A stretch of 43,872 bases of DNA from a virus. Location: positions 1-43,872 of IMG/VR virus record IMGVR_UViG_3300020185_000092. The stretch is one strand, 5' to 3'. The position numbers and the translations under genes were made by a program. Positions 1 through 43,872 of the stretch are shown piece by piece; the stretch's first letter is position 1; every line of letters begins with the position of its first letter. The notes beneath the pieces are model-generated. The model had not been told where the DNA came from and searched no databases. It worked only from the letters and a program-made list of their open reading frames with translations.

Positions 1-2973
1 CTTACTCATAGATTCCAACAGGGCTTTGATTCCTGCTTGTGCTTTAAATAGTGTAACTTCTTCTTTAGAAGATGACTCAGTGACCCCTTTTGCAAGAGAG
101 TCTAAACCACCATAACCAACTTTTCCAGGAAAAGTCTTTCTCGATGTTCCAATCTCTCCGCTAGCTGTATTAAGCATTTGCTTCTTGAGACCACCTTTAT
201 TGTAAGTAAGTTTGTGCTTCTTGTACGGACCTCTAGGTTTTGCGTTATCGCTTCTCTTAGCGGGAGGTTCGGCTAATAAGTCGCCCTCTGGTTGCTCGCC
301 TGTTTCTACCTCGTCATCTCCACCAATATCGCCAAGAGAGTCATCCATACCTCCAAGATCACCCAAGCCGCCACCGCCGCCACCAAGACCTCCTTCTTCT
401 GGGGCTTGCCCTGCAGCTTCGATAGATGCAAGGAACTTCTTGTCTGTGTAGATTTCTCTTTGCATACGTAGATACTCATCTTGTGTTAAACCAAGAAGAT
501 TTTCAGATACCCAGCGACGAGATAGTAGGGACTCTGTTGCTGCTGATGCGATATCAAACTTAGTCTTCCAATGTTCTAGTTCTTGTAGTTCTGCTATCTT
601 TGATGGGTTGTTTAAGGCCAACTTGAATCCCAATAGATCATCGCCTCTAAAGCCTAGAGTATAAAGATGTACGATACCAATCTTCTCAAGCTCAGCGAGG
701 ATAACTCTCTGTAGTCTTTGAATGGTTCTTGCGAACCTGATATCTTTTTGAGCTAAGGTTGTCTTATCTTCCGTTCCACCTTCTCCCATCGAGAGATATG
801 ATTGTGGTACTTTCAAAGCCGAGAACAGCTTGTCTCGTAGATACTTTACATCTTCAATCTGTGCTGTAAATTGTCCACCCGGAAGAGGTACGATCTCAGT
901 TGATGACTGCCCTCCACGTACAGGAAGGTAATAGTCTTCTTCAACTGATAATGGATTGTATCTAAGATCAACTCGACCCGTTGATGGATCGACAACTTGG
1001 TGTCTCTTCATCTGAGTCATCACCTTCTGCATGTACCCTTCGACGTCTTGTGGAGCAATACCACCAACATCGATCTTGAACACTTTACGCTCGGGAGATC
1101 GTGTGATTCGGTAGGCCATCATAGCATCTTCCAAAAGAGTCAATTGTCTCCAGATACGCCTAGATGGTTCTAGGACACTCGTCCCATAAGGAGCATGTTG
1201 GTCGTTCCCTAAGATTCTGAAGTGAGCCATTTGCCAGTTCTCTAAGGTCAATCCGGCACTATTCCATTGAAACTGTACGTAATTGGGATTCGTTTTATCT
1301 TCACCTTCTAGTCTTTCAATCTCTTGAGGTGGAAGTCCAAGACAAGTCTGCAAACCTTTCTCTTCATCGATATCTAAATATAAGAACATGTCTCCATACT
1401 TACACATCGTTCTAGCCCAACCAAATAGGTTGTGTTCAATATTCATTATGCTATAGTATAATTCGTGTAAGATATACTTGATCTCATCATTGGGGCACTT
1501 AACATGAAGTATTGGAGTCAATAGGGAGTGTGTAGTCATCTCATCGGCATAAATATCTAACGATGAAGCTATCTCTGGAGTGTTATGGGAAATTACTGTA
1601 TCGGTAGCAAAGTTCTTGTAACCATCTACTGTGAGGTCATATAGGTCAATGTGTCCGTAGTATTCTATCTTAGCTACCTTGTGATTGTTGTAGTTCTCCG
1701 AGAAGTCTGTATAGTTTTTATAACCTTCTTTCTTGATTCTGTTGCTGATTTTCATGTATGTCGAGTCAAGCTTTTCGGCTAGTCTGTTCGAGCTCATTCC
1801 TTTCTCGAAAGCATCGCAAATCATTTGGAAATCTAATGTATTATCAAATCTAGGATTTTTATCTCCACGATTATCTTGGCCCAGATTAGACCATTCGCTA
1901 TCATATGCCTTAGCAAAGTTAGTGAAACTAGCGAACCCCTTAGAGTTCAATCGGCTCTTGATTACCAACGGATCAGTATCAAGCATAGAGCAAATATTCT
2001 TTTGGTTGAACCCATATTGATCACACAAGGAAAGTATTTTTTCAAAGGTAATGTCTTTACGGGCTGCGGGATTGTTTGCTTTCATAAACTCTGAGTGTCT
2101 TTTGTGGATTGCATTCCACATCTCAGGGTTGTCTTTTCTTTGTTCGTTTAAAATCTTTTGGTGATAACTCAAATGATCGCCTCTATCCATCATAATTAGA
2201 TTCTCTGGCGTATTATCATTCTTGTCGAAGTTTATGTGATGAACTACTTCGTTTGTTGTAAGCCTTCGCCCTGATGCCCATTCAGCAATAAGGATGTGCT
2301 CTGCAATCCAACCAGCTCGACGACCTTCATCTTCGTGCATAGTATAAATCCATCGATAACCTTTTCCAGTTTCATCCTTAGAGCCAACTAAATCTTTTCT
2401 ATAGAAAGGCATCATTGAATCGCCTTCAAGTAGTTGGTCGATTCTTTTATAAGAACCATCTCTAGACATCAAGCGATGGTTCGCTGTTCCGATTAACTCT
2501 TGGCCATTCTCAAAAGTAACCCTCCAAGCATGGTCAGTTGTTGTCTTTCTGGCCTGCTTTCCCATTGCTGGTACAAGCTCTCCTTTGGAGTGGTCATATG
2601 AATAAACAATAAATTCCCTATCTAGACCAAACTCTTCAGATAATTCTCTAAGAGTTTTATAACCTCCGGGGACTGCAATCTTGGTATCGCCATGAAGACA
2701 AAATTCCATTTGATCAAAGTCTACATAACGCTCAGAACGATTCCTATTTGAAATCATATTAAGAGCCATGATATTCATTGGATTGTATTCAGTCTTCTTG
2801 AACTGCTGCCCTGATGCTGAGGTGACCCTCTTAGCATAGTTGTCTAGATGTCTTCGCCTTAACTGTCTTCCGGTCTGTGTCCTTCTCTGAGTGATCGGAC
2901 CAGAGAAGATCCTTGTGAGTGTTTGGAATAACTTATTTTGGTTGTTATTCGGGTTTCTATCATTACGAGCCAT
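1..2973 (-). CDS. Portal vertex protein (T4 gp20-like) interrupted in frame by an intein; 3' end beyond the window
   Basis: The reading frame is open from ATG at 2973 to the window edge (991 codons, no stop seen). Residues 1-91 are the N-extein, the next 373 are an intein, and the remaining 527 are C-extein. Joining the exteins restores DQMEF|TPEIASSLDIYADE, the characteristic clip/stem motif of T4-type portals. The C-extein also has the family stretch LEPSRRIWRQLTLLEDAMMA and ITRSPERKVFKID. The portal forms the dodecameric DNA channel at the head vertex and docks the terminase. Near the visible end there is a glycine-rich, then acidic linker (GLGGGGGGLGDLGGMDD). The start lies 3 bp after the terminase stop, with AGGA inside the terminase end as a Shine-Dalgarno site. 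The family assignment is firm. The C-terminus is not visible. Confidence 0.95.
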   Translation of the reverse strand, partial: MARNDRNPNNNQNKLFQTLTRIFSGPITQRRTQTGRQLRRRHLDNYAKRVTSASGQQFKKTEYNPMNIMALNMISNRNRSERYVDFDQMEFCLHGDTKIAVPGGYKTLRELSEEFGLDREFIVYSYDHSKGELVPAMGKQARKTTTDHAWRVTFENGQELIGTANHRLMSRDGSYKRIDQLLEGDSMMPFYRKDLVGSKDETGKGYRWIYTMHEDEGRRAGWIAEHILIAEWASGRRLTTNEVVHHINFDKNDNTPENLIMMDRGDHLSYHQKILNEQRKDNPEMWNAIHKRHSEFMKANNPAARKDITFEKILSLCDQYGFNQKNICSMLDTDPLVIKSRLNSKGFASFTNFAKAYDSEWSNLGQDNRGDKNPRFDNTLDFQMICDAFEKGMSSNRLAEKLDSTYMKISNRIKKEGYKNYTDFSENYNNHKVAKIEYYGHIDLYDLTVDGYKNFATDTVISHNTPEIASSLDIYADEMTTHSLLTPILHVKCPNDEIKYILHELYYSIMNIEHNLFGWARTMCKYGDMFLYLDIDEEKGLQTCLGLPPQEIERLEGEDKTNPNYVQFQWNSAGLTLENWQMAHFRILGNDQHAPYGTSVLEPSRRIWRQLTLLEDAMMAYRITRSPERKVFKIDVGGIAPQDVEGYMQKVMTQMKRHQVVDPSTGRVDLRYNPLSVEEDYYLPVRGGQSSTEIVPLPGGQFTAQIEDVKYLRDKLFSALKVPQSYLSMGEGGTEDKTTLAQKDIRFARTIQRLQRVILAELEKIGIVHLYTLGFRGDDLLGFKLALNNPSKIAELQELEHWKTKFDIASAATESLLSRRWVSENLLGLTQDEYLRMQREIYTDKKFLASIEAAGQAPEEGGLGGGGGGLGDLGGMDDSLGDIGGDDEVETGEQPEGDLLAEPPAKRSDNAKPRGPYKKHKLTYNKGGLKKQMLNTASGEIGTSRKTFPGKVGYGGLDSLAKGVTESSSKEEVTLFKAQAGIKALLESMSK
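1582..2700 (-). mobile_element. Class 1 intein with HNH homing endonuclease domain inside the portal gene
   Basis: The 373-residue insert begins CLHGDTKI (block A, Cys1) and ends ...FATDTVISHN before Thr+1 of the C-extein, a canonical His-Asn end. Block B is GTANHRL at intein residues 71-77. The central domain holds EVVHHINFDKNDNTPENLI near residues 151-169 followed by DHLSYH, an HNH-type zinc/metal nuclease rather than the commoner LAGLIDADG. Two related helix-turn-helix-like segments follow (around residues 216-255 and 290-330), probably DNA-binding modules for target recognition. The insert keeps the frame exactly and removing it gives a normal portal, so splicing is expected. An intein fits better than an intron because all splice blocks are visible in the protein. 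Confidence 0.93.
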
Positions 2974-2976
2974 CTT

Positions 2977-4554
2977 CTATCCTTTGTAGATCCACAGAAA
3001 TTCTTTTGCTTTTTCAGTCTCCTCAAAACGTTTTTCTTGTATCGTTTCGTTATAGTTCTTCTGGCCCTTTATAGTGGTGTTCAACGATGTGGTACTTTTA
3101 AAAATACCCCCCAACATGGCTTTCTTATATGCTAAGTCCTTCTCGTTTTCGGATAGAGCTGTATCTCTAACCCAACAAGCTATCGCAAGAGATAGGACAA
3201 GGTCATCATTATAAGAACGCATAGCTTGGGGCTTACCATTAAACCATACAAAGGTTTTCATTTCCTGAAAGACTCTAGTGGAGTTCACTGTAATTAGTTT
3301 GTTTCTAACGTACTCTTCCATTTTGGCTATAATTAGTGGACGAGTCTTTGTTGATGTCGTGAAGCCTGCTACAACGGATGTGTCGCCTTCTGCGAGATAA
3401 CTCTCTACGTAATTGTGAGTACCCTTGGCTGAATAATAAATCTTTTTATAATCCAAATCTCTCAACTTTTCAGTTACCGCAATACCAACACCAATGTTCT
3501 CAACGACAAGTAAGCAACATCCATATTCCATACCAGCATCAAATAGTATCCTAGAATACATATCTAGATCAGGCTTACCTTGATACTCAGCTACCTGAGT
3601 CATAGTATCTATCCTGATTATGTGGAAGCAACTAAAGTCGGCTCCATCACCCCTTGCAACGTCGGCAGATAGTATATAAGGTACTCCCTCGATATAATTC
3701 TCCCATATCCAGAAGTTCCTATCATATCCTGTTTTATACTTCGGATCGGATATGTTCTTTCCTATTCTTTGCATATCCTCAGGGTTTATGACCGTCTCTC
3801 CGGAAGAGTTGAATGAGCACTCTAATTCTTGAGCTATATCCCGTTTAGACATGTTAGCTGTCTCTTTATCGAACCAAGCTTGATCTCTTTCCGGGTGAAC
3901 GTCCCACATGAGTTCAGTAGCTTTAAAAGCATTTGTGCCCATCTCGGCTTCAGAATATGTTTTATGAAACCAATTACCAACACCATTTGGAGTCGACAGT
4001 GCAATACATCTACCACCAGTAGATAGGGTAGGATACAAACCTGTCCATAGATCGTCCAAACCTTCAACGTGGGCAGCCTCATCTATAACAAGAAGAGATA
4101 GGGCCTCTGAGCGACCTGCATCGCCTGATGTGGATGCCGCTTTAACCATTGAGCCATTTGAAAGCTCAAATGATTGCCTGTTGTCTATTATAATCTTTGA
4201 GATAAGAATGAATGAAGGAAGATTCTTAAATATCATCTTCACTTTCTTAACAAGGTTTGTTGCTGTAGATAACTTTGTAGCAATAACGAGAACGTTCTTT
4301 TCTCTATGGAATAACATAAACCAAGCAATGTATGCAGCAGAGATTGTTGAAATACCTAGCTGTCGTCCCTTGTTGATGATGTTGAAGCGGAAGTCGTTAA
4401 AGTCTACAAGCAAGTCCTTTTGGTAATCAAAAGTCTTAAATGGAATCTGTCCCTTGAGAGGGTGAGAGATAATACAATAGTTATCAATAAAGTATTGAGG
4501 ATTCTTCCCGCACTTTACTAATTCACCTATTATCTCTTTTTTTGTGAGCTTCAT
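2977..4554 (-). CDS. terL: Terminase large subunit (T4 gp17-like ATPase-nuclease)
   Basis: The 525-aa protein packages DNA into the prohead by ATP hydrolysis and cuts concatemers. ATPase motifs are visible: Walker A-like KGRQLGIST (residues 62-70), Walker B LLVIDEAA (154-161) and coupling motif STPNG (187-191). The C-terminal RNase H-like nuclease shows ILSADVARGDGADF with D298, LLVVENIG with E352, and YNDDLVLSLA with D450/D451, giving the three-carboxylate site. Length is somewhat below T4 gp17 (about 610 aa) but all catalytic motifs are present. The start ATG at 4554 is followed by MKLTKKEI, resembling the MKLTK start of several small proteins in this window. It lies in a packaging operon with the portal 3 bp downstream. 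Confidence 0.96.
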   Translation of the reverse strand: MKLTKKEIIGELVKCGKNPQYFIDNYCIISHPLKGQIPFKTFDYQKDLLVDFNDFRFNIINKGRQLGISTISAAYIAWFMLFHREKNVLVIATKLSTATNLVKKVKMIFKNLPSFILISKIIIDNRQSFELSNGSMVKAASTSGDAGRSEALSLLVIDEAAHVEGLDDLWTGLYPTLSTGGRCIALSTPNGVGNWFHKTYSEAEMGTNAFKATELMWDVHPERDQAWFDKETANMSKRDIAQELECSFNSSGETVINPEDMQRIGKNISDPKYKTGYDRNFWIWENYIEGVPYILSADVARGDGADFSCFHIIRIDTMTQVAEYQGKPDLDMYSRILFDAGMEYGCCLLVVENIGVGIAVTEKLRDLDYKKIYYSAKGTHNYVESYLAEGDTSVVAGFTTSTKTRPLIIAKMEEYVRNKLITVNSTRVFQEMKTFVWFNGKPQAMRSYNDDLVLSLAIACWVRDTALSENEKDLAYKKAMLGGIFKSTTSLNTTIKGQKNYNETIQEKRFEETEKAKEFLWIYKG

Positions 4555-4562
4555 ATTTAACT

Positions 4563-5120
4563 CTACTTTTTCTGATTATCATTCTTCTTACGTGTATCAT
4601 TAGATGGTCTTTTGTTTGAGACCTGATCCAACCACTTCTTAGTTACATCACGTTCAGAAGGTTTTGATGGTTCTCCAATCTGGTCCATTGAAAGGCCCCC
4701 AACTGTATAGTGTTGGTATGCTTGCACAAAAGTTCGAACCCTAGACAATGTTTGAACATTAATCTTGATGTCTCCCTTAACTTTCAATGAGATAGTCTTG
4801 CCTGTGATAAGCTTATATTCTTTTTGAAGAAACTTCTTTACTGCGTTTACGGTTTGGGAGATTTCGTTTTCAAATCCACCATCTTTAAGGTCTCGCATCA
4901 TAACGTCAGATTGATAGTTGATGATCATTGAGTCTCCGTAGAACTTGATTTTGAAACCATCGATTACTCGACTGTCCAATAATGGAACTCCGTTCTCTCT
5001 ATTGAGTCCTACATTTCGAACTTGACTATCCAAAGAGTAGTTTTCCAAATGTGATCCATCCCACGCATTTGCTGCGGCTTGGGAAAGTCCTTGAATGATT
5101 TCTAATGTTTCTTTACTCAT
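4563..5120 (-). CDS. Unknown protein of the packaging operon (185 aa)
   Basis: I do not recognise a named family. The frame is open further upstream (to 5183), but the start is placed at ATG 5120 because it forms a 4-bp ATGA overlap with the preceding zinc-ribbon gene and the upstream extension is antisense-like low-quality sequence. The protein starts MSKETLEIIQGLSQAAANAWDG, is mixed alpha/beta in the middle (FKIKFYGDSMIINYQ), and ends in a very basic, Asn/Lys-rich tail (RKKNDNQKK). Its position immediately before the large terminase invites the idea of a small-terminase-like role, but I see no helix-turn-helix plus oligomerisation pattern that would prove it. Similar ORFs seem to accompany terminase genes in marine T4-like phages, from memory only. 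Confidence 0.85.
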   Translation of the reverse strand: MSKETLEIIQGLSQAAANAWDGSHLENYSLDSQVRNVGLNRENGVPLLDSRVIDGFKIKFYGDSMIINYQSDVMMRDLKDGGFENEISQTVNAVKKFLQKEYKLITGKTISLKVKGDIKINVQTLSRVRTFVQAYQHYTVGGLSMDQIGEPSKPSERDVTKKWLDQVSNKRPSNDTRKKNDNQKK

Positions 5121-5485
5121 AGTTTCGGTCTCCAACCAGTATTCCAACGTTCCAGTCGTCCTTCGACAAATTTGATGTAGCAATCAAAACAACATTCAAA
5201 CTTCGTCATGTACAGGTCATCAACGGATTTGAAAGAGTAAGTACTACAAACAGGGCAGGATCGCTCAGTTTCTTTACTAAGTAGTTCTTTGGAAATTAAA
5301 ACTCCTTCGACCTCTTCTTTGGGCTGATCCTTCTGGGCATGCCTGTAGTCTTTTTTTAGTTCCTCGATGTAATCTTTCTCGTTCTGCTCGGTCCAAGAAG
5401 CCTTTGGGTTTTGTATTGTTTCTTGTCCGTACCTATCGGCTATTGCCTTCTCTAGCTTTACAGCATAGTTTGGGTCCTTACTCAC
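5117..5485 (-). CDS. Small zinc-ribbon-like protein of the packaging operon
   Basis: A 122-aa protein with a charged helical N-terminal half and a C-terminal four-cysteine cluster: CPVC (residues 77-80) and CCFDC (98-102), with about 17 residues between. This spacing suggests one structural zinc site. The start is GTG at 5485 with GGGAG five bases upstream. It overlaps the next gene by 4 bp (ATGA), so the two are probably translated together, then terminase and portal. Function is unknown. The position and metal site suggest an assembly or DNA-binding accessory of packaging, which is inference only. Confidence 0.85.
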   Translation of the reverse strand: MSKDPNYAVKLEKAIADRYGQETIQNPKASWTEQNEKDYIEELKKDYRHAQKDQPKEEVEGVLISKELLSKETERSCPVCSTYSFKSVDDLYMTKFECCFDCYIKFVEGRLERWNTGWRPKL

Positions 5486-5503
5486 TTAATCTCCCGTGAT
5501 TAC

Positions 5504-5511
5504 GATTTATA
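5504..5511 (-). promoter_or_regulatory. Possible late promoter box before the packaging operon
   Basis: On the minus strand this reads TATAAATC, 7 of 8 positions of the T4 late-promoter box TATAAATA. It lies about 18 bp upstream of the GTG start of the first packaging gene and overlaps the stop of the preceding gene. A single short match in A+T-rich DNA, so tentative. Confidence 0.3.
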
Positions 5512-5902
5512 TGTTTTTAACAGTATAGTAAGTAGTCAGTGATGCAGCAGTACCCACTACAAAACCTCCAAAGAAAGCCCACATGGATCTCTCAGGTTTG
5601 CTACTTAACTCTAATAATTTGATATGTTCATCTTTGATGCCCATCAGTGATTCGTGCTTAAACTCCAATGAGTCGTGCTTAGCTTTCATAACGTTAAAGT
5701 CATATTGGGCTTTTGCTGTTAATACTTCACACTCCAAGGTGGCGTCAGCTTTTGCTATCTCAACCTTGGACTCGTAGGTAGCTATCATCTTAGCTAATGC
5801 ATCAGCGTTAAGAAGTCTTCCTTCAAAGCCCGCCTCCTCTCCCTGCTTAAGGTTCTGGTATTCTGGTTCAGCAAACGCAAACGAGATTAATAACAGTATC
5901 AT
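5507..5902 (-). CDS. Exported protein with C-terminal membrane anchor, possible lysis/envelope accessory
   Basis: A 131-aa protein beginning with a short hydrophobic signal-like segment (MILLLISFAFA) ending in AFA|EP, a plausible signal peptidase I site without a lipobox cysteine. A helical, charged middle part with likely coiled coil follows (residues 35-95). It ends with a transmembrane segment, WAFFGGFVVGTAASLTTYY, near residues 108-126. The start overlaps the preceding gene by 4 bp (ATGA at 5899-5902). With the two membrane proteins upstream it forms a three-gene set that looks like a lysis or envelope cassette. The order (holin-like, anchored helical protein, exported helical protein) recalls spanin pairs, but the missing lipobox argues against a classical outer-membrane spanin. 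Confidence 0.82.
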   Translation of the reverse strand: MILLLISFAFAEPEYQNLKQGEEAGFEGRLLNADALAKMIATYESKVEIAKADATLECEVLTAKAQYDFNVMKAKHDSLEFKHESLMGIKDEHIKLLELSSKPERSMWAFFGGFVVGTAASLTTYYTVKNI

Positions 5903-6255
5903 TCCCCACCTTCAAACTTTTCGATACCAAGATCAGATAAGACGATATCAATATTTTCATCTTGTTCTTTTAGTTCACCTTCTCTTACCGCCATACCTTG
6001 AAGGATGCCTTCCTTGGTGTCGCCGCTCTCTTTATATAGTTTCGCTAGAGTTACTGAAAACTCTTCTCCGGACAATAGGATATCTCTCTCTAGCTTAGAT
6101 GAGGCTAGGTCTCTTACAGCTATCTCATTCTCGGACATTGCATCCACCTTCTTTTTTATAGATCTACTTTTAAGTCGTCCTCCAATTACAAAAAGCCCCA
6201 AGGTGGTAAGGCCACCAAGGAGCAATTTCCAATATCTCTTAAAAAAAGATAACAT
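5899..6255 (-). CDS. Small membrane-anchored helical protein (118 aa)
   Basis: One N-terminal transmembrane segment (LLLGGLTTLGLFVIGG, about residues 11-26) is followed by a strongly basic stretch (RLKSRSIKKK) and a charged helical domain. ATG at 6255 was chosen because it overlaps the preceding stop as TAATG. A longer frame from TTG at 6267 lacks a properly spaced Shine-Dalgarno site. It could be an inner-membrane spanin-like partner of the next gene. However, the positive charges after the membrane segment favour a cytoplasmic C-terminus, which would not suit that role. Function unassigned. Confidence 0.8.
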   Translation of the reverse strand: MLSFFKRYWKLLLGGLTTLGLFVIGGRLKSRSIKKKVDAMSENEIAVRDLASSKLERDILLSGEEFSVTLAKLYKESGDTKEGILQGMAVREGELKEQDENIDIVLSDLGIEKFEGGE

Positions 6256-6515
6256 TATCTTCGCCAAACCTTAGCAAAGTCAACAGCAGCTTGGCCGCCG
6301 ATGTAGGTCATCGCAAGCATGCCCCAAGTATCCGATTCCAAACCAGAGTAATTTAATAGCATAGTAGCTAAAAGAAGAACGAAAAGCTTTCTAGAAATAA
6401 TTTTCTCTTGTAGAGCATCAAGCATGCCCTTGTCTTTTCGTTCTAAATATAGACTATCTTTTAATGCTTTTAAAGCATCTTCGTCTAACTTAGTGCCTAA
6501 ATCTTCTTTTTTCAT
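6255..6515 (-). CDS. Holin-like small membrane protein
   Basis: An 86-aa protein with a charged N-terminal half and two short hydrophobic segments, LFVLLLATMLLNYSG (about 44-58) and MLAMTYIGGQAAVDF (about 66-80), separated by an acidic turn, ending KVWRR. Size and two-helix layout fit class II-type phage holins, which make holes in the inner membrane at lysis. A strong AGGAG lies 8 bp before ATG 6515. It is the first gene of the three-gene membrane cassette. No endolysin is recognisable in the window, so the holin call rests on topology only. Confidence 0.8.
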   Translation of the reverse strand: MKKEDLGTKLDEDALKALKDSLYLERKDKGMLDALQEKIISRKLFVLLLATMLLNYSGLESDTWGMLAMTYIGGQAAVDFAKVWRR

Positions 6516-6545
6516 ATCATTTCTCCTACTTATAAAGTGTTACCT

Positions 6546-6553
6546 ATAAGTAG
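6546..6553 (-). promoter_or_regulatory. Possible late promoter-like box before the membrane cassette
   Basis: On the minus strand this reads CTACTTAT, one mismatch from the CTATTTAT box found before several virion genes. It lies 30 bp upstream of the holin-like start, a spacing like that before the adhesin leaders (26-27 bp). Weak, single-site evidence. Confidence 0.25.
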
Positions 6554-6563
6554 TTTAAAATAA

Positions 6564-9500
6564 TCAAATTGAGATTTTAGCATACCCATCGATCTTTCCT
6601 ATATCTATTGAGGTATCAACAACGTCCTTAAGATTTTCCAAGTGAGTAATAAGAAGAACAGTCTTAAAATGAGACTTCACCATCTGCAATAATCTAACGA
6701 ACCCATCCATATGATCTGCATCCAATGCGGTTGCAGGCTCATCTAGAATGAAGAAGTCTGACTTAGGTAAAGATGATACTGAGATCAAGGCCAAACGAAT
6801 AGCCATTGAAGCGAGAGTCTTCTCTGCTCCAGAACCCATAGATAGGGGCCTAGGATCAAACTTAGGGTGCTTCAAGTAGATCTCCAAGCTATCACCATCA
6901 TCAGCGATCATAATCTCGAAATCAACGATTGAAGATAGTATAGAAGATATCTCCGAGTTGATAATAGAGAGCATAGATTTAATGATACCATAAGAGATTC
7001 CGTTTGTGTGGGTCGCTTGAGCAAAGAGGTCGTATGCAATGTAGTCACATTCAGCTTCTTTCACTTTCAAAATACCCTCCCTAGAGTCTGATATCGTTCT
7101 ACGAGTTGAGCCTTTCTCCGACATTAGTTCCAAGAGAGCCTTGTTGCATTTATCACAAGCCTTCTCTTTTAATAATATAGTTTTGTTGATTGCAAACAAG
7201 TCTCTATTCAAAGAAGAGATATTCTCATAAGCGTCAAGGTTTTCTTCATAGTATGATATATCTTCATCGAACTTTGGAATCCTATGTTGGTACAATAGAA
7301 TTTTACTCCCAAGACTTTCTGACTTAGCAGATAGGGTTTGGAGGTCTCGTTTCAATCTATTCTTAGAATCGCAGAGTGAATCGTACTCTTTAACTTCTTT
7401 CAACAAATACCCTTCACCAAACTCAAGGATTGATGCCTGAATCTCAGCATACCTCGAACTAGTGATCTCAATTTCTGATCTTACTGAGACAATTTCAACC
7501 TTAGCTGCCTCGGCAGATTTCACAAACTTATTATCAGAGCAGAAGCTACACTCAGGATCGTATTTGTGGTCGTGTAGTGTATCAATGTCTTTCTGCAAAT
7601 GCGACTCGATGTTTTTCAATCTACGTAGAGATTCCTTGGCTGCTAGAAGTTCCTTCTTAACCTTTTCAAGTTCTTTCAGTTTCAACTCAGCATTTAAAGA
7701 CAATGACTTACAAGTCTCCTCTTTGTCCGAAAGAGATGCAAAGAGAATGTCCTTCTCTATTATTGACCTATCCATATCACTTTTATCTTGTAATGCTTTT
7801 TTGAGGCAACCTTGGGTCTTTAAGCGGCATCTTCTGAGATCGTCTATATCAATGTCTCTCTTGGAGGCAGCCATCACTTGAGAGTTGATAATATCCCGCT
7901 CTTCCTTGAGTACATCTAGTCTAGCATTGTGCTTTACCGTTTCAGCTTGTTTCGATACAATCTCTGATTCAATCTCTACCATTTCTGATTCAGATCTTTT
8001 AAGCTTCTTCTCCCACTCAATTGAGTTCAAGTGTTTGATTCTACCTCTCATCTCTGCCGACTCTTTCTTAACGGACTTATTCATCTCTTCGAATATCTCT
8101 AGGTCCAAGAACTTTGCTAAGATTGACTTTCTCTTTGTTGAGCCTTCATTTATGAAACCCATAGAGTTGTGTTGAGTTGATAGTGAGGTCATAGTGAAAT
8201 CAGCATAGGTTCCGATTGTACTCTGAATCTTAGCGTCTGTCTCATTACGAGTAGTTCCGTTCTTAGACTCTGGTGTGATACCAAGAGACATCAAAGAGAA
8301 GTCTAAGTCGGTCTTAGCTGACGCCTTGGTACGCTCAATGTTCCGAGCTATTGTATAAGTATCATCTCCAATCTCAAACTCGATGTTGCATTTGGCCGAC
8401 TCTTGATTCTGATTGATCACATGAACATTCTTTCGTTCGCCCTTGGATGTCGTATTAAATAATCCAAAGAGAGCAGAGTCAATAATAGATGACTTACCAG
8501 AATAGTTCTTTCCGAAAATACCAACAAGACCATTGAGCTTTGTAAAGTCAATTGAGTTTCCCTTTCCGTAATTGAAAAGATAATCCCAAGTCATACTCTT
8601 CAATTTCCAAGTAACATTCCGAGAAGTATCCAACCCAAGATGAACTTGATGATATGATCTTGCAATTTCCATAGCTCTTTCGCTGACTTCTTTGCTGGCC
8701 TTCTTTGATTCTAAGAAAGCTTCCATGTGCTTCTCGAACACAGCCTTATCTCTGATGCTTCCCGGTCGAGTGAGACTATTCTCAGGTGAAGACTTCAATG
8801 ACTTATTGACCACCGAAACAGATAATGGAGACCACTTAGCCTGGGCGTAGTCTTGGAGCCTGATTAGCCTTGCTCTTGGAATGTTCTGTTCGCAAATCAA
8901 TCGAAGTCTAGCGTTACGAGGAACATCTACGTTTGGTAGCTTGCCGTCTTCCGTTACGTTGACTGTGATGAAAGGTCTAGGAGATTGAAATAATCGCTTA
9001 GTCACGCTGTGTTTGTCTTTACTTTGAATGTTCCACATCAAGTAGCCTTTCAATCGATATTCTCCATGATTCTGTTGAACAGTGCTGCCTGAATACCAAA
9101 TTCTCTTTGCCTCATCTAGGTGCTGTGTTCTATGGATATCTCCAAGCATTGCGTAATCAAAGTCTCTGAAGATCGATATATCATCTTCACCGTGGTCCAA
9201 AGAGAAACCAGTAGCAACGAGACTGCCCACGATTGCTCCGTGATATAGTGCAATATTAATTGATTCAGGATTGGTGGGTTTCTTCCAGTTATCCCTATCG
9301 AACACAGACAACACATTGAACGTCAAGCCTTCCTCTGGTGTGTATTCCTGCGACTCCTTGAGTAGCTTGATGTTTGGATGGCTCAGAGCTTCAATGATCG
9401 GCGTAATCGCATCCTGACGGTTTGAGTTCTTTAGGTTACCATCATGGTTCCCAAGAATTAGAATAGTCGGAGCGATATCCGCCAAACTCTTTAAGAAGTT

Positions 9501-9698
9501 TGATGCAACCTCAAAATACTCAGGTGATAACTGTGTCTTTGTATGAGCTAAATCTCCCGTGTGTACGATGTAATCTGGGCTTTCCTGCTTTAATGAGTCA
9601 TAAATTTCCTTGAATACATGTCTGTACTCTTCATGAAATTTGAGATTACGTATGTGAGTATCGCTGATATGGCAAATTCTCTTTAATGTGTTTTTCAT
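6564..9698 (-). CDS. Single-chain Mre11-Rad50 (SbcD-SbcC) recombination nuclease
   Basis: A 1044-aa protein joining both subunits of the T4 gp47/gp46 complex. N-terminal calcineurin-like phosphoesterase motifs are SDTH (12-15), GDLAH (48-52), GNHDG (83-87), LYHGAI (151-156) and GDIH (186-189). From about residue 365 an SMC-like ATPase follows: Walker A GKNYSGKSS (396-404), a Q-loop-like region, a long coiled coil with zinc hook CSFC (717-720), signature MGSGAEK (954-960), Walker B FFILDEPATALDAD (982-995) and H-loop LLITHLEN (1015-1022). The family resects DNA ends for recombination and recombination-dependent replication. No stop or frameshift separates the halves. ATG 9698 has GGAG close upstream. 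All catalytic motifs appear intact. Confidence 0.95.
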   Translation of the reverse strand: MKNTLKRICHISDTHIRNLKFHEEYRHVFKEIYDSLKQESPDYIVHTGDLAHTKTQLSPEYFEVASNFLKSLADIAPTILILGNHDGNLKNSNRQDAITPIIEALSHPNIKLLKESQEYTPEEGLTFNVLSVFDRDNWKKPTNPESINIALYHGAIVGSLVATGFSLDHGEDDISIFRDFDYAMLGDIHRTQHLDEAKRIWYSGSTVQQNHGEYRLKGYLMWNIQSKDKHSVTKRLFQSPRPFITVNVTEDGKLPNVDVPRNARLRLICEQNIPRARLIRLQDYAQAKWSPLSVSVVNKSLKSSPENSLTRPGSIRDKAVFEKHMEAFLESKKASKEVSERAMEIARSYHQVHLGLDTSRNVTWKLKSMTWDYLFNYGKGNSIDFTKLNGLVGIFGKNYSGKSSIIDSALFGLFNTTSKGERKNVHVINQNQESAKCNIEFEIGDDTYTIARNIERTKASAKTDLDFSLMSLGITPESKNGTTRNETDAKIQSTIGTYADFTMTSLSTQHNSMGFINEGSTKRKSILAKFLDLEIFEEMNKSVKKESAEMRGRIKHLNSIEWEKKLKRSESEMVEIESEIVSKQAETVKHNARLDVLKEERDIINSQVMAASKRDIDIDDLRRCRLKTQGCLKKALQDKSDMDRSIIEKDILFASLSDKEETCKSLSLNAELKLKELEKVKKELLAAKESLRRLKNIESHLQKDIDTLHDHKYDPECSFCSDNKFVKSAEAAKVEIVSVRSEIEITSSRYAEIQASILEFGEGYLLKEVKEYDSLCDSKNRLKRDLQTLSAKSESLGSKILLYQHRIPKFDEDISYYEENLDAYENISSLNRDLFAINKTILLKEKACDKCNKALLELMSEKGSTRRTISDSREGILKVKEAECDYIAYDLFAQATHTNGISYGIIKSMLSIINSEISSILSSIVDFEIMIADDGDSLEIYLKHPKFDPRPLSMGSGAEKTLASMAIRLALISVSSLPKSDFFILDEPATALDADHMDGFVRLLQMVKSHFKTVLLITHLENLKDVVDTSIDIGKIDGYAKISI

Positions 9699-9724
9699 TA
9701 TTTCTCCGTTTTTAATTAATAAGT

Positions 9725-10009
9725 TTAATCGTTGTTCAGTCCGATATATTCTTTATCCCATACATCATAGAATACTGGACCTCCTCTCATCTGTGCTAAA
9801 GGTAGAATGTTGTAATCGAACCATTCAATAGATTCTAACGAGTTCCACTTGTGAGCCCGAGAAAGACAGTCAAGAAGTTCGGAAACATTGTATACTAATC
9901 TACCCTCAGTCGATAGAAACTCTTTTATAGCACTATCGAAATCTTCTTCTGGTTCTAAGAATATGAACTCATATCCTTCTTTCTCTGCTTCTTCTATTAT
10001 ATTGTTCAC
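9725..10009 (-). CDS. Small acidic protein of unknown function (94 aa)
   Basis: Starts at GTG 10009 with a strong AAAGGAG seven bases upstream, which decides the start. The protein is acidic (EEAEKEGYEFIFLEPEEDFD at its N-terminus) and rich in aromatic residues near its end (WFDYNILP, FYDVWDKEYIG). No membrane segment, cysteine cluster or known motif was seen. It is the first gene of a unit with the Mre11-Rad50 fusion (26 bp downstream) and is preceded by a sigma70-like promoter. It is probably an early protein. Confidence 0.8.
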   Translation of the reverse strand: MNNIIEEAEKEGYEFIFLEPEEDFDSAIKEFLSTEGRLVYNVSELLDCLSRAHKWNSLESIEWFDYNILPLAQMRGGPVFYDVWDKEYIGLNND

Positions 10010-10031
10010 CTATCATCTCCTTTAATGACAT

Positions 10032-10065
10032 AAAAGCCAAACACGCAAAAGAATGTTCGGCTCTT
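10032..10065 (-). other. Hairpin between promoter and first gene; terminator or 5'-leader structure
   Basis: Arms 10055-10065 and 10032-10042 pair over 11 positions with two G-U pairs (AAGAGCCGAAC against GTTTGGCTTTT, minus strand), loop about 12 nt, then only four T. It follows the adhesin gene ending at 10128, so it could terminate that transcript. It also lies just downstream of the predicted -10 at 10075-10080, so it would sit at the 5' end of the 10009 transcript as a stabilising or attenuating hairpin. Confidence 0.55.
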
Positions 10066-10074
10066 GTTATTATT

Positions 10075-10103
10075 AACTTAACACTATTCGATATACTTGT
10101 CAA
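10075..10103 (-). promoter_or_regulatory. Sigma70-like promoter for the acidic protein and Mre11-Rad50 unit
   Basis: Minus strand: -35 TTGACA (10098-10103), 17 bp, -10 TAAGTT (10075-10080) preceded by TGT (extended -10). The -10 is the weakest of the six similar promoters in the window, but -35 and spacing are ideal. Confidence 0.6.
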
Positions 10104-10127
10104 GTAAAGATGATTGTTTTAAATAAA

Positions 10128-10934
10128 CTATTCGACGTATTGTATTCTAAGAGACTTTGTCGCACCAGACTTATTTGTTATGACGATTGTTTTTGTTCCT
10201 GCACCAGCAGGAGTCACTTTGGAATAGGTTGTAGCCGGGTCAGGAGATTGAATTACGTATTCATCAGAAGCAGTACTCTCAGCCTCAATAAATTCTAATT
10301 GTGAGACTTGGCTATTTGTTCCAGAACTGTTTAGCGTGATGTATAGCCTATAGCAGGTATAAGAAGTGCCATTATTAACAGTAAAATACTTTTTGCCTTC
10401 TTGATCCCAAACTATATTAGTCCAAGTTCCCAACGTAACAAATGAGGAAAAATTAGAACTATTTGAGGCGTGCAATTCAAAATTCTTTGGCCCTAAATAA
10501 GTTGACGGTGCGCTAAATCTCGTATTTATTGCAAATTTGTTAATACATATTGATCCAACTCCACCATTTGCAGAGAAATCATAGCCTATCCACTGAGGCA
10601 CGCCGCCATTTGAAGCCCATCCGAGCTCACCGACAAATTGATCGTTAAATGGTGCGCCAGCAACAGAAGCGGCATTTCTTGACGATTGCAATATATCACC
10701 ACTCGGAGTAGTATCACCTGTCATGTCGGGCGTTGAGTCGGTTGTGCTAGTGTTTGTTGATCCGTCTGCTATCGGAGTGCCTGCTGGAATCAAAAACGAA
10801 ACAGAGGTTACGCCAAGTGCTGATATATTAACTGATGCATCATTTGCTATACCAGCTGAGTCTGCACTTGTTAAGGTTAAACCACCGCCACCAACGGCGG
10901 AACAAGGTAAGAAAAATCCATCATTAAATCCCAT
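10128..10934 (-). CDS. Putative receptor-binding/adhesin protein with F5/8 type C (discoidin)-like domain
   Basis: A 268-aa protein starting MGFNDGFF at ATG 10934. The longer open frame (to 10976) is rejected because ATG 10934 overlaps the stop of the leader ORF as TAATG, exactly as in the two neighbouring cassettes. The N-terminal part is Ser/Thr/Gly-rich. Residues about 80-215 resemble the jelly-roll discoidin/F5-8C fold: SVAGAPFNDQFVGELGW, VPQWIGYDFS, INKFAINTR, PKNFELHASNSSNFSSF, YRLYITLN, VSQLEFIE. This fold usually binds glycans. A short beta-rich tail follows. The location after a tail-fibre gene cluster supports host-surface binding. Domain recognition is by pattern only. Confidence 0.82.
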   Translation of the reverse strand: MGFNDGFFLPCSAVGGGGLTLTSADSAGIANDASVNISALGVTSVSFLIPAGTPIADGSTNTSTTDSTPDMTGDTTPSGDILQSSRNAASVAGAPFNDQFVGELGWASNGGVPQWIGYDFSANGGVGSICINKFAINTRFSAPSTYLGPKNFELHASNSSNFSSFVTLGTWTNIVWDQEGKKYFTVNNGTSYTCYRLYITLNSSGTNSQVSQLEFIEAESTASDEYVIQSPDPATTYSKVTPAGAGTKTIVITNKSGATKSLRIQYVE

Positions 10935-11071
10935 TATATTACTCCCAATAATCCAGTGTAAGATTCGCTGCGACATACCAACAACAGTCTAGAAAGTATG
11001 TACTGGTAAGTGTAGGATTGATATTTACCAACATGATATAAACCATGAGTATAATTTAAATTATCAGACAT
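10934..11071 (-). CDS. Leader ORF A: 45-aa internally deleted paralogue of the 128-aa cassette protein
   Basis: Starts at ATG 11071 after a GAGG Shine-Dalgarno site and ends at TAA overlapping the next start (TAATG). The N-terminus MSDNLNYTHGLYHVGKYQ matches MSANLNYTHGLGHVGSYQ of the 128-aa gene at 16504-16890. The C-terminus YTGLLGVI aligns with its end, WSGSAGVG. About 80 residues of the middle are absent. DNA upstream and over the first codons is nearly identical to the full copy. It may persist because it couples translation to the adhesin gene. Whether the peptide has a function is unknown. Confidence 0.7.
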   Translation of the reverse strand: MSDNLNYTHGLYHVGKYQSYTYQYILSRLLLVCRSESYTGLLGVI

Positions 11072-11098
11072 TTTTTATCCTCACAAATGTATTTTATA

Positions 11099-11106
11099 AT
11101 AAATAG
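11099..11106 (-). promoter_or_regulatory. Late promoter-like box of cassette A
   Basis: Minus strand CTATTTAT in the context ACTATTTATTATAAAA, 27 bp upstream of leader ORF A and preceded by the conserved GTTCAGAATGATTA. The same arrangement occurs at 14767-14774 and 16917-16924. The position just downstream of a strong terminator fits a promoter, although the box differs from the T4 late consensus TATAAATA. Confidence 0.5.
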
Positions 11107-11136
11107 TGGTATATAATCATTCTGAACTAATACTAC

Positions 11137-11170
11137 AAAAACAACCAATATGCTAGTACTGGTTGTTTTT
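11137..11170 (-). terminator. Bidirectional rho-independent terminator
   Basis: A perfect 11-bp inverted repeat (AAAAACAACCA / TGGTTGTTTTT, arms 11137-11147 and 11160-11170, 12-nt loop) gives a stem ending in T5 on either strand. It lies 61 bp after the gene that ends at 11232. Its 3' arm is homologous to the terminator at 16962-16985. Confidence 0.8.
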
Positions 11171-11231
11171 ATAATATATATAGAATAAATTCCTTCGATA
11201 TTTTTAGATTAGTAAAGTGGATGTTTCTTGA

Positions 11232-12134
11232 TTATCCTGGATAATTTCCTAGGATGTACCATTGATCAGATCCACAAACAATTGTTAAGGACGCCTTATT
11301 AGTGTTTACTAGTTTGTCGCCAGCGTCGTCAATGTCTTCAGATCCATATGGATTGATCTCAATATTGTTACTACTGGCGTTTGAGGACGCGTCTTTGATT
11401 ATTAATATTCTTCCGAGATGGTTTGCTTTTGCAGGTAGATCTATTCTCCTAGGAGAACCTGTCCCTGCAACGGCTATGATATAATCATCATCAGCGACAG
11501 TATATGGGAAACTAGAGACTTCCCTGATCATGACTCTCTGAGCAGAGCCTTGAAGAGTTGTTCCATTTAAGATCACATTACCATCGAACACTGCATCATT
11601 GTTGCCGTCTGTTGTACCCGACACATAGAATGCGATGCTACTATCTAAACTTAATGCGCGATCAGTCACACTAGTTAGGCCTTTTGTGAACTTGGCTGTT
11701 CCGTCATCCATGATGCTGAACGGGTAAGTAAAGTCTCCGCTAGATTCTGCGCTATTGATAAAAAAGTCTCCGCCTCTTCCGGGCGATATAAAGATATACT
11801 CCTCAGAGTTATAGCCCAACCTAGCATCTTGAGATGAAGCTGCAGCTCCTTCTTGAAAAGAAATGAAATTTAAAGCAGTATTACCTTTGTTCGTGAACCT
11901 AATACCTTCTTGGTTTCCCGGTGTTAATTGAATACCACCAGAAACAAACAAGCTTGCATTCGTTGGAGAGTCTGGTATGTAGACTCCGTTGTTGTTAACT
12001 TGGAGACGTACAGCACCACCAGTTTGTAGATCAATCTGATCCTCATCAAAATCAATTAGCGTATTTCTTTGGGCGTCATCTTCAAATTCGATATCCCCGA
12101 AACTACGCTTTCCCTTCGACATTTTATAAGCCAC
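11232..12134 (-). CDS. Tail-fibre/adhesin-like structural protein (300 aa)
   Basis: Starts at GTG 12134 with GGGAG about seven bases upstream, giving MAYKMSKG. MAYK is also the start of the next upstream gene (12238-14139). The middle is beta-rich and repetitive in character (LQVNNNGVYIPD, SLFVSGGIQLTPG, FSIMDDGTAKFTKG), typical of phage fibre shafts. The last 95 residues (YTVADDDYIIAVAGTGS..RRIDLPA..ILIIKDASSNASSNNIEI..QWYILGNY) form a domain shared with the C-termini of the 12238 and 14240 genes. That domain is probably the fibre tip. A terminator follows and a T-rich promoter-like region precedes it, so it is a separate transcription unit. Confidence 0.85.
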   Translation of the reverse strand: MAYKMSKGKRSFGDIEFEDDAQRNTLIDFDEDQIDLQTGGAVRLQVNNNGVYIPDSPTNASLFVSGGIQLTPGNQEGIRFTNKGNTALNFISFQEGAAASSQDARLGYNSEEYIFISPGRGGDFFINSAESSGDFTYPFSIMDDGTAKFTKGLTSVTDRALSLDSSIAFYVSGTTDGNNDAVFDGNVILNGTTLQGSAQRVMIREVSSFPYTVADDDYIIAVAGTGSPRRIDLPAKANHLGRILIIKDASSNASSNNIEINPYGSEDIDDAGDKLVNTNKASLTIVCGSDQWYILGNYPG

Positions 12135-12152
12135 ACTCTTCTCCCTTTAAAC

Positions 12153-12160
12153 ATAAATAG
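12153..12160 (-). promoter_or_regulatory. Late promoter-like box before the 300-aa fibre gene
   Basis: Minus strand CTATTTAT (then GTTTAAAGGGAG) 18 bp upstream of the GTG start, directly after the strong terminator of the preceding gene. It is the same octamer as before the adhesin leaders. Confidence 0.45.
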
Positions 12161-12167
12161 ACTATAA

Positions 12168-12201
12168 ATAAAAAAAAGGGCTGAGCTTTCGCCCAACCCT
12201 T
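12168..12201 (-). terminator. Strong rho-independent terminator after the repeat-fibre gene
   Basis: Arms 12191-12201 and 12176-12186 pair over 11 positions (AAGGGTTGGGC with GCTCAGCCCTT, two G-U pairs), with a GAAA tetraloop and at least eight T after the stem on the minus strand. Located 37 bp beyond the stop of the 633-aa gene. Confidence 0.9.
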
Positions 12202-12237
12202 CCAAGAAAAAATATCTTGTAATGTAATAAATGAATA

Positions 12238-14139
12238 TTACATTGCGAACCAATCAGTACCGTTAGAAACACAAGATACTGCTGCACCTTGGGTTTGTAA
12301 TGCTAAGATCTGATCAACAGCAAATTCAAGCTTCTCAGATGAAGCAGGAGCGACTTCACAGTCATTACCACTAACATCGATTCTTTTGAACTTAAAGATC
12401 TTACCAGAATTTACTCCACCGGCTGCTGGGAGAGTCATTCTTACATTACCAGACGAAGCATCAATAAGGATCGTTCTGAAAACATCACTGCTTTGGATGG
12501 TTAGAGTATCAGTACTAGTCCTTGTTACAACTACATCACGTACTGTAACGCCAGTCAAGCCAGCACCACCACCAACAAATTCAGTAGCAGCTAAAGAACC
12601 AGCAGCTGAATCGAAAGTTAAGTTAGTACCTGTTTTTGCTTGTTGATCACCAGTAGCAGCATTGAAGAAAGCTACATTACAAGATGTATCAACAGACTCA
12701 TCAGCAACAGCTATTAATTGAGGAACGATGTCCACTGAGGCATCAAAAGCAACACCACCGATGTTTCTAGCGTTAACAAGAGTTCCGTTCAAGTCACCGA
12801 TGAAAGACGAAGCCTTCAAAGGAACCGAAGAAGCCAAGTTAGCAGCACTATCAGCCATCATAAATGTTACTGGAGTTCCAGTAGTACCAATAGTCAAACC
12901 ATTTCCATCAGCAGCAGTTGCTCCTTTGGCCATAGTAATGTTAGCGTCTTCAACAGAAAGTTCAGAAACATTAAGAGTTGTAGTTACACCATTAACAGTA
13001 AGATCTCCAGAAACAATCATGTCGCCAGAGAAAGTTCTGTTTCCACCGATTGTAGCTTTAAGATCCAATCCACCAGATTCAAGAATCAAAGATGTATTAA
13101 GTGCATCGTTATTCAATTTAAGAGATAGTTGACTACCGTCAAGTTGAGTACCTTTTGCAAAATTAACAGTATTAGCATTAAGCATTGAACCTTGAACTTT
13201 ACCTGCTTGAATTGCAATCACACCAGCATTAGAGATATTAGCATCTCCGGAAGGAGCAACTGCTACTGGACGATTAGAAGCATTACCCATTAGGAATCTT
13301 CCATCAGCAACATTAGCCATTTTATCAAGAGTTACATTACCATCACGAATCTTAGCTGTTTCAACTGCGTCGTTAGCTAGAGCAGCTGTTTCAACTGAAC
13401 CAAGAGCATAATGTTCTGCATCAATAGAGCCAGCAGCATAATGTTCTGAATTAACAGCATCATCAGCAATTTTAGTTCCATCAACTGAATCAGCAGCTAA
13501 TTTAGCTAAAGTAATTTGAGCATTACCAACGTGAGCAGTTAAGATCGATTGATTTACATATTGATCAGAGCCAACTGAGTCAACACTCATGTGAGCAAGA
13601 TCAACTGCACCAGCAATGAGCTGAGCACTATCGACAGAGTTTGCACTCATGTGAGCAAGATCAACTGCACCAGCAATGAGCTGAGCACTATCGACTGAGT
13701 TTGTAGCCATCTTAGCTAAAGTAATTTGAGCATCAGCAATGTGCTCTGTATCGATTGAAAGTCCAGCATAATGTTCTGAATCAATTGCATTATCAGCAAT
13801 TTTATCTCCATCAACTGAATCTGCAGCCATTTTATCTAGAGTAATTTGAGCATCAGCAATGTGCTCTGTATCAATAGATCCAGCAGCATAATGTTCTGAA
13901 TCAATTGCATTATCAGCAATTTTATCTCCATCAACTGCATCAGCAGCAAGACGAGCGTTGTTAATTCCACCGTCTTCAATCTTTGCACCCGGTAGTTGTC
14001 CAGAATTCATTTCTGCAACGATTGAATCAACAGTTGCTTGAGTTACGTCAGCAAAATCTGCATCCGAACCTTTAATTTGTCCTGTGGACTCGACAGCTCC
14101 GCCGAGTTTCGCGGAACCTATTTGAAATTTGTAAGCCAT
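12238..14139 (-). CDS. Repeat-rich tail fibre protein (633 aa)
   Basis: Starts MAYKFQIGSAKLGG at ATG 14139 with AGGAGG upstream. Residues about 45-275 are degenerate 10-residue units in 20-aa and 40-aa periods, such as DSVDGDKIADNAIDSEHYA and GSIDTEHIADAQITLDKMA, a pattern known from phage fibre shafts that form trimeric beta or mixed coils. The middle contains structural beta segments (TFSGDMIVSGDLTVNGVTT, a recurrent phage fibre motif). The C-terminal 100 residues (DTLTIQSSDVFRTILIDASS..RMTLPAAGG..IFKFKRIDVSGNDCEV..CVSNGTDWFAM) are a tip domain shared with two neighbouring genes. A strong terminator follows. Attachment role inferred from these features. Confidence 0.88.
   Translation of the reverse strand: MAYKFQIGSAKLGGAVESTGQIKGSDADFADVTQATVDSIVAEMNSGQLPGAKIEDGGINNARLAADAVDGDKIADNAIDSEHYAAGSIDTEHIADAQITLDKMAADSVDGDKIADNAIDSEHYAGLSIDTEHIADAQITLAKMATNSVDSAQLIAGAVDLAHMSANSVDSAQLIAGAVDLAHMSVDSVGSDQYVNQSILTAHVGNAQITLAKLAADSVDGTKIADDAVNSEHYAAGSIDAEHYALGSVETAALANDAVETAKIRDGNVTLDKMANVADGRFLMGNASNRPVAVAPSGDANISNAGVIAIQAGKVQGSMLNANTVNFAKGTQLDGSQLSLKLNNDALNTSLILESGGLDLKATIGGNRTFSGDMIVSGDLTVNGVTTTLNVSELSVEDANITMAKGATAADGNGLTIGTTGTPVTFMMADSAANLASSVPLKASSFIGDLNGTLVNARNIGGVAFDASVDIVPQLIAVADESVDTSCNVAFFNAATGDQQAKTGTNLTFDSAAGSLAATEFVGGGAGLTGVTVRDVVVTRTSTDTLTIQSSDVFRTILIDASSGNVRMTLPAAGGVNSGKIFKFKRIDVSGNDCEVAPASSEKLEFAVDQILALQTQGAAVSCVSNGTDWFAM
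13370..13990 (-). repeat. Coding tandem repeats in the tail-fibre shaft
   Basis: Repeat units with 60-bp and 120-bp periods. Two copies at 13584-13635 and 13644-13695 are identical over 52 bp. A 120-bp period links 13711-13830 with 13831-13950, including the same stretch encoding NAIDSEHYA. Frame is preserved throughout, so copy-number change would alter shaft length without frameshift. Confidence 0.9.
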
Positions 14140-14168
14140 ATTTAAATCCTCCTAAGATTATAATATTA

Positions 14169-14176
14169 ATAAATAA
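14169..14176 (-). promoter_or_regulatory. Variant late promoter-like box before the repeat-fibre gene
   Basis: Minus strand TTATTTAT (followed by TAATATTATAATC) 29 bp upstream of ATG 14139, one mismatch to the CTATTTAT box. Spacing matches the other cassettes. Confidence 0.3.
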
Positions 14177-14239
14177 GCAATCGGAAAGTAACAATACTCC
14201 CCAATCATCTTAAGTAGTTCGCGGCTTAAGTAGAAGGAG

Positions 14240-14632
14240 TTAGTAGACGAAGAATTTGTCGATTCCGTTAGAGTATATATTGACGGCACCGAAAGGAGAT
14301 TGTAAATCTATTGACGCCGATCCTTCGATCTTATCTGGCTCTGTAGTTTTAATTGTTATATTATAATCATCTGCGTTTCCTGCTTCATCCTTAATAACAA
14401 AGCTGGCTCCGTTAACAAATGTCGAGGCTGACGGTAATCTAATGTCCAATGCTGATGAAGCAGATACGGCTAAAATCATGTCATCAACTGATGAGGTTAT
14501 TGTCGAAGTCACCGATGTTCTAGAGTAAGCTATCGAAGATCCGCTTCCAGAAGATCCTCCACCAGCACCAGGAGGCTCACTAGAGGATGAATTAGTATTA
14601 CTATAGGAAGAAAACCCAACACCAAATCCCAT
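14240..14632 (-). CDS. Short adhesin: flexible N-terminus plus shared fibre-tip domain (130 aa)
   Basis: ATG 14632 overlaps the stop of leader ORF B as TAATG. The N-terminus MGFGVGFSSYS resembles MGFNDGFFLPCS of the 10934 gene. A Ser/Gly/Pro-rich linker (SSSSEPPGAGGGSSGSGSS) covers residues 14-35. The rest is essentially one tip domain: DDMILAVSASSALDIRLPSA, FVIKDEAGNADDYNITIK, then IYSNGIDKFFVY. The same domain ends the two larger fibre genes. The short form may be an accessory tip or a decayed remnant, but the frame is intact. Confidence 0.82.
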   Translation of the reverse strand: MGFGVGFSSYSNTNSSSSEPPGAGGGSSGSGSSIAYSRTSVTSTITSSVDDMILAVSASSALDIRLPSASTFVNGASFVIKDEAGNADDYNITIKTTEPDKIEGSASIDLQSPFGAVNIYSNGIDKFFVY

Positions 14633-14739
14633 TATTCTACTCCATATGTACCAGTGTATAGTTCACGGTTATTTATAAACAATAATAACCTACAACATAC
14701 ATAGTCGCGACCATAAGTGTATTTTGATATCTCAGACAT
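14632..14739 (-). CDS. Leader ORF B: 35-aa internally deleted paralogue of the cassette protein
   Basis: Starts at ATG 14739 after GAGG and ends in a TAATG overlap with the adhesin gene. MSEISKYTYG at the N-terminus and LYTGTYGVE at the C-terminus correspond to MSANLNYTHG and WSGSAGVG of the full 128-aa gene and to leader ORF A. The middle is missing. Divergence is greater than in A, suggesting an older event. On the minus strand 14670-14677 within it reads TATAAATA, the exact T4 late-promoter box, 38 bp before the adhesin start. Confidence 0.6.
   Translation of the reverse strand: MSEISKYTYGRDYVCCRLLLFINNRELYTGTYGVE
14670..14677 (-). promoter_or_regulatory. T4-type late promoter box within leader ORF B
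   Basis: Exact TATAAATA on the coding strand, 38 bp upstream of ATG 14632. It could give the short adhesin its own late transcript. One match in A+T-rich DNA, so uncertain. Confidence 0.35.
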
Positions 14740-14766
14740 TTTTTATCCTCACAGGCTCATTTTGTA

Positions 14767-14774
14767 ATAAATAG
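14767..14774 (-). promoter_or_regulatory. Late promoter-like box of cassette B
   Basis: Minus strand ACTATTTATTACAAAA, 27 bp before leader ORF B and preceded by GTTCATAATGACTA, matching the boxes of cassettes A and C. Confidence 0.5.
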
Positions 14775-14806
14775 TGTGTAGTAGTCATTATGAACATATG
14801 ATAAAA

Positions 14807-14823
14807 AAACAGTTAGTATGTTT
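14807..14823 (-). terminator. Weak terminator-like hairpin after the 545-aa gene
   Basis: Minus strand AAACA-loop-TGTTT (5 bp) running into T7. The stem is short, but the site is 44 bp after the stop at 14867. It occupies the same place as the strong terminators in cassettes A and C. Confidence 0.4.
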
Positions 14824-14866
14824 TAATAAGCTATTCTACGTTTTCGATTCCTAAATCTATTTCTCT

Positions 14867-16504
14867 CTATGTCGGTGGAATATCTAGTACAAAGAAGTCA
14901 CAACCTGTAGTAACAAGTGCCGGCCCTCCACCTGAAACGCGTTTACCTGTGAAAAAGATATCACTCTTCTCACCGACACGCAGAAATGTCGTAAGAGGGA
15001 AGGTGGAAGCACCTTCAAAGTCACTTAGGGACCACTCTTCTTTGTGCGATCCAAATGGAGATGTAACTATATCCGCTTCGCAGTATTGATATAGTTTTAA
15101 ATCCGCACTATTGCCTTGGCCGACTGAGGCATAAATGCTTGTAATATAGACCTCTTTGCCTGCTGGAACTGTGAAAATAGCTGATTTTAGTAGGCCCTGT
15201 CCCACAGACACGACACCCATGATAGCTCCACCAGTCAGCTCAAAGGTTATGACTCCAGTGTTTTTACCATGATATGTTCCGGTTGTTAAAACTTGTGCCT
15301 CATTAAGTCGGAAACAGTTAGCGACCGTGAGAGTAGAAACGCCTGTTCCTGCTAATGTTAATGTCTCCGTGACTTCATTTAGGTTCTCATCAAGGAAGGT
15401 TACTTCTACAGTTCTAGCGCCTGATCCTGCTGCCGTATCATTAGTGTTCCCTCCAGCTTTAACACGTAGTTTCTGGTTCTTTATTTGGTTCGGAATCCAT
15501 TTTGTTGAATAAGGCCAGATAGTTTCTTCTACGGTTCCTACAGTTTCATTAGTACCATAAATTCTCCCACTCTTTTCATAAGCAAGGAGCCCTACATTTC
15601 TCTCAGTATTGTAATCCGAGACTGATCGTACTAAACGAACATCTTCGTTTCCGGTAAGTATCTGGTTTGTGGTTGCAGTTAGATCAATGTGAGCAGTCTG
15701 CATAAATGTTTGCAAGGAGAATGTAGTCTGAGCGATACTATTGTTTTCATACTTGACCCTAAAGTACTTGGCCGCAACACCTACCGTTCTAGGGCTAGCA
15801 ACCGCTAAATCTAAAATATGAGACCTAATACCAAGCCCTGTTGCCGGTGAAGTAGCATCATGGGAAAACTCTATAGATATCCAGCCTGTTTGTTCCGATA
15901 CCTCTCCTGTTACAGATGTGGTGATGCCTAGGTATCCATCGGTTTCGACCCAAGAACCAACGAATTCCTCCATTGAACCCAATGGTGTAATAGTACTATT
16001 GAGTGGTTCAAATCCAGACTTACGATCATTGACGAACTCGTTGCTTGGGTTCTTTCCGGCAGTTACGGCTCTTACACCTATGATGGGTGTATTTCCATCC
16101 ATATAACTATCTACAGTATATGAGGTACCAAGAGTTCCGTTTGTCGAGAATGTAGTCTGAAGTGAAAATGTACCTCCCACTTGTGTAGTGGTCCCGTTGA
16201 TATAGGTCACCCTAACGAACGCTTCTACGCGCCTGAATGTTATGGGATAGAAGAATGTTGCATCTGTAATAATGTATTCAACGTATGATGACGTAATGCC
16301 TCCGTCAGTGGAGGTCTCAATTCTTAGAGTACCGTCTGTAGCCGTATCGGATTGAATAGATACTTCAATCATATTATATGCTACCACATCCTCCCAAGAA
16401 GACCCGACAAATGTAGCGCTAGCGGCTAGAGGAGTTGTGGTACTATTTTCTGTGCTTATTGAATTTGCTGAAATAGCACCAATTCCTGAGTGTGAATAAC
16501 CCAC
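14867..16504 (-). CDS. Virion/tail-associated beta-rich protein with a duplicated domain (545 aa)
   Basis: Start is GTG 16504, overlapping the upstream stop as TAGTG. The product starts MGYSHSGIGAIS. Two related domains lie in tandem: residues about 22-125 (TPLAASATFVGSSWEDV..YNMIEVSIQSD..AFVRVTYINGTT..FSLQTTF) and about 172-270 (TPLGSMEEFVGSWVETDGY..GWISIEFSHD..KYFRVKYENNSI..FSLQTFM). The C-terminal half is beta-rich (RTVEVTFLDENLNEVTETL, KEVYITSIYASVGQG). Similar proteins occur in phage tails, from memory, but no specific function can be named. Context is the adhesin cassette region. Confidence 0.8.
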   Translation of the reverse strand: MGYSHSGIGAISANSISTENSTTTPLAASATFVGSSWEDVVAYNMIEVSIQSDTATDGTLRIETSTDGGITSSYVEYIITDATFFYPITFRRVEAFVRVTYINGTTTQVGGTFSLQTTFSTNGTLGTSYTVDSYMDGNTPIIGVRAVTAGKNPSNEFVNDRKSGFEPLNSTITPLGSMEEFVGSWVETDGYLGITTSVTGEVSEQTGWISIEFSHDATSPATGLGIRSHILDLAVASPRTVGVAAKYFRVKYENNSIAQTTFSLQTFMQTAHIDLTATTNQILTGNEDVRLVRSVSDYNTERNVGLLAYEKSGRIYGTNETVGTVEETIWPYSTKWIPNQIKNQKLRVKAGGNTNDTAAGSGARTVEVTFLDENLNEVTETLTLAGTGVSTLTVANCFRLNEAQVLTTGTYHGKNTGVITFELTGGAIMGVVSVGQGLLKSAIFTVPAGKEVYITSIYASVGQGNSADLKLYQYCEADIVTSPFGSHKEEWSLSDFEGASTFPLTTFLRVGEKSDIFFTGKRVSGGGPALVTTGCDFFVLDIPPT

Positions 16505-16890
16505 TATCCCACTCCTGCGGATCCAGACCAGTTGGAGGGCAATCTATTAGAACTAATACCAGTTAATCCTGCTGCAATTGTAGCAGTACCAGCAGCCGCT
16601 GTTGATAGTAAAAATACTGCAGAAACTTTCCAATCTCCAGAGTATGACTCCGAAGCAGCAAGCTCAATATAATTTACACCAGCAATTCCTAGAGCCGAGA
16701 ATCCAAATTTAATAGGAATAGCAGATGTGTTTTTAATCGTAATGAAGCGAGTAACTGACTCAAAAGATACTTCCAGTGCAGCAGCGCTTGAGGTAGGTAC
16801 TACTAGTCCGGAAGCGATATATGGACGAGCAGAAGCTTGGTATGAACCAACATGGCCTAGACCATGAGTGTAATTTAAATTAGCAGACAT
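16504..16890 (-). CDS. Cassette C first gene: 128-aa structural protein, full-length form of leaders A and B
   Basis: Starts MSANLNYTHGLGHVGSYQ at ATG 16890 with GAGG about 7-9 bp upstream. The body is a compact beta-sandwich-like sequence (FESVTRFITIKNTSAIPIKFGFSALG, YIELAASESYSGDWKVSAVFLLS, AGTATIAAGLTG). It ends WSGSAGVG and overlaps the next gene by TAGTG. The layout (a beta barrel with an Asn/Thr-rich surface) suggests a small virion decoration or fibre-base protein, which is inference. It is the only intact member of a three-copy family in this window. Confidence 0.8.
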   Translation of the reverse strand: MSANLNYTHGLGHVGSYQASARPYIASGLVVPTSSAAALEVSFESVTRFITIKNTSAIPIKFGFSALGIAGVNYIELAASESYSGDWKVSAVFLLSTAAAGTATIAAGLTGISSNRLPSNWSGSAGVG

Positions 16891-16916
16891 TTTTTATCCT
16901 CACAAATGTTTTTATA

Positions 16917-16924
16917 ATAAATAG
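16917..16924 (-). promoter_or_regulatory. Late promoter-like box of cassette C
   Basis: Minus strand ACTATTTATTATAAAA, 26 bp before ATG 16890 and preceded by GTTCAGAATGATTA. It is nearly identical to cassette A over roughly 100 bp. Confidence 0.5.
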
Positions 16925-16952
16925 TAATATATAATCATTCTGAACCAATACT

Positions 16953-16985
16953 AAAAAAAAACAACCAACAGGTATCTGCTGGTTG
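16953..16985 (-). terminator. Strong rho-independent terminator after the tandem nucleotidyltransferases
   Basis: Arms 16976-16985 and 16962-16971 form a 10-bp stem (CAACCAGCAG with CTGTTGGTTG) with a 4-nt loop and nine T afterwards on the minus strand. It ends the transcript of the gene stopping at 16997 and separates it from the fibre cassettes. Confidence 0.9.
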
Positions 16986-16996
16986 CCTATAATGCT

Positions 16997-17824
16997 TTAC
17001 TGTAGTATTTTGGGAACTATATCCTTGGATATTTTTAAAATACCTTTGTATATTTTAATAACCTCTTCGTACTCTTCCTCTGTGGAGCTTGTCTTGAGCC
17101 AATAGTGCAAAGATTCGAAAGAGAATGTATCCTCGATATGCATAGAGTCATACAGCTCCGATAATAGCTCTAGAGCGTCTTCTACTGTGTCGACAGTCCA
17201 AATAGATGTCTTCTTCTCTTTGATGCCGTGAGCGTGACTGAAGGTGTGATTCTTCGCAGATAAGCAAGCAATCATAAACTGTGTTCTATGTAATCCTTTC
17301 AAACCACTCTCTCCGTGAGAATAATAAGCCCACTCAAGCCAGTCAATGTTCCCCACTACCCAATCAATCTGCACTGATTGTTCTGTTTGGCCATGCTCAT
17401 CATGTTGTTGGAATAGTGTGAACATAGTTCCCGGACCTACCTTCTTTAGGTCGACCTGCACTCCATTATCGCAAAGCTTCTTAGCAATCAGAGTAAGCAA
17501 TGCTCGAACCTTGCACATTTCCGTAGTTGCTGTTCTTGCTCTTTTCTCTATCTTATGGAATGCTGTTAGCCAATCTTCATACTCAAACCCCCATTTCTTT
17601 ATCTCTGCTTCTGTGAAAGATCTAACTAGGTGTGTTCTATCTATCGCCAAGTCTATATCCCCTGAGCTTGGAGTTTTCCCAGTAGAACCTACAGGACGAA
17701 GGAATGTGAGTGACCATGCTTTCATAGGAAATATCCTTCCTAACTCTTGCGTATATGCTGCTATCGTTGTATTCACACGAGCTAGAGGAATTCTAGATGT
17801 GTTTTCAAAAATGTTGCCTCCCAT
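16997..17824 (-). CDS. Pol-beta-type nucleotidyltransferase, second of a tandem pair (275 aa)
   Basis: Residues 45-62 (VGSTGKTPSSGDIDLAID) are the G-S...D-x-D signature of the nucleotidyltransferase superfamily, with D56 and D58 as metal ligands. A third carboxylate is likely D154 in VQIDWVVG. The C-terminal half is helical. The start MGGNIFENTSRI at ATG 17824 has AGGAGG upstream. It follows the other nucleotidyltransferase by 14 bp, in the same transcript, and is followed by a strong terminator. The acceptor is unknown. Members of this superfamily modify tRNA, proteins or small molecules. MGGN...TSRI-type proteins recur in T4-like marine phages, from memory. Confidence 0.85.
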   Translation of the reverse strand: MGGNIFENTSRIPLARVNTTIAAYTQELGRIFPMKAWSLTFLRPVGSTGKTPSSGDIDLAIDRTHLVRSFTEAEIKKWGFEYEDWLTAFHKIEKRARTATTEMCKVRALLTLIAKKLCDNGVQVDLKKVGPGTMFTLFQQHDEHGQTEQSVQIDWVVGNIDWLEWAYYSHGESGLKGLHRTQFMIACLSAKNHTFSHAHGIKEKKTSIWTVDTVEDALELLSELYDSMHIEDTFSFESLHYWLKTSSTEEEYEEVIKIYKGILKISKDIVPKILQ

Positions 17825-17838
17825 TGGGGCCTCCTAGT

Positions 17839-18687
17839 TTATTTGTTAATTAGTAGAGTTTCCATAAGCTTGACGGACTCTTCTTTTTCTTTAGCCTTCG
17901 GTGTTCCAATCTCTCCGCTTTTAACGGTCACTTGAGATTTGAATAGTCCTACAATCCTAGACAAAGATCTTATATTTGTTATATTTTTCCTTACTTGTTC
18001 AACAAGGTCTTCGAATGAGAGATCCCAATCATAGTCTGGAGTTATCAATTCAACCTTATCCCAGTTCATTGTTGTGGATAGAATTTTCCTACTTGATTCA
18101 ACTAGACTTCCAGACTTCATCTCTAGGGACACTTCCCTTAGTTGAAGCTGTTTTGAGCTTATTACGAACTCTAGTTCGGCATCAGAAGGGCGGAGAAGCC
18201 CAAAGTATGAATAACCCTTCTCAAACAATGATGTTCTAACAACTCCGGCTAGCAAACCTTGTTTGGGAGCAGGGAGATCTAAGAATCGCTTCTTATACTC
18301 TACCTCTTCTGGGCTCAGAGCAATTATGTTATCAATCTGTACTGTCCCTTCCGGCTGAGGAAAGCTTACGGTAACGATCTCTCCACTATTGTAAGATTTC
18401 CTTCCCCTATATTTATCAGATGAAAATGGAATTATAACATCATCTGATAGTGATCCAAAGTGCTTTACTAAACTTTTCTTTAGATCTTTCTTGTTATCAT
18501 TGGATCTGAACTGGACTATTAAGTCCATATCTCCAAAATCTGCTTTGCTTTGATTTGACTCGAAGGATCCACTAACGCTAACGCTGATGAATCCCGGTAT
18601 CTTCTCTAACACTTCTTTTCTATAAATGTTTAATACACTTACGAAATCTTTTCTATTGATCCTATTGGATCCAGAAACTCCCGACAT
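17839..18687 (-). CDS. Pol-beta-type nucleotidyltransferase, first of a tandem pair (282 aa)
   Basis: VSVSGSFESNQSKADFGDMD covers residues 36-55, with G40-S41 and D53-x-D55. TVQIDN supplies a third Asp at 119. The order of strands and motifs matches the nucleotidyltransferase fold. The C-terminal half may be a helical substrate-binding domain. It shares little sequence with the next gene beyond the catalytic pattern, so the two are probably not recent duplicates. It is transcribed from a well-formed sigma70-like promoter 28 bp upstream, which suggests early or middle expression. Substrate unknown. Confidence 0.85.
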   Translation of the reverse strand: MSGVSGSNRINRKDFVSVLNIYRKEVLEKIPGFISVSVSGSFESNQSKADFGDMDLIVQFRSNDNKKDLKKSLVKHFGSLSDDVIIPFSSDKYRGRKSYNSGEIVTVSFPQPEGTVQIDNIIALSPEEVEYKKRFLDLPAPKQGLLAGVVRTSLFEKGYSYFGLLRPSDAELEFVISSKQLQLREVSLEMKSGSLVESSRKILSTTMNWDKVELITPDYDWDLSFEDLVEQVRKNITNIRSLSRIVGLFKSQVTVKSGEIGTPKAKEKEESVKLMETLLINK

Positions 18688-18714
18688 ATCACTCTCCTTT
18701 GTTTTGTTATTTTA

Positions 18715-18743
18715 AACATAACAATGTTAAGCCTAGTTGTCAA
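18715..18743 (-). promoter_or_regulatory. Sigma70-like promoter for the tandem nucleotidyltransferases
   Basis: Minus strand TTGACA (18738-18743), 17 bp, TATGTT (18715-18720), upstream of ATG 18687 which has a GGAGA Shine-Dalgarno site. Confidence 0.8.
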
Positions 18744-18761
18744 GTTGTTTTAGTAAGTTTA

Positions 18762-19697
18762 TTAAATATTCTCCAGTTCCTTCTGGAAGAAATACATATC
18801 TCCCTCGATCTTATTTGCATCAAGAAGTCTTGCATTAAATTCTCTATTTCCCATTGAACTAACATCTTTATCATCGATTGGTACCATGCTAACTTCAACA
18901 TCATACTTCAATAAAGACTTGATAATCCAGTCTGACTTGCTTTCGGCATCCTGATCGAGAGCCATGAACACAGGTGTATCGTGCATAGCTATCGCTTGGA
19001 ATAGTCTAGATTTCTCCCTTAGCGTCGAGCCTAGGATTGGTATCGTGTTCTCGTTCGAAGCAATAGCATCAAAGGCTCCCTCGACAATGATGATTGGTTC
19101 ATCCCAATCAATATTAAGTTCGTTGAATATGATGTCTCTATCGATGCGAGGATTTAGATACTTAAGGCTATGCCCGACATAACTCCTAGCAATGAAATAA
19201 TTAAGATCCCCTTCCACGTCAAACGATGGTATGATGATTCTTCCTCCATAACGGCCCTCCTTACAGTAACCAATCTTCCATTTAAGGATATCTCTCCTAC
19301 CTATACCTCTGGAGGATAAGTAGCGAAATGCATATGAAGATCCTCGAGGCAAGTCCTTATTGCATAAAGAGATGAACTCTTTAGGCATATCAGGAATCAT
19401 CTTCTCTTCTATGTTATTATATTCTTTGAACAATTCATCGAAGTCAGATAGATTGACCAACCCTTGAAGTTCTCTGTATTTTTCTTTCTGTTGGTATGTT
19501 CCGAATTTCCGAACGATGCGGTAAATGTTTTTACCCCTCTCGTCACAAACCCAGCAATGATAGCCCATTTTGAAGTTTATTGCGAATTTCTTTTTATGAT
19601 GATTACAATAAGGACAGGTGAAATAATATTCGTCCTGTCCTTTTTTACTTGGATATCCCAAGATTTGTGTTAAAATTCTTACCTTATCTGCTTCCAT
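18762..19697 (-). CDS. DNA primase (zinc-binding and Toprim domains; 311 aa)
   Basis: Synthesises RNA primers for lagging-strand replication. The start is placed at ATG 19697, with AGGAGG eight bases upstream. A longer frame to 19781 would run back across the promoter and into the homing endonuclease gene. The zinc-binding domain has C28, C31, C48 and C51 (CPYC...HCWVC). The Toprim domain shows IIIVEGAFDAI (E206) and FMALDQD (D248, D250). The middle motif YGGRIIIPSFD is the RNA-polymerase domain signature of DnaG-like/gp61-like primases. No helicase domain is attached, so the partner helicase must lie elsewhere. A decayed copy of the 5' end lies upstream at 20516-20656. Confidence 0.93.
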   Translation of the reverse strand: MEADKVRILTQILGYPSKKGQDEYYFTCPYCNHHKKKFAINFKMGYHCWVCDERGKNIYRIVRKFGTYQQKEKYRELQGLVNLSDFDELFKEYNNIEEKMIPDMPKEFISLCNKDLPRGSSYAFRYLSSRGIGRRDILKWKIGYCKEGRYGGRIIIPSFDVEGDLNYFIARSYVGHSLKYLNPRIDRDIIFNELNIDWDEPIIIVEGAFDAIASNENTIPILGSTLREKSRLFQAIAMHDTPVFMALDQDAESKSDWIIKSLLKYDVEVSMVPIDDKDVSSMGNREFNARLLDANKIEGDMYFFQKELENI

Positions 19698-19716
19698 AAT
19701 TGTCCTCCTTTTATAT

Positions 19717-19745
19717 AAGATAACCCGAACAACAATACTTGTCAA
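19717..19745 (-). promoter_or_regulatory. Sigma70-like promoter for the primase
   Basis: Minus strand TTGACA (19740-19745), 17 bp, TATCTT (19717-19722), 20 bp before ATG 19697. It begins within 10 bp of the homing endonuclease stop, so the primase keeps an independent promoter. Confidence 0.82.
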
Positions 19746-19752
19746 ATAGAAA

Positions 19753-20316
19753 TTAGTAATTAAATCTTTCTGCTCTCTCAATTGCCCTTGTTATCGTTGT
19801 TGGATGAACTCCAATTTCTTTTGCGATGGAACATTTACTTTCCCCCGCCTTCCACCTATCTTTAAAGGAAGCCTCTTGTTCGTCTGAAAACCTTTTGTTT
19901 GCCTTGCTTATCTTTCTTCGCCACTCTTCGCTAACCGGTTTTCCATAGTGAGGGTGGTTTTCTCCGGATAGTTTTTCAGATAAAAGTTGTTTGACTTCTT
20001 CTGTGTGATTCAACCCAGCCATAGGTGAGCCGGCAACCTTACTAATGTTGTAGATGTCTTGGTGTCCACCAAAAGCTTTATCGAGATATTCTTGCTCTCT
20101 TATGAGAAGTTTTGACTTACTAACTTCCTCAAGTATCACAAACTCAAATTGACTTTCGCCATGTTTGTCGTAAGAGTTTTGGAGATGGATGTTTGCGTGA
20201 GTTCCACTTCTCAAATTTGATTTGTGATGCCTCCACCTTCTTTTAATGTTGTTTGAAGATCCAATGTAAAATTTTCCATTGACCTTATTTGTTATTTTGT
20301 AAATTCCCAAGTTCAT
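19753..20316 (-). CDS. GIY-YIG homing endonuclease (Seg-like, 187 aa)
   Basis: The N-terminus GIYKITNKVNGKFYIGSSNN carries both halves of the GIY-YIG motif, followed by the family Arg-rich helix and a catalytic Glu candidate in LIREQEYLD. Residues about 103-145 (HTEEVKQLLSEKLSGENHP..GKPVSEEWRRKIS) are NUMOD3-type DNA-contact repeats. The last 35 residues (CSIAKEIGVHPTTITRAIER) are a helix-turn-helix. Such freestanding endonucleases cut related genomes lacking the element and spread by repair. ATG 20316 lies inside the end of the RHH ORF (32-bp overlap). The gene sits exactly between a broken primase 5' fragment and the intact primase. Confidence 0.94.
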   Translation of the reverse strand: MNLGIYKITNKVNGKFYIGSSNNIKRRWRHHKSNLRSGTHANIHLQNSYDKHGESQFEFVILEEVSKSKLLIREQEYLDKAFGGHQDIYNISKVAGSPMAGLNHTEEVKQLLSEKLSGENHPHYGKPVSEEWRRKISKANKRFSDEQEASFKDRWKAGESKCSIAKEIGVHPTTITRAIERAERFNY

Positions 20317-20452
20317 CTTGGCTATCCTCCATTAGCTTGGAGTTAATCAAGTTCTCAACAAATTTTCCAACCTTGAGACCTCTTTCCTTACAATGGTTCT
20401 TAAGTTTTTCGTGGGTCTCTTCGTTGATTTTGAGATTTTTTAAATTAGACAT
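20285..20452 (-). CDS. Small ribbon-helix-helix-like protein accompanying the homing endonuclease (55 aa)
   Basis: ATG 20452 has AGGAG seven bases upstream. The protein MSNLKNLKINEETHEKLKNH continues with CKERGLKVGKFVENLINSKL, matching the strand-helix-helix pattern of Arc/MetJ-type repressors (strand LKNLKI, helix ETHEKLKNHCKER, turn GLKVG, helix KFVENLINSKL). It overlaps the endonuclease start by 32 bp, so translation is likely linked. A plausible role is controlling expression of the homing endonuclease, by analogy with other small DNA-binding partners of mobile genes. It could alternatively be a phage regulator captured by the element. Confidence 0.75.
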   Translation of the reverse strand: MSNLKNLKINEETHEKLKNHCKERGLKVGKFVENLINSKLMEDSQDELGNLQNNK

Positions 20453-20515
20453 GATTGCTCCTTTTAACCTAAATAGTCTCTAAAAGATAAAAAAGGATAA
20501 AAAAAGATAAGTTTA

Positions 20516-20656
20516 TTAAACGAATCCATTTGTGAAGTTAATCGAAAACTTCTTCTTGTGATGGTCGCAATATGGGCAGTGATATAAATATTCATTGCCG
20601 CTCTGATAATATGAACCCAGTATTTGAGTTACGATTCTCTTTTTGTCTTCAAACAT
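20516..20656 (-). pseudogene. Truncated, divergent 5' fragment of a primase gene (46 codons)
   Basis: ATG 20656 with GGGAGG upstream encodes MFEDKKRIVTQILG.. and CPYCDHHKKKFSINF, aligned residue by residue with MEADKVRILTQILG.. and CPYCNHHKKKFAINF of the intact primase. Similarity stops at AACTTCA-AAATGG, after which an extra base shifts the frame to a stop at 20516. Many third positions differ from the intact gene, so this is not a recent duplicate. It looks like a remnant of another phage primase brought in with the neighbouring homing endonuclease, or left when that element inserted. It retains its own sigma70-like promoter. Confidence 0.85.
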
Positions 20657-20674
20657 AAATCCTCCCTTTTCTTT

Positions 20675-20703
20675 ATTCTAACAAGGTGGGAGGGTTTAGT
20701 CAA
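20675..20703 (-). promoter_or_regulatory. Sigma70-like promoter upstream of the primase fragment and homing element
   Basis: Minus strand TTGACT (20698-20703), 17 bp, TAGAAT (20675-20680). It would transcribe the primase remnant, the RHH gene and the GIY-YIG gene. Confidence 0.8.
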
Positions 20704-20723
20704 GTTTTTTTTAATAATAAGTA

Positions 20724-20864
20724 TTACTTTTCTTCTTCTTCGCCCTTTTCGGCATCTAGAGATTCCTCAAGCTCTTCTTCTGAACTTTCATCTTCCATTT
20801 CGCCTTTCATTGTTTCGATTTCTTCTTTGATGATTCGCTTCAGAGTTTCTTTTGTAAGTTTCAT
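20724..20864 (-). CDS. 46-aa very acidic protein with MKLTK N-terminal tag
   Basis: ATG 20864 with AGGAGG seven bases upstream, too short for routine ORF calling. It encodes MKLTKETLKRIIKEEIETMK and then an almost wholly acidic tail (EDESSEEELEES..EEEEK). The first 15 residues match those of the next upstream gene (MKLTKRQLKRIIREE). The regular codon frame, strong ribosome site and shared N-terminus support a real gene. Function unknown. Acidic peptides of this kind could mimic DNA or act as assembly tags. Confidence 0.72.
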   Translation of the reverse strand: MKLTKETLKRIIKEEIETMKGEMEDESSEEELEESLDAEKGEEEEK

Positions 20865-20900
20865 TTTATTCCTCCTATTTGTTATAAAATTTCTAGATAT

Positions 20901-21152
20901 TTAGACAGGCACTCTTTCCATTGTATGCCAAACATCTTCAGCCTCTTGGTAAGAATATCCGTTTTCATATGCCCAATCCATGAAGTTATCCCGTGCTTGA
21001 GGTAGGCCAGCATTGTATCTCTCAACCTGTTCCATAGCCATAAGCTCTAATTCGCTATGCGTGGAATAGCTTTCCTTGATAAGCCCTTTACGTTTTAAAA
21101 TAGAGTATTCTTCTCTGATAATTCTTTTTAATTGTCTTTTTGTAAGTTTCAT
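20901..21152 (-). CDS. 83-aa protein with MKLTKRQLKRIIREE N-terminal tag
   Basis: The start is ATG 21152 with GGAG six bases upstream. A GTG four codons earlier lacks a ribosome site. After the basic amphipathic tag comes YSILKRKGLIKES and a helical domain (HSELELMAMEQVERYNAGLP, DWAYENGYSYQEAEDVWHTM). No enzyme motif seen. Small phage proteins opening MKITKRQLRRIIRE or close variants are common in marine T4-like phages in my memory, without a settled function. Confidence 0.8.
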   Translation of the reverse strand: MKLTKRQLKRIIREEYSILKRKGLIKESYSTHSELELMAMEQVERYNAGLPQARDNFMDWAYENGYSYQEAEDVWHTMERVPV

Positions 21153-21220
21153 TTTATTCTCCACAGAATTGATCCCCTACTTTAGATTCTTGATAAAAAG
21201 ATATTAAGGGAACTTGTATG

Positions 21221-21228
21221 ATAAATAG
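21221..21228 (-). promoter_or_regulatory. CTATTTAT box upstream of the 83-aa gene
   Basis: Minus strand CTATTTATCATACAAG, 68 bp before ATG 21152 and 25 bp after the end of the preceding gene. It could give late expression of the MKLTK-tagged genes. Spacing is longer than in the fibre cassettes. Confidence 0.3.
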
Positions 21229-21253
21229 TTACGAAACTCCTTTGGGGCCATTA

Positions 21254-21520
21254 TTAAATTCCCAACACATCATATGTTTTTTCAAAGATATCTCTCCTAC
21301 AAAGATGGAACTCCCCATTGACTCCTTTAATTATATAGTCCCCAACTCTTCCGGTCATAGCTCCTTCTATCGTAGGGATAAGAACATTAGCACATACTAG
21401 CGTCTTTAAGTGAAGATGTAAGAATATAATCTTCGGACAGAACTCTTTGAGCTCCTTTGTTTTTAATCCCACAAATTGAACATATTCAATAACTATGGGT
21501 TTTCTTCTTGCTTTAGGCAT
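21254..21520 (-). CDS. Conserved small phage protein of unknown function (88 aa)
   Basis: Starts MPKARRKPIVIEYVQF and ends with GDYIIKGVNGEFHLCRRDIFEKTYDVLG, a C-terminal signature (GDYI-x-G-V-x-GE...C-x-x-DIF-x-x-TY) that I recognise from many unrelated phage and prophage proteins with no known function. The middle (TLVCANVLIPTIEGAM) is hydrophobic and beta-rich. ATG 21520 lies 2 bp after the RNA ligase stop, so it is part of the 23103-20724 operon. Confidence 0.85.
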   Translation of the reverse strand: MPKARRKPIVIEYVQFVGLKTKELKEFCPKIIFLHLHLKTLVCANVLIPTIEGAMTGRVGDYIIKGVNGEFHLCRRDIFEKTYDVLGI

Positions 21521-21522
21521 TC

Positions 21523-22578
21523 CTATCTCTCCTTCTCCAATTGTTCAAAGAACCATAGTCTGCAGATATCAGAGATATGTTTATTAACATCTTTGATATT
21601 CAGTCCTAATTTTTCAAGCTTATATGATTCTTCTTTAATAATGTCGGTATATACTTCTCTGATGTAATCTCCTGTCTTTTTTTCTGAAGGCATGCACAGT
21701 TCATTATTAATTCCGAATATATTGTCCCAAGCTTGTTCAAGTCTCCAAGGCTGAACTACATCATTCGCAAAATCTATCTTCTTCTGTTCTTTTACTGAGT
21801 CAACTGGTTTAAGCTTTCTGACTTTTGATTTCGAGTGCTTTTGACCCTTAGTTTTGAGTCGATAAAGTTTGTTGTTGTATTTGAACTGAACAACAATTCC
21901 TTCGCCGATGTTTCCGTCGTGGCCGAGACTTACTCCCACTGGTGAATTTTGTTCCACCTTGTTCTCAACGATATCAATCATCTTTGCCCTAGCTATATCT
22001 ACATGATTAAAATCAATCTCGATCTCATAATTATCAAAGTCCATGATGTTGTAGATACCATTCTCAATATTACTAAGTCTTACAATCCCAACCTTAGTCT
22101 CTTCCCAATAGTATTCAAGATCGACCAACTCAGATATCTTTGAGACTTTAAAATATTGAAAGACCATCGCCATCTTCGGCATACCAGTCACAGCAGACTT
22201 ATTGCTTTGGATTGATCCTCCACACCATTCAAAATAAACCGTTACAATACTCTTCTTTAGATCAATACTATACTCTACAGAAAGATCTCGAATGATATCA
22301 GTCCACAGCTCCTCGTTTTCCATAGCCCATTGCGCACATCCTTGGTTGTCTGTCTCTTCTGAGTTAGTGTTTGGGGTTATGATCCTCTTTCTAGATTGAA
22401 CCCAAAATCCCTGACGTTCCGAAAAACAAACAGAACCATTCGTTCCATGTATCTTCTCTGATCCTATAGCTTTCACTGTCGGGTATGGATGTTCAGATAT
22501 AAACTTGATATCTCTTGAAACCGACTCAAGCTTCTCAATTGACCCGAAACTTATAAACTTCTTTTCATTTTCTAGCAT
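21523..22578 (-). CDS. RNA ligase, T4 Rnl2-like (351 aa)
   Basis: The nucleotidyltransferase motif I SEKIHGTNGS has the adenylated lysine at K42, almost the T4 RNA ligase 2 motif. Further motifs: IIIa VYFEWCGG (114-121), IV GEGIVVQFK (225-233) and V LKTKGQKHSK (241-250). A helical C-terminal domain follows, as in Rnl2. The enzyme seals 3'-OH/5'-phosphate ends in double-stranded RNA or RNA-DNA contexts, often repairing tRNA cut by host defences. It starts at ATG 22578 directly after the stop of the nucleotidylyltransferase (TAAATG), from the 23128 promoter. Confidence 0.92.
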   Translation of the reverse strand: MLENEKKFISFGSIEKLESVSRDIKFISEHPYPTVKAIGSEKIHGTNGSVCFSERQGFWVQSRKRIITPNTNSEETDNQGCAQWAMENEELWTDIIRDLSVEYSIDLKKSIVTVYFEWCGGSIQSNKSAVTGMPKMAMVFQYFKVSKISELVDLEYYWEETKVGIVRLSNIENGIYNIMDFDNYEIEIDFNHVDIARAKMIDIVENKVEQNSPVGVSLGHDGNIGEGIVVQFKYNNKLYRLKTKGQKHSKSKVRKLKPVDSVKEQKKIDFANDVVQPWRLEQAWDNIFGINNELCMPSEKKTGDYIREVYTDIIKEESYKLEKLGLNIKDVNKHISDICRLWFFEQLEKER

Positions 22579-23103
22579 TTATGATACCTCTAATTCTAAT
22601 ATCTTTAAAATATTCTCTTCATTAACATGATCAGGTAGGAACTCTTTAATACTAGAGCCATCTAAGATTGCTTCTCTGAAAGCTGTAGCTGATACATTAT
22701 CAACCATATTAAACATTGGTGGTGAGATAACGAGATCATCTCCACTAAAATACTTCATGAAGCCTACTTGGTAACCCTTGTCCTTTGAACTCCAACCAAG
22801 ACCGCAGGATATTTCCGAGTTTTCATCAGCCCAGTCGTAGCAGTCAGCTAAGGGGTTCGTGAAGGACTTCTTCTTACCTATTCTCTGCGTTGCTCTCTTA
22901 TAATCCATCTTTGGGTGGTCAAGAGTTCCGAAGGCTCTTAGCATAGCCTCAGTGGCCTCTTGTGAGACTCCATTGCGCTTCTTGTCTCCACAGAATAGAA
23001 TGACCTTTTCCACATCTGGGTGTTCCAGATAGAAGTTCAAATAGTTGTAGTGTCCTTTGTGGGGAGGCTTGAACCCTCCTGCTATTAATACTGTGTATTT
23101 CAT
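22579..23103 (-). CDS. Cytidylyltransferase/NMN adenylyltransferase-like nucleotidylyltransferase (174 aa)
   Basis: AGGFKPPHKGHYNYL (residues 8-22) is the HxGH motif of the nucleotidylyltransferase superfamily (H15-K-G-H18). VSATAFREAI (138-147) corresponds to the IS-S/T-T-x-x-R motif near the end. Enzymes of this type form NAD, FAD, CDP- or ADP-linked products from NTP. Size and motif form fit NMN adenylyltransferases best, but the substrate cannot be read from the sequence. First gene of an operon with the RNA ligase. AGGA lies just before ATG 23103. Confidence 0.85.
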   Translation of the reverse strand: MKYTVLIAGGFKPPHKGHYNYLNFYLEHPDVEKVILFCGDKKRNGVSQEATEAMLRAFGTLDHPKMDYKRATQRIGKKKSFTNPLADCYDWADENSEISCGLGWSSKDKGYQVGFMKYFSGDDLVISPPMFNMVDNVSATAFREAILDGSSIKEFLPDHVNEENILKILELEVS

Positions 23104-23127
23104 ATATCCTCCAATGATTACCTAAAG

Positions 23128-23156
23128 AGTATAACCTATTTGGAGAATCTTGTCAA
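23128..23156 (-). promoter_or_regulatory. Sigma70-like promoter for the nucleotidylyltransferase/RNA ligase operon
   Basis: Minus strand TTGACA (23151-23156), 17 bp, TATACT (23128-23133). The strongest match of the set. Confidence 0.88.
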
Positions 23157-23157
23157 G

Positions 23158-23793
23158 TTAAAAGTTTAAAGTTACTTGATTTAATATTAGCTTGCCGCTA
23201 TCACGCAGTTGTTTTAGTGTTGTTGGAGCTTTATTATACATCCTTGATAATGAAGACTTGCTCCAATCTTCTGCTTTGTTCGAACCTTCTCGCGAAGATG
23301 ACTGTCCGCAGTCGTCCTCGGGTTTGTCTGGGGTTAGTTTTCCGGACTCATTGTCGAGCTGAGTCTTCTTTACATCTGGGCGTTTTTTGTCGTAATAGTC
23401 CCACACCCTAGATGCTTCATCCGAGACGGTGTGTCTATCAGAAGCTAGACCATTGGTCATAATCGAGGCCACTTCCATTGCTACATCGTATAGTAGAGGA
23501 CCCCAACCATCAGCAACCTCCGTTACCGAAATAATGGAACCTCCACTACATGGCTTACCATCAGGACTGCTAGTATAGAAACTTACGTCTCCATAGACAT
23601 GGCTCCCATCGCTTTCTAATGTCCAAGGCATGATGACCTCTCCGTCTTTATCAGCGAATGCAACGGTATAGATTCTGTCTTCTCTCTTCGTGACTAAAAC
23701 ATAGACACCATCAGGGATCATTGAGGCAGTGTTCATACCCTCTTCTAACACTTCTAGTATGAGAGATTTTAGTTTTTTTGACGTAAGTTTCAT
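23158..23793 (-). CDS. Unknown 211-aa protein with MKLT-type N-terminus
   Basis: MKLTSKKLKSLILEVLEE resembles the tag of the 20864 and 21152 genes. A compact domain follows (DGVYVLVTKREDRIYTVAFAD) and then a recognisable phage motif: GWGPLLYDVAMEVAS..NGLASDRHTVSDEASRVWDYY, which I recall from other marine phages without a known function. Its form (GPLLYD...SDR..VS..A..VW) is reminiscent of acetyltransferase-like folds but lacks an obvious acetyl-CoA loop. The C-terminal 70 residues are polar. The start ATG 23793 has only AGG three bases upstream, so translation is probably coupled to the resolvase gene 12 bp upstream. Confidence 0.82.
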   Translation of the reverse strand: MKLTSKKLKSLILEVLEEGMNTASMIPDGVYVLVTKREDRIYTVAFADKDGEVIMPWTLESDGSHVYGDVSFYTSSPDGKPCSGGSIISVTEVADGWGPLLYDVAMEVASIMTNGLASDRHTVSDEASRVWDYYDKKRPDVKKTQLDNESGKLTPDKPEDDCGQSSSREGSNKAEDWSKSSLSRMYNKAPTTLKQLRDSGKLILNQVTLNF

Positions 23794-23797
23794 ACCT

Positions 23798-23805
23798 ATA
23801 AATAG
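23798..23805 (-). promoter_or_regulatory. CTATTTAT box immediately before the 211-aa gene
   Basis: Minus strand CTATTTATAGGT directly precedes ATG 23793, only 4 bp away. It is too close for a normal promoter with leader, so it may be coincidence or a transcript-level element. Confidence 0.2.
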
Positions 23806-24318
23806 TCATCTTAAATCAAAATGAAACAATCCAATAACTATCGCATCTGCCTCATCATCACAGCCTGCTTTAGGATTCCCAAACTTGGTATATGTTATTT
23901 CAAAATCTTCAAACTTATTATCAACCCAAGCTAGAACAACAGACTTGGCCTTCGTCCCTCTGGGAACTTTTATACCACAGTTCTTTCGAGCTTCAGCTAC
24001 CTTGACCAGCACAGGTAAAGACTTGAAAATTTGATAAGATATGAAGCTTACCATACCATTGAATCTTTGTAGGGAAGACATCGTTTTAGCAGAAGTTTTT
24101 CCTCCAGCAAATGCGGAGAATGGTGCTTCGATATATACCTTCGAGATATTAAACCTTTGAATTTGTGGACTCAGCAAGAACTTTCCAAAGCTTTGAGCTC
24201 TTTCTTCGAGACTTAGCTTCTTGTTAGGCTTAAACCTACCAGACTCTATTAAGGTTTGGTCTTCATCAAACACTGACCATCCAATCATCGAAGTGCTTAC
24301 ATCTAATCCTAAAATCAT
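23806..24318 (-). CDS. RuvC-like Holliday junction resolvase (170 aa)
   Basis: RNase H-fold nuclease pattern: GLDVSTSMIGW with D6, VYIEAPFS with E64, and the C-terminal CDDEADAIVIG with D154/D155 and D158. Length and residue spacing fit RuvC and poxvirus A22-type resolvases. The role would be to cut branched recombination intermediates before packaging, complementing the Mre11-Rad50 fusion. ATG 24318 has AAGGGA upstream, in a unit driven by the 24389 promoter. A T4 gp49-type resolvase (endonuclease VII) is not seen in the window. Confidence 0.88.
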   Translation of the reverse strand: MILGLDVSTSMIGWSVFDEDQTLIESGRFKPNKKLSLEERAQSFGKFLLSPQIQRFNISKVYIEAPFSAFAGGKTSAKTMSSLQRFNGMVSFISYQIFKSLPVLVKVAEARKNCGIKVPRGTKAKSVVLAWVDNKFEDFEITYTKFGNPKAGCDDEADAIVIGLFHFDLR

Positions 24319-24388
24319 TCCAATCCCTTGTTTTGAGTATATTTCTTGGTGAAAGTAAAGTCACGCTTTAGTTCTACCAACTAAAATC

Positions 24389-24417
24389 ATTATCTCACAT
24401 AATAATCAAAAAGTCAA
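24389..24417 (-). promoter_or_regulatory. Sigma70-like promoter for the resolvase
   Basis: Minus strand TTGACT (24412-24417), 17 bp, GATAAT (24389-24394), 71 bp before ATG 24318. It begins right after the end of the structural block and so marks the late/early boundary. Confidence 0.82.
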
Positions 24418-24422
24418 GAGAT

Positions 24423-25655
24423 TTATAAATCTAATTCTATTTTAAATGTAAATTCATCTTCAAGCGTCTTCTTCAAAGGCTTAGACAGGTTTGAGATTGC
24501 GATCAAGTTACCTTCATCATCGTAGATGTGGACCTTTGATATATATGTTACTTTATCGAATGATGCTGAGATATACGAAGCTGATACTATGTTGGAGATA
24601 CCTTTGGAGGTCTCTTCAAATAATTTAGTAGCTCCGCCTGTTACATATAATGGGGATTCATAATTTTGATAAGTTGGGTTGTTTGAGTGATTCAGCTCTC
24701 CCTTCTTAGCATGCGCGAACATTGTAGTCGAGTTAACATAGCTGGTTCCCTTAAAGTTTAATCCATAGGACGCCGAAGATAGCGTTGCAGACGACGCTGT
24801 TGTGTCGTTTAGCGTTGTTCCATAATAAAGCCAAGAGCCATCGGAAGGCGAAGCAGGGACGTACTCTATTTGAGTTGCATCTAATGAATGAGATGCAGTA
24901 AGCATCATTATTCCTTCATTATACATAACAATACCAACAACATCTCCTACTGCTGTGCCTGTCGTCTCTATAAGAGTTCCGTTATTATTGATATCTGCGC
25001 ACGAGGCAATCTTTGTTCCATCAATATAATAGTCCAGTTCTACCGAACCTTTCTTGATAGATGACCCATAATACATGCTTGGGATAAATAAATAATTGAT
25101 TGTACTCTGGATCAAGTCTCTCGACCTAACAGAGGATGATCCGAATATGAAATGATCGGAAAGAGTTGTATATTGTCTTGCTACGTTCTGTAGTGCTGAC
25201 GCTGTAGTGTTTATGGTCTCTGTTGATGTTATGGAACGAATATTACCATTGCTCCAATAAGTTAATGTCCTAGTGGTGGGAGTAGTTAGTCTTCTTTGTA
25301 TTGTCGACTCAGCAGGATATGAACCAGTATATGAGGCTCCCATTGTTGGAATTACATCTGGGGTCACGTAAGCCCTTTTCCAATAAGAGTCTCCTGATCC
25401 ATTCTTTATCATCGGTTGAAACATCTGATCTTTGAAGGTATCTTTCCTCGAAGACCCAATAAAAAACGGTTCTATGTCCGTTACGCCAAACTCTCTATTG
25501 CGATTAATATCATATACATCAAGGCCACCAGCACCATCTGTTCTAGAGATCGTATTAACAAACATCTCAGCTTGATATATGAGAATATTGTACTCAGGGT
25601 ACGTCTTTAGTCTGTTAACGAATACATCGTCTGGTGTGAACTTGAATCTATGCAT
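24423..25655 (-). CDS. Virion structural protein, paralogue of the next upstream gene (410 aa)
   Basis: The C-terminal 100 residues (AHAKKGELNHSNNPTYQNYES..SYISASFDKVTYISKVHIYDDEGNLIAISNLSKPLKK..FKIELDL) closely match the C-terminus of the 25662-26738 product. It is a domain frequent in T4-like phage structural operons in my recollection. The middle is Ser/Thr-rich with beta strands (GSVELDYYIDGTK, GDVVGIVMYNEGIMMLTASH), also paralogous. No enzyme motif. It is the last gene of the long structural transcript. Exact location in the particle (baseplate or tail) cannot be decided. Confidence 0.85.
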   Translation of the reverse strand: MHRFKFTPDDVFVNRLKTYPEYNILIYQAEMFVNTISRTDGAGGLDVYDINRNREFGVTDIEPFFIGSSRKDTFKDQMFQPMIKNGSGDSYWKRAYVTPDVIPTMGASYTGSYPAESTIQRRLTTPTTRTLTYWSNGNIRSITSTETINTTASALQNVARQYTTLSDHFIFGSSSVRSRDLIQSTINYLFIPSMYYGSSIKKGSVELDYYIDGTKIASCADINNNGTLIETTGTAVGDVVGIVMYNEGIMMLTASHSLDATQIEYVPASPSDGSWLYYGTTLNDTTASSATLSSASYGLNFKGTSYVNSTTMFAHAKKGELNHSNNPTYQNYESPLYVTGGATKLFEETSKGISNIVSASYISASFDKVTYISKVHIYDDEGNLIAISNLSKPLKKTLEDEFTFKIELDL

Positions 25656-25661
25656 AGCATC

Positions 25662-26738
25662 CTAGTAGTCTAATCTTGCCCTAAATGTAAGTTCAATATT
25701 CGAATCTTTACGAACAGGTTCTGAAAACTTTCCAACAGCTAATAATTGATTGTCCGCCGAGTATAGTCCGATTGAAGTTATATATGAGATTGGAACATCT
25801 GTAGAGTTGGTCTTAACTCTAATCTGTGAGTCATTTAGATACGTTGGGTTCGAACTATAGTTGAATTCATTATGCTTGGCTCTACAGAAATATACTGTTG
25901 AGTTCAGCTCGATTGTGTTGTTGAATTGAATGTTTTTGATTCTGTTCCGTAAGTTATCTGCTGACGCCGTGATAAATTGGTCTTGAATGGAAGCCGCGAT
26001 TGTGGTTCCCGGAGTAGCGTCATATTCTACAGCTGTTGTTAAAAATCCACCATCACCACTACCAGAACCAGCCATTAAGATTGCAGGATTAATAACAGCA
26101 ACACCGGCTTGGTAATAGATAAGCCCGCAAGGTTGGTCCGTTGGGCCTGTAATCGCAGCATTTAAAGGTGTATTAACAGAGTTGGTAACATATAGAATAC
26201 CATACTCTCCTGCTGGGGAATTTACCTTATATGATGTGGCTGCTCCATAATCAACAATCTTTATACTATCTGTAAACGGAGTTGCATAAGCAACTGTTGC
26301 GCCAATCTCCATTTCAAATGAGCCTTTTTTAATCTCATCCTTAACAAGCAATCTAGAAAAGGAAACAAAGATTGTATTATCGATCTTGGTTCCACCAGTT
26401 AGATTTCCATCTTCATCAAATGTCTGGATTGTTCCATTTTTGTCGTAGCCCATTAGGACCTGAGCCATTTGATTATAAATATTATCTTTTTTTGCTGTCT
26501 GAACTGTAGTAACTAAGCCAACTGGGCTTGTACCAAATGTAATATCAAAGATATGATTAGCTGATGACGATAAGTAAGGGTAATCATAAACTGATTGGAA
26601 CATCCCGTGAGAGAAGTTCTGAATATTGAGATCAGTATAAGTTCCACTAACAATCGTTCCTGTAATTGGAATTGCTTCGTGTAACAATGTCTTAGTCGAA
26701 ACTCTGTCGTCTGCTGCTAGAGGCTTATAAGTAGTCAT
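25662..26738 (-). CDS. Virion structural protein, paralogue of the next downstream gene (358 aa)
   Basis: The C-terminus FCRAKHNEFNYSSNPTYLNDS..ISYITSIGLYSADNQLLAVGKFSEPVRKDSNIELTFRARLDY is the characteristic end of a T4-like phage structural family. The middle KGSFEMEIGATVAY..YGILYVTNS..CGLIYYQAGVAVINPAI aligns with the neighbour. It lies 6 bp before the next gene and 9 bp after the previous one, in one operon. Confidence 0.86.
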   Translation of the reverse strand: MTTYKPLAADDRVSTKTLLHEAIPITGTIVSGTYTDLNIQNFSHGMFQSVYDYPYLSSSANHIFDITFGTSPVGLVTTVQTAKKDNIYNQMAQVLMGYDKNGTIQTFDEDGNLTGGTKIDNTIFVSFSRLLVKDEIKKGSFEMEIGATVAYATPFTDSIKIVDYGAATSYKVNSPAGEYGILYVTNSVNTPLNAAITGPTDQPCGLIYYQAGVAVINPAILMAGSGSGDGGFLTTAVEYDATPGTTIAASIQDQFITASADNLRNRIKNIQFNNTIELNSTVYFCRAKHNEFNYSSNPTYLNDSQIRVKTNSTDVPISYITSIGLYSADNQLLAVGKFSEPVRKDSNIELTFRARLDY

Positions 26739-26747
26739 ATTCTATCC

Positions 26748-27683
26748 TTAAATCTTTGCGAATCTAACAGGAATGTCCAAAGAGTATCCTGTGGTTAAAC
26801 CAGTCACTCGAACTATCGAGTCAATGATCTTTGTTGTAGTAGTAGTGCCGCCTCTATTAGCATATGGGGCAGTTGAGCCAATCCTAGTAAACAAGAAATC
26901 TGATGATCGTAATTCTTGAGCTGATCTGATTTTAAATTCTAATGTAGAAGCTATAGGTCCATCGATAGGAGAAGAAGAAGCTAAGAGAGCTTCTTGTGAT
27001 GGAGTCATAACAAAAGGTGATCCGGGTTGCTTTCTAACAATGTAGGTTGCGATATAATCATCATCGATAGCTGTTGGAGACAAGAATGTCTTTCCTGATT
27101 TATCAACGATTGAACCGAATCTAGAGTCAATCTCGATGGAGAACTCAGTTTCGATAAGTGATTCATCGATCTCTGAGATATTGGTTGAGTTGATTCCAGC
27201 ATCAAGCTTGATGTATGTTCCTCGGTTGTCTGTTGAGATTCCGTGGATAAGTCCTTCTACAGGGTTACCGTTTGAATCATAACCAATGGAGTCTGTCCCG
27301 TTCAAAGGTCTGTCGTCAGTAGTGTTTTGATCAACACATACAACATAGTTACCTAACGTATGGGACTTAACGCTAACATTAGCGACTTCGTTCAGCTTGA
27401 GAACTGGTAAGTAAAGTAAGTTTTGGTTTGGAAGGGAGACTAACTTTGTCTTCATTGAGGACATATTATTAGTGAAGGCTTCTAGTACCGGAGTTTGTAG
27501 GATATCTAAGTCCTGCAGTGCCGTTGATACCGTGGTATCAAACAAAGCATAGTTAATTTCATCATCTGCAAGGGCAAACTTTACAATAGAGAACTGCTCT
27601 CCACCTAACGCTAAGCGTCTTCGTCCCTCATCTGTTAAAACAACATCTAAAATGATGTCGCCACTGTTGTCTTGAAAAGCCAT
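26748..27683 (-). CDS. Virion structural protein with LTDEGRRRLALGG...ADDEINY signature (311 aa)
   Basis: The first 45 residues (MAFQDNSGDIILDVVLTDEG, RRRLALGG, FSIVKFALADDEINY) are an N-terminal signature I recognise from marine phage tail/baseplate-region proteins. A related form (TPYGRYLYSIGKFKPHSYEFVDDDILY) starts the 33904 gene. The rest is beta-rich without recognised domains. AGGAG lies nine bases before ATG 27683, and a CTATTTAT box lies 20 bp upstream, so this gene and the two paralogues downstream could form their own late unit. Confidence 0.87.
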   Translation of the reverse strand: MAFQDNSGDIILDVVLTDEGRRRLALGGEQFSIVKFALADDEINYALFDTTVSTALQDLDILQTPVLEAFTNNMSSMKTKLVSLPNQNLLYLPVLKLNEVANVSVKSHTLGNYVVCVDQNTTDDRPLNGTDSIGYDSNGNPVEGLIHGISTDNRGTYIKLDAGINSTNISEIDESLIETEFSIEIDSRFGSIVDKSGKTFLSPTAIDDDYIATYIVRKQPGSPFVMTPSQEALLASSSPIDGPIASTLEFKIRSAQELRSSDFLFTRIGSTAPYANRGGTTTTTKIIDSIVRVTGLTTGYSLDIPVRFAKI

Positions 27684-27703
27684 GTTTTCTCTCCTATTCT
27701 TTA

Positions 27704-27711
27704 ATAAATAG
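27704..27711 (-). promoter_or_regulatory. Late promoter-like box inside the structural block
   Basis: Minus strand CTATTTATTAAAGAAT, 20 bp before ATG 27683, followed by AGGAG. It lies in the only gap of over 40 bp in the structural operon. Confidence 0.45.
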
Positions 27712-27727
27712 ATTCACTTTACGTTTC

Positions 27728-29932
27728 TTACTGAATAACGTTGAAACTATCGTCCTTTGAGATCGTGAAATTTATGTTCAGATCTATTTTCTTTCCCGTA
27801 TGTTTCGAGGTTATCCTAACCTTAAAACTTCTTAAGCCAGAGTCCACAACTAATGAGCCGTTATCAAGTGTCCAATTGTTCTTGTTTATCTCTTCATTTT
27901 CGATATTAGCAAACAACAACCTCTCTATGTTTGGTGTTATGCGAATCAACCTCTTTGCATTCTTCATGAAAGTATATGATGCTGGTGTCGGTGGTATAAA
28001 CTCCGATACGTTTAACTTGAACTCATCTGCGTCTCTTAGTAATTCCATCTCGTAAATATTAGTTGGGTTAGATGGGGTTCCATGATATGTAACTGCTCTG
28101 AAAATGTAGTAATACTTCTTGTTTGGAACAAGACTATCTTCAAAGTGGGCGACGTTGTTGCTCTGCAGCATACTTGCTTTAGTATTATAAGCTATCCTAG
28201 AGGACATATCTACTGTTGTGAGGTAATAGTCTGAGAAGTCCTGTAGACTGTCGGGTGGAGTGCTCATTCTAAACACTTCATATATCCCAGTGAAGTACAT
28301 CGGATCAACTGCTCGGTCTCCAGAGATATCTAATAATCTAACAATATCTCTATCAGATGATGTTAGAGGTACTAGGCTTCGCATGAGCTCTTGATCATCT
28401 CCAGAAGTTACGCTTTCAACCTTGAAGAATGAGGGCTTAAGGATAACTTCAATAGATGATTTGTTCTTTTGGTTATATATTTCTACTGACGGAGGCAATG
28501 TTGGAGTATCTACAAATGCTGTGATGTGCTCTTCAACTGGTATCTCTAGCAGTCTAAATGATGGAGTTACATCAGCATCAACGTATGCTCTATATTTATC
28601 GCCTGCAATGTTCGCAAGCCCTGCTGGAGTGACCTCAGTGACGTTTCCATCTACCCCTATCATACTCGCCTCATCTTGTGAAACGAATAAGTTAGAGTAC
28701 TTATATGACGTACCTATGACCCCTAAAAGAGCATTGGTTTTATAGATATATTTCCTACCATACTTTAACTGTGTATCTATGAACTCAACATCATTCGTAT
28801 AATATGTTTGTATTGGCTGACCAGCATCATTATCTAAATATTTCTCGATCTTATATCCAAGTAGAAAAGTCTTAGAAGACTCTGTGCTTTTTATTGTTTC
28901 TTGATATGTCCTAGTTTCGGCTGCTATTGTACTTCGGAATCTAGATAAAAACCTAACTGCACTTACCTGATCTAGAAATCTACCTCCAAGATGCATAGTT
29001 TCGACTTCTGACTCTGGTAATAGGAATATCTCATCTGACCCTTCACTAAATCGTATTATATTTGTTGATGTAGCTATTCTGATTAGGTCGTGTGACTTTA
29101 TTGTTTCTATGTCTCCGGCAATGTAAAATGCATCACTTGAGAATGTTAGATCGCGCTTCACGGCTTGCATGAAATTCTTTAACTTTTCCTTTCCAAAAAC
29201 TATCCTTGCTAGATTAATACTTTGGCGGTTTGGAAGTGACTTGGTATAATAAAATGGAAATCTTTTTTTAGAAATTGTTGCAGTATCAGATTGCACCATC
29301 AATGCACCATCGAGCTTAAAAACATTTCTTTGCTTTGTTGATATCTCTGATGTTGAGCCTACGAAGTTAGTTACTCTATTACTAAATTGCTCGAATAGAT
29401 TATCTACGTTTCCTCTCGTCACAAGGTAAGAGTCATCATCGTACACTGTGACGATATCTCCCACTCTTCTCACGGATTCTGCTTTGGCTTTATGTTGATA
29501 TGATATAAGATTATAGTTAAGGAGCTCATTAGTCGGAAAAGTTTTAGTAAGATCCTCATATTGCGGGTTATGGAAAGTCTTTATGAATTTAGACCTTATT
29601 TCGCCAATGTTATAGTCGCACTTGTGATCTAATATGTTCGACCCCATGGGTATCGTTCTGGTAATATAATTCCTCCACTCATCTTGGTTTCTGAACCGAG
29701 ACTGATCACCAGAGATAAAGATTCTAGTCTTCGACTTTGGAATGAGAACTTGTTCATTACTCTCGACAGACTCGAAGAATACCTTGTTTTTATTTATCTT
29801 ATCATTGAACGAAGAGAATGTTTCGGAAAAGTCTTCTCCCGGAGTGTAATAGGAGCCTATCTCAGCTCTTAAGCCATCTGGAAAGGCCTCTGCTGATGTG
29901 ATGGCGTTTTGAGATTGTACAATAATAGACAT
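27728..29932 (-). CDS. Large structural protein of unknown function (734 aa)
   Basis: No named domain recognised. N-terminal and middle parts are mixed alpha/beta, with repeated statements of beta pattern around residues 395-420 (RKYIYKTNALLGVIGTSYKY) and 605-640 (NKKYYYIFRAVTYHGTPSNP). These resemble fibronectin type III-like strand patterns. The C-terminal end FKVRITSKHTGKKIDLNIN is basic. ATG 29932 overlaps the preceding stop as TAATG. By position it is part of the tail or baseplate assembly set. Confidence 0.85.
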   Translation of the reverse strand: MSIIVQSQNAITSAEAFPDGLRAEIGSYYTPGEDFSETFSSFNDKINKNKVFFESVESNEQVLIPKSKTRIFISGDQSRFRNQDEWRNYITRTIPMGSNILDHKCDYNIGEIRSKFIKTFHNPQYEDLTKTFPTNELLNYNLISYQHKAKAESVRRVGDIVTVYDDDSYLVTRGNVDNLFEQFSNRVTNFVGSTSEISTKQRNVFKLDGALMVQSDTATISKKRFPFYYTKSLPNRQSINLARIVFGKEKLKNFMQAVKRDLTFSSDAFYIAGDIETIKSHDLIRIATSTNIIRFSEGSDEIFLLPESEVETMHLGGRFLDQVSAVRFLSRFRSTIAAETRTYQETIKSTESSKTFLLGYKIEKYLDNDAGQPIQTYYTNDVEFIDTQLKYGRKYIYKTNALLGVIGTSYKYSNLFVSQDEASMIGVDGNVTEVTPAGLANIAGDKYRAYVDADVTPSFRLLEIPVEEHITAFVDTPTLPPSVEIYNQKNKSSIEVILKPSFFKVESVTSGDDQELMRSLVPLTSSDRDIVRLLDISGDRAVDPMYFTGIYEVFRMSTPPDSLQDFSDYYLTTVDMSSRIAYNTKASMLQSNNVAHFEDSLVPNKKYYYIFRAVTYHGTPSNPTNIYEMELLRDADEFKLNVSEFIPPTPASYTFMKNAKRLIRITPNIERLLFANIENEEINKNNWTLDNGSLVVDSGLRSFKVRITSKHTGKKIDLNINFTISKDDSFNVIQ

Positions 29933-30159
29933 TAGTAGCCTCCCTCTTCTCTATTTGGCCTTATCGTCTGACCCTCTCTATATGATGGGTCGTTTGAATT
30001 TGTTTCAATCTCAACCCTCTCTAGGAATGATAATATGCCTGATTTCTCTGGGTCTTGACTGATTACCATTGAGGTTTGATTTTTTCTATCTGATGCTGAT
30101 ATATCTATTGTCTGCTCTGGGAATATCCTGTCGAAATAGTCTTGTGGGTTTGTAGCCAT
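29932..30159 (-). CDS. Small structural-operon protein (75 aa)
   Basis: MATNPQDYFDRIFPEQTIDI followed by polar, acidic sequence ending REEGGY. No motif recognised. It begins 2 bp after one structural gene's stop and ends in a TAATG overlap with the next, which supports translation as part of the block. Confidence 0.8.
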   Translation of the reverse strand: MATNPQDYFDRIFPEQTIDISASDRKNQTSMVISQDPEKSGILSFLERVEIETNSNDPSYREGQTIRPNREEGGY

Positions 30160-30161
30160 GT

Positions 30162-32255
30162 TTATCCTCTGATGTATATAAGGTTATTGTAAATAGTAGC
30201 CTCGAACTTATCTTTTGTTATCCCAAGCTCTGGTATTTCATAGTTAACACCTTTAGCTAGGACGGATTTGCCCGGCGTTAACATATTACCATCCATCTGC
30301 TTGTAGATAGGCTTAAAAACATCTAAGAATCCGTTTGAGTCCAAATCGAACCCAACTAGCGCCTGTATTAAAAATATATTCTTTTGTGTCTCTTCAATTA
30401 GTTCTCTAGACTCATGATTCTTCAATGGGTCAGATTTACTATTTGGATTGAATTTCTTACTCATCATAAATTTAACATGCGGAGGTATGTTGCGTAAATC
30501 AATCTTTGATTGAGATACTAGCGCTCTTATTTTAGAATGAGGGTTTGTTAGTTGCAAATCCTTTATTGAATCAATGGCTCCCTTCTTCCTTAGGAATCTC
30601 CTAGGGATGACGTCTGATACTATCGAGAGCACTCTTTTGTTCTCTGACTCTGCTATCCTTTTGAAGTTCTTAGCGATATAGATTGGATCAGTAACGGTGA
30701 AGAATGAATCTTCTCCCAAGTAATTCTTTGAGTCAACAAGTGGATCTACTACCTCAACGATAGCTCGCTTTAGTAAGGTTACTTTTGGAGCTGAGACCTC
30801 TACATTAAATGTAGACATTACCTCTTTTGATACCACGCCTTTAGACACACCAGATGGTACCTTAAATGCTCCCATTTGTTGAGCTCTTGCAGACTTCGCA
30901 ATTCGGAACTCGCGGATCTTATTGATTGGTATATTCTTCATTCCCCTGTCTGTGCTTATTCTCTCATCTCCCATTATCAATACTCTTGGAGTTAGAAATG
31001 CGGAAGCATTGTTCAAGCTTGAGAAATCTGACTTCTCTTTATTCGTTAGGAATCCTGTCTCGTCTTCTGCTGATAGGTCTGGATAGTGCTTGCTTCTTTC
31101 AAGATTTGCTCTTCCCATATAATCACCGATTGTATATCGATTTAGACCTGTTTGTTTATCAGAAAATAATGAATACCCAAGAGAGTCCCTATCAATGGTA
31201 ATCCTTTCTATTGATGAAGCTGTTATATTGTTTTGTGATTTCTTATTAGATGAAGCTCTAGATCTCACCTTCTCTTTCTTTTTATAATCTTTACTCATCA
31301 GGTATATCTTTTTTACGTTAGCTTCTAATATTGAGAAATCATTAACAAACCTTATAATATTATCAGGACTTGTTTTTGAGGTTGGAAGCATAGCGCGTAA
31401 TGAGTCTCCATAGATACTCTTGTCGACTTCTCCGAGCAGGAGAGATGCATTATAGATTGTCGTTGCTACCTGTCCAAATTCAGATGTTTTAACTGTATTC
31501 GATGAAAGGTCCGATATACCTACTAAATCCAGTGCATTAAGTATCCTATCAGAAAAGTCTTTCTTAAACTCTAACCTTTTAGCGTCATAGTTCAATGGTG
31601 ACCTAATGTTTCCTGAGTATTTCAAAAGGAATGCTGCAGATTTCTCAAGTTCTTTGATCACATAATTAACATAGTCTTTGAAATTTGTATCTACTGCTAA
31701 CTCTATCCTATACCCTACTTCAAATAAAGATTCGTTTAAAGATAGGTCATCAGATATCAAAATAGTCTTGACTCCTGAGTCTCTGAAAATGTCTAGTTCC
31801 TCAACGCTAGAAACTAGTGTGGAGTTTTCTATATCATCTCTTGTTGGCGAGTCTGCGTCGAATATTTTCTTTCCGGATTCATCCTTCACCATCTTCGGGT
31901 CAAAATCAAACTCCTTCCCCGTGATTGCCCTGTTCCTTTGCTGTGTCTTTAAAATATTGTCCGAGAATATGAGTCTGCTTATTTCCTTATCCGAATATTC
32001 GTAGCTATCAAATATCTTTGACCCTAGTCTATTGACTGAGTCTTTTGCTTTTACAACCTCTTCTCTGAATATAGCTCCTCCAAGAATCTTTGTTGATGAG
32101 TTTATCCTATCGAATAACGGCCTGTTTAGCTTGAACATAATTCTAGCTATCTCTGACGTTTCAAGTGAGATAAGATTCTCGTTTATATAACATAAAGATA
32201 ACACAACCTTGTTTTCTGTTTGTGTCTCTGTTTTTAATAAAATTGATTTAGTCAT
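30162..32255 (-). CDS. Large structural-operon protein of unknown function (697 aa)
   Basis: A highly charged, mostly helical protein, for example VVKAKDSVNRLGSKIFDSYE and KDYKKKEKVRSRASSNKKSQ near residues 315-335, with a basic Ser/Lys-rich loop. No signal, membrane segment or enzyme motif found. The start ATG 32255 directly follows the previous stop (TAGATG). Length and place suggest a tail or baseplate component that interacts with the giant proteins upstream. Confidence 0.85.
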   Translation of the reverse strand: MTKSILLKTETQTENKVVLSLCYINENLISLETSEIARIMFKLNRPLFDRINSSTKILGGAIFREEVVKAKDSVNRLGSKIFDSYEYSDKEISRLIFSDNILKTQQRNRAITGKEFDFDPKMVKDESGKKIFDADSPTRDDIENSTLVSSVEELDIFRDSGVKTILISDDLSLNESLFEVGYRIELAVDTNFKDYVNYVIKELEKSAAFLLKYSGNIRSPLNYDAKRLEFKKDFSDRILNALDLVGISDLSSNTVKTSEFGQVATTIYNASLLLGEVDKSIYGDSLRAMLPTSKTSPDNIIRFVNDFSILEANVKKIYLMSKDYKKKEKVRSRASSNKKSQNNITASSIERITIDRDSLGYSLFSDKQTGLNRYTIGDYMGRANLERSKHYPDLSAEDETGFLTNKEKSDFSSLNNASAFLTPRVLIMGDERISTDRGMKNIPINKIREFRIAKSARAQQMGAFKVPSGVSKGVVSKEVMSTFNVEVSAPKVTLLKRAIVEVVDPLVDSKNYLGEDSFFTVTDPIYIAKNFKRIAESENKRVLSIVSDVIPRRFLRKKGAIDSIKDLQLTNPHSKIRALVSQSKIDLRNIPPHVKFMMSKKFNPNSKSDPLKNHESRELIEETQKNIFLIQALVGFDLDSNGFLDVFKPIYKQMDGNMLTPGKSVLAKGVNYEIPELGITKDKFEATIYNNLIYIRG

Positions 32256-32924
32256 CTATGCCTCTCCGACTAGTGATATCTTGAAGTTCTCTTCTATCTG
32301 ATAAGCTAGTTTCTTATTTGATATGCTAGAATCCTCAGAGCCCTCACGATATTCGTTATTTTCTATATGTACAGGTCCGAGATAATCTATGTTACTATCA
32401 GGATAATAGAAATATCCAGATTCCAAATTAACCTGTCCATCGATAAATATCTTATCGGCGGTCATTGGACCATAAAACTTATCGAAGTTTGGTATTCCAA
32501 AGCCTAAGCCGTCTATAAAACATGCTGCGAATACGTTTAGATTGTTAACATTAATAAAGGTAGCTTGAAATGTTCTAACAAAGCAGTCTAGACCATCTTT
32601 GGAGGACTCTAGAGAAAATGAGTTAGAACTCTGTACCATGGTCATGTCTTGATCTATAAGATTAGTATTAACATGAGTATTGGTATTTTCAAATTCGAAT
32701 AGACTCATTTCTCCACTCTTTAGTTTGGCCGATTTCTCGTCATCAGTCAGGATCGAAACCTTTACCTTTAGGTCATCTATCCTATGTCTCCAAGAATACC
32801 CTCCTGTGTGGTCATACATTTTGCATATAACCTTGACGAAACATCTAATACCAACTTTCTCTACCAATATCTTATCAATGAAGACGTTTGGTAAGTTCTC
32901 TGCACCTACAGTTTGAATACTCAT
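32256..32924 (-). CDS. Structural-operon protein of unknown function (222 aa)
   Basis: Starts MSIQTVGAENLPNVFIDKIL, followed by beta-rich sequence (RCFVKVICKMYDHTGGYSWR, DLKVKVSILTDDE) and a C-terminal part with YYPDSNIDYLGPVHIENNEY. It overlaps the preceding gene as TAATG. No family recognised. An all-beta virion component is the best guess. Confidence 0.83.
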   Translation of the reverse strand: MSIQTVGAENLPNVFIDKILVEKVGIRCFVKVICKMYDHTGGYSWRHRIDDLKVKVSILTDDEKSAKLKSGEMSLFEFENTNTHVNTNLIDQDMTMVQSSNSFSLESSKDGLDCFVRTFQATFINVNNLNVFAACFIDGLGFGIPNFDKFYGPMTADKIFIDGQVNLESGYFYYPDSNIDYLGPVHIENNEYREGSEDSSISNKKLAYQIEENFKISLVGEA

Positions 32925-33904
32925 TAATCACAATCCTCTAGGTCATCAGGACCAACGCTGGAGGCATATATATCAAAACGATCAGTTCGATTGTTTCTCT
33001 CAACTTCCTCGCAAATCTTCTTCAAATCATCATCTAAGAACTGACTTGTTACCTCTATATCTCCGACTACCCCACAAAGAACTTCTGGTGGTATTTCCCT
33101 GTCGACTTCTACGTCAAAGTAGTACTCTGAGTGATCAGGGCCATATTCTATTGAATCCGAGTCCATAACATCTGCGTCTCGCTCTACGCTTAGGATACCA
33201 TCTTCAATGTCGGATAGCTTCTTATTTATTTTTAATCTAGAAATTCCTTGGTCGCTTGTTATTGAAAAGATTTCAATCTCAAAATTATCCTTCTCATAGA
33301 AAGATCCAAACTCTTTTATGTGTATTATCGGATCAGAGAAGCTTAGCTCGATGTATTTACCATTCTCAAACGTTTCTGATACGAATTCTTTACCAGTTGA
33401 AGGGTCAGATAGCTCATTTTTCAGTGAAGCATTGATAGTAAAGTCTATCTCTATCTGTGGTATGAATACACTTCCGCTGGTATCCCTCCTTCCGAGTGTT
33501 TGATAAACCGTTTCTGATTCCGCTATGTCCCCTTGAAGCATTGATAACTGAAATGCTGGGGTCCTTTCACTTGAGTATGATGATTTTCCTAAAGCATATA
33601 GACCATCTTGGAATAGGTTGTTCTTTAAAATAGTTTCTCTCCCTGCAGTGATAGCTACTTCTGGGTTATCAAATCTATTTAAAATGTTCTGGGATGCTCT
33701 GTTTGTCTTCAATTTGGGTGTATTGTCTAGTATTCTAGCATGCGCATCCTCTTGGGGCTCTGTTGACGCTGAGGTCTTATATAGGATATCATCATCAACA
33801 AACTCATATGAATGAGGCTTGAACTTTCCGATTGAATATAGATACCTACCATATGGAGTCATTTCCACTTGGAGTGCTTCTGTTTTTTTGTTGAAAAATG
33901 TCAT
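32924..33904 (-). CDS. Virion structural protein with TPYGRYLYSIGKF...DDDILY signature (326 aa)
   Basis: The N-terminus MTFFNKKTEALQVEMTPYGR followed by YLYSIGKFKPHSYEFVDDD is a variant of the signature at the start of the 27683 gene, suggesting a shared attachment or assembly motif. The middle has acidic beta segments (QIEIDFTINASLKNELSD, FDVEVDREIPPEV) and the end is acidic (SSVGPDDLEDCD). TAATG overlaps connect it to both neighbours. Confidence 0.86.
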   Translation of the reverse strand: MTFFNKKTEALQVEMTPYGRYLYSIGKFKPHSYEFVDDDILYKTSASTEPQEDAHARILDNTPKLKTNRASQNILNRFDNPEVAITAGRETILKNNLFQDGLYALGKSSYSSERTPAFQLSMLQGDIAESETVYQTLGRRDTSGSVFIPQIEIDFTINASLKNELSDPSTGKEFVSETFENGKYIELSFSDPIIHIKEFGSFYEKDNFEIEIFSITSDQGISRLKINKKLSDIEDGILSVERDADVMDSDSIEYGPDHSEYYFDVEVDREIPPEVLCGVVGDIEVTSQFLDDDLKKICEEVERNNRTDRFDIYASSVGPDDLEDCD

Positions 33905-36900
33905 TATCCTGTTATCCTAAAAAACATCAGAAGTTCTTGCTTCAAATTTGAAGATGTTCTGATAGCTGTACCTTGGTTATCTGTGAGGTTGAACTCTAAT
34001 GCGAATTGGGGATCGCTATCATAAGCCAACCTTGAGGCTGTTCCATTCGAAGTAGCAGTCTGCTGGCTTGATGTGAATTTTTGATTGTAATCACTGACCC
34101 ATTTTTGAGCATTACTTATGTACTTTGACCTCAATTCGTCTTCTAGGGCTTCGGCTTGAGCCTCGGCCAATGCAGCTGCAGCTGCTGAATATGTTGATGA
34201 TCCTTGGTTGGTTGCTACTCCTGATGTAAAAGATTTCCCACTATTACTTAGTCTTTCAAATGGCGTTAGCTTACTGCCCTTTCCTTTGCGTGGCGCTGTC
34301 GCGCTCTGTACTGCCGCTGGTTGCTCTGGCGGGACCTCTACCGCATCTGTCTCGAATAGATCATCATTCTCGATACCTCCTACGATTAGGTCGATCTTTG
34401 GTAGGTCTGCCTGCTTAGCATCCCATCGTGGAATATTATCTGTGTAGTTATCTAAATCTTCTTTCTTGAAGTTACCGAATTCAACCTCGGCATCTATCTT
34501 CACCATCTCAACTAGAGAGAAGAAATCATAAGGCCAGTTGTATTGTATGGCGCTGTTAGGCCCAAATTCGTCTTGTGTGGTATCCGTCGCGTCTTGAGGT
34601 GTATTGACCTCAGGATTTCTTAAGATGGTCTTCTTATAGTAGTTTGAGGCAGATCGCTGCTTAACCTTGAATACCATCCACATAAGCTTTTCAGGCATGT
34701 CGATTGTTTTGTTTCCGCCTTGTCCACCGGGACCAATAAGCTCTTTCTTAAGAAGGGGGTGTGTGATCGCAATCTCGGACACTTCCATTTCCTGTCCGAT
34801 GTCTGGCGGTAGGTTTTGCCATATATCTGAGAGGTCTTGTTGAGTAAGTGTGTGAGAAAAGTCAAATACATACATTGCTATAGGGTCAATATTATCAAAA
34901 TTTAAGAAGTCGAATGATGGTGGGAATATAAACTTTTTCATCTTATCCATCTGGTGTAATACTGATCTACCTACTTGTGATTGAGGATCTCCAGATGTTA
35001 GAGCTTCAAGCTCGCCATCCTTGTATAGCCTGACCTTCTCTGGGTCAAGCTTGAAGAACTTCCTCTTACCTTCTTCTTCTATGAATGGAACAGCTACAAC
35101 ACCTTCTGATATGGTTTTCGCTGGTGCTGTCTTACCAATCTTAGCTGGTTGGTTTGAAAACCCTAAAGCCTTAGATAGGTCTTCAACAGTGCTAGACTTA
35201 CCTAGTACAACCTTTTGGTAATTCTCAGGTATCTCCGAGGCTTCAATGAACACTCCCTCGGATGCCTCTGGTATTCTTCCATATTGATGCCACATTCCTC
35301 TAGGTACCGACGAGGCCCCATAAACAGGCAAGGTAAGATTTCCAGCAGATGCAGATATGTGTGAGAAGTTAAGCATGGGAGTTTCGAACTTTGTCTGAAT
35401 AATCCATCTACTATCTTCGGTTAGCCCAGAGTCAACAACTAAACTTTGTTGCTTTTCTCCCCTAATGTTTGTCGTTGTGGTTCCAACTCCTTTCATATTT
35501 AGTGACGAGCTGAGCTGTACTGCATTGTTGTTTATATTCCCCATAGCTTGCGCACCAGTGTTTGTACTTATGTTATGGTTAGAGGAGGTATAATGAGAAT
35601 AATCAAACCTAGAATATGTATAGGTTGCGTTCTCTTGTATGTCGGAGATGGTTGGATTATCACTGCTAGCAGTGTAAAATATATCACACCAAGACTCTCC
35701 GTGATAATACGGTGGAGTAAATGGGAAGTTATACCCGTCAGCAGAGTCTTTTGAGATGGTACTTCCAACTAGATTAGTCCTATCTGTTTCAAATTCAAAT
35801 GGAGAGCTTGTAAATACAGTCGTACCAATTGTCGGAGGACCAAACGCAGAAGGTCTCGAATACATCGTGAAACTTTCTCTAACTAATGGCTCATCAGCAT
35901 CTGAGTATATGATATCTTGCGGAGTGTAATACGGTTGATCTTGTTTCGAGTCATGGTGGACAATCTTTCTTGCACCTTTTTTCATTGATCTACGCATCAA
36001 TACTCTCATACCATACACTGAACCGGAATGAAATTTCATATCCTTTTGTCTCTTTGAAGTTAGGGAGGTAAGATTACCATCCTCTAGGAAGAATTCTATT
36101 GATGAGGCTAGAAAGTTATTCATCATCTTTGAATATGAACGATCGCCTTCTCCCGTCCACACGGCAGATGCAGATAAAGAAGCATAAGGGTGAGGTTCAT
36201 TTAATACCACGGAATCTTTAGATAGGTAATTTTCTGGTTCTATCAAAGCTTCAAATGGTATTCTTCTATCGAACTCATTTTCTATATAAAAATCTGCTCC
36301 TCTTAGAACTGGCGTGAATGATGATGATAGAATTGGGTAATCAACGGCAACGCCAGATTTGATTGTATTAAATAAGATACCCGGAGCGAAGAGTGGAGCC
36401 ATTATGAACTGTCTAGCTAAATTATGACTACTCAACTGGGTTCCAAGAGCGTTCTGTACTGCTATGTTATCTCCGTAGCTATTATAGAACTCTTGTGTGA
36501 GTTGGGCAGTTCTTTGACAAGGATAAAACCCTTCATAAGGTAGAAGCTTTTTAATTGCCTTACACCTTAGTGATAGCACCTTTCCATTTGTGAAATCTTT
36601 ATGATCATCATTGATTATCTCGAATTGCTTTAAGAAGTCAGTATTGGAATAGATGTTATAAAACTCTGATGTCGATGAATCTTCAGATCCGGCTATACCA
36701 CCAGAAACTTCAAACTGATCTATTTCGATCTTTCCGCTTGTTTCCATGAGATCTCTAACTTGAGAGCTCATTCTGTATTCCGGAATTACTGTATAATTTT
36801 TACCTAGATTCTTTACTTCTAGTGCATAGTCAGAATAGCTATCATAAAATGGTAATTTTGGAGACGAGACGTATGCCCCTGTCTTATCCTTCACTTCTCT

Positions 36901-38061
36901 TGTTGCTCCGGCTTCCCACAAGGCTCCACCGGCGAACTGAGAGTCACCAGTCTCTACAACTTCAATACCAGAAGGGTTGGAGAATGACGCACTAGCCGCT
37001 ACAGTAGTTCTTCTAGAATACAGTGGGGATGGCGACAACTGGCCATCAGAGGCTAACGTACCAAGGGCAACAACTGCGGGATCAACATCTGCAATCCATC
37101 CAGACCATGTAGGCATACTGAATGCGAACTGAGTTAAAGTATTCATTAATACTCCCTCTCCACGCCTCTCTAGATCATTTGCTCCAATCGCACCACCAGT
37201 TGCCCATTTGATTGAATCTACTGGAAAACTAAATGTCCTTGTTAGAAAGTTGTTTGCTTCATCTAATGGCCACGTTGATTGAGATAGCTCATGTGTTGAA
37301 CCAATTTTTGGAGTGAAGCCATAGCTACTCGTAGGGATATTCTCTATTCGCTTTGCTTGAATATGACGATAGAAGGACTTGAATTGAGGGCGATCCCTAA
37401 CTTCACTGACGTATTGTCTTACAGACTTTGGAAAGATCGTCTCTCTGTACTGTAAGAACTCCCAGTGAGTCAATGGAGAATCTTGTCTGTTCAATCCATT
37501 CTCTAAATACATCTTGGATATTTCATTGTATTCAGTCTGTTCTTCGTTAAACTTAAACCGTAGAAGGAAATCTGTCTTTTCGTTAGCAAAGCCAAGTTGC
37601 CTATTTCCATATGATGATATAATTGAAAACCTCTCAGGGTTTTCGTAATCCACATTGCCGTCTTCGTCTTTGAAGTGCCTTCCAACATTCCATATAATAG
37701 GGTGTGATTTTTGAACTACAACTGGCTCTGTGAACTTGTATAGTGCAGAATATCTATCTCTAGTTACTACGATGTTACTAGTTCCTTCACCCATTGTTCT
37801 AACGGGACCCTCGGTTACGAACGTAAGTTTATTAATCTTCTTGTGGCCCCTGCTCATTGGATTCTCTGATACTCGAAGCTGTCTCCAACTAGAATATCCA
37901 TAAGGCCCATTCATATGAATGTTGATAGCTACAAGTATATCACCTGTCGGTATGGTTCCTGCGGGTGCATAAGAGTTAGTCTCAGACCTGATTATGTGAG
38001 CGTCATCGTAAAATGAACTTATTAGTGTGTTCATTCCAGCATAATCAACAAATGTCGGCAT
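33904..38061 (-). CDS. Giant structural protein (1385 aa), unknown function
   Basis: The N-terminal 300 residues (FVDYAGMNTLISSFYDDAHI, NGPYGYSSWRQLRVSENPMS) form a motif-rich region that I recall from other phage structural operons. The long middle is beta-rich with many Ser/Thr/Tyr residues, typical of large tail or fibre assemblies. Around residues 1293-1330 there is an Ala/Glu-rich helix (AAAAALAEAQAEALEDELRS), likely a coiled coil. A proline/alanine-rich linker precedes it (VEVPPEQPAAVQSATAP). No enzyme motif. It begins 2 bp after the giant LamG protein and ends in a TAATG overlap. Confidence 0.87.
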   Translation of the reverse strand: MPTFVDYAGMNTLISSFYDDAHIIRSETNSYAPAGTIPTGDILVAINIHMNGPYGYSSWRQLRVSENPMSRGHKKINKLTFVTEGPVRTMGEGTSNIVVTRDRYSALYKFTEPVVVQKSHPIIWNVGRHFKDEDGNVDYENPERFSIISSYGNRQLGFANEKTDFLLRFKFNEEQTEYNEISKMYLENGLNRQDSPLTHWEFLQYRETIFPKSVRQYVSEVRDRPQFKSFYRHIQAKRIENIPTSSYGFTPKIGSTHELSQSTWPLDEANNFLTRTFSFPVDSIKWATGGAIGANDLERRGEGVLMNTLTQFAFSMPTWSGWIADVDPAVVALGTLASDGQLSPSPLYSRRTTVAASASFSNPSGIEVVETGDSQFAGGALWEAGATREVKDKTGAYVSSPKLPFYDSYSDYALEVKNLGKNYTVIPEYRMSSQVRDLMETSGKIEIDQFEVSGGIAGSEDSSTSEFYNIYSNTDFLKQFEIINDDHKDFTNGKVLSLRCKAIKKLLPYEGFYPCQRTAQLTQEFYNSYGDNIAVQNALGTQLSSHNLARQFIMAPLFAPGILFNTIKSGVAVDYPILSSSFTPVLRGADFYIENEFDRRIPFEALIEPENYLSKDSVVLNEPHPYASLSASAVWTGEGDRSYSKMMNNFLASSIEFFLEDGNLTSLTSKRQKDMKFHSGSVYGMRVLMRRSMKKGARKIVHHDSKQDQPYYTPQDIIYSDADEPLVRESFTMYSRPSAFGPPTIGTTVFTSSPFEFETDRTNLVGSTISKDSADGYNFPFTPPYYHGESWCDIFYTASSDNPTISDIQENATYTYSRFDYSHYTSSNHNISTNTGAQAMGNINNNAVQLSSSLNMKGVGTTTTNIRGEKQQSLVVDSGLTEDSRWIIQTKFETPMLNFSHISASAGNLTLPVYGASSVPRGMWHQYGRIPEASEGVFIEASEIPENYQKVVLGKSSTVEDLSKALGFSNQPAKIGKTAPAKTISEGVVAVPFIEEEGKRKFFKLDPEKVRLYKDGELEALTSGDPQSQVGRSVLHQMDKMKKFIFPPSFDFLNFDNIDPIAMYVFDFSHTLTQQDLSDIWQNLPPDIGQEMEVSEIAITHPLLKKELIGPGGQGGNKTIDMPEKLMWMVFKVKQRSASNYYKKTILRNPEVNTPQDATDTTQDEFGPNSAIQYNWPYDFFSLVEMVKIDAEVEFGNFKKEDLDNYTDNIPRWDAKQADLPKIDLIVGGIENDDLFETDAVEVPPEQPAAVQSATAPRKGKGSKLTPFERLSNSGKSFTSGVATNQGSSTYSAAAAALAEAQAEALEDELRSKYISNAQKWVSDYNQKFTSSQQTATSNGTASRLAYDSDPQFALEFNLTDNQGTAIRTSSNLKQELLMFFRITG

Positions 38062-38063
38062 TA

Positions 38064-41000
38064 TTAACTCCCAAAGATAGTAGATCCACTTTGGAAAACA
38101 ATCGCATCAACCATCCCTACAGAAGATGATACTTTACCTTCCACTGGGGAATATCCCAAGATTATTTGTTCATCCAATAAATTAGCTCCCCCAGAGCCTG
38201 TAAGGCCTGATCGGATCCAAGAATACTGAAATTCACTACTAGGTATCATAGAGTTAATGTGAGCATTGTCGTAAGTGTTGTTAGTAATTAGTTCGGCTTC
38301 CAACAAAGACGCAGTTATATCTGTCTCTCCATTCCAAACATATTTAGTGGCCGAGTTTCTATGTTGTTTATTAAACGATCCATTGGTTGAGTATGTAGCT
38401 TCGACTGTTGATCCATATGTTGCATCGATTCCAAATCTGCCCTGATGTAAGGTTCGTAAGGTCCTCAATCCTCTTCTATGTCCCAAGTGGTCATTTATCC
38501 TGATTGTTCCGACTTCACCACTATCTGCTAAGATGGTCATATTCCTGAAAGGTAGGGCATTGTTCGCTGCATAAGTCTGTGACCAACAGTCTAGAAAGCT
38601 CAATGTCTGAACTTCTGGGCCACCGGGAGAAGAAAATCTTGTGTTTATGTTTCTTTGGGATCCAGTAAGATCGGTTCTTGGTGTTGCTATAACGTTGTCG
38701 TAAGTTATATCTACAAGATACGGAGTGTTCCATCTGGTTGGTGTGGTGTTACCGGCTACAATAGCAACGCCTCCGGATGAAGTTAAAGCGTTTGTACCTC
38801 CGAATGAGGAAGAAAATATTGTACCAACGGAGACTGGAGTTCCTATTTCTAGGGCACCGTTACCGTTTCCTAATTTCCAAAAATCGTACAAGTCTGATGT
38901 TTGAACCGGGGTGTCTAAGGATATGCCGCCATTATATATAGAAATAGCAGCTGCTTGATCTAAGAGTGTTGAATATATTCCAAAGTTCTGCAGAGAACCC
39001 TGTAGTTCATAGTTAGCATGACTAGTGGCTCCGTCATCTAAGAGATAGATTTTGGATGGTGCATAAATAGTTGTAATACCAGTTGGCCCAGATAGGGCGG
39101 TTGCGGCTATCCCAGAACCACCATTGCTAAATAGTGTTGGGGCATTTGACGTATTTCCATCCCAACTTATTACAATATGATTCCAAGCATTGGCGTAAAA
39201 AGCGTATGATATGTTCCAATACCAAGTTCTAGTGCCGCCGGCTCCGGTGACTCGGTAATATAAACGACTTGATGATGAGAAAAGTAGAGAAAAAGATTCA
39301 TTAGCCCCTGCATCAAGAGCTCTAATCACATACCTACCGGTCTGTGTCTCGTTATCTAGATTAACCCAGAAAGAAAGTGACTTGTTTCCTGTTGCATAAC
39401 CGGAGTATCCCGTTATTGAGGTTGAAGAAGCCATTCTAAAATTCTCAGTAGTATCGGCAGAGTTCAACGCTAATGATTGAATCTCAGTGAGCGAGGAATC
39501 TATCTGGCGATTATTATTCATCTGTCCGAAAACGTTCCCAGCATGCAAAGGTCCTCTAGAAATCAAAGTCTGATAATGAGTTGTCTCAGGTAGAGATCCT
39601 GCAGTAACAGGAGGCAAGATATCAACGCTTGGGTCTTCATTTGCTTCAATCGCCCAAGTCTTTTGATGCTCTGGCGCTACCGAGAATAGTTGGATAGCAT
39701 TTGAGTAGTTTCCTACTTTTTGAGAAGTGGTTGATGTTTTGATGTTCCTAATGTTAACTGGTCTCTTCGCAGTTTCTTCGCGATATCGAAAGGCCCTAGG
39801 TAGATCAAGATCAGGATATGACGCATCATAATCTGGCCCTACAAAACCCATAGCTCCGTCGGTATCTCCGCCCGGCAAGTCTTCTCCGAAAACAATCTTC
39901 CAACCCTCAGGTCGGTTGGATGGACCATCGAGGTTAACAGCAGTTGTTGAGAGGCTACCTACTACTCCACCAGAGAATCCTACAACTGTTATACCAGCAT
40001 TGGTAGTTGTGATAGTGGTATTAAAAGATGAACCAATTGTGTCTTGAGTTAGGTCTAATTTATCAACAGTCTGAACTATACTAAGATTCATCTTATCTTC
40101 TAAAATAAGCTTGAGCTCCGCAACATTTGTCCACTCTGCATCATACAAATCATAGATTCCGCTATACAGAGCAGTAACCGATGTACCATCAGCGTCAACA
40201 ACAGTCACGGTTGTCCCATACGGAAGAGTTCCTAGATTTAGAACGTCAATACTACCTACTGAATATGATTCACCAGTCCGAGTTACCACATCTACCGTTT
40301 TCGTTGAATCATATGTATTTATATCAATATGTCGATATTGCAAGCCGCCAACGTGTGAATTGGTGAATGGCCCTTGAATACCTGCTTCGTTATTTCTTCC
40401 GTATGAATCATGATGAAGGTTAGAGACTATAACATCTGACGCAAAGAAAGACATAACTTCATTGTTATATCCAGAGTGTACAGTTCCAGATACAAGATTC
40501 ATAGGGAGAACGGAATCTGATTTTACTTCATATCCATATTCTTCCGATGCTCTGGATTCTATCTTTGCTGTAGCTGAGAATATTCTCTTTCCAGTGATGT
40601 CGTCATTTCTGACGCCTCTATTTATACCATCTCCAGAACCGACACCGATGGTGATGATGTTATCTGGTCCAGTGGTAACTCCTGCTGGGGCTACTGATTC
40701 ATGGAATAAGCTTAGATTCTTCTCTCTGGAGAAGTTTATCCCTGCATGTAGTGAGGATTGTGATACTATCGCTACATCATATATCTTTGCAAACCTTCTG
40801 TTCGCATATGTATCACTTATTCTTGTAGCTCCTCCAATTTCTTTCCTGAGTAATCCTGACGATTGTATTGAATGGTTATTCCTAGATACTCGCAGTTCTT
40901 CTCGTAAGCCAGCCTTGACCTTTCTGTCTTGTTGCCATAGAACGTTGTTTTGCTCTTCGTCAATGTTTGTTAGGGGAGCATGGCCATGTTCCCAATCATA

Positions 41001-43872
41001 TTTCATTTCTGAAATTCCCTTGATAGAACCTTCTGTAGATTCATAGGTAGTCATAATTGGAAACTGGTGTACGTATTTGCTTCGCTCTAGAACATGGCTT
41101 TCGATTACGTTATCGATCTTACCAGAGAATCTGGTTCCTGCAGGCACAAGTTGATTTAGAGCAACCGATATTGAATCGTCAATCCACTTATAAAATGAAG
41201 TGAACTTCTCTATATCAGGGTCGTTTTCAACATCATCAAAGAATCTATCTCTGAGGAAGTCAAGCATGTTGTATTTGTGGTGATATTTCTGATTTGGTTG
41301 GCCAATTAGGTTGTTGAAATCCAAAGCAGTTGAGAACATTTTCATCATCTCATCGGAGATGGATGCGTACATCGATTTCTCAAATGAATAGAAGTTGTCG
41401 GATACATCATCGTCAACAAAGAAGTTACGAGTTTCGTCATTCTTTATGGTGACCAAATCTGAGGACATCAAATCGGACGGTCTTCTTTTTATCGCAGAGA
41501 AGAGAAACTCATCACTGAACACTGTCGTAGAAGATGTGCTGAAGTTTATTGCATGTGCAGGCAAGCTTCTTTGAATAGTATCGGATAACGACCCATAATC
41601 ACTTGTCGCAGACCCAGAAGAAACATCAGTTACTTCAAAGTCACCACCAACAGCAGATCCAGTTATTGTATCAAATGCCCAATGGAAGGACAGTGTTTTC
41701 TCTCTTGGAGTTTCTATCGCATAGGTATCTACTAGGTCATTTTCTTGGGGATTATTGGCTCCGAATGAAGATGGATCATAAGCATGTCTATCGATTGCGT
41801 CATCAGATAGATAACTATGCCAATAGCGAACAGAGCCAAGTTTAACATCAGATTCGTACAGTACAGACCCAACAACATTTGTTCTATTGGCTCCTGCATA
41901 AAATACCTTGTCTGATGTAAATGTTGCAGCTGAGATGGATGATGATATGTAGAAAGAGTTCTTTTTGTTATTCCCCTCTGCCTCCACTCCGCTGAACTCA
42001 ACAAAGTAATTAGCTACTACGTTACCGGACACATTAGATCTAGGATAGTTCTCATGTTTCAGTCTGATTGCTAGGTTCCATTTATTAGTATTGTATTGTC
42101 CGATAAACCAGTCAGATTCAATATTGATTGATGATCCCGTTAGGACGAACTTTGCTCGTGGCTTCTCTCCGGGCAATAGAGAGGAATCAAGGCGTTCATG
42201 GACAACGTAAGCTGTTAGACCATAGTCCGGACTAGGAGTCGTGTAGGTCTGTCCTGAATGGAAGCCATATACTGATGCAGATAGTTGCCCAAAAGGATTG
42301 TATCCGGGCCTTGATGAATCAGGCTTCTCAGGTAGAATGATCTCCGCTTCATAAGTCATTGATCCTAGATAGTTTGTATCTCCGGGGATATAGATATTCC
42401 CAGCACTTGATGTGCTATAAATCGTTCCAGTTCTGTTGCCTTCTGCATTGAAATCCAAAAATCTCTTCTCAAATGACTTGAGTTCGTAGTTGTCCCTTAG
42501 TACGAAAGTAGAGTCGTCAGCGTATTTGTTAAGCTTTACGACATTCTGCCCTATACCTATGGAGTTAAAGAGGTTTCTGAAAGACTTTTCAGTTCCCTTG
42601 GTCTTGTAGATTGAGTTTATGTTATTATAAATGTTCTGATATATTGTATTCCTAACATCCTCTACAGCTTCAGCAAACATCTCTGAGTCTGCTTTTCCTC
42701 GTAAATTCTCCAAAATTGAAGCGTTAGAGAATAAGTTTGGAATAAAGAAGCCTTCGTTCTCCAAGATCTGTTTCGCGAAAGGCAAAGGCTTCTCACCTTC
42801 TCCAATGTATCTCTTATCGTGAATCTTATCTAGGAAGTCTATTTGGTGCCATACTGTATCAAGTTGGCTAGCCATTACTTGACAAAGGTTCTTCATCTGA
42901 CCGCCCGACTGTTCGTCACTCTCCTGCATCCATGAAGGCATAAACCTATAGAGCATTGAAGTGTTCGAAATATCCGACAAAGATCCGGAGGCAACCATCT
43001 CAGCTTTCTTGGAAACAACATCGGGGTGAGATGAGTAGACTATAGGATCCTTCCATTCTAATTCACCAAGAGCTTCCGTGATAGCAGAAGATGTACTTCT
43101 AAGGCTACTCACATAGCCTACAATCGATCCATTGTTCATTCTACCAGAGTAGTCTAGCGCATAGCTATCAATGGATGTATCGGTGGTTATACCCTCGTTA
43201 AACTTATAATATAATCCCAAGTCAAGATTAGCATCATTTTTATTTGTTCCGCCGCCTAACGGTTGGAACCAATTGTTATATACCTGTTCTGGTGTTCTTG
43301 CTTTTTTCCAAAACCTGAACTCATCAAGAGATATTTGAGATAGGCCATCTCCTGTTGTATATATTGCGAAAGGTCCAGATAGTGTTCCAATTGCAGCATT
43401 TATTCCCGAAGAGATGCCCCTAATTCTACCAACTTGAGAAGAGTCAGATTCTGTCTTTTCGAATACACCATTCTTAAAGACATTCATTTCAGTTCCAGAT
43501 GTATCTGATTTTAGTGATATTGCAAAATGGTTCCAATCTGCTGAAGTAACAGACGATGTAATATCCATCGATATAAGTGTAGATCCAGATACATAGTCCA
43601 AAGACAAATCATTTAGGGCAGCATCAACATAGACTTGAATTCTACCATTGGTTGCAGGGTCCGCCTCTCCATTCCAACAATCAAATATCATATCCAAAGG
43701 GGCTGTTGCATTAGCAGTCTTCTTCATCCAGAATTCGATAGCAAATCCTTCCGTTGGGTCGAAATCAAAGGCTCCCTCACGGCCACTTTCTGGGTCATAG
43801 ATACTAGAGAAATCGAAGGTTGAATCTAATGTCTCGCCGATCATCCCAGCAGACGCTGTGTGTGGGCCTCCT
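38064..43872 (-). CDS. Giant structural protein with two LamG-like domains; 5' end probably beyond the window
   Basis: At least 1926 residues from ATG 43844, but the frame stays open to the window edge (..GGPHTASAG before Met) and no Shine-Dalgarno site is properly spaced before that ATG, so the true start is probably further right. Residues about 20-225 resemble a LamG/concanavalin fold (FAIEFWMKKTANATAPLDMI, DWNHFAISLKSDTSG, ISLDEFRFWKKARTPEQVYN, GLYYKFNEG). A second occurs at about 1465-1660 (KSLSFWVNLDNETQTGRYVI, AWNHIVISWDG, LYDFWKLGNG). LamG domains bind glycans or proteins. A helical region at about 300-440 (QLDTVWHQIDFLDKIHDKRY, INSIYKTKGTEKSFRNLFNS) resembles phage tail components. 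A host-contact or baseplate-spanning role is likely but not proven. Confidence 0.86.
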   Translation of the reverse strand, partial: GGPHTASAGMIGETLDSTFDFSSIYDPESGREGAFDFDPTEGFAIEFWMKKTANATAPLDMIFDCWNGEADPATNGRIQVYVDAALNDLSLDYVSGSTLISMDITSSVTSADWNHFAISLKSDTSGTEMNVFKNGVFEKTESDSSQVGRIRGISSGINAAIGTLSGPFAIYTTGDGLSQISLDEFRFWKKARTPEQVYNNWFQPLGGGTNKNDANLDLGLYYKFNEGITTDTSIDSYALDYSGRMNNGSIVGYVSSLRSTSSAITEALGELEWKDPIVYSSHPDVVSKKAEMVASGSLSDISNTSMLYRFMPSWMQESDEQSGGQMKNLCQVMASQLDTVWHQIDFLDKIHDKRYIGEGEKPLPFAKQILENEGFFIPNLFSNASILENLRGKADSEMFAEAVEDVRNTIYQNIYNNINSIYKTKGTEKSFRNLFNSIGIGQNVVKLNKYADDSTFVLRDNYELKSFEKRFLDFNAEGNRTGTIYSTSSAGNIYIPGDTNYLGSMTYEAEIILPEKPDSSRPGYNPFGQLSASVYGFHSGQTYTTPSPDYGLTAYVVHERLDSSLLPGEKPRAKFVLTGSSINIESDWFIGQYNTNKWNLAIRLKHENYPRSNVSGNVVANYFVEFSGVEAEGNNKKNSFYISSSISAATFTSDKVFYAGANRTNVVGSVLYESDVKLGSVRYWHSYLSDDAIDRHAYDPSSFGANNPQENDLVDTYAIETPREKTLSFHWAFDTITGSAVGGDFEVTDVSSGSATSDYGSLSDTIQRSLPAHAINFSTSSTTVFSDEFLFSAIKRRPSDLMSSDLVTIKNDETRNFFVDDDVSDNFYSFEKSMYASISDEMMKMFSTALDFNNLIGQPNQKYHHKYNMLDFLRDRFFDDVENDPDIEKFTSFYKWIDDSISVALNQLVPAGTRFSGKIDNVIESHVLERSKYVHQFPIMTTYESTEGSIKGISEMKYDWEHGHAPLTNIDEEQNNVLWQQDRKVKAGLREELRVSRNNHSIQSSGLLRKEIGGATRISDTYANRRFAKIYDVAIVSQSSLHAGINFSREKNLSLFHESVAPAGVTTGPDNIITIGVGSGDGINRGVRNDDITGKRIFSATAKIESRASEEYGYEVKSDSVLPMNLVSGTVHSGYNNEVMSFFASDVIVSNLHHDSYGRNNEAGIQGPFTNSHVGGLQYRHIDINTYDSTKTVDVVTRTGESYSVGSIDVLNLGTLPYGTTVTVVDADGTSVTALYSGIYDLYDAEWTNVAELKLILEDKMNLSIVQTVDKLDLTQDTIGSSFNTTITTTNAGITVVGFSGGVVGSLSTTAVNLDGPSNRPEGWKIVFGEDLPGGDTDGAMGFVGPDYDASYPDLDLPRAFRYREETAKRPVNIRNIKTSTTSQKVGNYSNAIQLFSVAPEHQKTWAIEANEDPSVDILPPVTAGSLPETTHYQTLISRGPLHAGNVFGQMNNNRQIDSSLTEIQSLALNSADTTENFRMASSTSITGYSGYATGNKSLSFWVNLDNETQTGRYVIRALDAGANESFSLLFSSSSRLYYRVTGAGGTRTWYWNISYAFYANAWNHIVISWDGNTSNAPTLFSNGGSGIAATALSGPTGITTIYAPSKIYLLDDGATSHANYELQGSLQNFGIYSTLLDQAAAISIYNGGISLDTPVQTSDLYDFWKLGNGNGALEIGTPVSVGTIFSSSFGGTNALTSSGGVAIVAGNTTPTRWNTPYLVDITYDNVIATPRTDLTGSQRNINTRFSSPGGPEVQTLSFLDCWSQTYAANNALPFRNMTILADSGEVGTIRINDHLGHRRGLRTLRTLHQGRFGIDATYGSTVEATYSTNGSFNKQHRNSATKYVWNGETDITASLLEAELITNNTYDNAHINSMIPSSEFQYSWIRSGLTGSGGANLLDEQIILGYSPVEGKVSSSVGMVDAIVFQSGSTIFGS

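Follow-up and report, generated by a model that had tools for sequence, protein, structure and literature searches.

The window, a 43,872-base record of a large uncultured phage, contains three minus-strand units, A, B and C, in which the same elements follow in the same order: a terminator, GTTCAnAATGAnTA, ACTATTTATTAyAAAA, TGAGGATAAAAAATGTC, an open reading frame (ORF), a TAATG or TAGTG overlap, and a gene whose product starts with MGF or VGY. Judged from the sequence, one promoter-and-start segment in three copies probably drives three different tail genes, whose products probably bind the host. We slightly favor the explanation, with a probability of about 0.55, that A and B represent additional copies of the transcription unit of C128, the 128-residue protein encoded in unit C, and that C128 was lost from them while the promoter, the start sites and the tag at the start of the next gene were kept. 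The phage may belong to the far-T4 phages; its best hits are to immuto and Mel-JY01 (about 44%) and RM378 (30%). The units consist of the following features:

16959..16988, minus strand: unit C, intrinsic terminator of the upstream gene (13-bp stem and T run, found by program)
16932..16945, minus strand: unit C, GTTCAGAATGATTA box (only three copies in the whole record, all in the units)
16908..16925, minus strand: unit C, late-promoter-like box ACTATTTATTATAAAA (clade-wide coding-strand motif)
16504..16890, minus strand: unit C, C128, 128 aa, virion-type, ends in GVG* (about 100 homologues; beta-sandwich model)
14867..16504, minus strand: unit C, 545-aa tail/virion gene VGYSHSG..., GTG start, TAGTG overlap (phrog_8198)
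14782..14830, minus strand: unit B, weak terminator-like stretch and GTTCATAATGACTA box (sequence)
14759..14775, minus strand: unit B, late-promoter-like box ACTATTTATTACAAAA (sequence)
14632..14739, minus strand: unit B, 35-aa mini-leader with C128-like front end, TAATG overlap (alignment)
14240..14632, minus strand: unit B, 130-aa tail gene MGFGVGFSS... (phrog_20556 baseplate protein, E 3e-5)
11137..11170, minus strand: unit A, terminator-like stem AAAAACAACCA...TTGGTTGTTTTT (by eye from the sequence)
11114..11127, minus strand: unit A, GTTCAGAATGATTA box (sequence)
11092..11107, minus strand: unit A, late-promoter-like box ACTATTTATTATAAAA (sequence)
10934..11071, minus strand: unit A, 45-aa mini-leader, residues 1-31 match C128, TAATG overlap (alignment, phmmer)
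10128..10934, minus strand: unit A, 268-aa tail gene MGFNDGF... (phrog_17517 tail protein, E 7e-10)

The original prediction of a unit repeated at three loci was borne out, with all elements on the minus strand at the places where they had been claimed. The TGAGGATAAAAAATGTC sequence occurs exactly three times in the record, always on the minus strand, while its reversed control does not occur at all, and GTTCANAATGANTA is present on the minus strand only at positions 11127, 14795 and 16945. The 62 nt upstream of the start codon are 95% identical between A and C, 83% between A and B, and 81% between B and C, with alignment scores of 105, 62 and 54, respectively, as compared to a shuffle maximum of 30. 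The terminators also agree with the description: the one in unit C was identified by the program, the stem in unit A is clear by eye but escaped the terminator scan owing to a loop longer than 8, and the one in unit B is weak. The leader ORFs of A, B and C encode 45, 35 and 128 aa and end in TAATG, TAATG and TAGTG overlaps, respectively, and the joint, GGAGTnnnATArTGGG, is the only stretch that is common to the ends of all three. The likeness between A and B continues into the first approximately eight codons of the next gene (20/24 bases) and then ends. Unit A is a mosaic that resembles C in the 5' region and B at the leader tail. Because the record is a contig of an uncultured virus and holds repeats of this kind, the unit could owe its three copies to wrong joins during metagenome assembly, but this is very improbable since the copies clearly differ, a different intact gene lies behind each of them, and the relative L012 has C128 and a tail gene in the same slot.

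The ORF in unit C is, as claimed, a full 128-aa protein and an intact member of a family of predicted beta-sandwich proteins, of which about 100 homologues were identified in many virus contigs by a profile search. It matches the full-length profile over its whole length with an E-value of 8e-59, the window ORF being part of the seed alignment, and its relatives also match it independently of the profile in a tblastn search. The family signature is YxxGLGxVGSYQ ... NWSGSxGVG*, the structure of C128 is modeled as a beta-sandwich with a pLDDT of 86, and there is a Shine-Dalgarno sequence, TGAGG, just upstream of its start codon. No match was found in the cultured phages and none in the bacterial genomes that were searched, and nothing significant was obtained from PHROGs, Pfam or PDB. 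A fold search gave beta-sandwich matches with Z-scores up to 8.7, which are too weak for naming a function.

The ORF in unit A is a shortened relative of C128 and that in unit B probably is one too; the folded body is absent from both. In leader A, the match to C128 extends over about 31 codons (p below 5e-4 in a protein shuffle test), and a phmmer search with this leader gave matches of residues 1-32 to C128 from the window with an E-value of 6e-7 and to its homolog in L122 with an E-value of 0.002, followed by other family members. Leader B matches C128 over about 14 codons, a short match with a protein shuffle p of 0.065, and scores 36 at the DNA level where the shuffle maximum is 16. The last 15 or so codons of leaders A and B are alike (p 0.0015) and unlike the end of C128. 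Hence, the suggestion that only the two ends of C128 remain in A and B holds for the front end and the joint but not for the last codons, because the joint is all that the three leaders have in common. The short match of B and tails that are not demonstrably the end of C128 both speak against the view that A and B are copies of the C128 unit. The tail of A contains SESYTG, which could derive from SESYSG in the middle of C128, but with a p of 0.0065 for one local match this is not convincing.

Both leaders have kept a start codon with a Shine-Dalgarno sequence, an open frame and an exact TAATG overlap, and selection had been proposed to act on the boundary and the coupling. The retained frame is only suggestive of this, since the probability of an open frame by chance is about 0.05-0.06 per leader and the two leaders are not independent. 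The comparison of codon positions gives no sign of selection on the leader peptides: third positions are no more variable than first and second positions. The absence of codon-position bias and the only modestly improbable frames weaken the case for retained copies of the C128 unit, and would fit an origin of the tail-gene cassettes by recombinational insertion or duplication close to the beginning of C128, in which its promoter and first codons were carried along. The leaders would then be neutral relics with a frame that is open by chance, and only the promoter and the Shine-Dalgarno sequence of the tail gene would matter. The leader RNAs of A and B also fold no better than shuffles (and no known RNA families were found in the record), some genes with a Gly-Phe tag in relatives have no leader, and the record holds another 5'-fragment duplicate, of primase. 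We consider this possible but rather doubtful, since the start codon with its Shine-Dalgarno sequence, the frame and the exact TAATG were kept in both A and B despite a difference of 35% in the tail and of 30 nt in length.

It is improbable that the mini-leaders function as micropeptides, for instance as small parts of the virion or of a chaperone in which the N-terminus of C128 is preserved. Leader A retains YTHGLYHVGKYQ, which is close to the conserved start of C128, and the common tail of A and B would be consistent with such a role, but there is no excess of third-position differences between A and C (3, 3 and 3 over codons 1-18), B lacks most of the conserved start, and a survey of about 250 loci turned up no homologous short ORF. 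A scan of the viral contigs for GGAGTNNNATAATGGGATTT gave 36 stretches, none with a C128-like mini-leader and most of them unrelated gene pairs, and an exact-pattern scan of the same contigs for the combined promoter and Shine-Dalgarno unit gave no match.

The joint itself is widespread among the relatives. The 3' end of C128 precedes at least 15 gene clusters without detectable mutual similarity, usually at the coupling joint, and the idea that the same unit precedes different genes thus holds, because homologs of C128 are located at this joint before many unrelated genes. The overlap is kept less strictly in the relatives than the claim implied: it is exact in 39/75 cases, 24 more are within 3-6 nt and 11 are uncoupled, counted without regard to kinship. 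A Shine-Dalgarno sequence is embedded in the joint: the first glycine of GVG* is encoded by GGA or GGG in 56/64 coupled genes, as compared to 17/64 with GGR for a control glycine (p 1.9e-12; counts ignore kinship). Overlapping stop and start codons and a Shine-Dalgarno sequence inside the upstream ORF are features of a coupled pair, and both are present in the units. An N-terminal Gly-Phe tag is present in 52/74 downstream proteins as compared to a background of 14%, again ignoring kinship. In some relatives, genes with the Gly-Phe tag are located straight behind a promoter, so that the leader is not required in general, which is a further point against the proposed retention of the C128 unit.

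The ACTATTTATTA box is a general late-promoter-like motif of the clade, which reads ACTATTTAT on the coding strand, with 402 coding-strand sites and 21 sites on the other strand, and is most often located 24-30 nt upstream of start codons. This rules out that the box is special to the unit, and the terminator and promoter are thus ordinary gene-boundary architecture. The motif is present within 90 nt upstream in 24/35 coupled C128 genes and its reverse complement in 0/35, with kinship ignored, and six of the 24 also have a terminator. In the units, the shared box does not coincide with any consensus sigma-70 site. It is also found before the two fibre genes of the island that lack a leader:

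12238..14207, minus strand: leaderless cassette with terminator (14178-14207), TTATTTATTA box and 633-aa tail fibre gene
11232..12203, minus strand: leaderless cassette with terminator (12174-12203), TCTATTTATG box and 294-300-aa tail gene

The genes behind the units were originally called adhesins; the profile matches are to tail, baseplate or virion proteins, and a role as adhesins would be compatible with these. For the 545-aa gene of unit C, there are weak matches to virion proteins of cyanophages. This gene, which C128 leads in the window, is unrelated to the one family of approximately 510 aa to which the partner of C128 belongs in about 20 relatives. The island turns over among the relatives, in line with our preferred explanation: it is found together with C128 in L012, is absent in L010 and is located elsewhere in L033; no breakpoint could be mapped at the units from these differences in content. 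No homologs of the 545-aa gene of unit C and one weak match to the 268-aa gene of unit A were found in the viral contigs. Since these genes were not found behind other joints, exchange of the A and C genes themselves was not seen, which also counts against our preferred explanation. The varied partners behind the C128 joint fit the proposal that the units are joints at which tail genes may be swapped; no recombination event was seen at the units, and the mosaic of A, B and C is only suggestive of one.

According to the explanation that we favor, the C128 unit would have been duplicated before the C128 body was lost. The complete form would be unit C, with the terminator of the previous gene, a late promoter, a Shine-Dalgarno sequence, C128, an embedded Shine-Dalgarno sequence and an overlapping start, and the tail gene behind the joint, probably host-binding, would open with a short Gly-Phe tag. 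Most of C128 would have been lost from A and B, with C128 itself supplied from unit C, and the retained parts would be those that the next gene needs: its own promoter and insulation from the preceding gene, a leader ORF that, if translated, could guide ribosomes to the start site at GGAGT, and approximately the first eight codons, which may attach the tail protein to the virion. The DNA that is common to the front and the start of the tail genes could serve as homology by which tail genes were joined in by recombination. More tentatively, the end of C128, the overlapping start and the Gly-Phe tag could represent a general socket for many unrelated host-binding genes in a large group of uncultured phages, providing late expression and virion attachment at once, which here would have been copied without C128, leaving coupling peptides that serve the joint only.

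The units can be compared to the PeSLs of T4-like phages, described as composite mobile regulatory cassettes of a promoter and a stem-loop (Arbiol 2010; Comeau 2014, as described in PMC4503421 and PMC3950731). As far as these two accounts describe them, PeSLs similarly combine a terminator stem-loop with a promoter, recur at several boundaries between genes of a T4-type phage, and are found in regions of gene-content turnover with a proposed role in shuffling modules while expression is kept; the stem-loop and promoter are clear in A and C and weak in B. In contrast to the early, sigma-70-like PeSL promoter of these accounts (PMC4503421, PMC3950731), the units use the late-type box of the clade, the copies extend through the start codon, the leader ORF and the embedded Shine-Dalgarno sequence as far as the opening codons of the gene behind, and there are only three copies, all before tail genes. 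The exchange of tail spikes in Ackermannviridae likewise involves several side-by-side receptor-binding genes with a short common 5' end and a different remainder, but there the common part is a structural N-terminal domain (PMC11414711), whereas here it is mostly non-coding and start-site DNA plus approximately eight codons, including the end of another gene. The TAATG overlap and the Shine-Dalgarno sequence inside the upstream ORF are also seen in genes that are translationally coupled through a stop codon overlapping the next start codon; in the units, the second gene may depend on translation of the first. The consensus of T4 late promoters is TATAAATA. The box resembles these promoters in being a single short AT-rich element that is located on one strand, a short distance before late genes and with no visible -35 element, but differs in its sequence, which is ACTATTTAT on the coding strand of the clade and ACTATTTATTA in the units. 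The strictness of the T4 consensus has been described (PMC2988020).

The state of A and B, a C128 unit without most of C128, was found nowhere else among about 250 loci. The signature of C128, joint and tag provides a handle for finding, in uncultured phages, candidate receptor-binding proteins that are unrelated in sequence, and the coding-strand motif provides a late-promoter handle for the clade. If the explanation is true, it would illustrate how phages can acquire or replace host-binding proteins with expression and attachment left intact, by keeping a standard front end and exchanging the rest.

The window is a virus record of 43,872 bases from IMG/VR, with its main genes on the minus strand. 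The terminase is of the T4 type, and its nearest cultured phages are Flavobacterium phage immuto and Microcystis phage Mel-JY01 (~44%), followed by Rhodothermus phage RM378 (30%). A fused SbcCD, a T4-type primase and an RNA ligase are also encoded. An island of five tail-gene cassettes is flanked by a 275-aa gene at 16997-17824 and by a 94-aa gene at 9725-10009. Cassettes A, B and C open with the three-copy unit of the original prediction, in which a terminator, boxes and a leader ORF precede an overlapping tail gene, and all elements are present as stated. The other two cassettes, with a 633-aa gene and a 294-300-aa gene, have a terminator and promoter motif without a leader ORF. The 633-aa tail fibre gene contains tandem repeats of 30, 60 and 120 bases at 13391-13949, including one pair of 60-base repeats with 98% identity, a recent expansion of the fibre shaft.

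16504-16890, minus: full leader ORF of unit C (128 aa, C128)
14632-14739, minus: shortened leader ORF of unit B (35 aa, mini-leader)
10934-11071, minus: shortened leader ORF of unit A (45 aa, mini-leader)

C128 has about 100 homologues in viral contigs, and no match was found in PHROGs, Pfam, PDB or cultured phages. Its predicted fold is a beta-sandwich (mean pLDDT 86, ends less certain), with conserved motifs at both the start (YxxGLGxVGSYQ) and the end (NWSGSxGVG-stop). Tandem C128-type copies occur elsewhere in related genomes, some fronting longer proteins. In the arrays of the related contigs L120, L104, L118 and similar ones, the last copy is often fused to a 340-530-aa protein.

The joint between C128 and the next gene could be followed in 75 homologues with a GVG or GIG end and a readable next gene. 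The two overlap at TAATG or TAGTG in 39 of these, while the next start lies 3-6 nt on in 24, further off in 11 and at -1 in one. The coupled genes represent at least 15 clusters with no detectable mutual similarity, so the proposal that the unit precedes different genes holds for the joint in relatives. One cluster is a family of ~510 aa, all 12 members of which match phrog_1645, a virion structural protein, and which is predicted to contain a glucanase/lectin-like beta-sandwich over residues 38-354 (Z up to 17). Other coupled genes are of the MPQGGFSRDF, RSGFGxKxAKS, MSFNDGFS and MGGRGGGKRF types, and there are singletons, such as the 545-aa gene of the window. The first Gly codon of GVG-stop is GGA or GGG in 56 of 64 coupled genes, compared to 17 of 64 for the control Gly in NWSG (p 1.9e-12, kinship ignored), which indicates that the C128 end carries the ribosome-binding site of the next gene, whichever it is. 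A promoter motif was found at most 90 nt upstream of 24 of 35 coupled C128 genes (reverse complement, 0 of 35), six of the 24 also having a terminator; terminator-promoter-C128-tail gene is thus a standard arrangement.

The otherwise unrelated proteins behind C128 share a short tag, a G followed by F, Y or L within residues 2-12, which is present in 52 of 74 next proteins as compared to 14% of background genes. This N-terminal Gly-Phe tag may be an attachment peptide.

Next genes in related loci L122-L201: tags MGFTDL, MPQGGFSRDF, RSGFGxK, MSFNDGFS
Window 10934 and 14632: tag also present

Across ~1.3 Mb of related loci, ACTATTTA/CTATTTAT has 402 coding-strand sites and 21 on the other strand. 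The 70-nt stretches ahead of start codons, which together cover 7.7% of the sequence, hold 142 of the 402, and the distance to the start codon is mostly 24-30 nt. The strongly strand-biased motif ACTATTTAT is, judging from this distribution, probably the late promoter of the phage clade. It differs from the TATAAATA box of T4.

Window 27711, 23804 and 12170, minus: ACTATTTAT motif
L010 (related contig) 11004: ACTATTTAT motif

Since the promoter box is general in the clade, the terminator-promoter part of the unit is what gene boundaries here normally look like. The unusual feature of the window is that the duplication takes in flanks, first codons and joint at once. In four loci, genes of the MGFGGGFSG type start a few bases past the box with no evident Shine-Dalgarno, and their late mRNAs may therefore be leaderless or nearly so.

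L004 4161, L005 2724, L149 851 and L156 422, all minus: MGFGGGFSG-type genes near the box

The mini-leaders retain ~31 (A) and ~14 (B) residues of C128, the body of which is missing from both. They have a common tail of their own, RLLL...E.YTG..GV, and are also alike at the start of the tail gene (MGFxxGF), where the likeness stops after ~8 codons. The 5' region of A is 95% identical to C and 83% to B, a mosaic pattern that would be consistent with the units having recombined or undergone conversion with each other. The joint pattern GGNGTNNNNTARTGGGNT occurs three times in the window. A single copy is present in 18 of 100 related records, and in the relatives' loci examined it closes a full-length C128 gene. 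No further mini-leaders turned up among ~250 loci or when the viral collection was scanned for the pattern. Outside the window, 17 genes with the tag follow a full C128 and six have no adjoining leader ORF, four of these directly behind a promoter motif. The mini-leader is a third state, known only from the window; it comes from one assembled virus, the joint from many contigs. Selection had been proposed to act on boundary and coupling. Frame retention is suggestive of this, with a chance of an open frame of 0.05-0.06 for each of two non-independent mini-leaders. As the mini-leaders also show no codon-position bias, selection on the leader peptide itself is not supported.

The tail-gene slot differs among relatives. 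In L012, to which the primase is closest, the slot holds C128, a tail gene of 509 aa and a lipoprotein-like gene, and in L010 only a tRNA-Ala, a lipoprotein-like gene and small ORFs. In L033, C128 and a 510-aa gene sit as a pair in another place, with the homologue of the 170-aa gene on one side and the primase on the other. Such turnover of slot content is what an exchange region would be expected to show. The slots of L010 (5887-7225) and L012 (11812-15706) feature tRNA-Ala and a lipoprotein-like gene of ~300 aa with many SEPSGEP repeats. The window also contains a duplicate of the primase start (39 residues from the zinc-finger part, with 74% identity to the primase of L010), followed by a small DNA-binding-like ORF, a GIY-YIG endonuclease gene and the intact primase. 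The same order is seen in L012 (9072-10918), and L039 and L041 look alike. The arrangement resembles a homing element that has left behind, or still carries, a copy of part of a gene.

20522-20638, 19753-20316 and 18762-19682, minus: primase-duplicate region

The unit works like the PeSLs, promoter-terminator cassettes of T4-like phages, as described in PMC4503421 and PMC3950731. It also works like the exchange of tail spikes where 5' ends are conserved (PMC11414711). Judged by the early promoter that characterises PeSLs, the unit is not one of them, and the part comprising start site, coupling and tag is absent from the descriptions in these papers.

We suggest that late transcription would begin at ACTATTTAT, and that ribosomes would load at TGAGG and translate the leader. 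On arriving at GGAGT-TAATG they would initiate the tail gene, which may depend on translation of the leader. In the full form, C128 and its partner would be made together, while in A and B the tail protein would be made with a short peptide only. The common front end would supply timing and insulation from the preceding gene, and possibly the homology by which new tail genes are joined, with exchange taking place at the joint.
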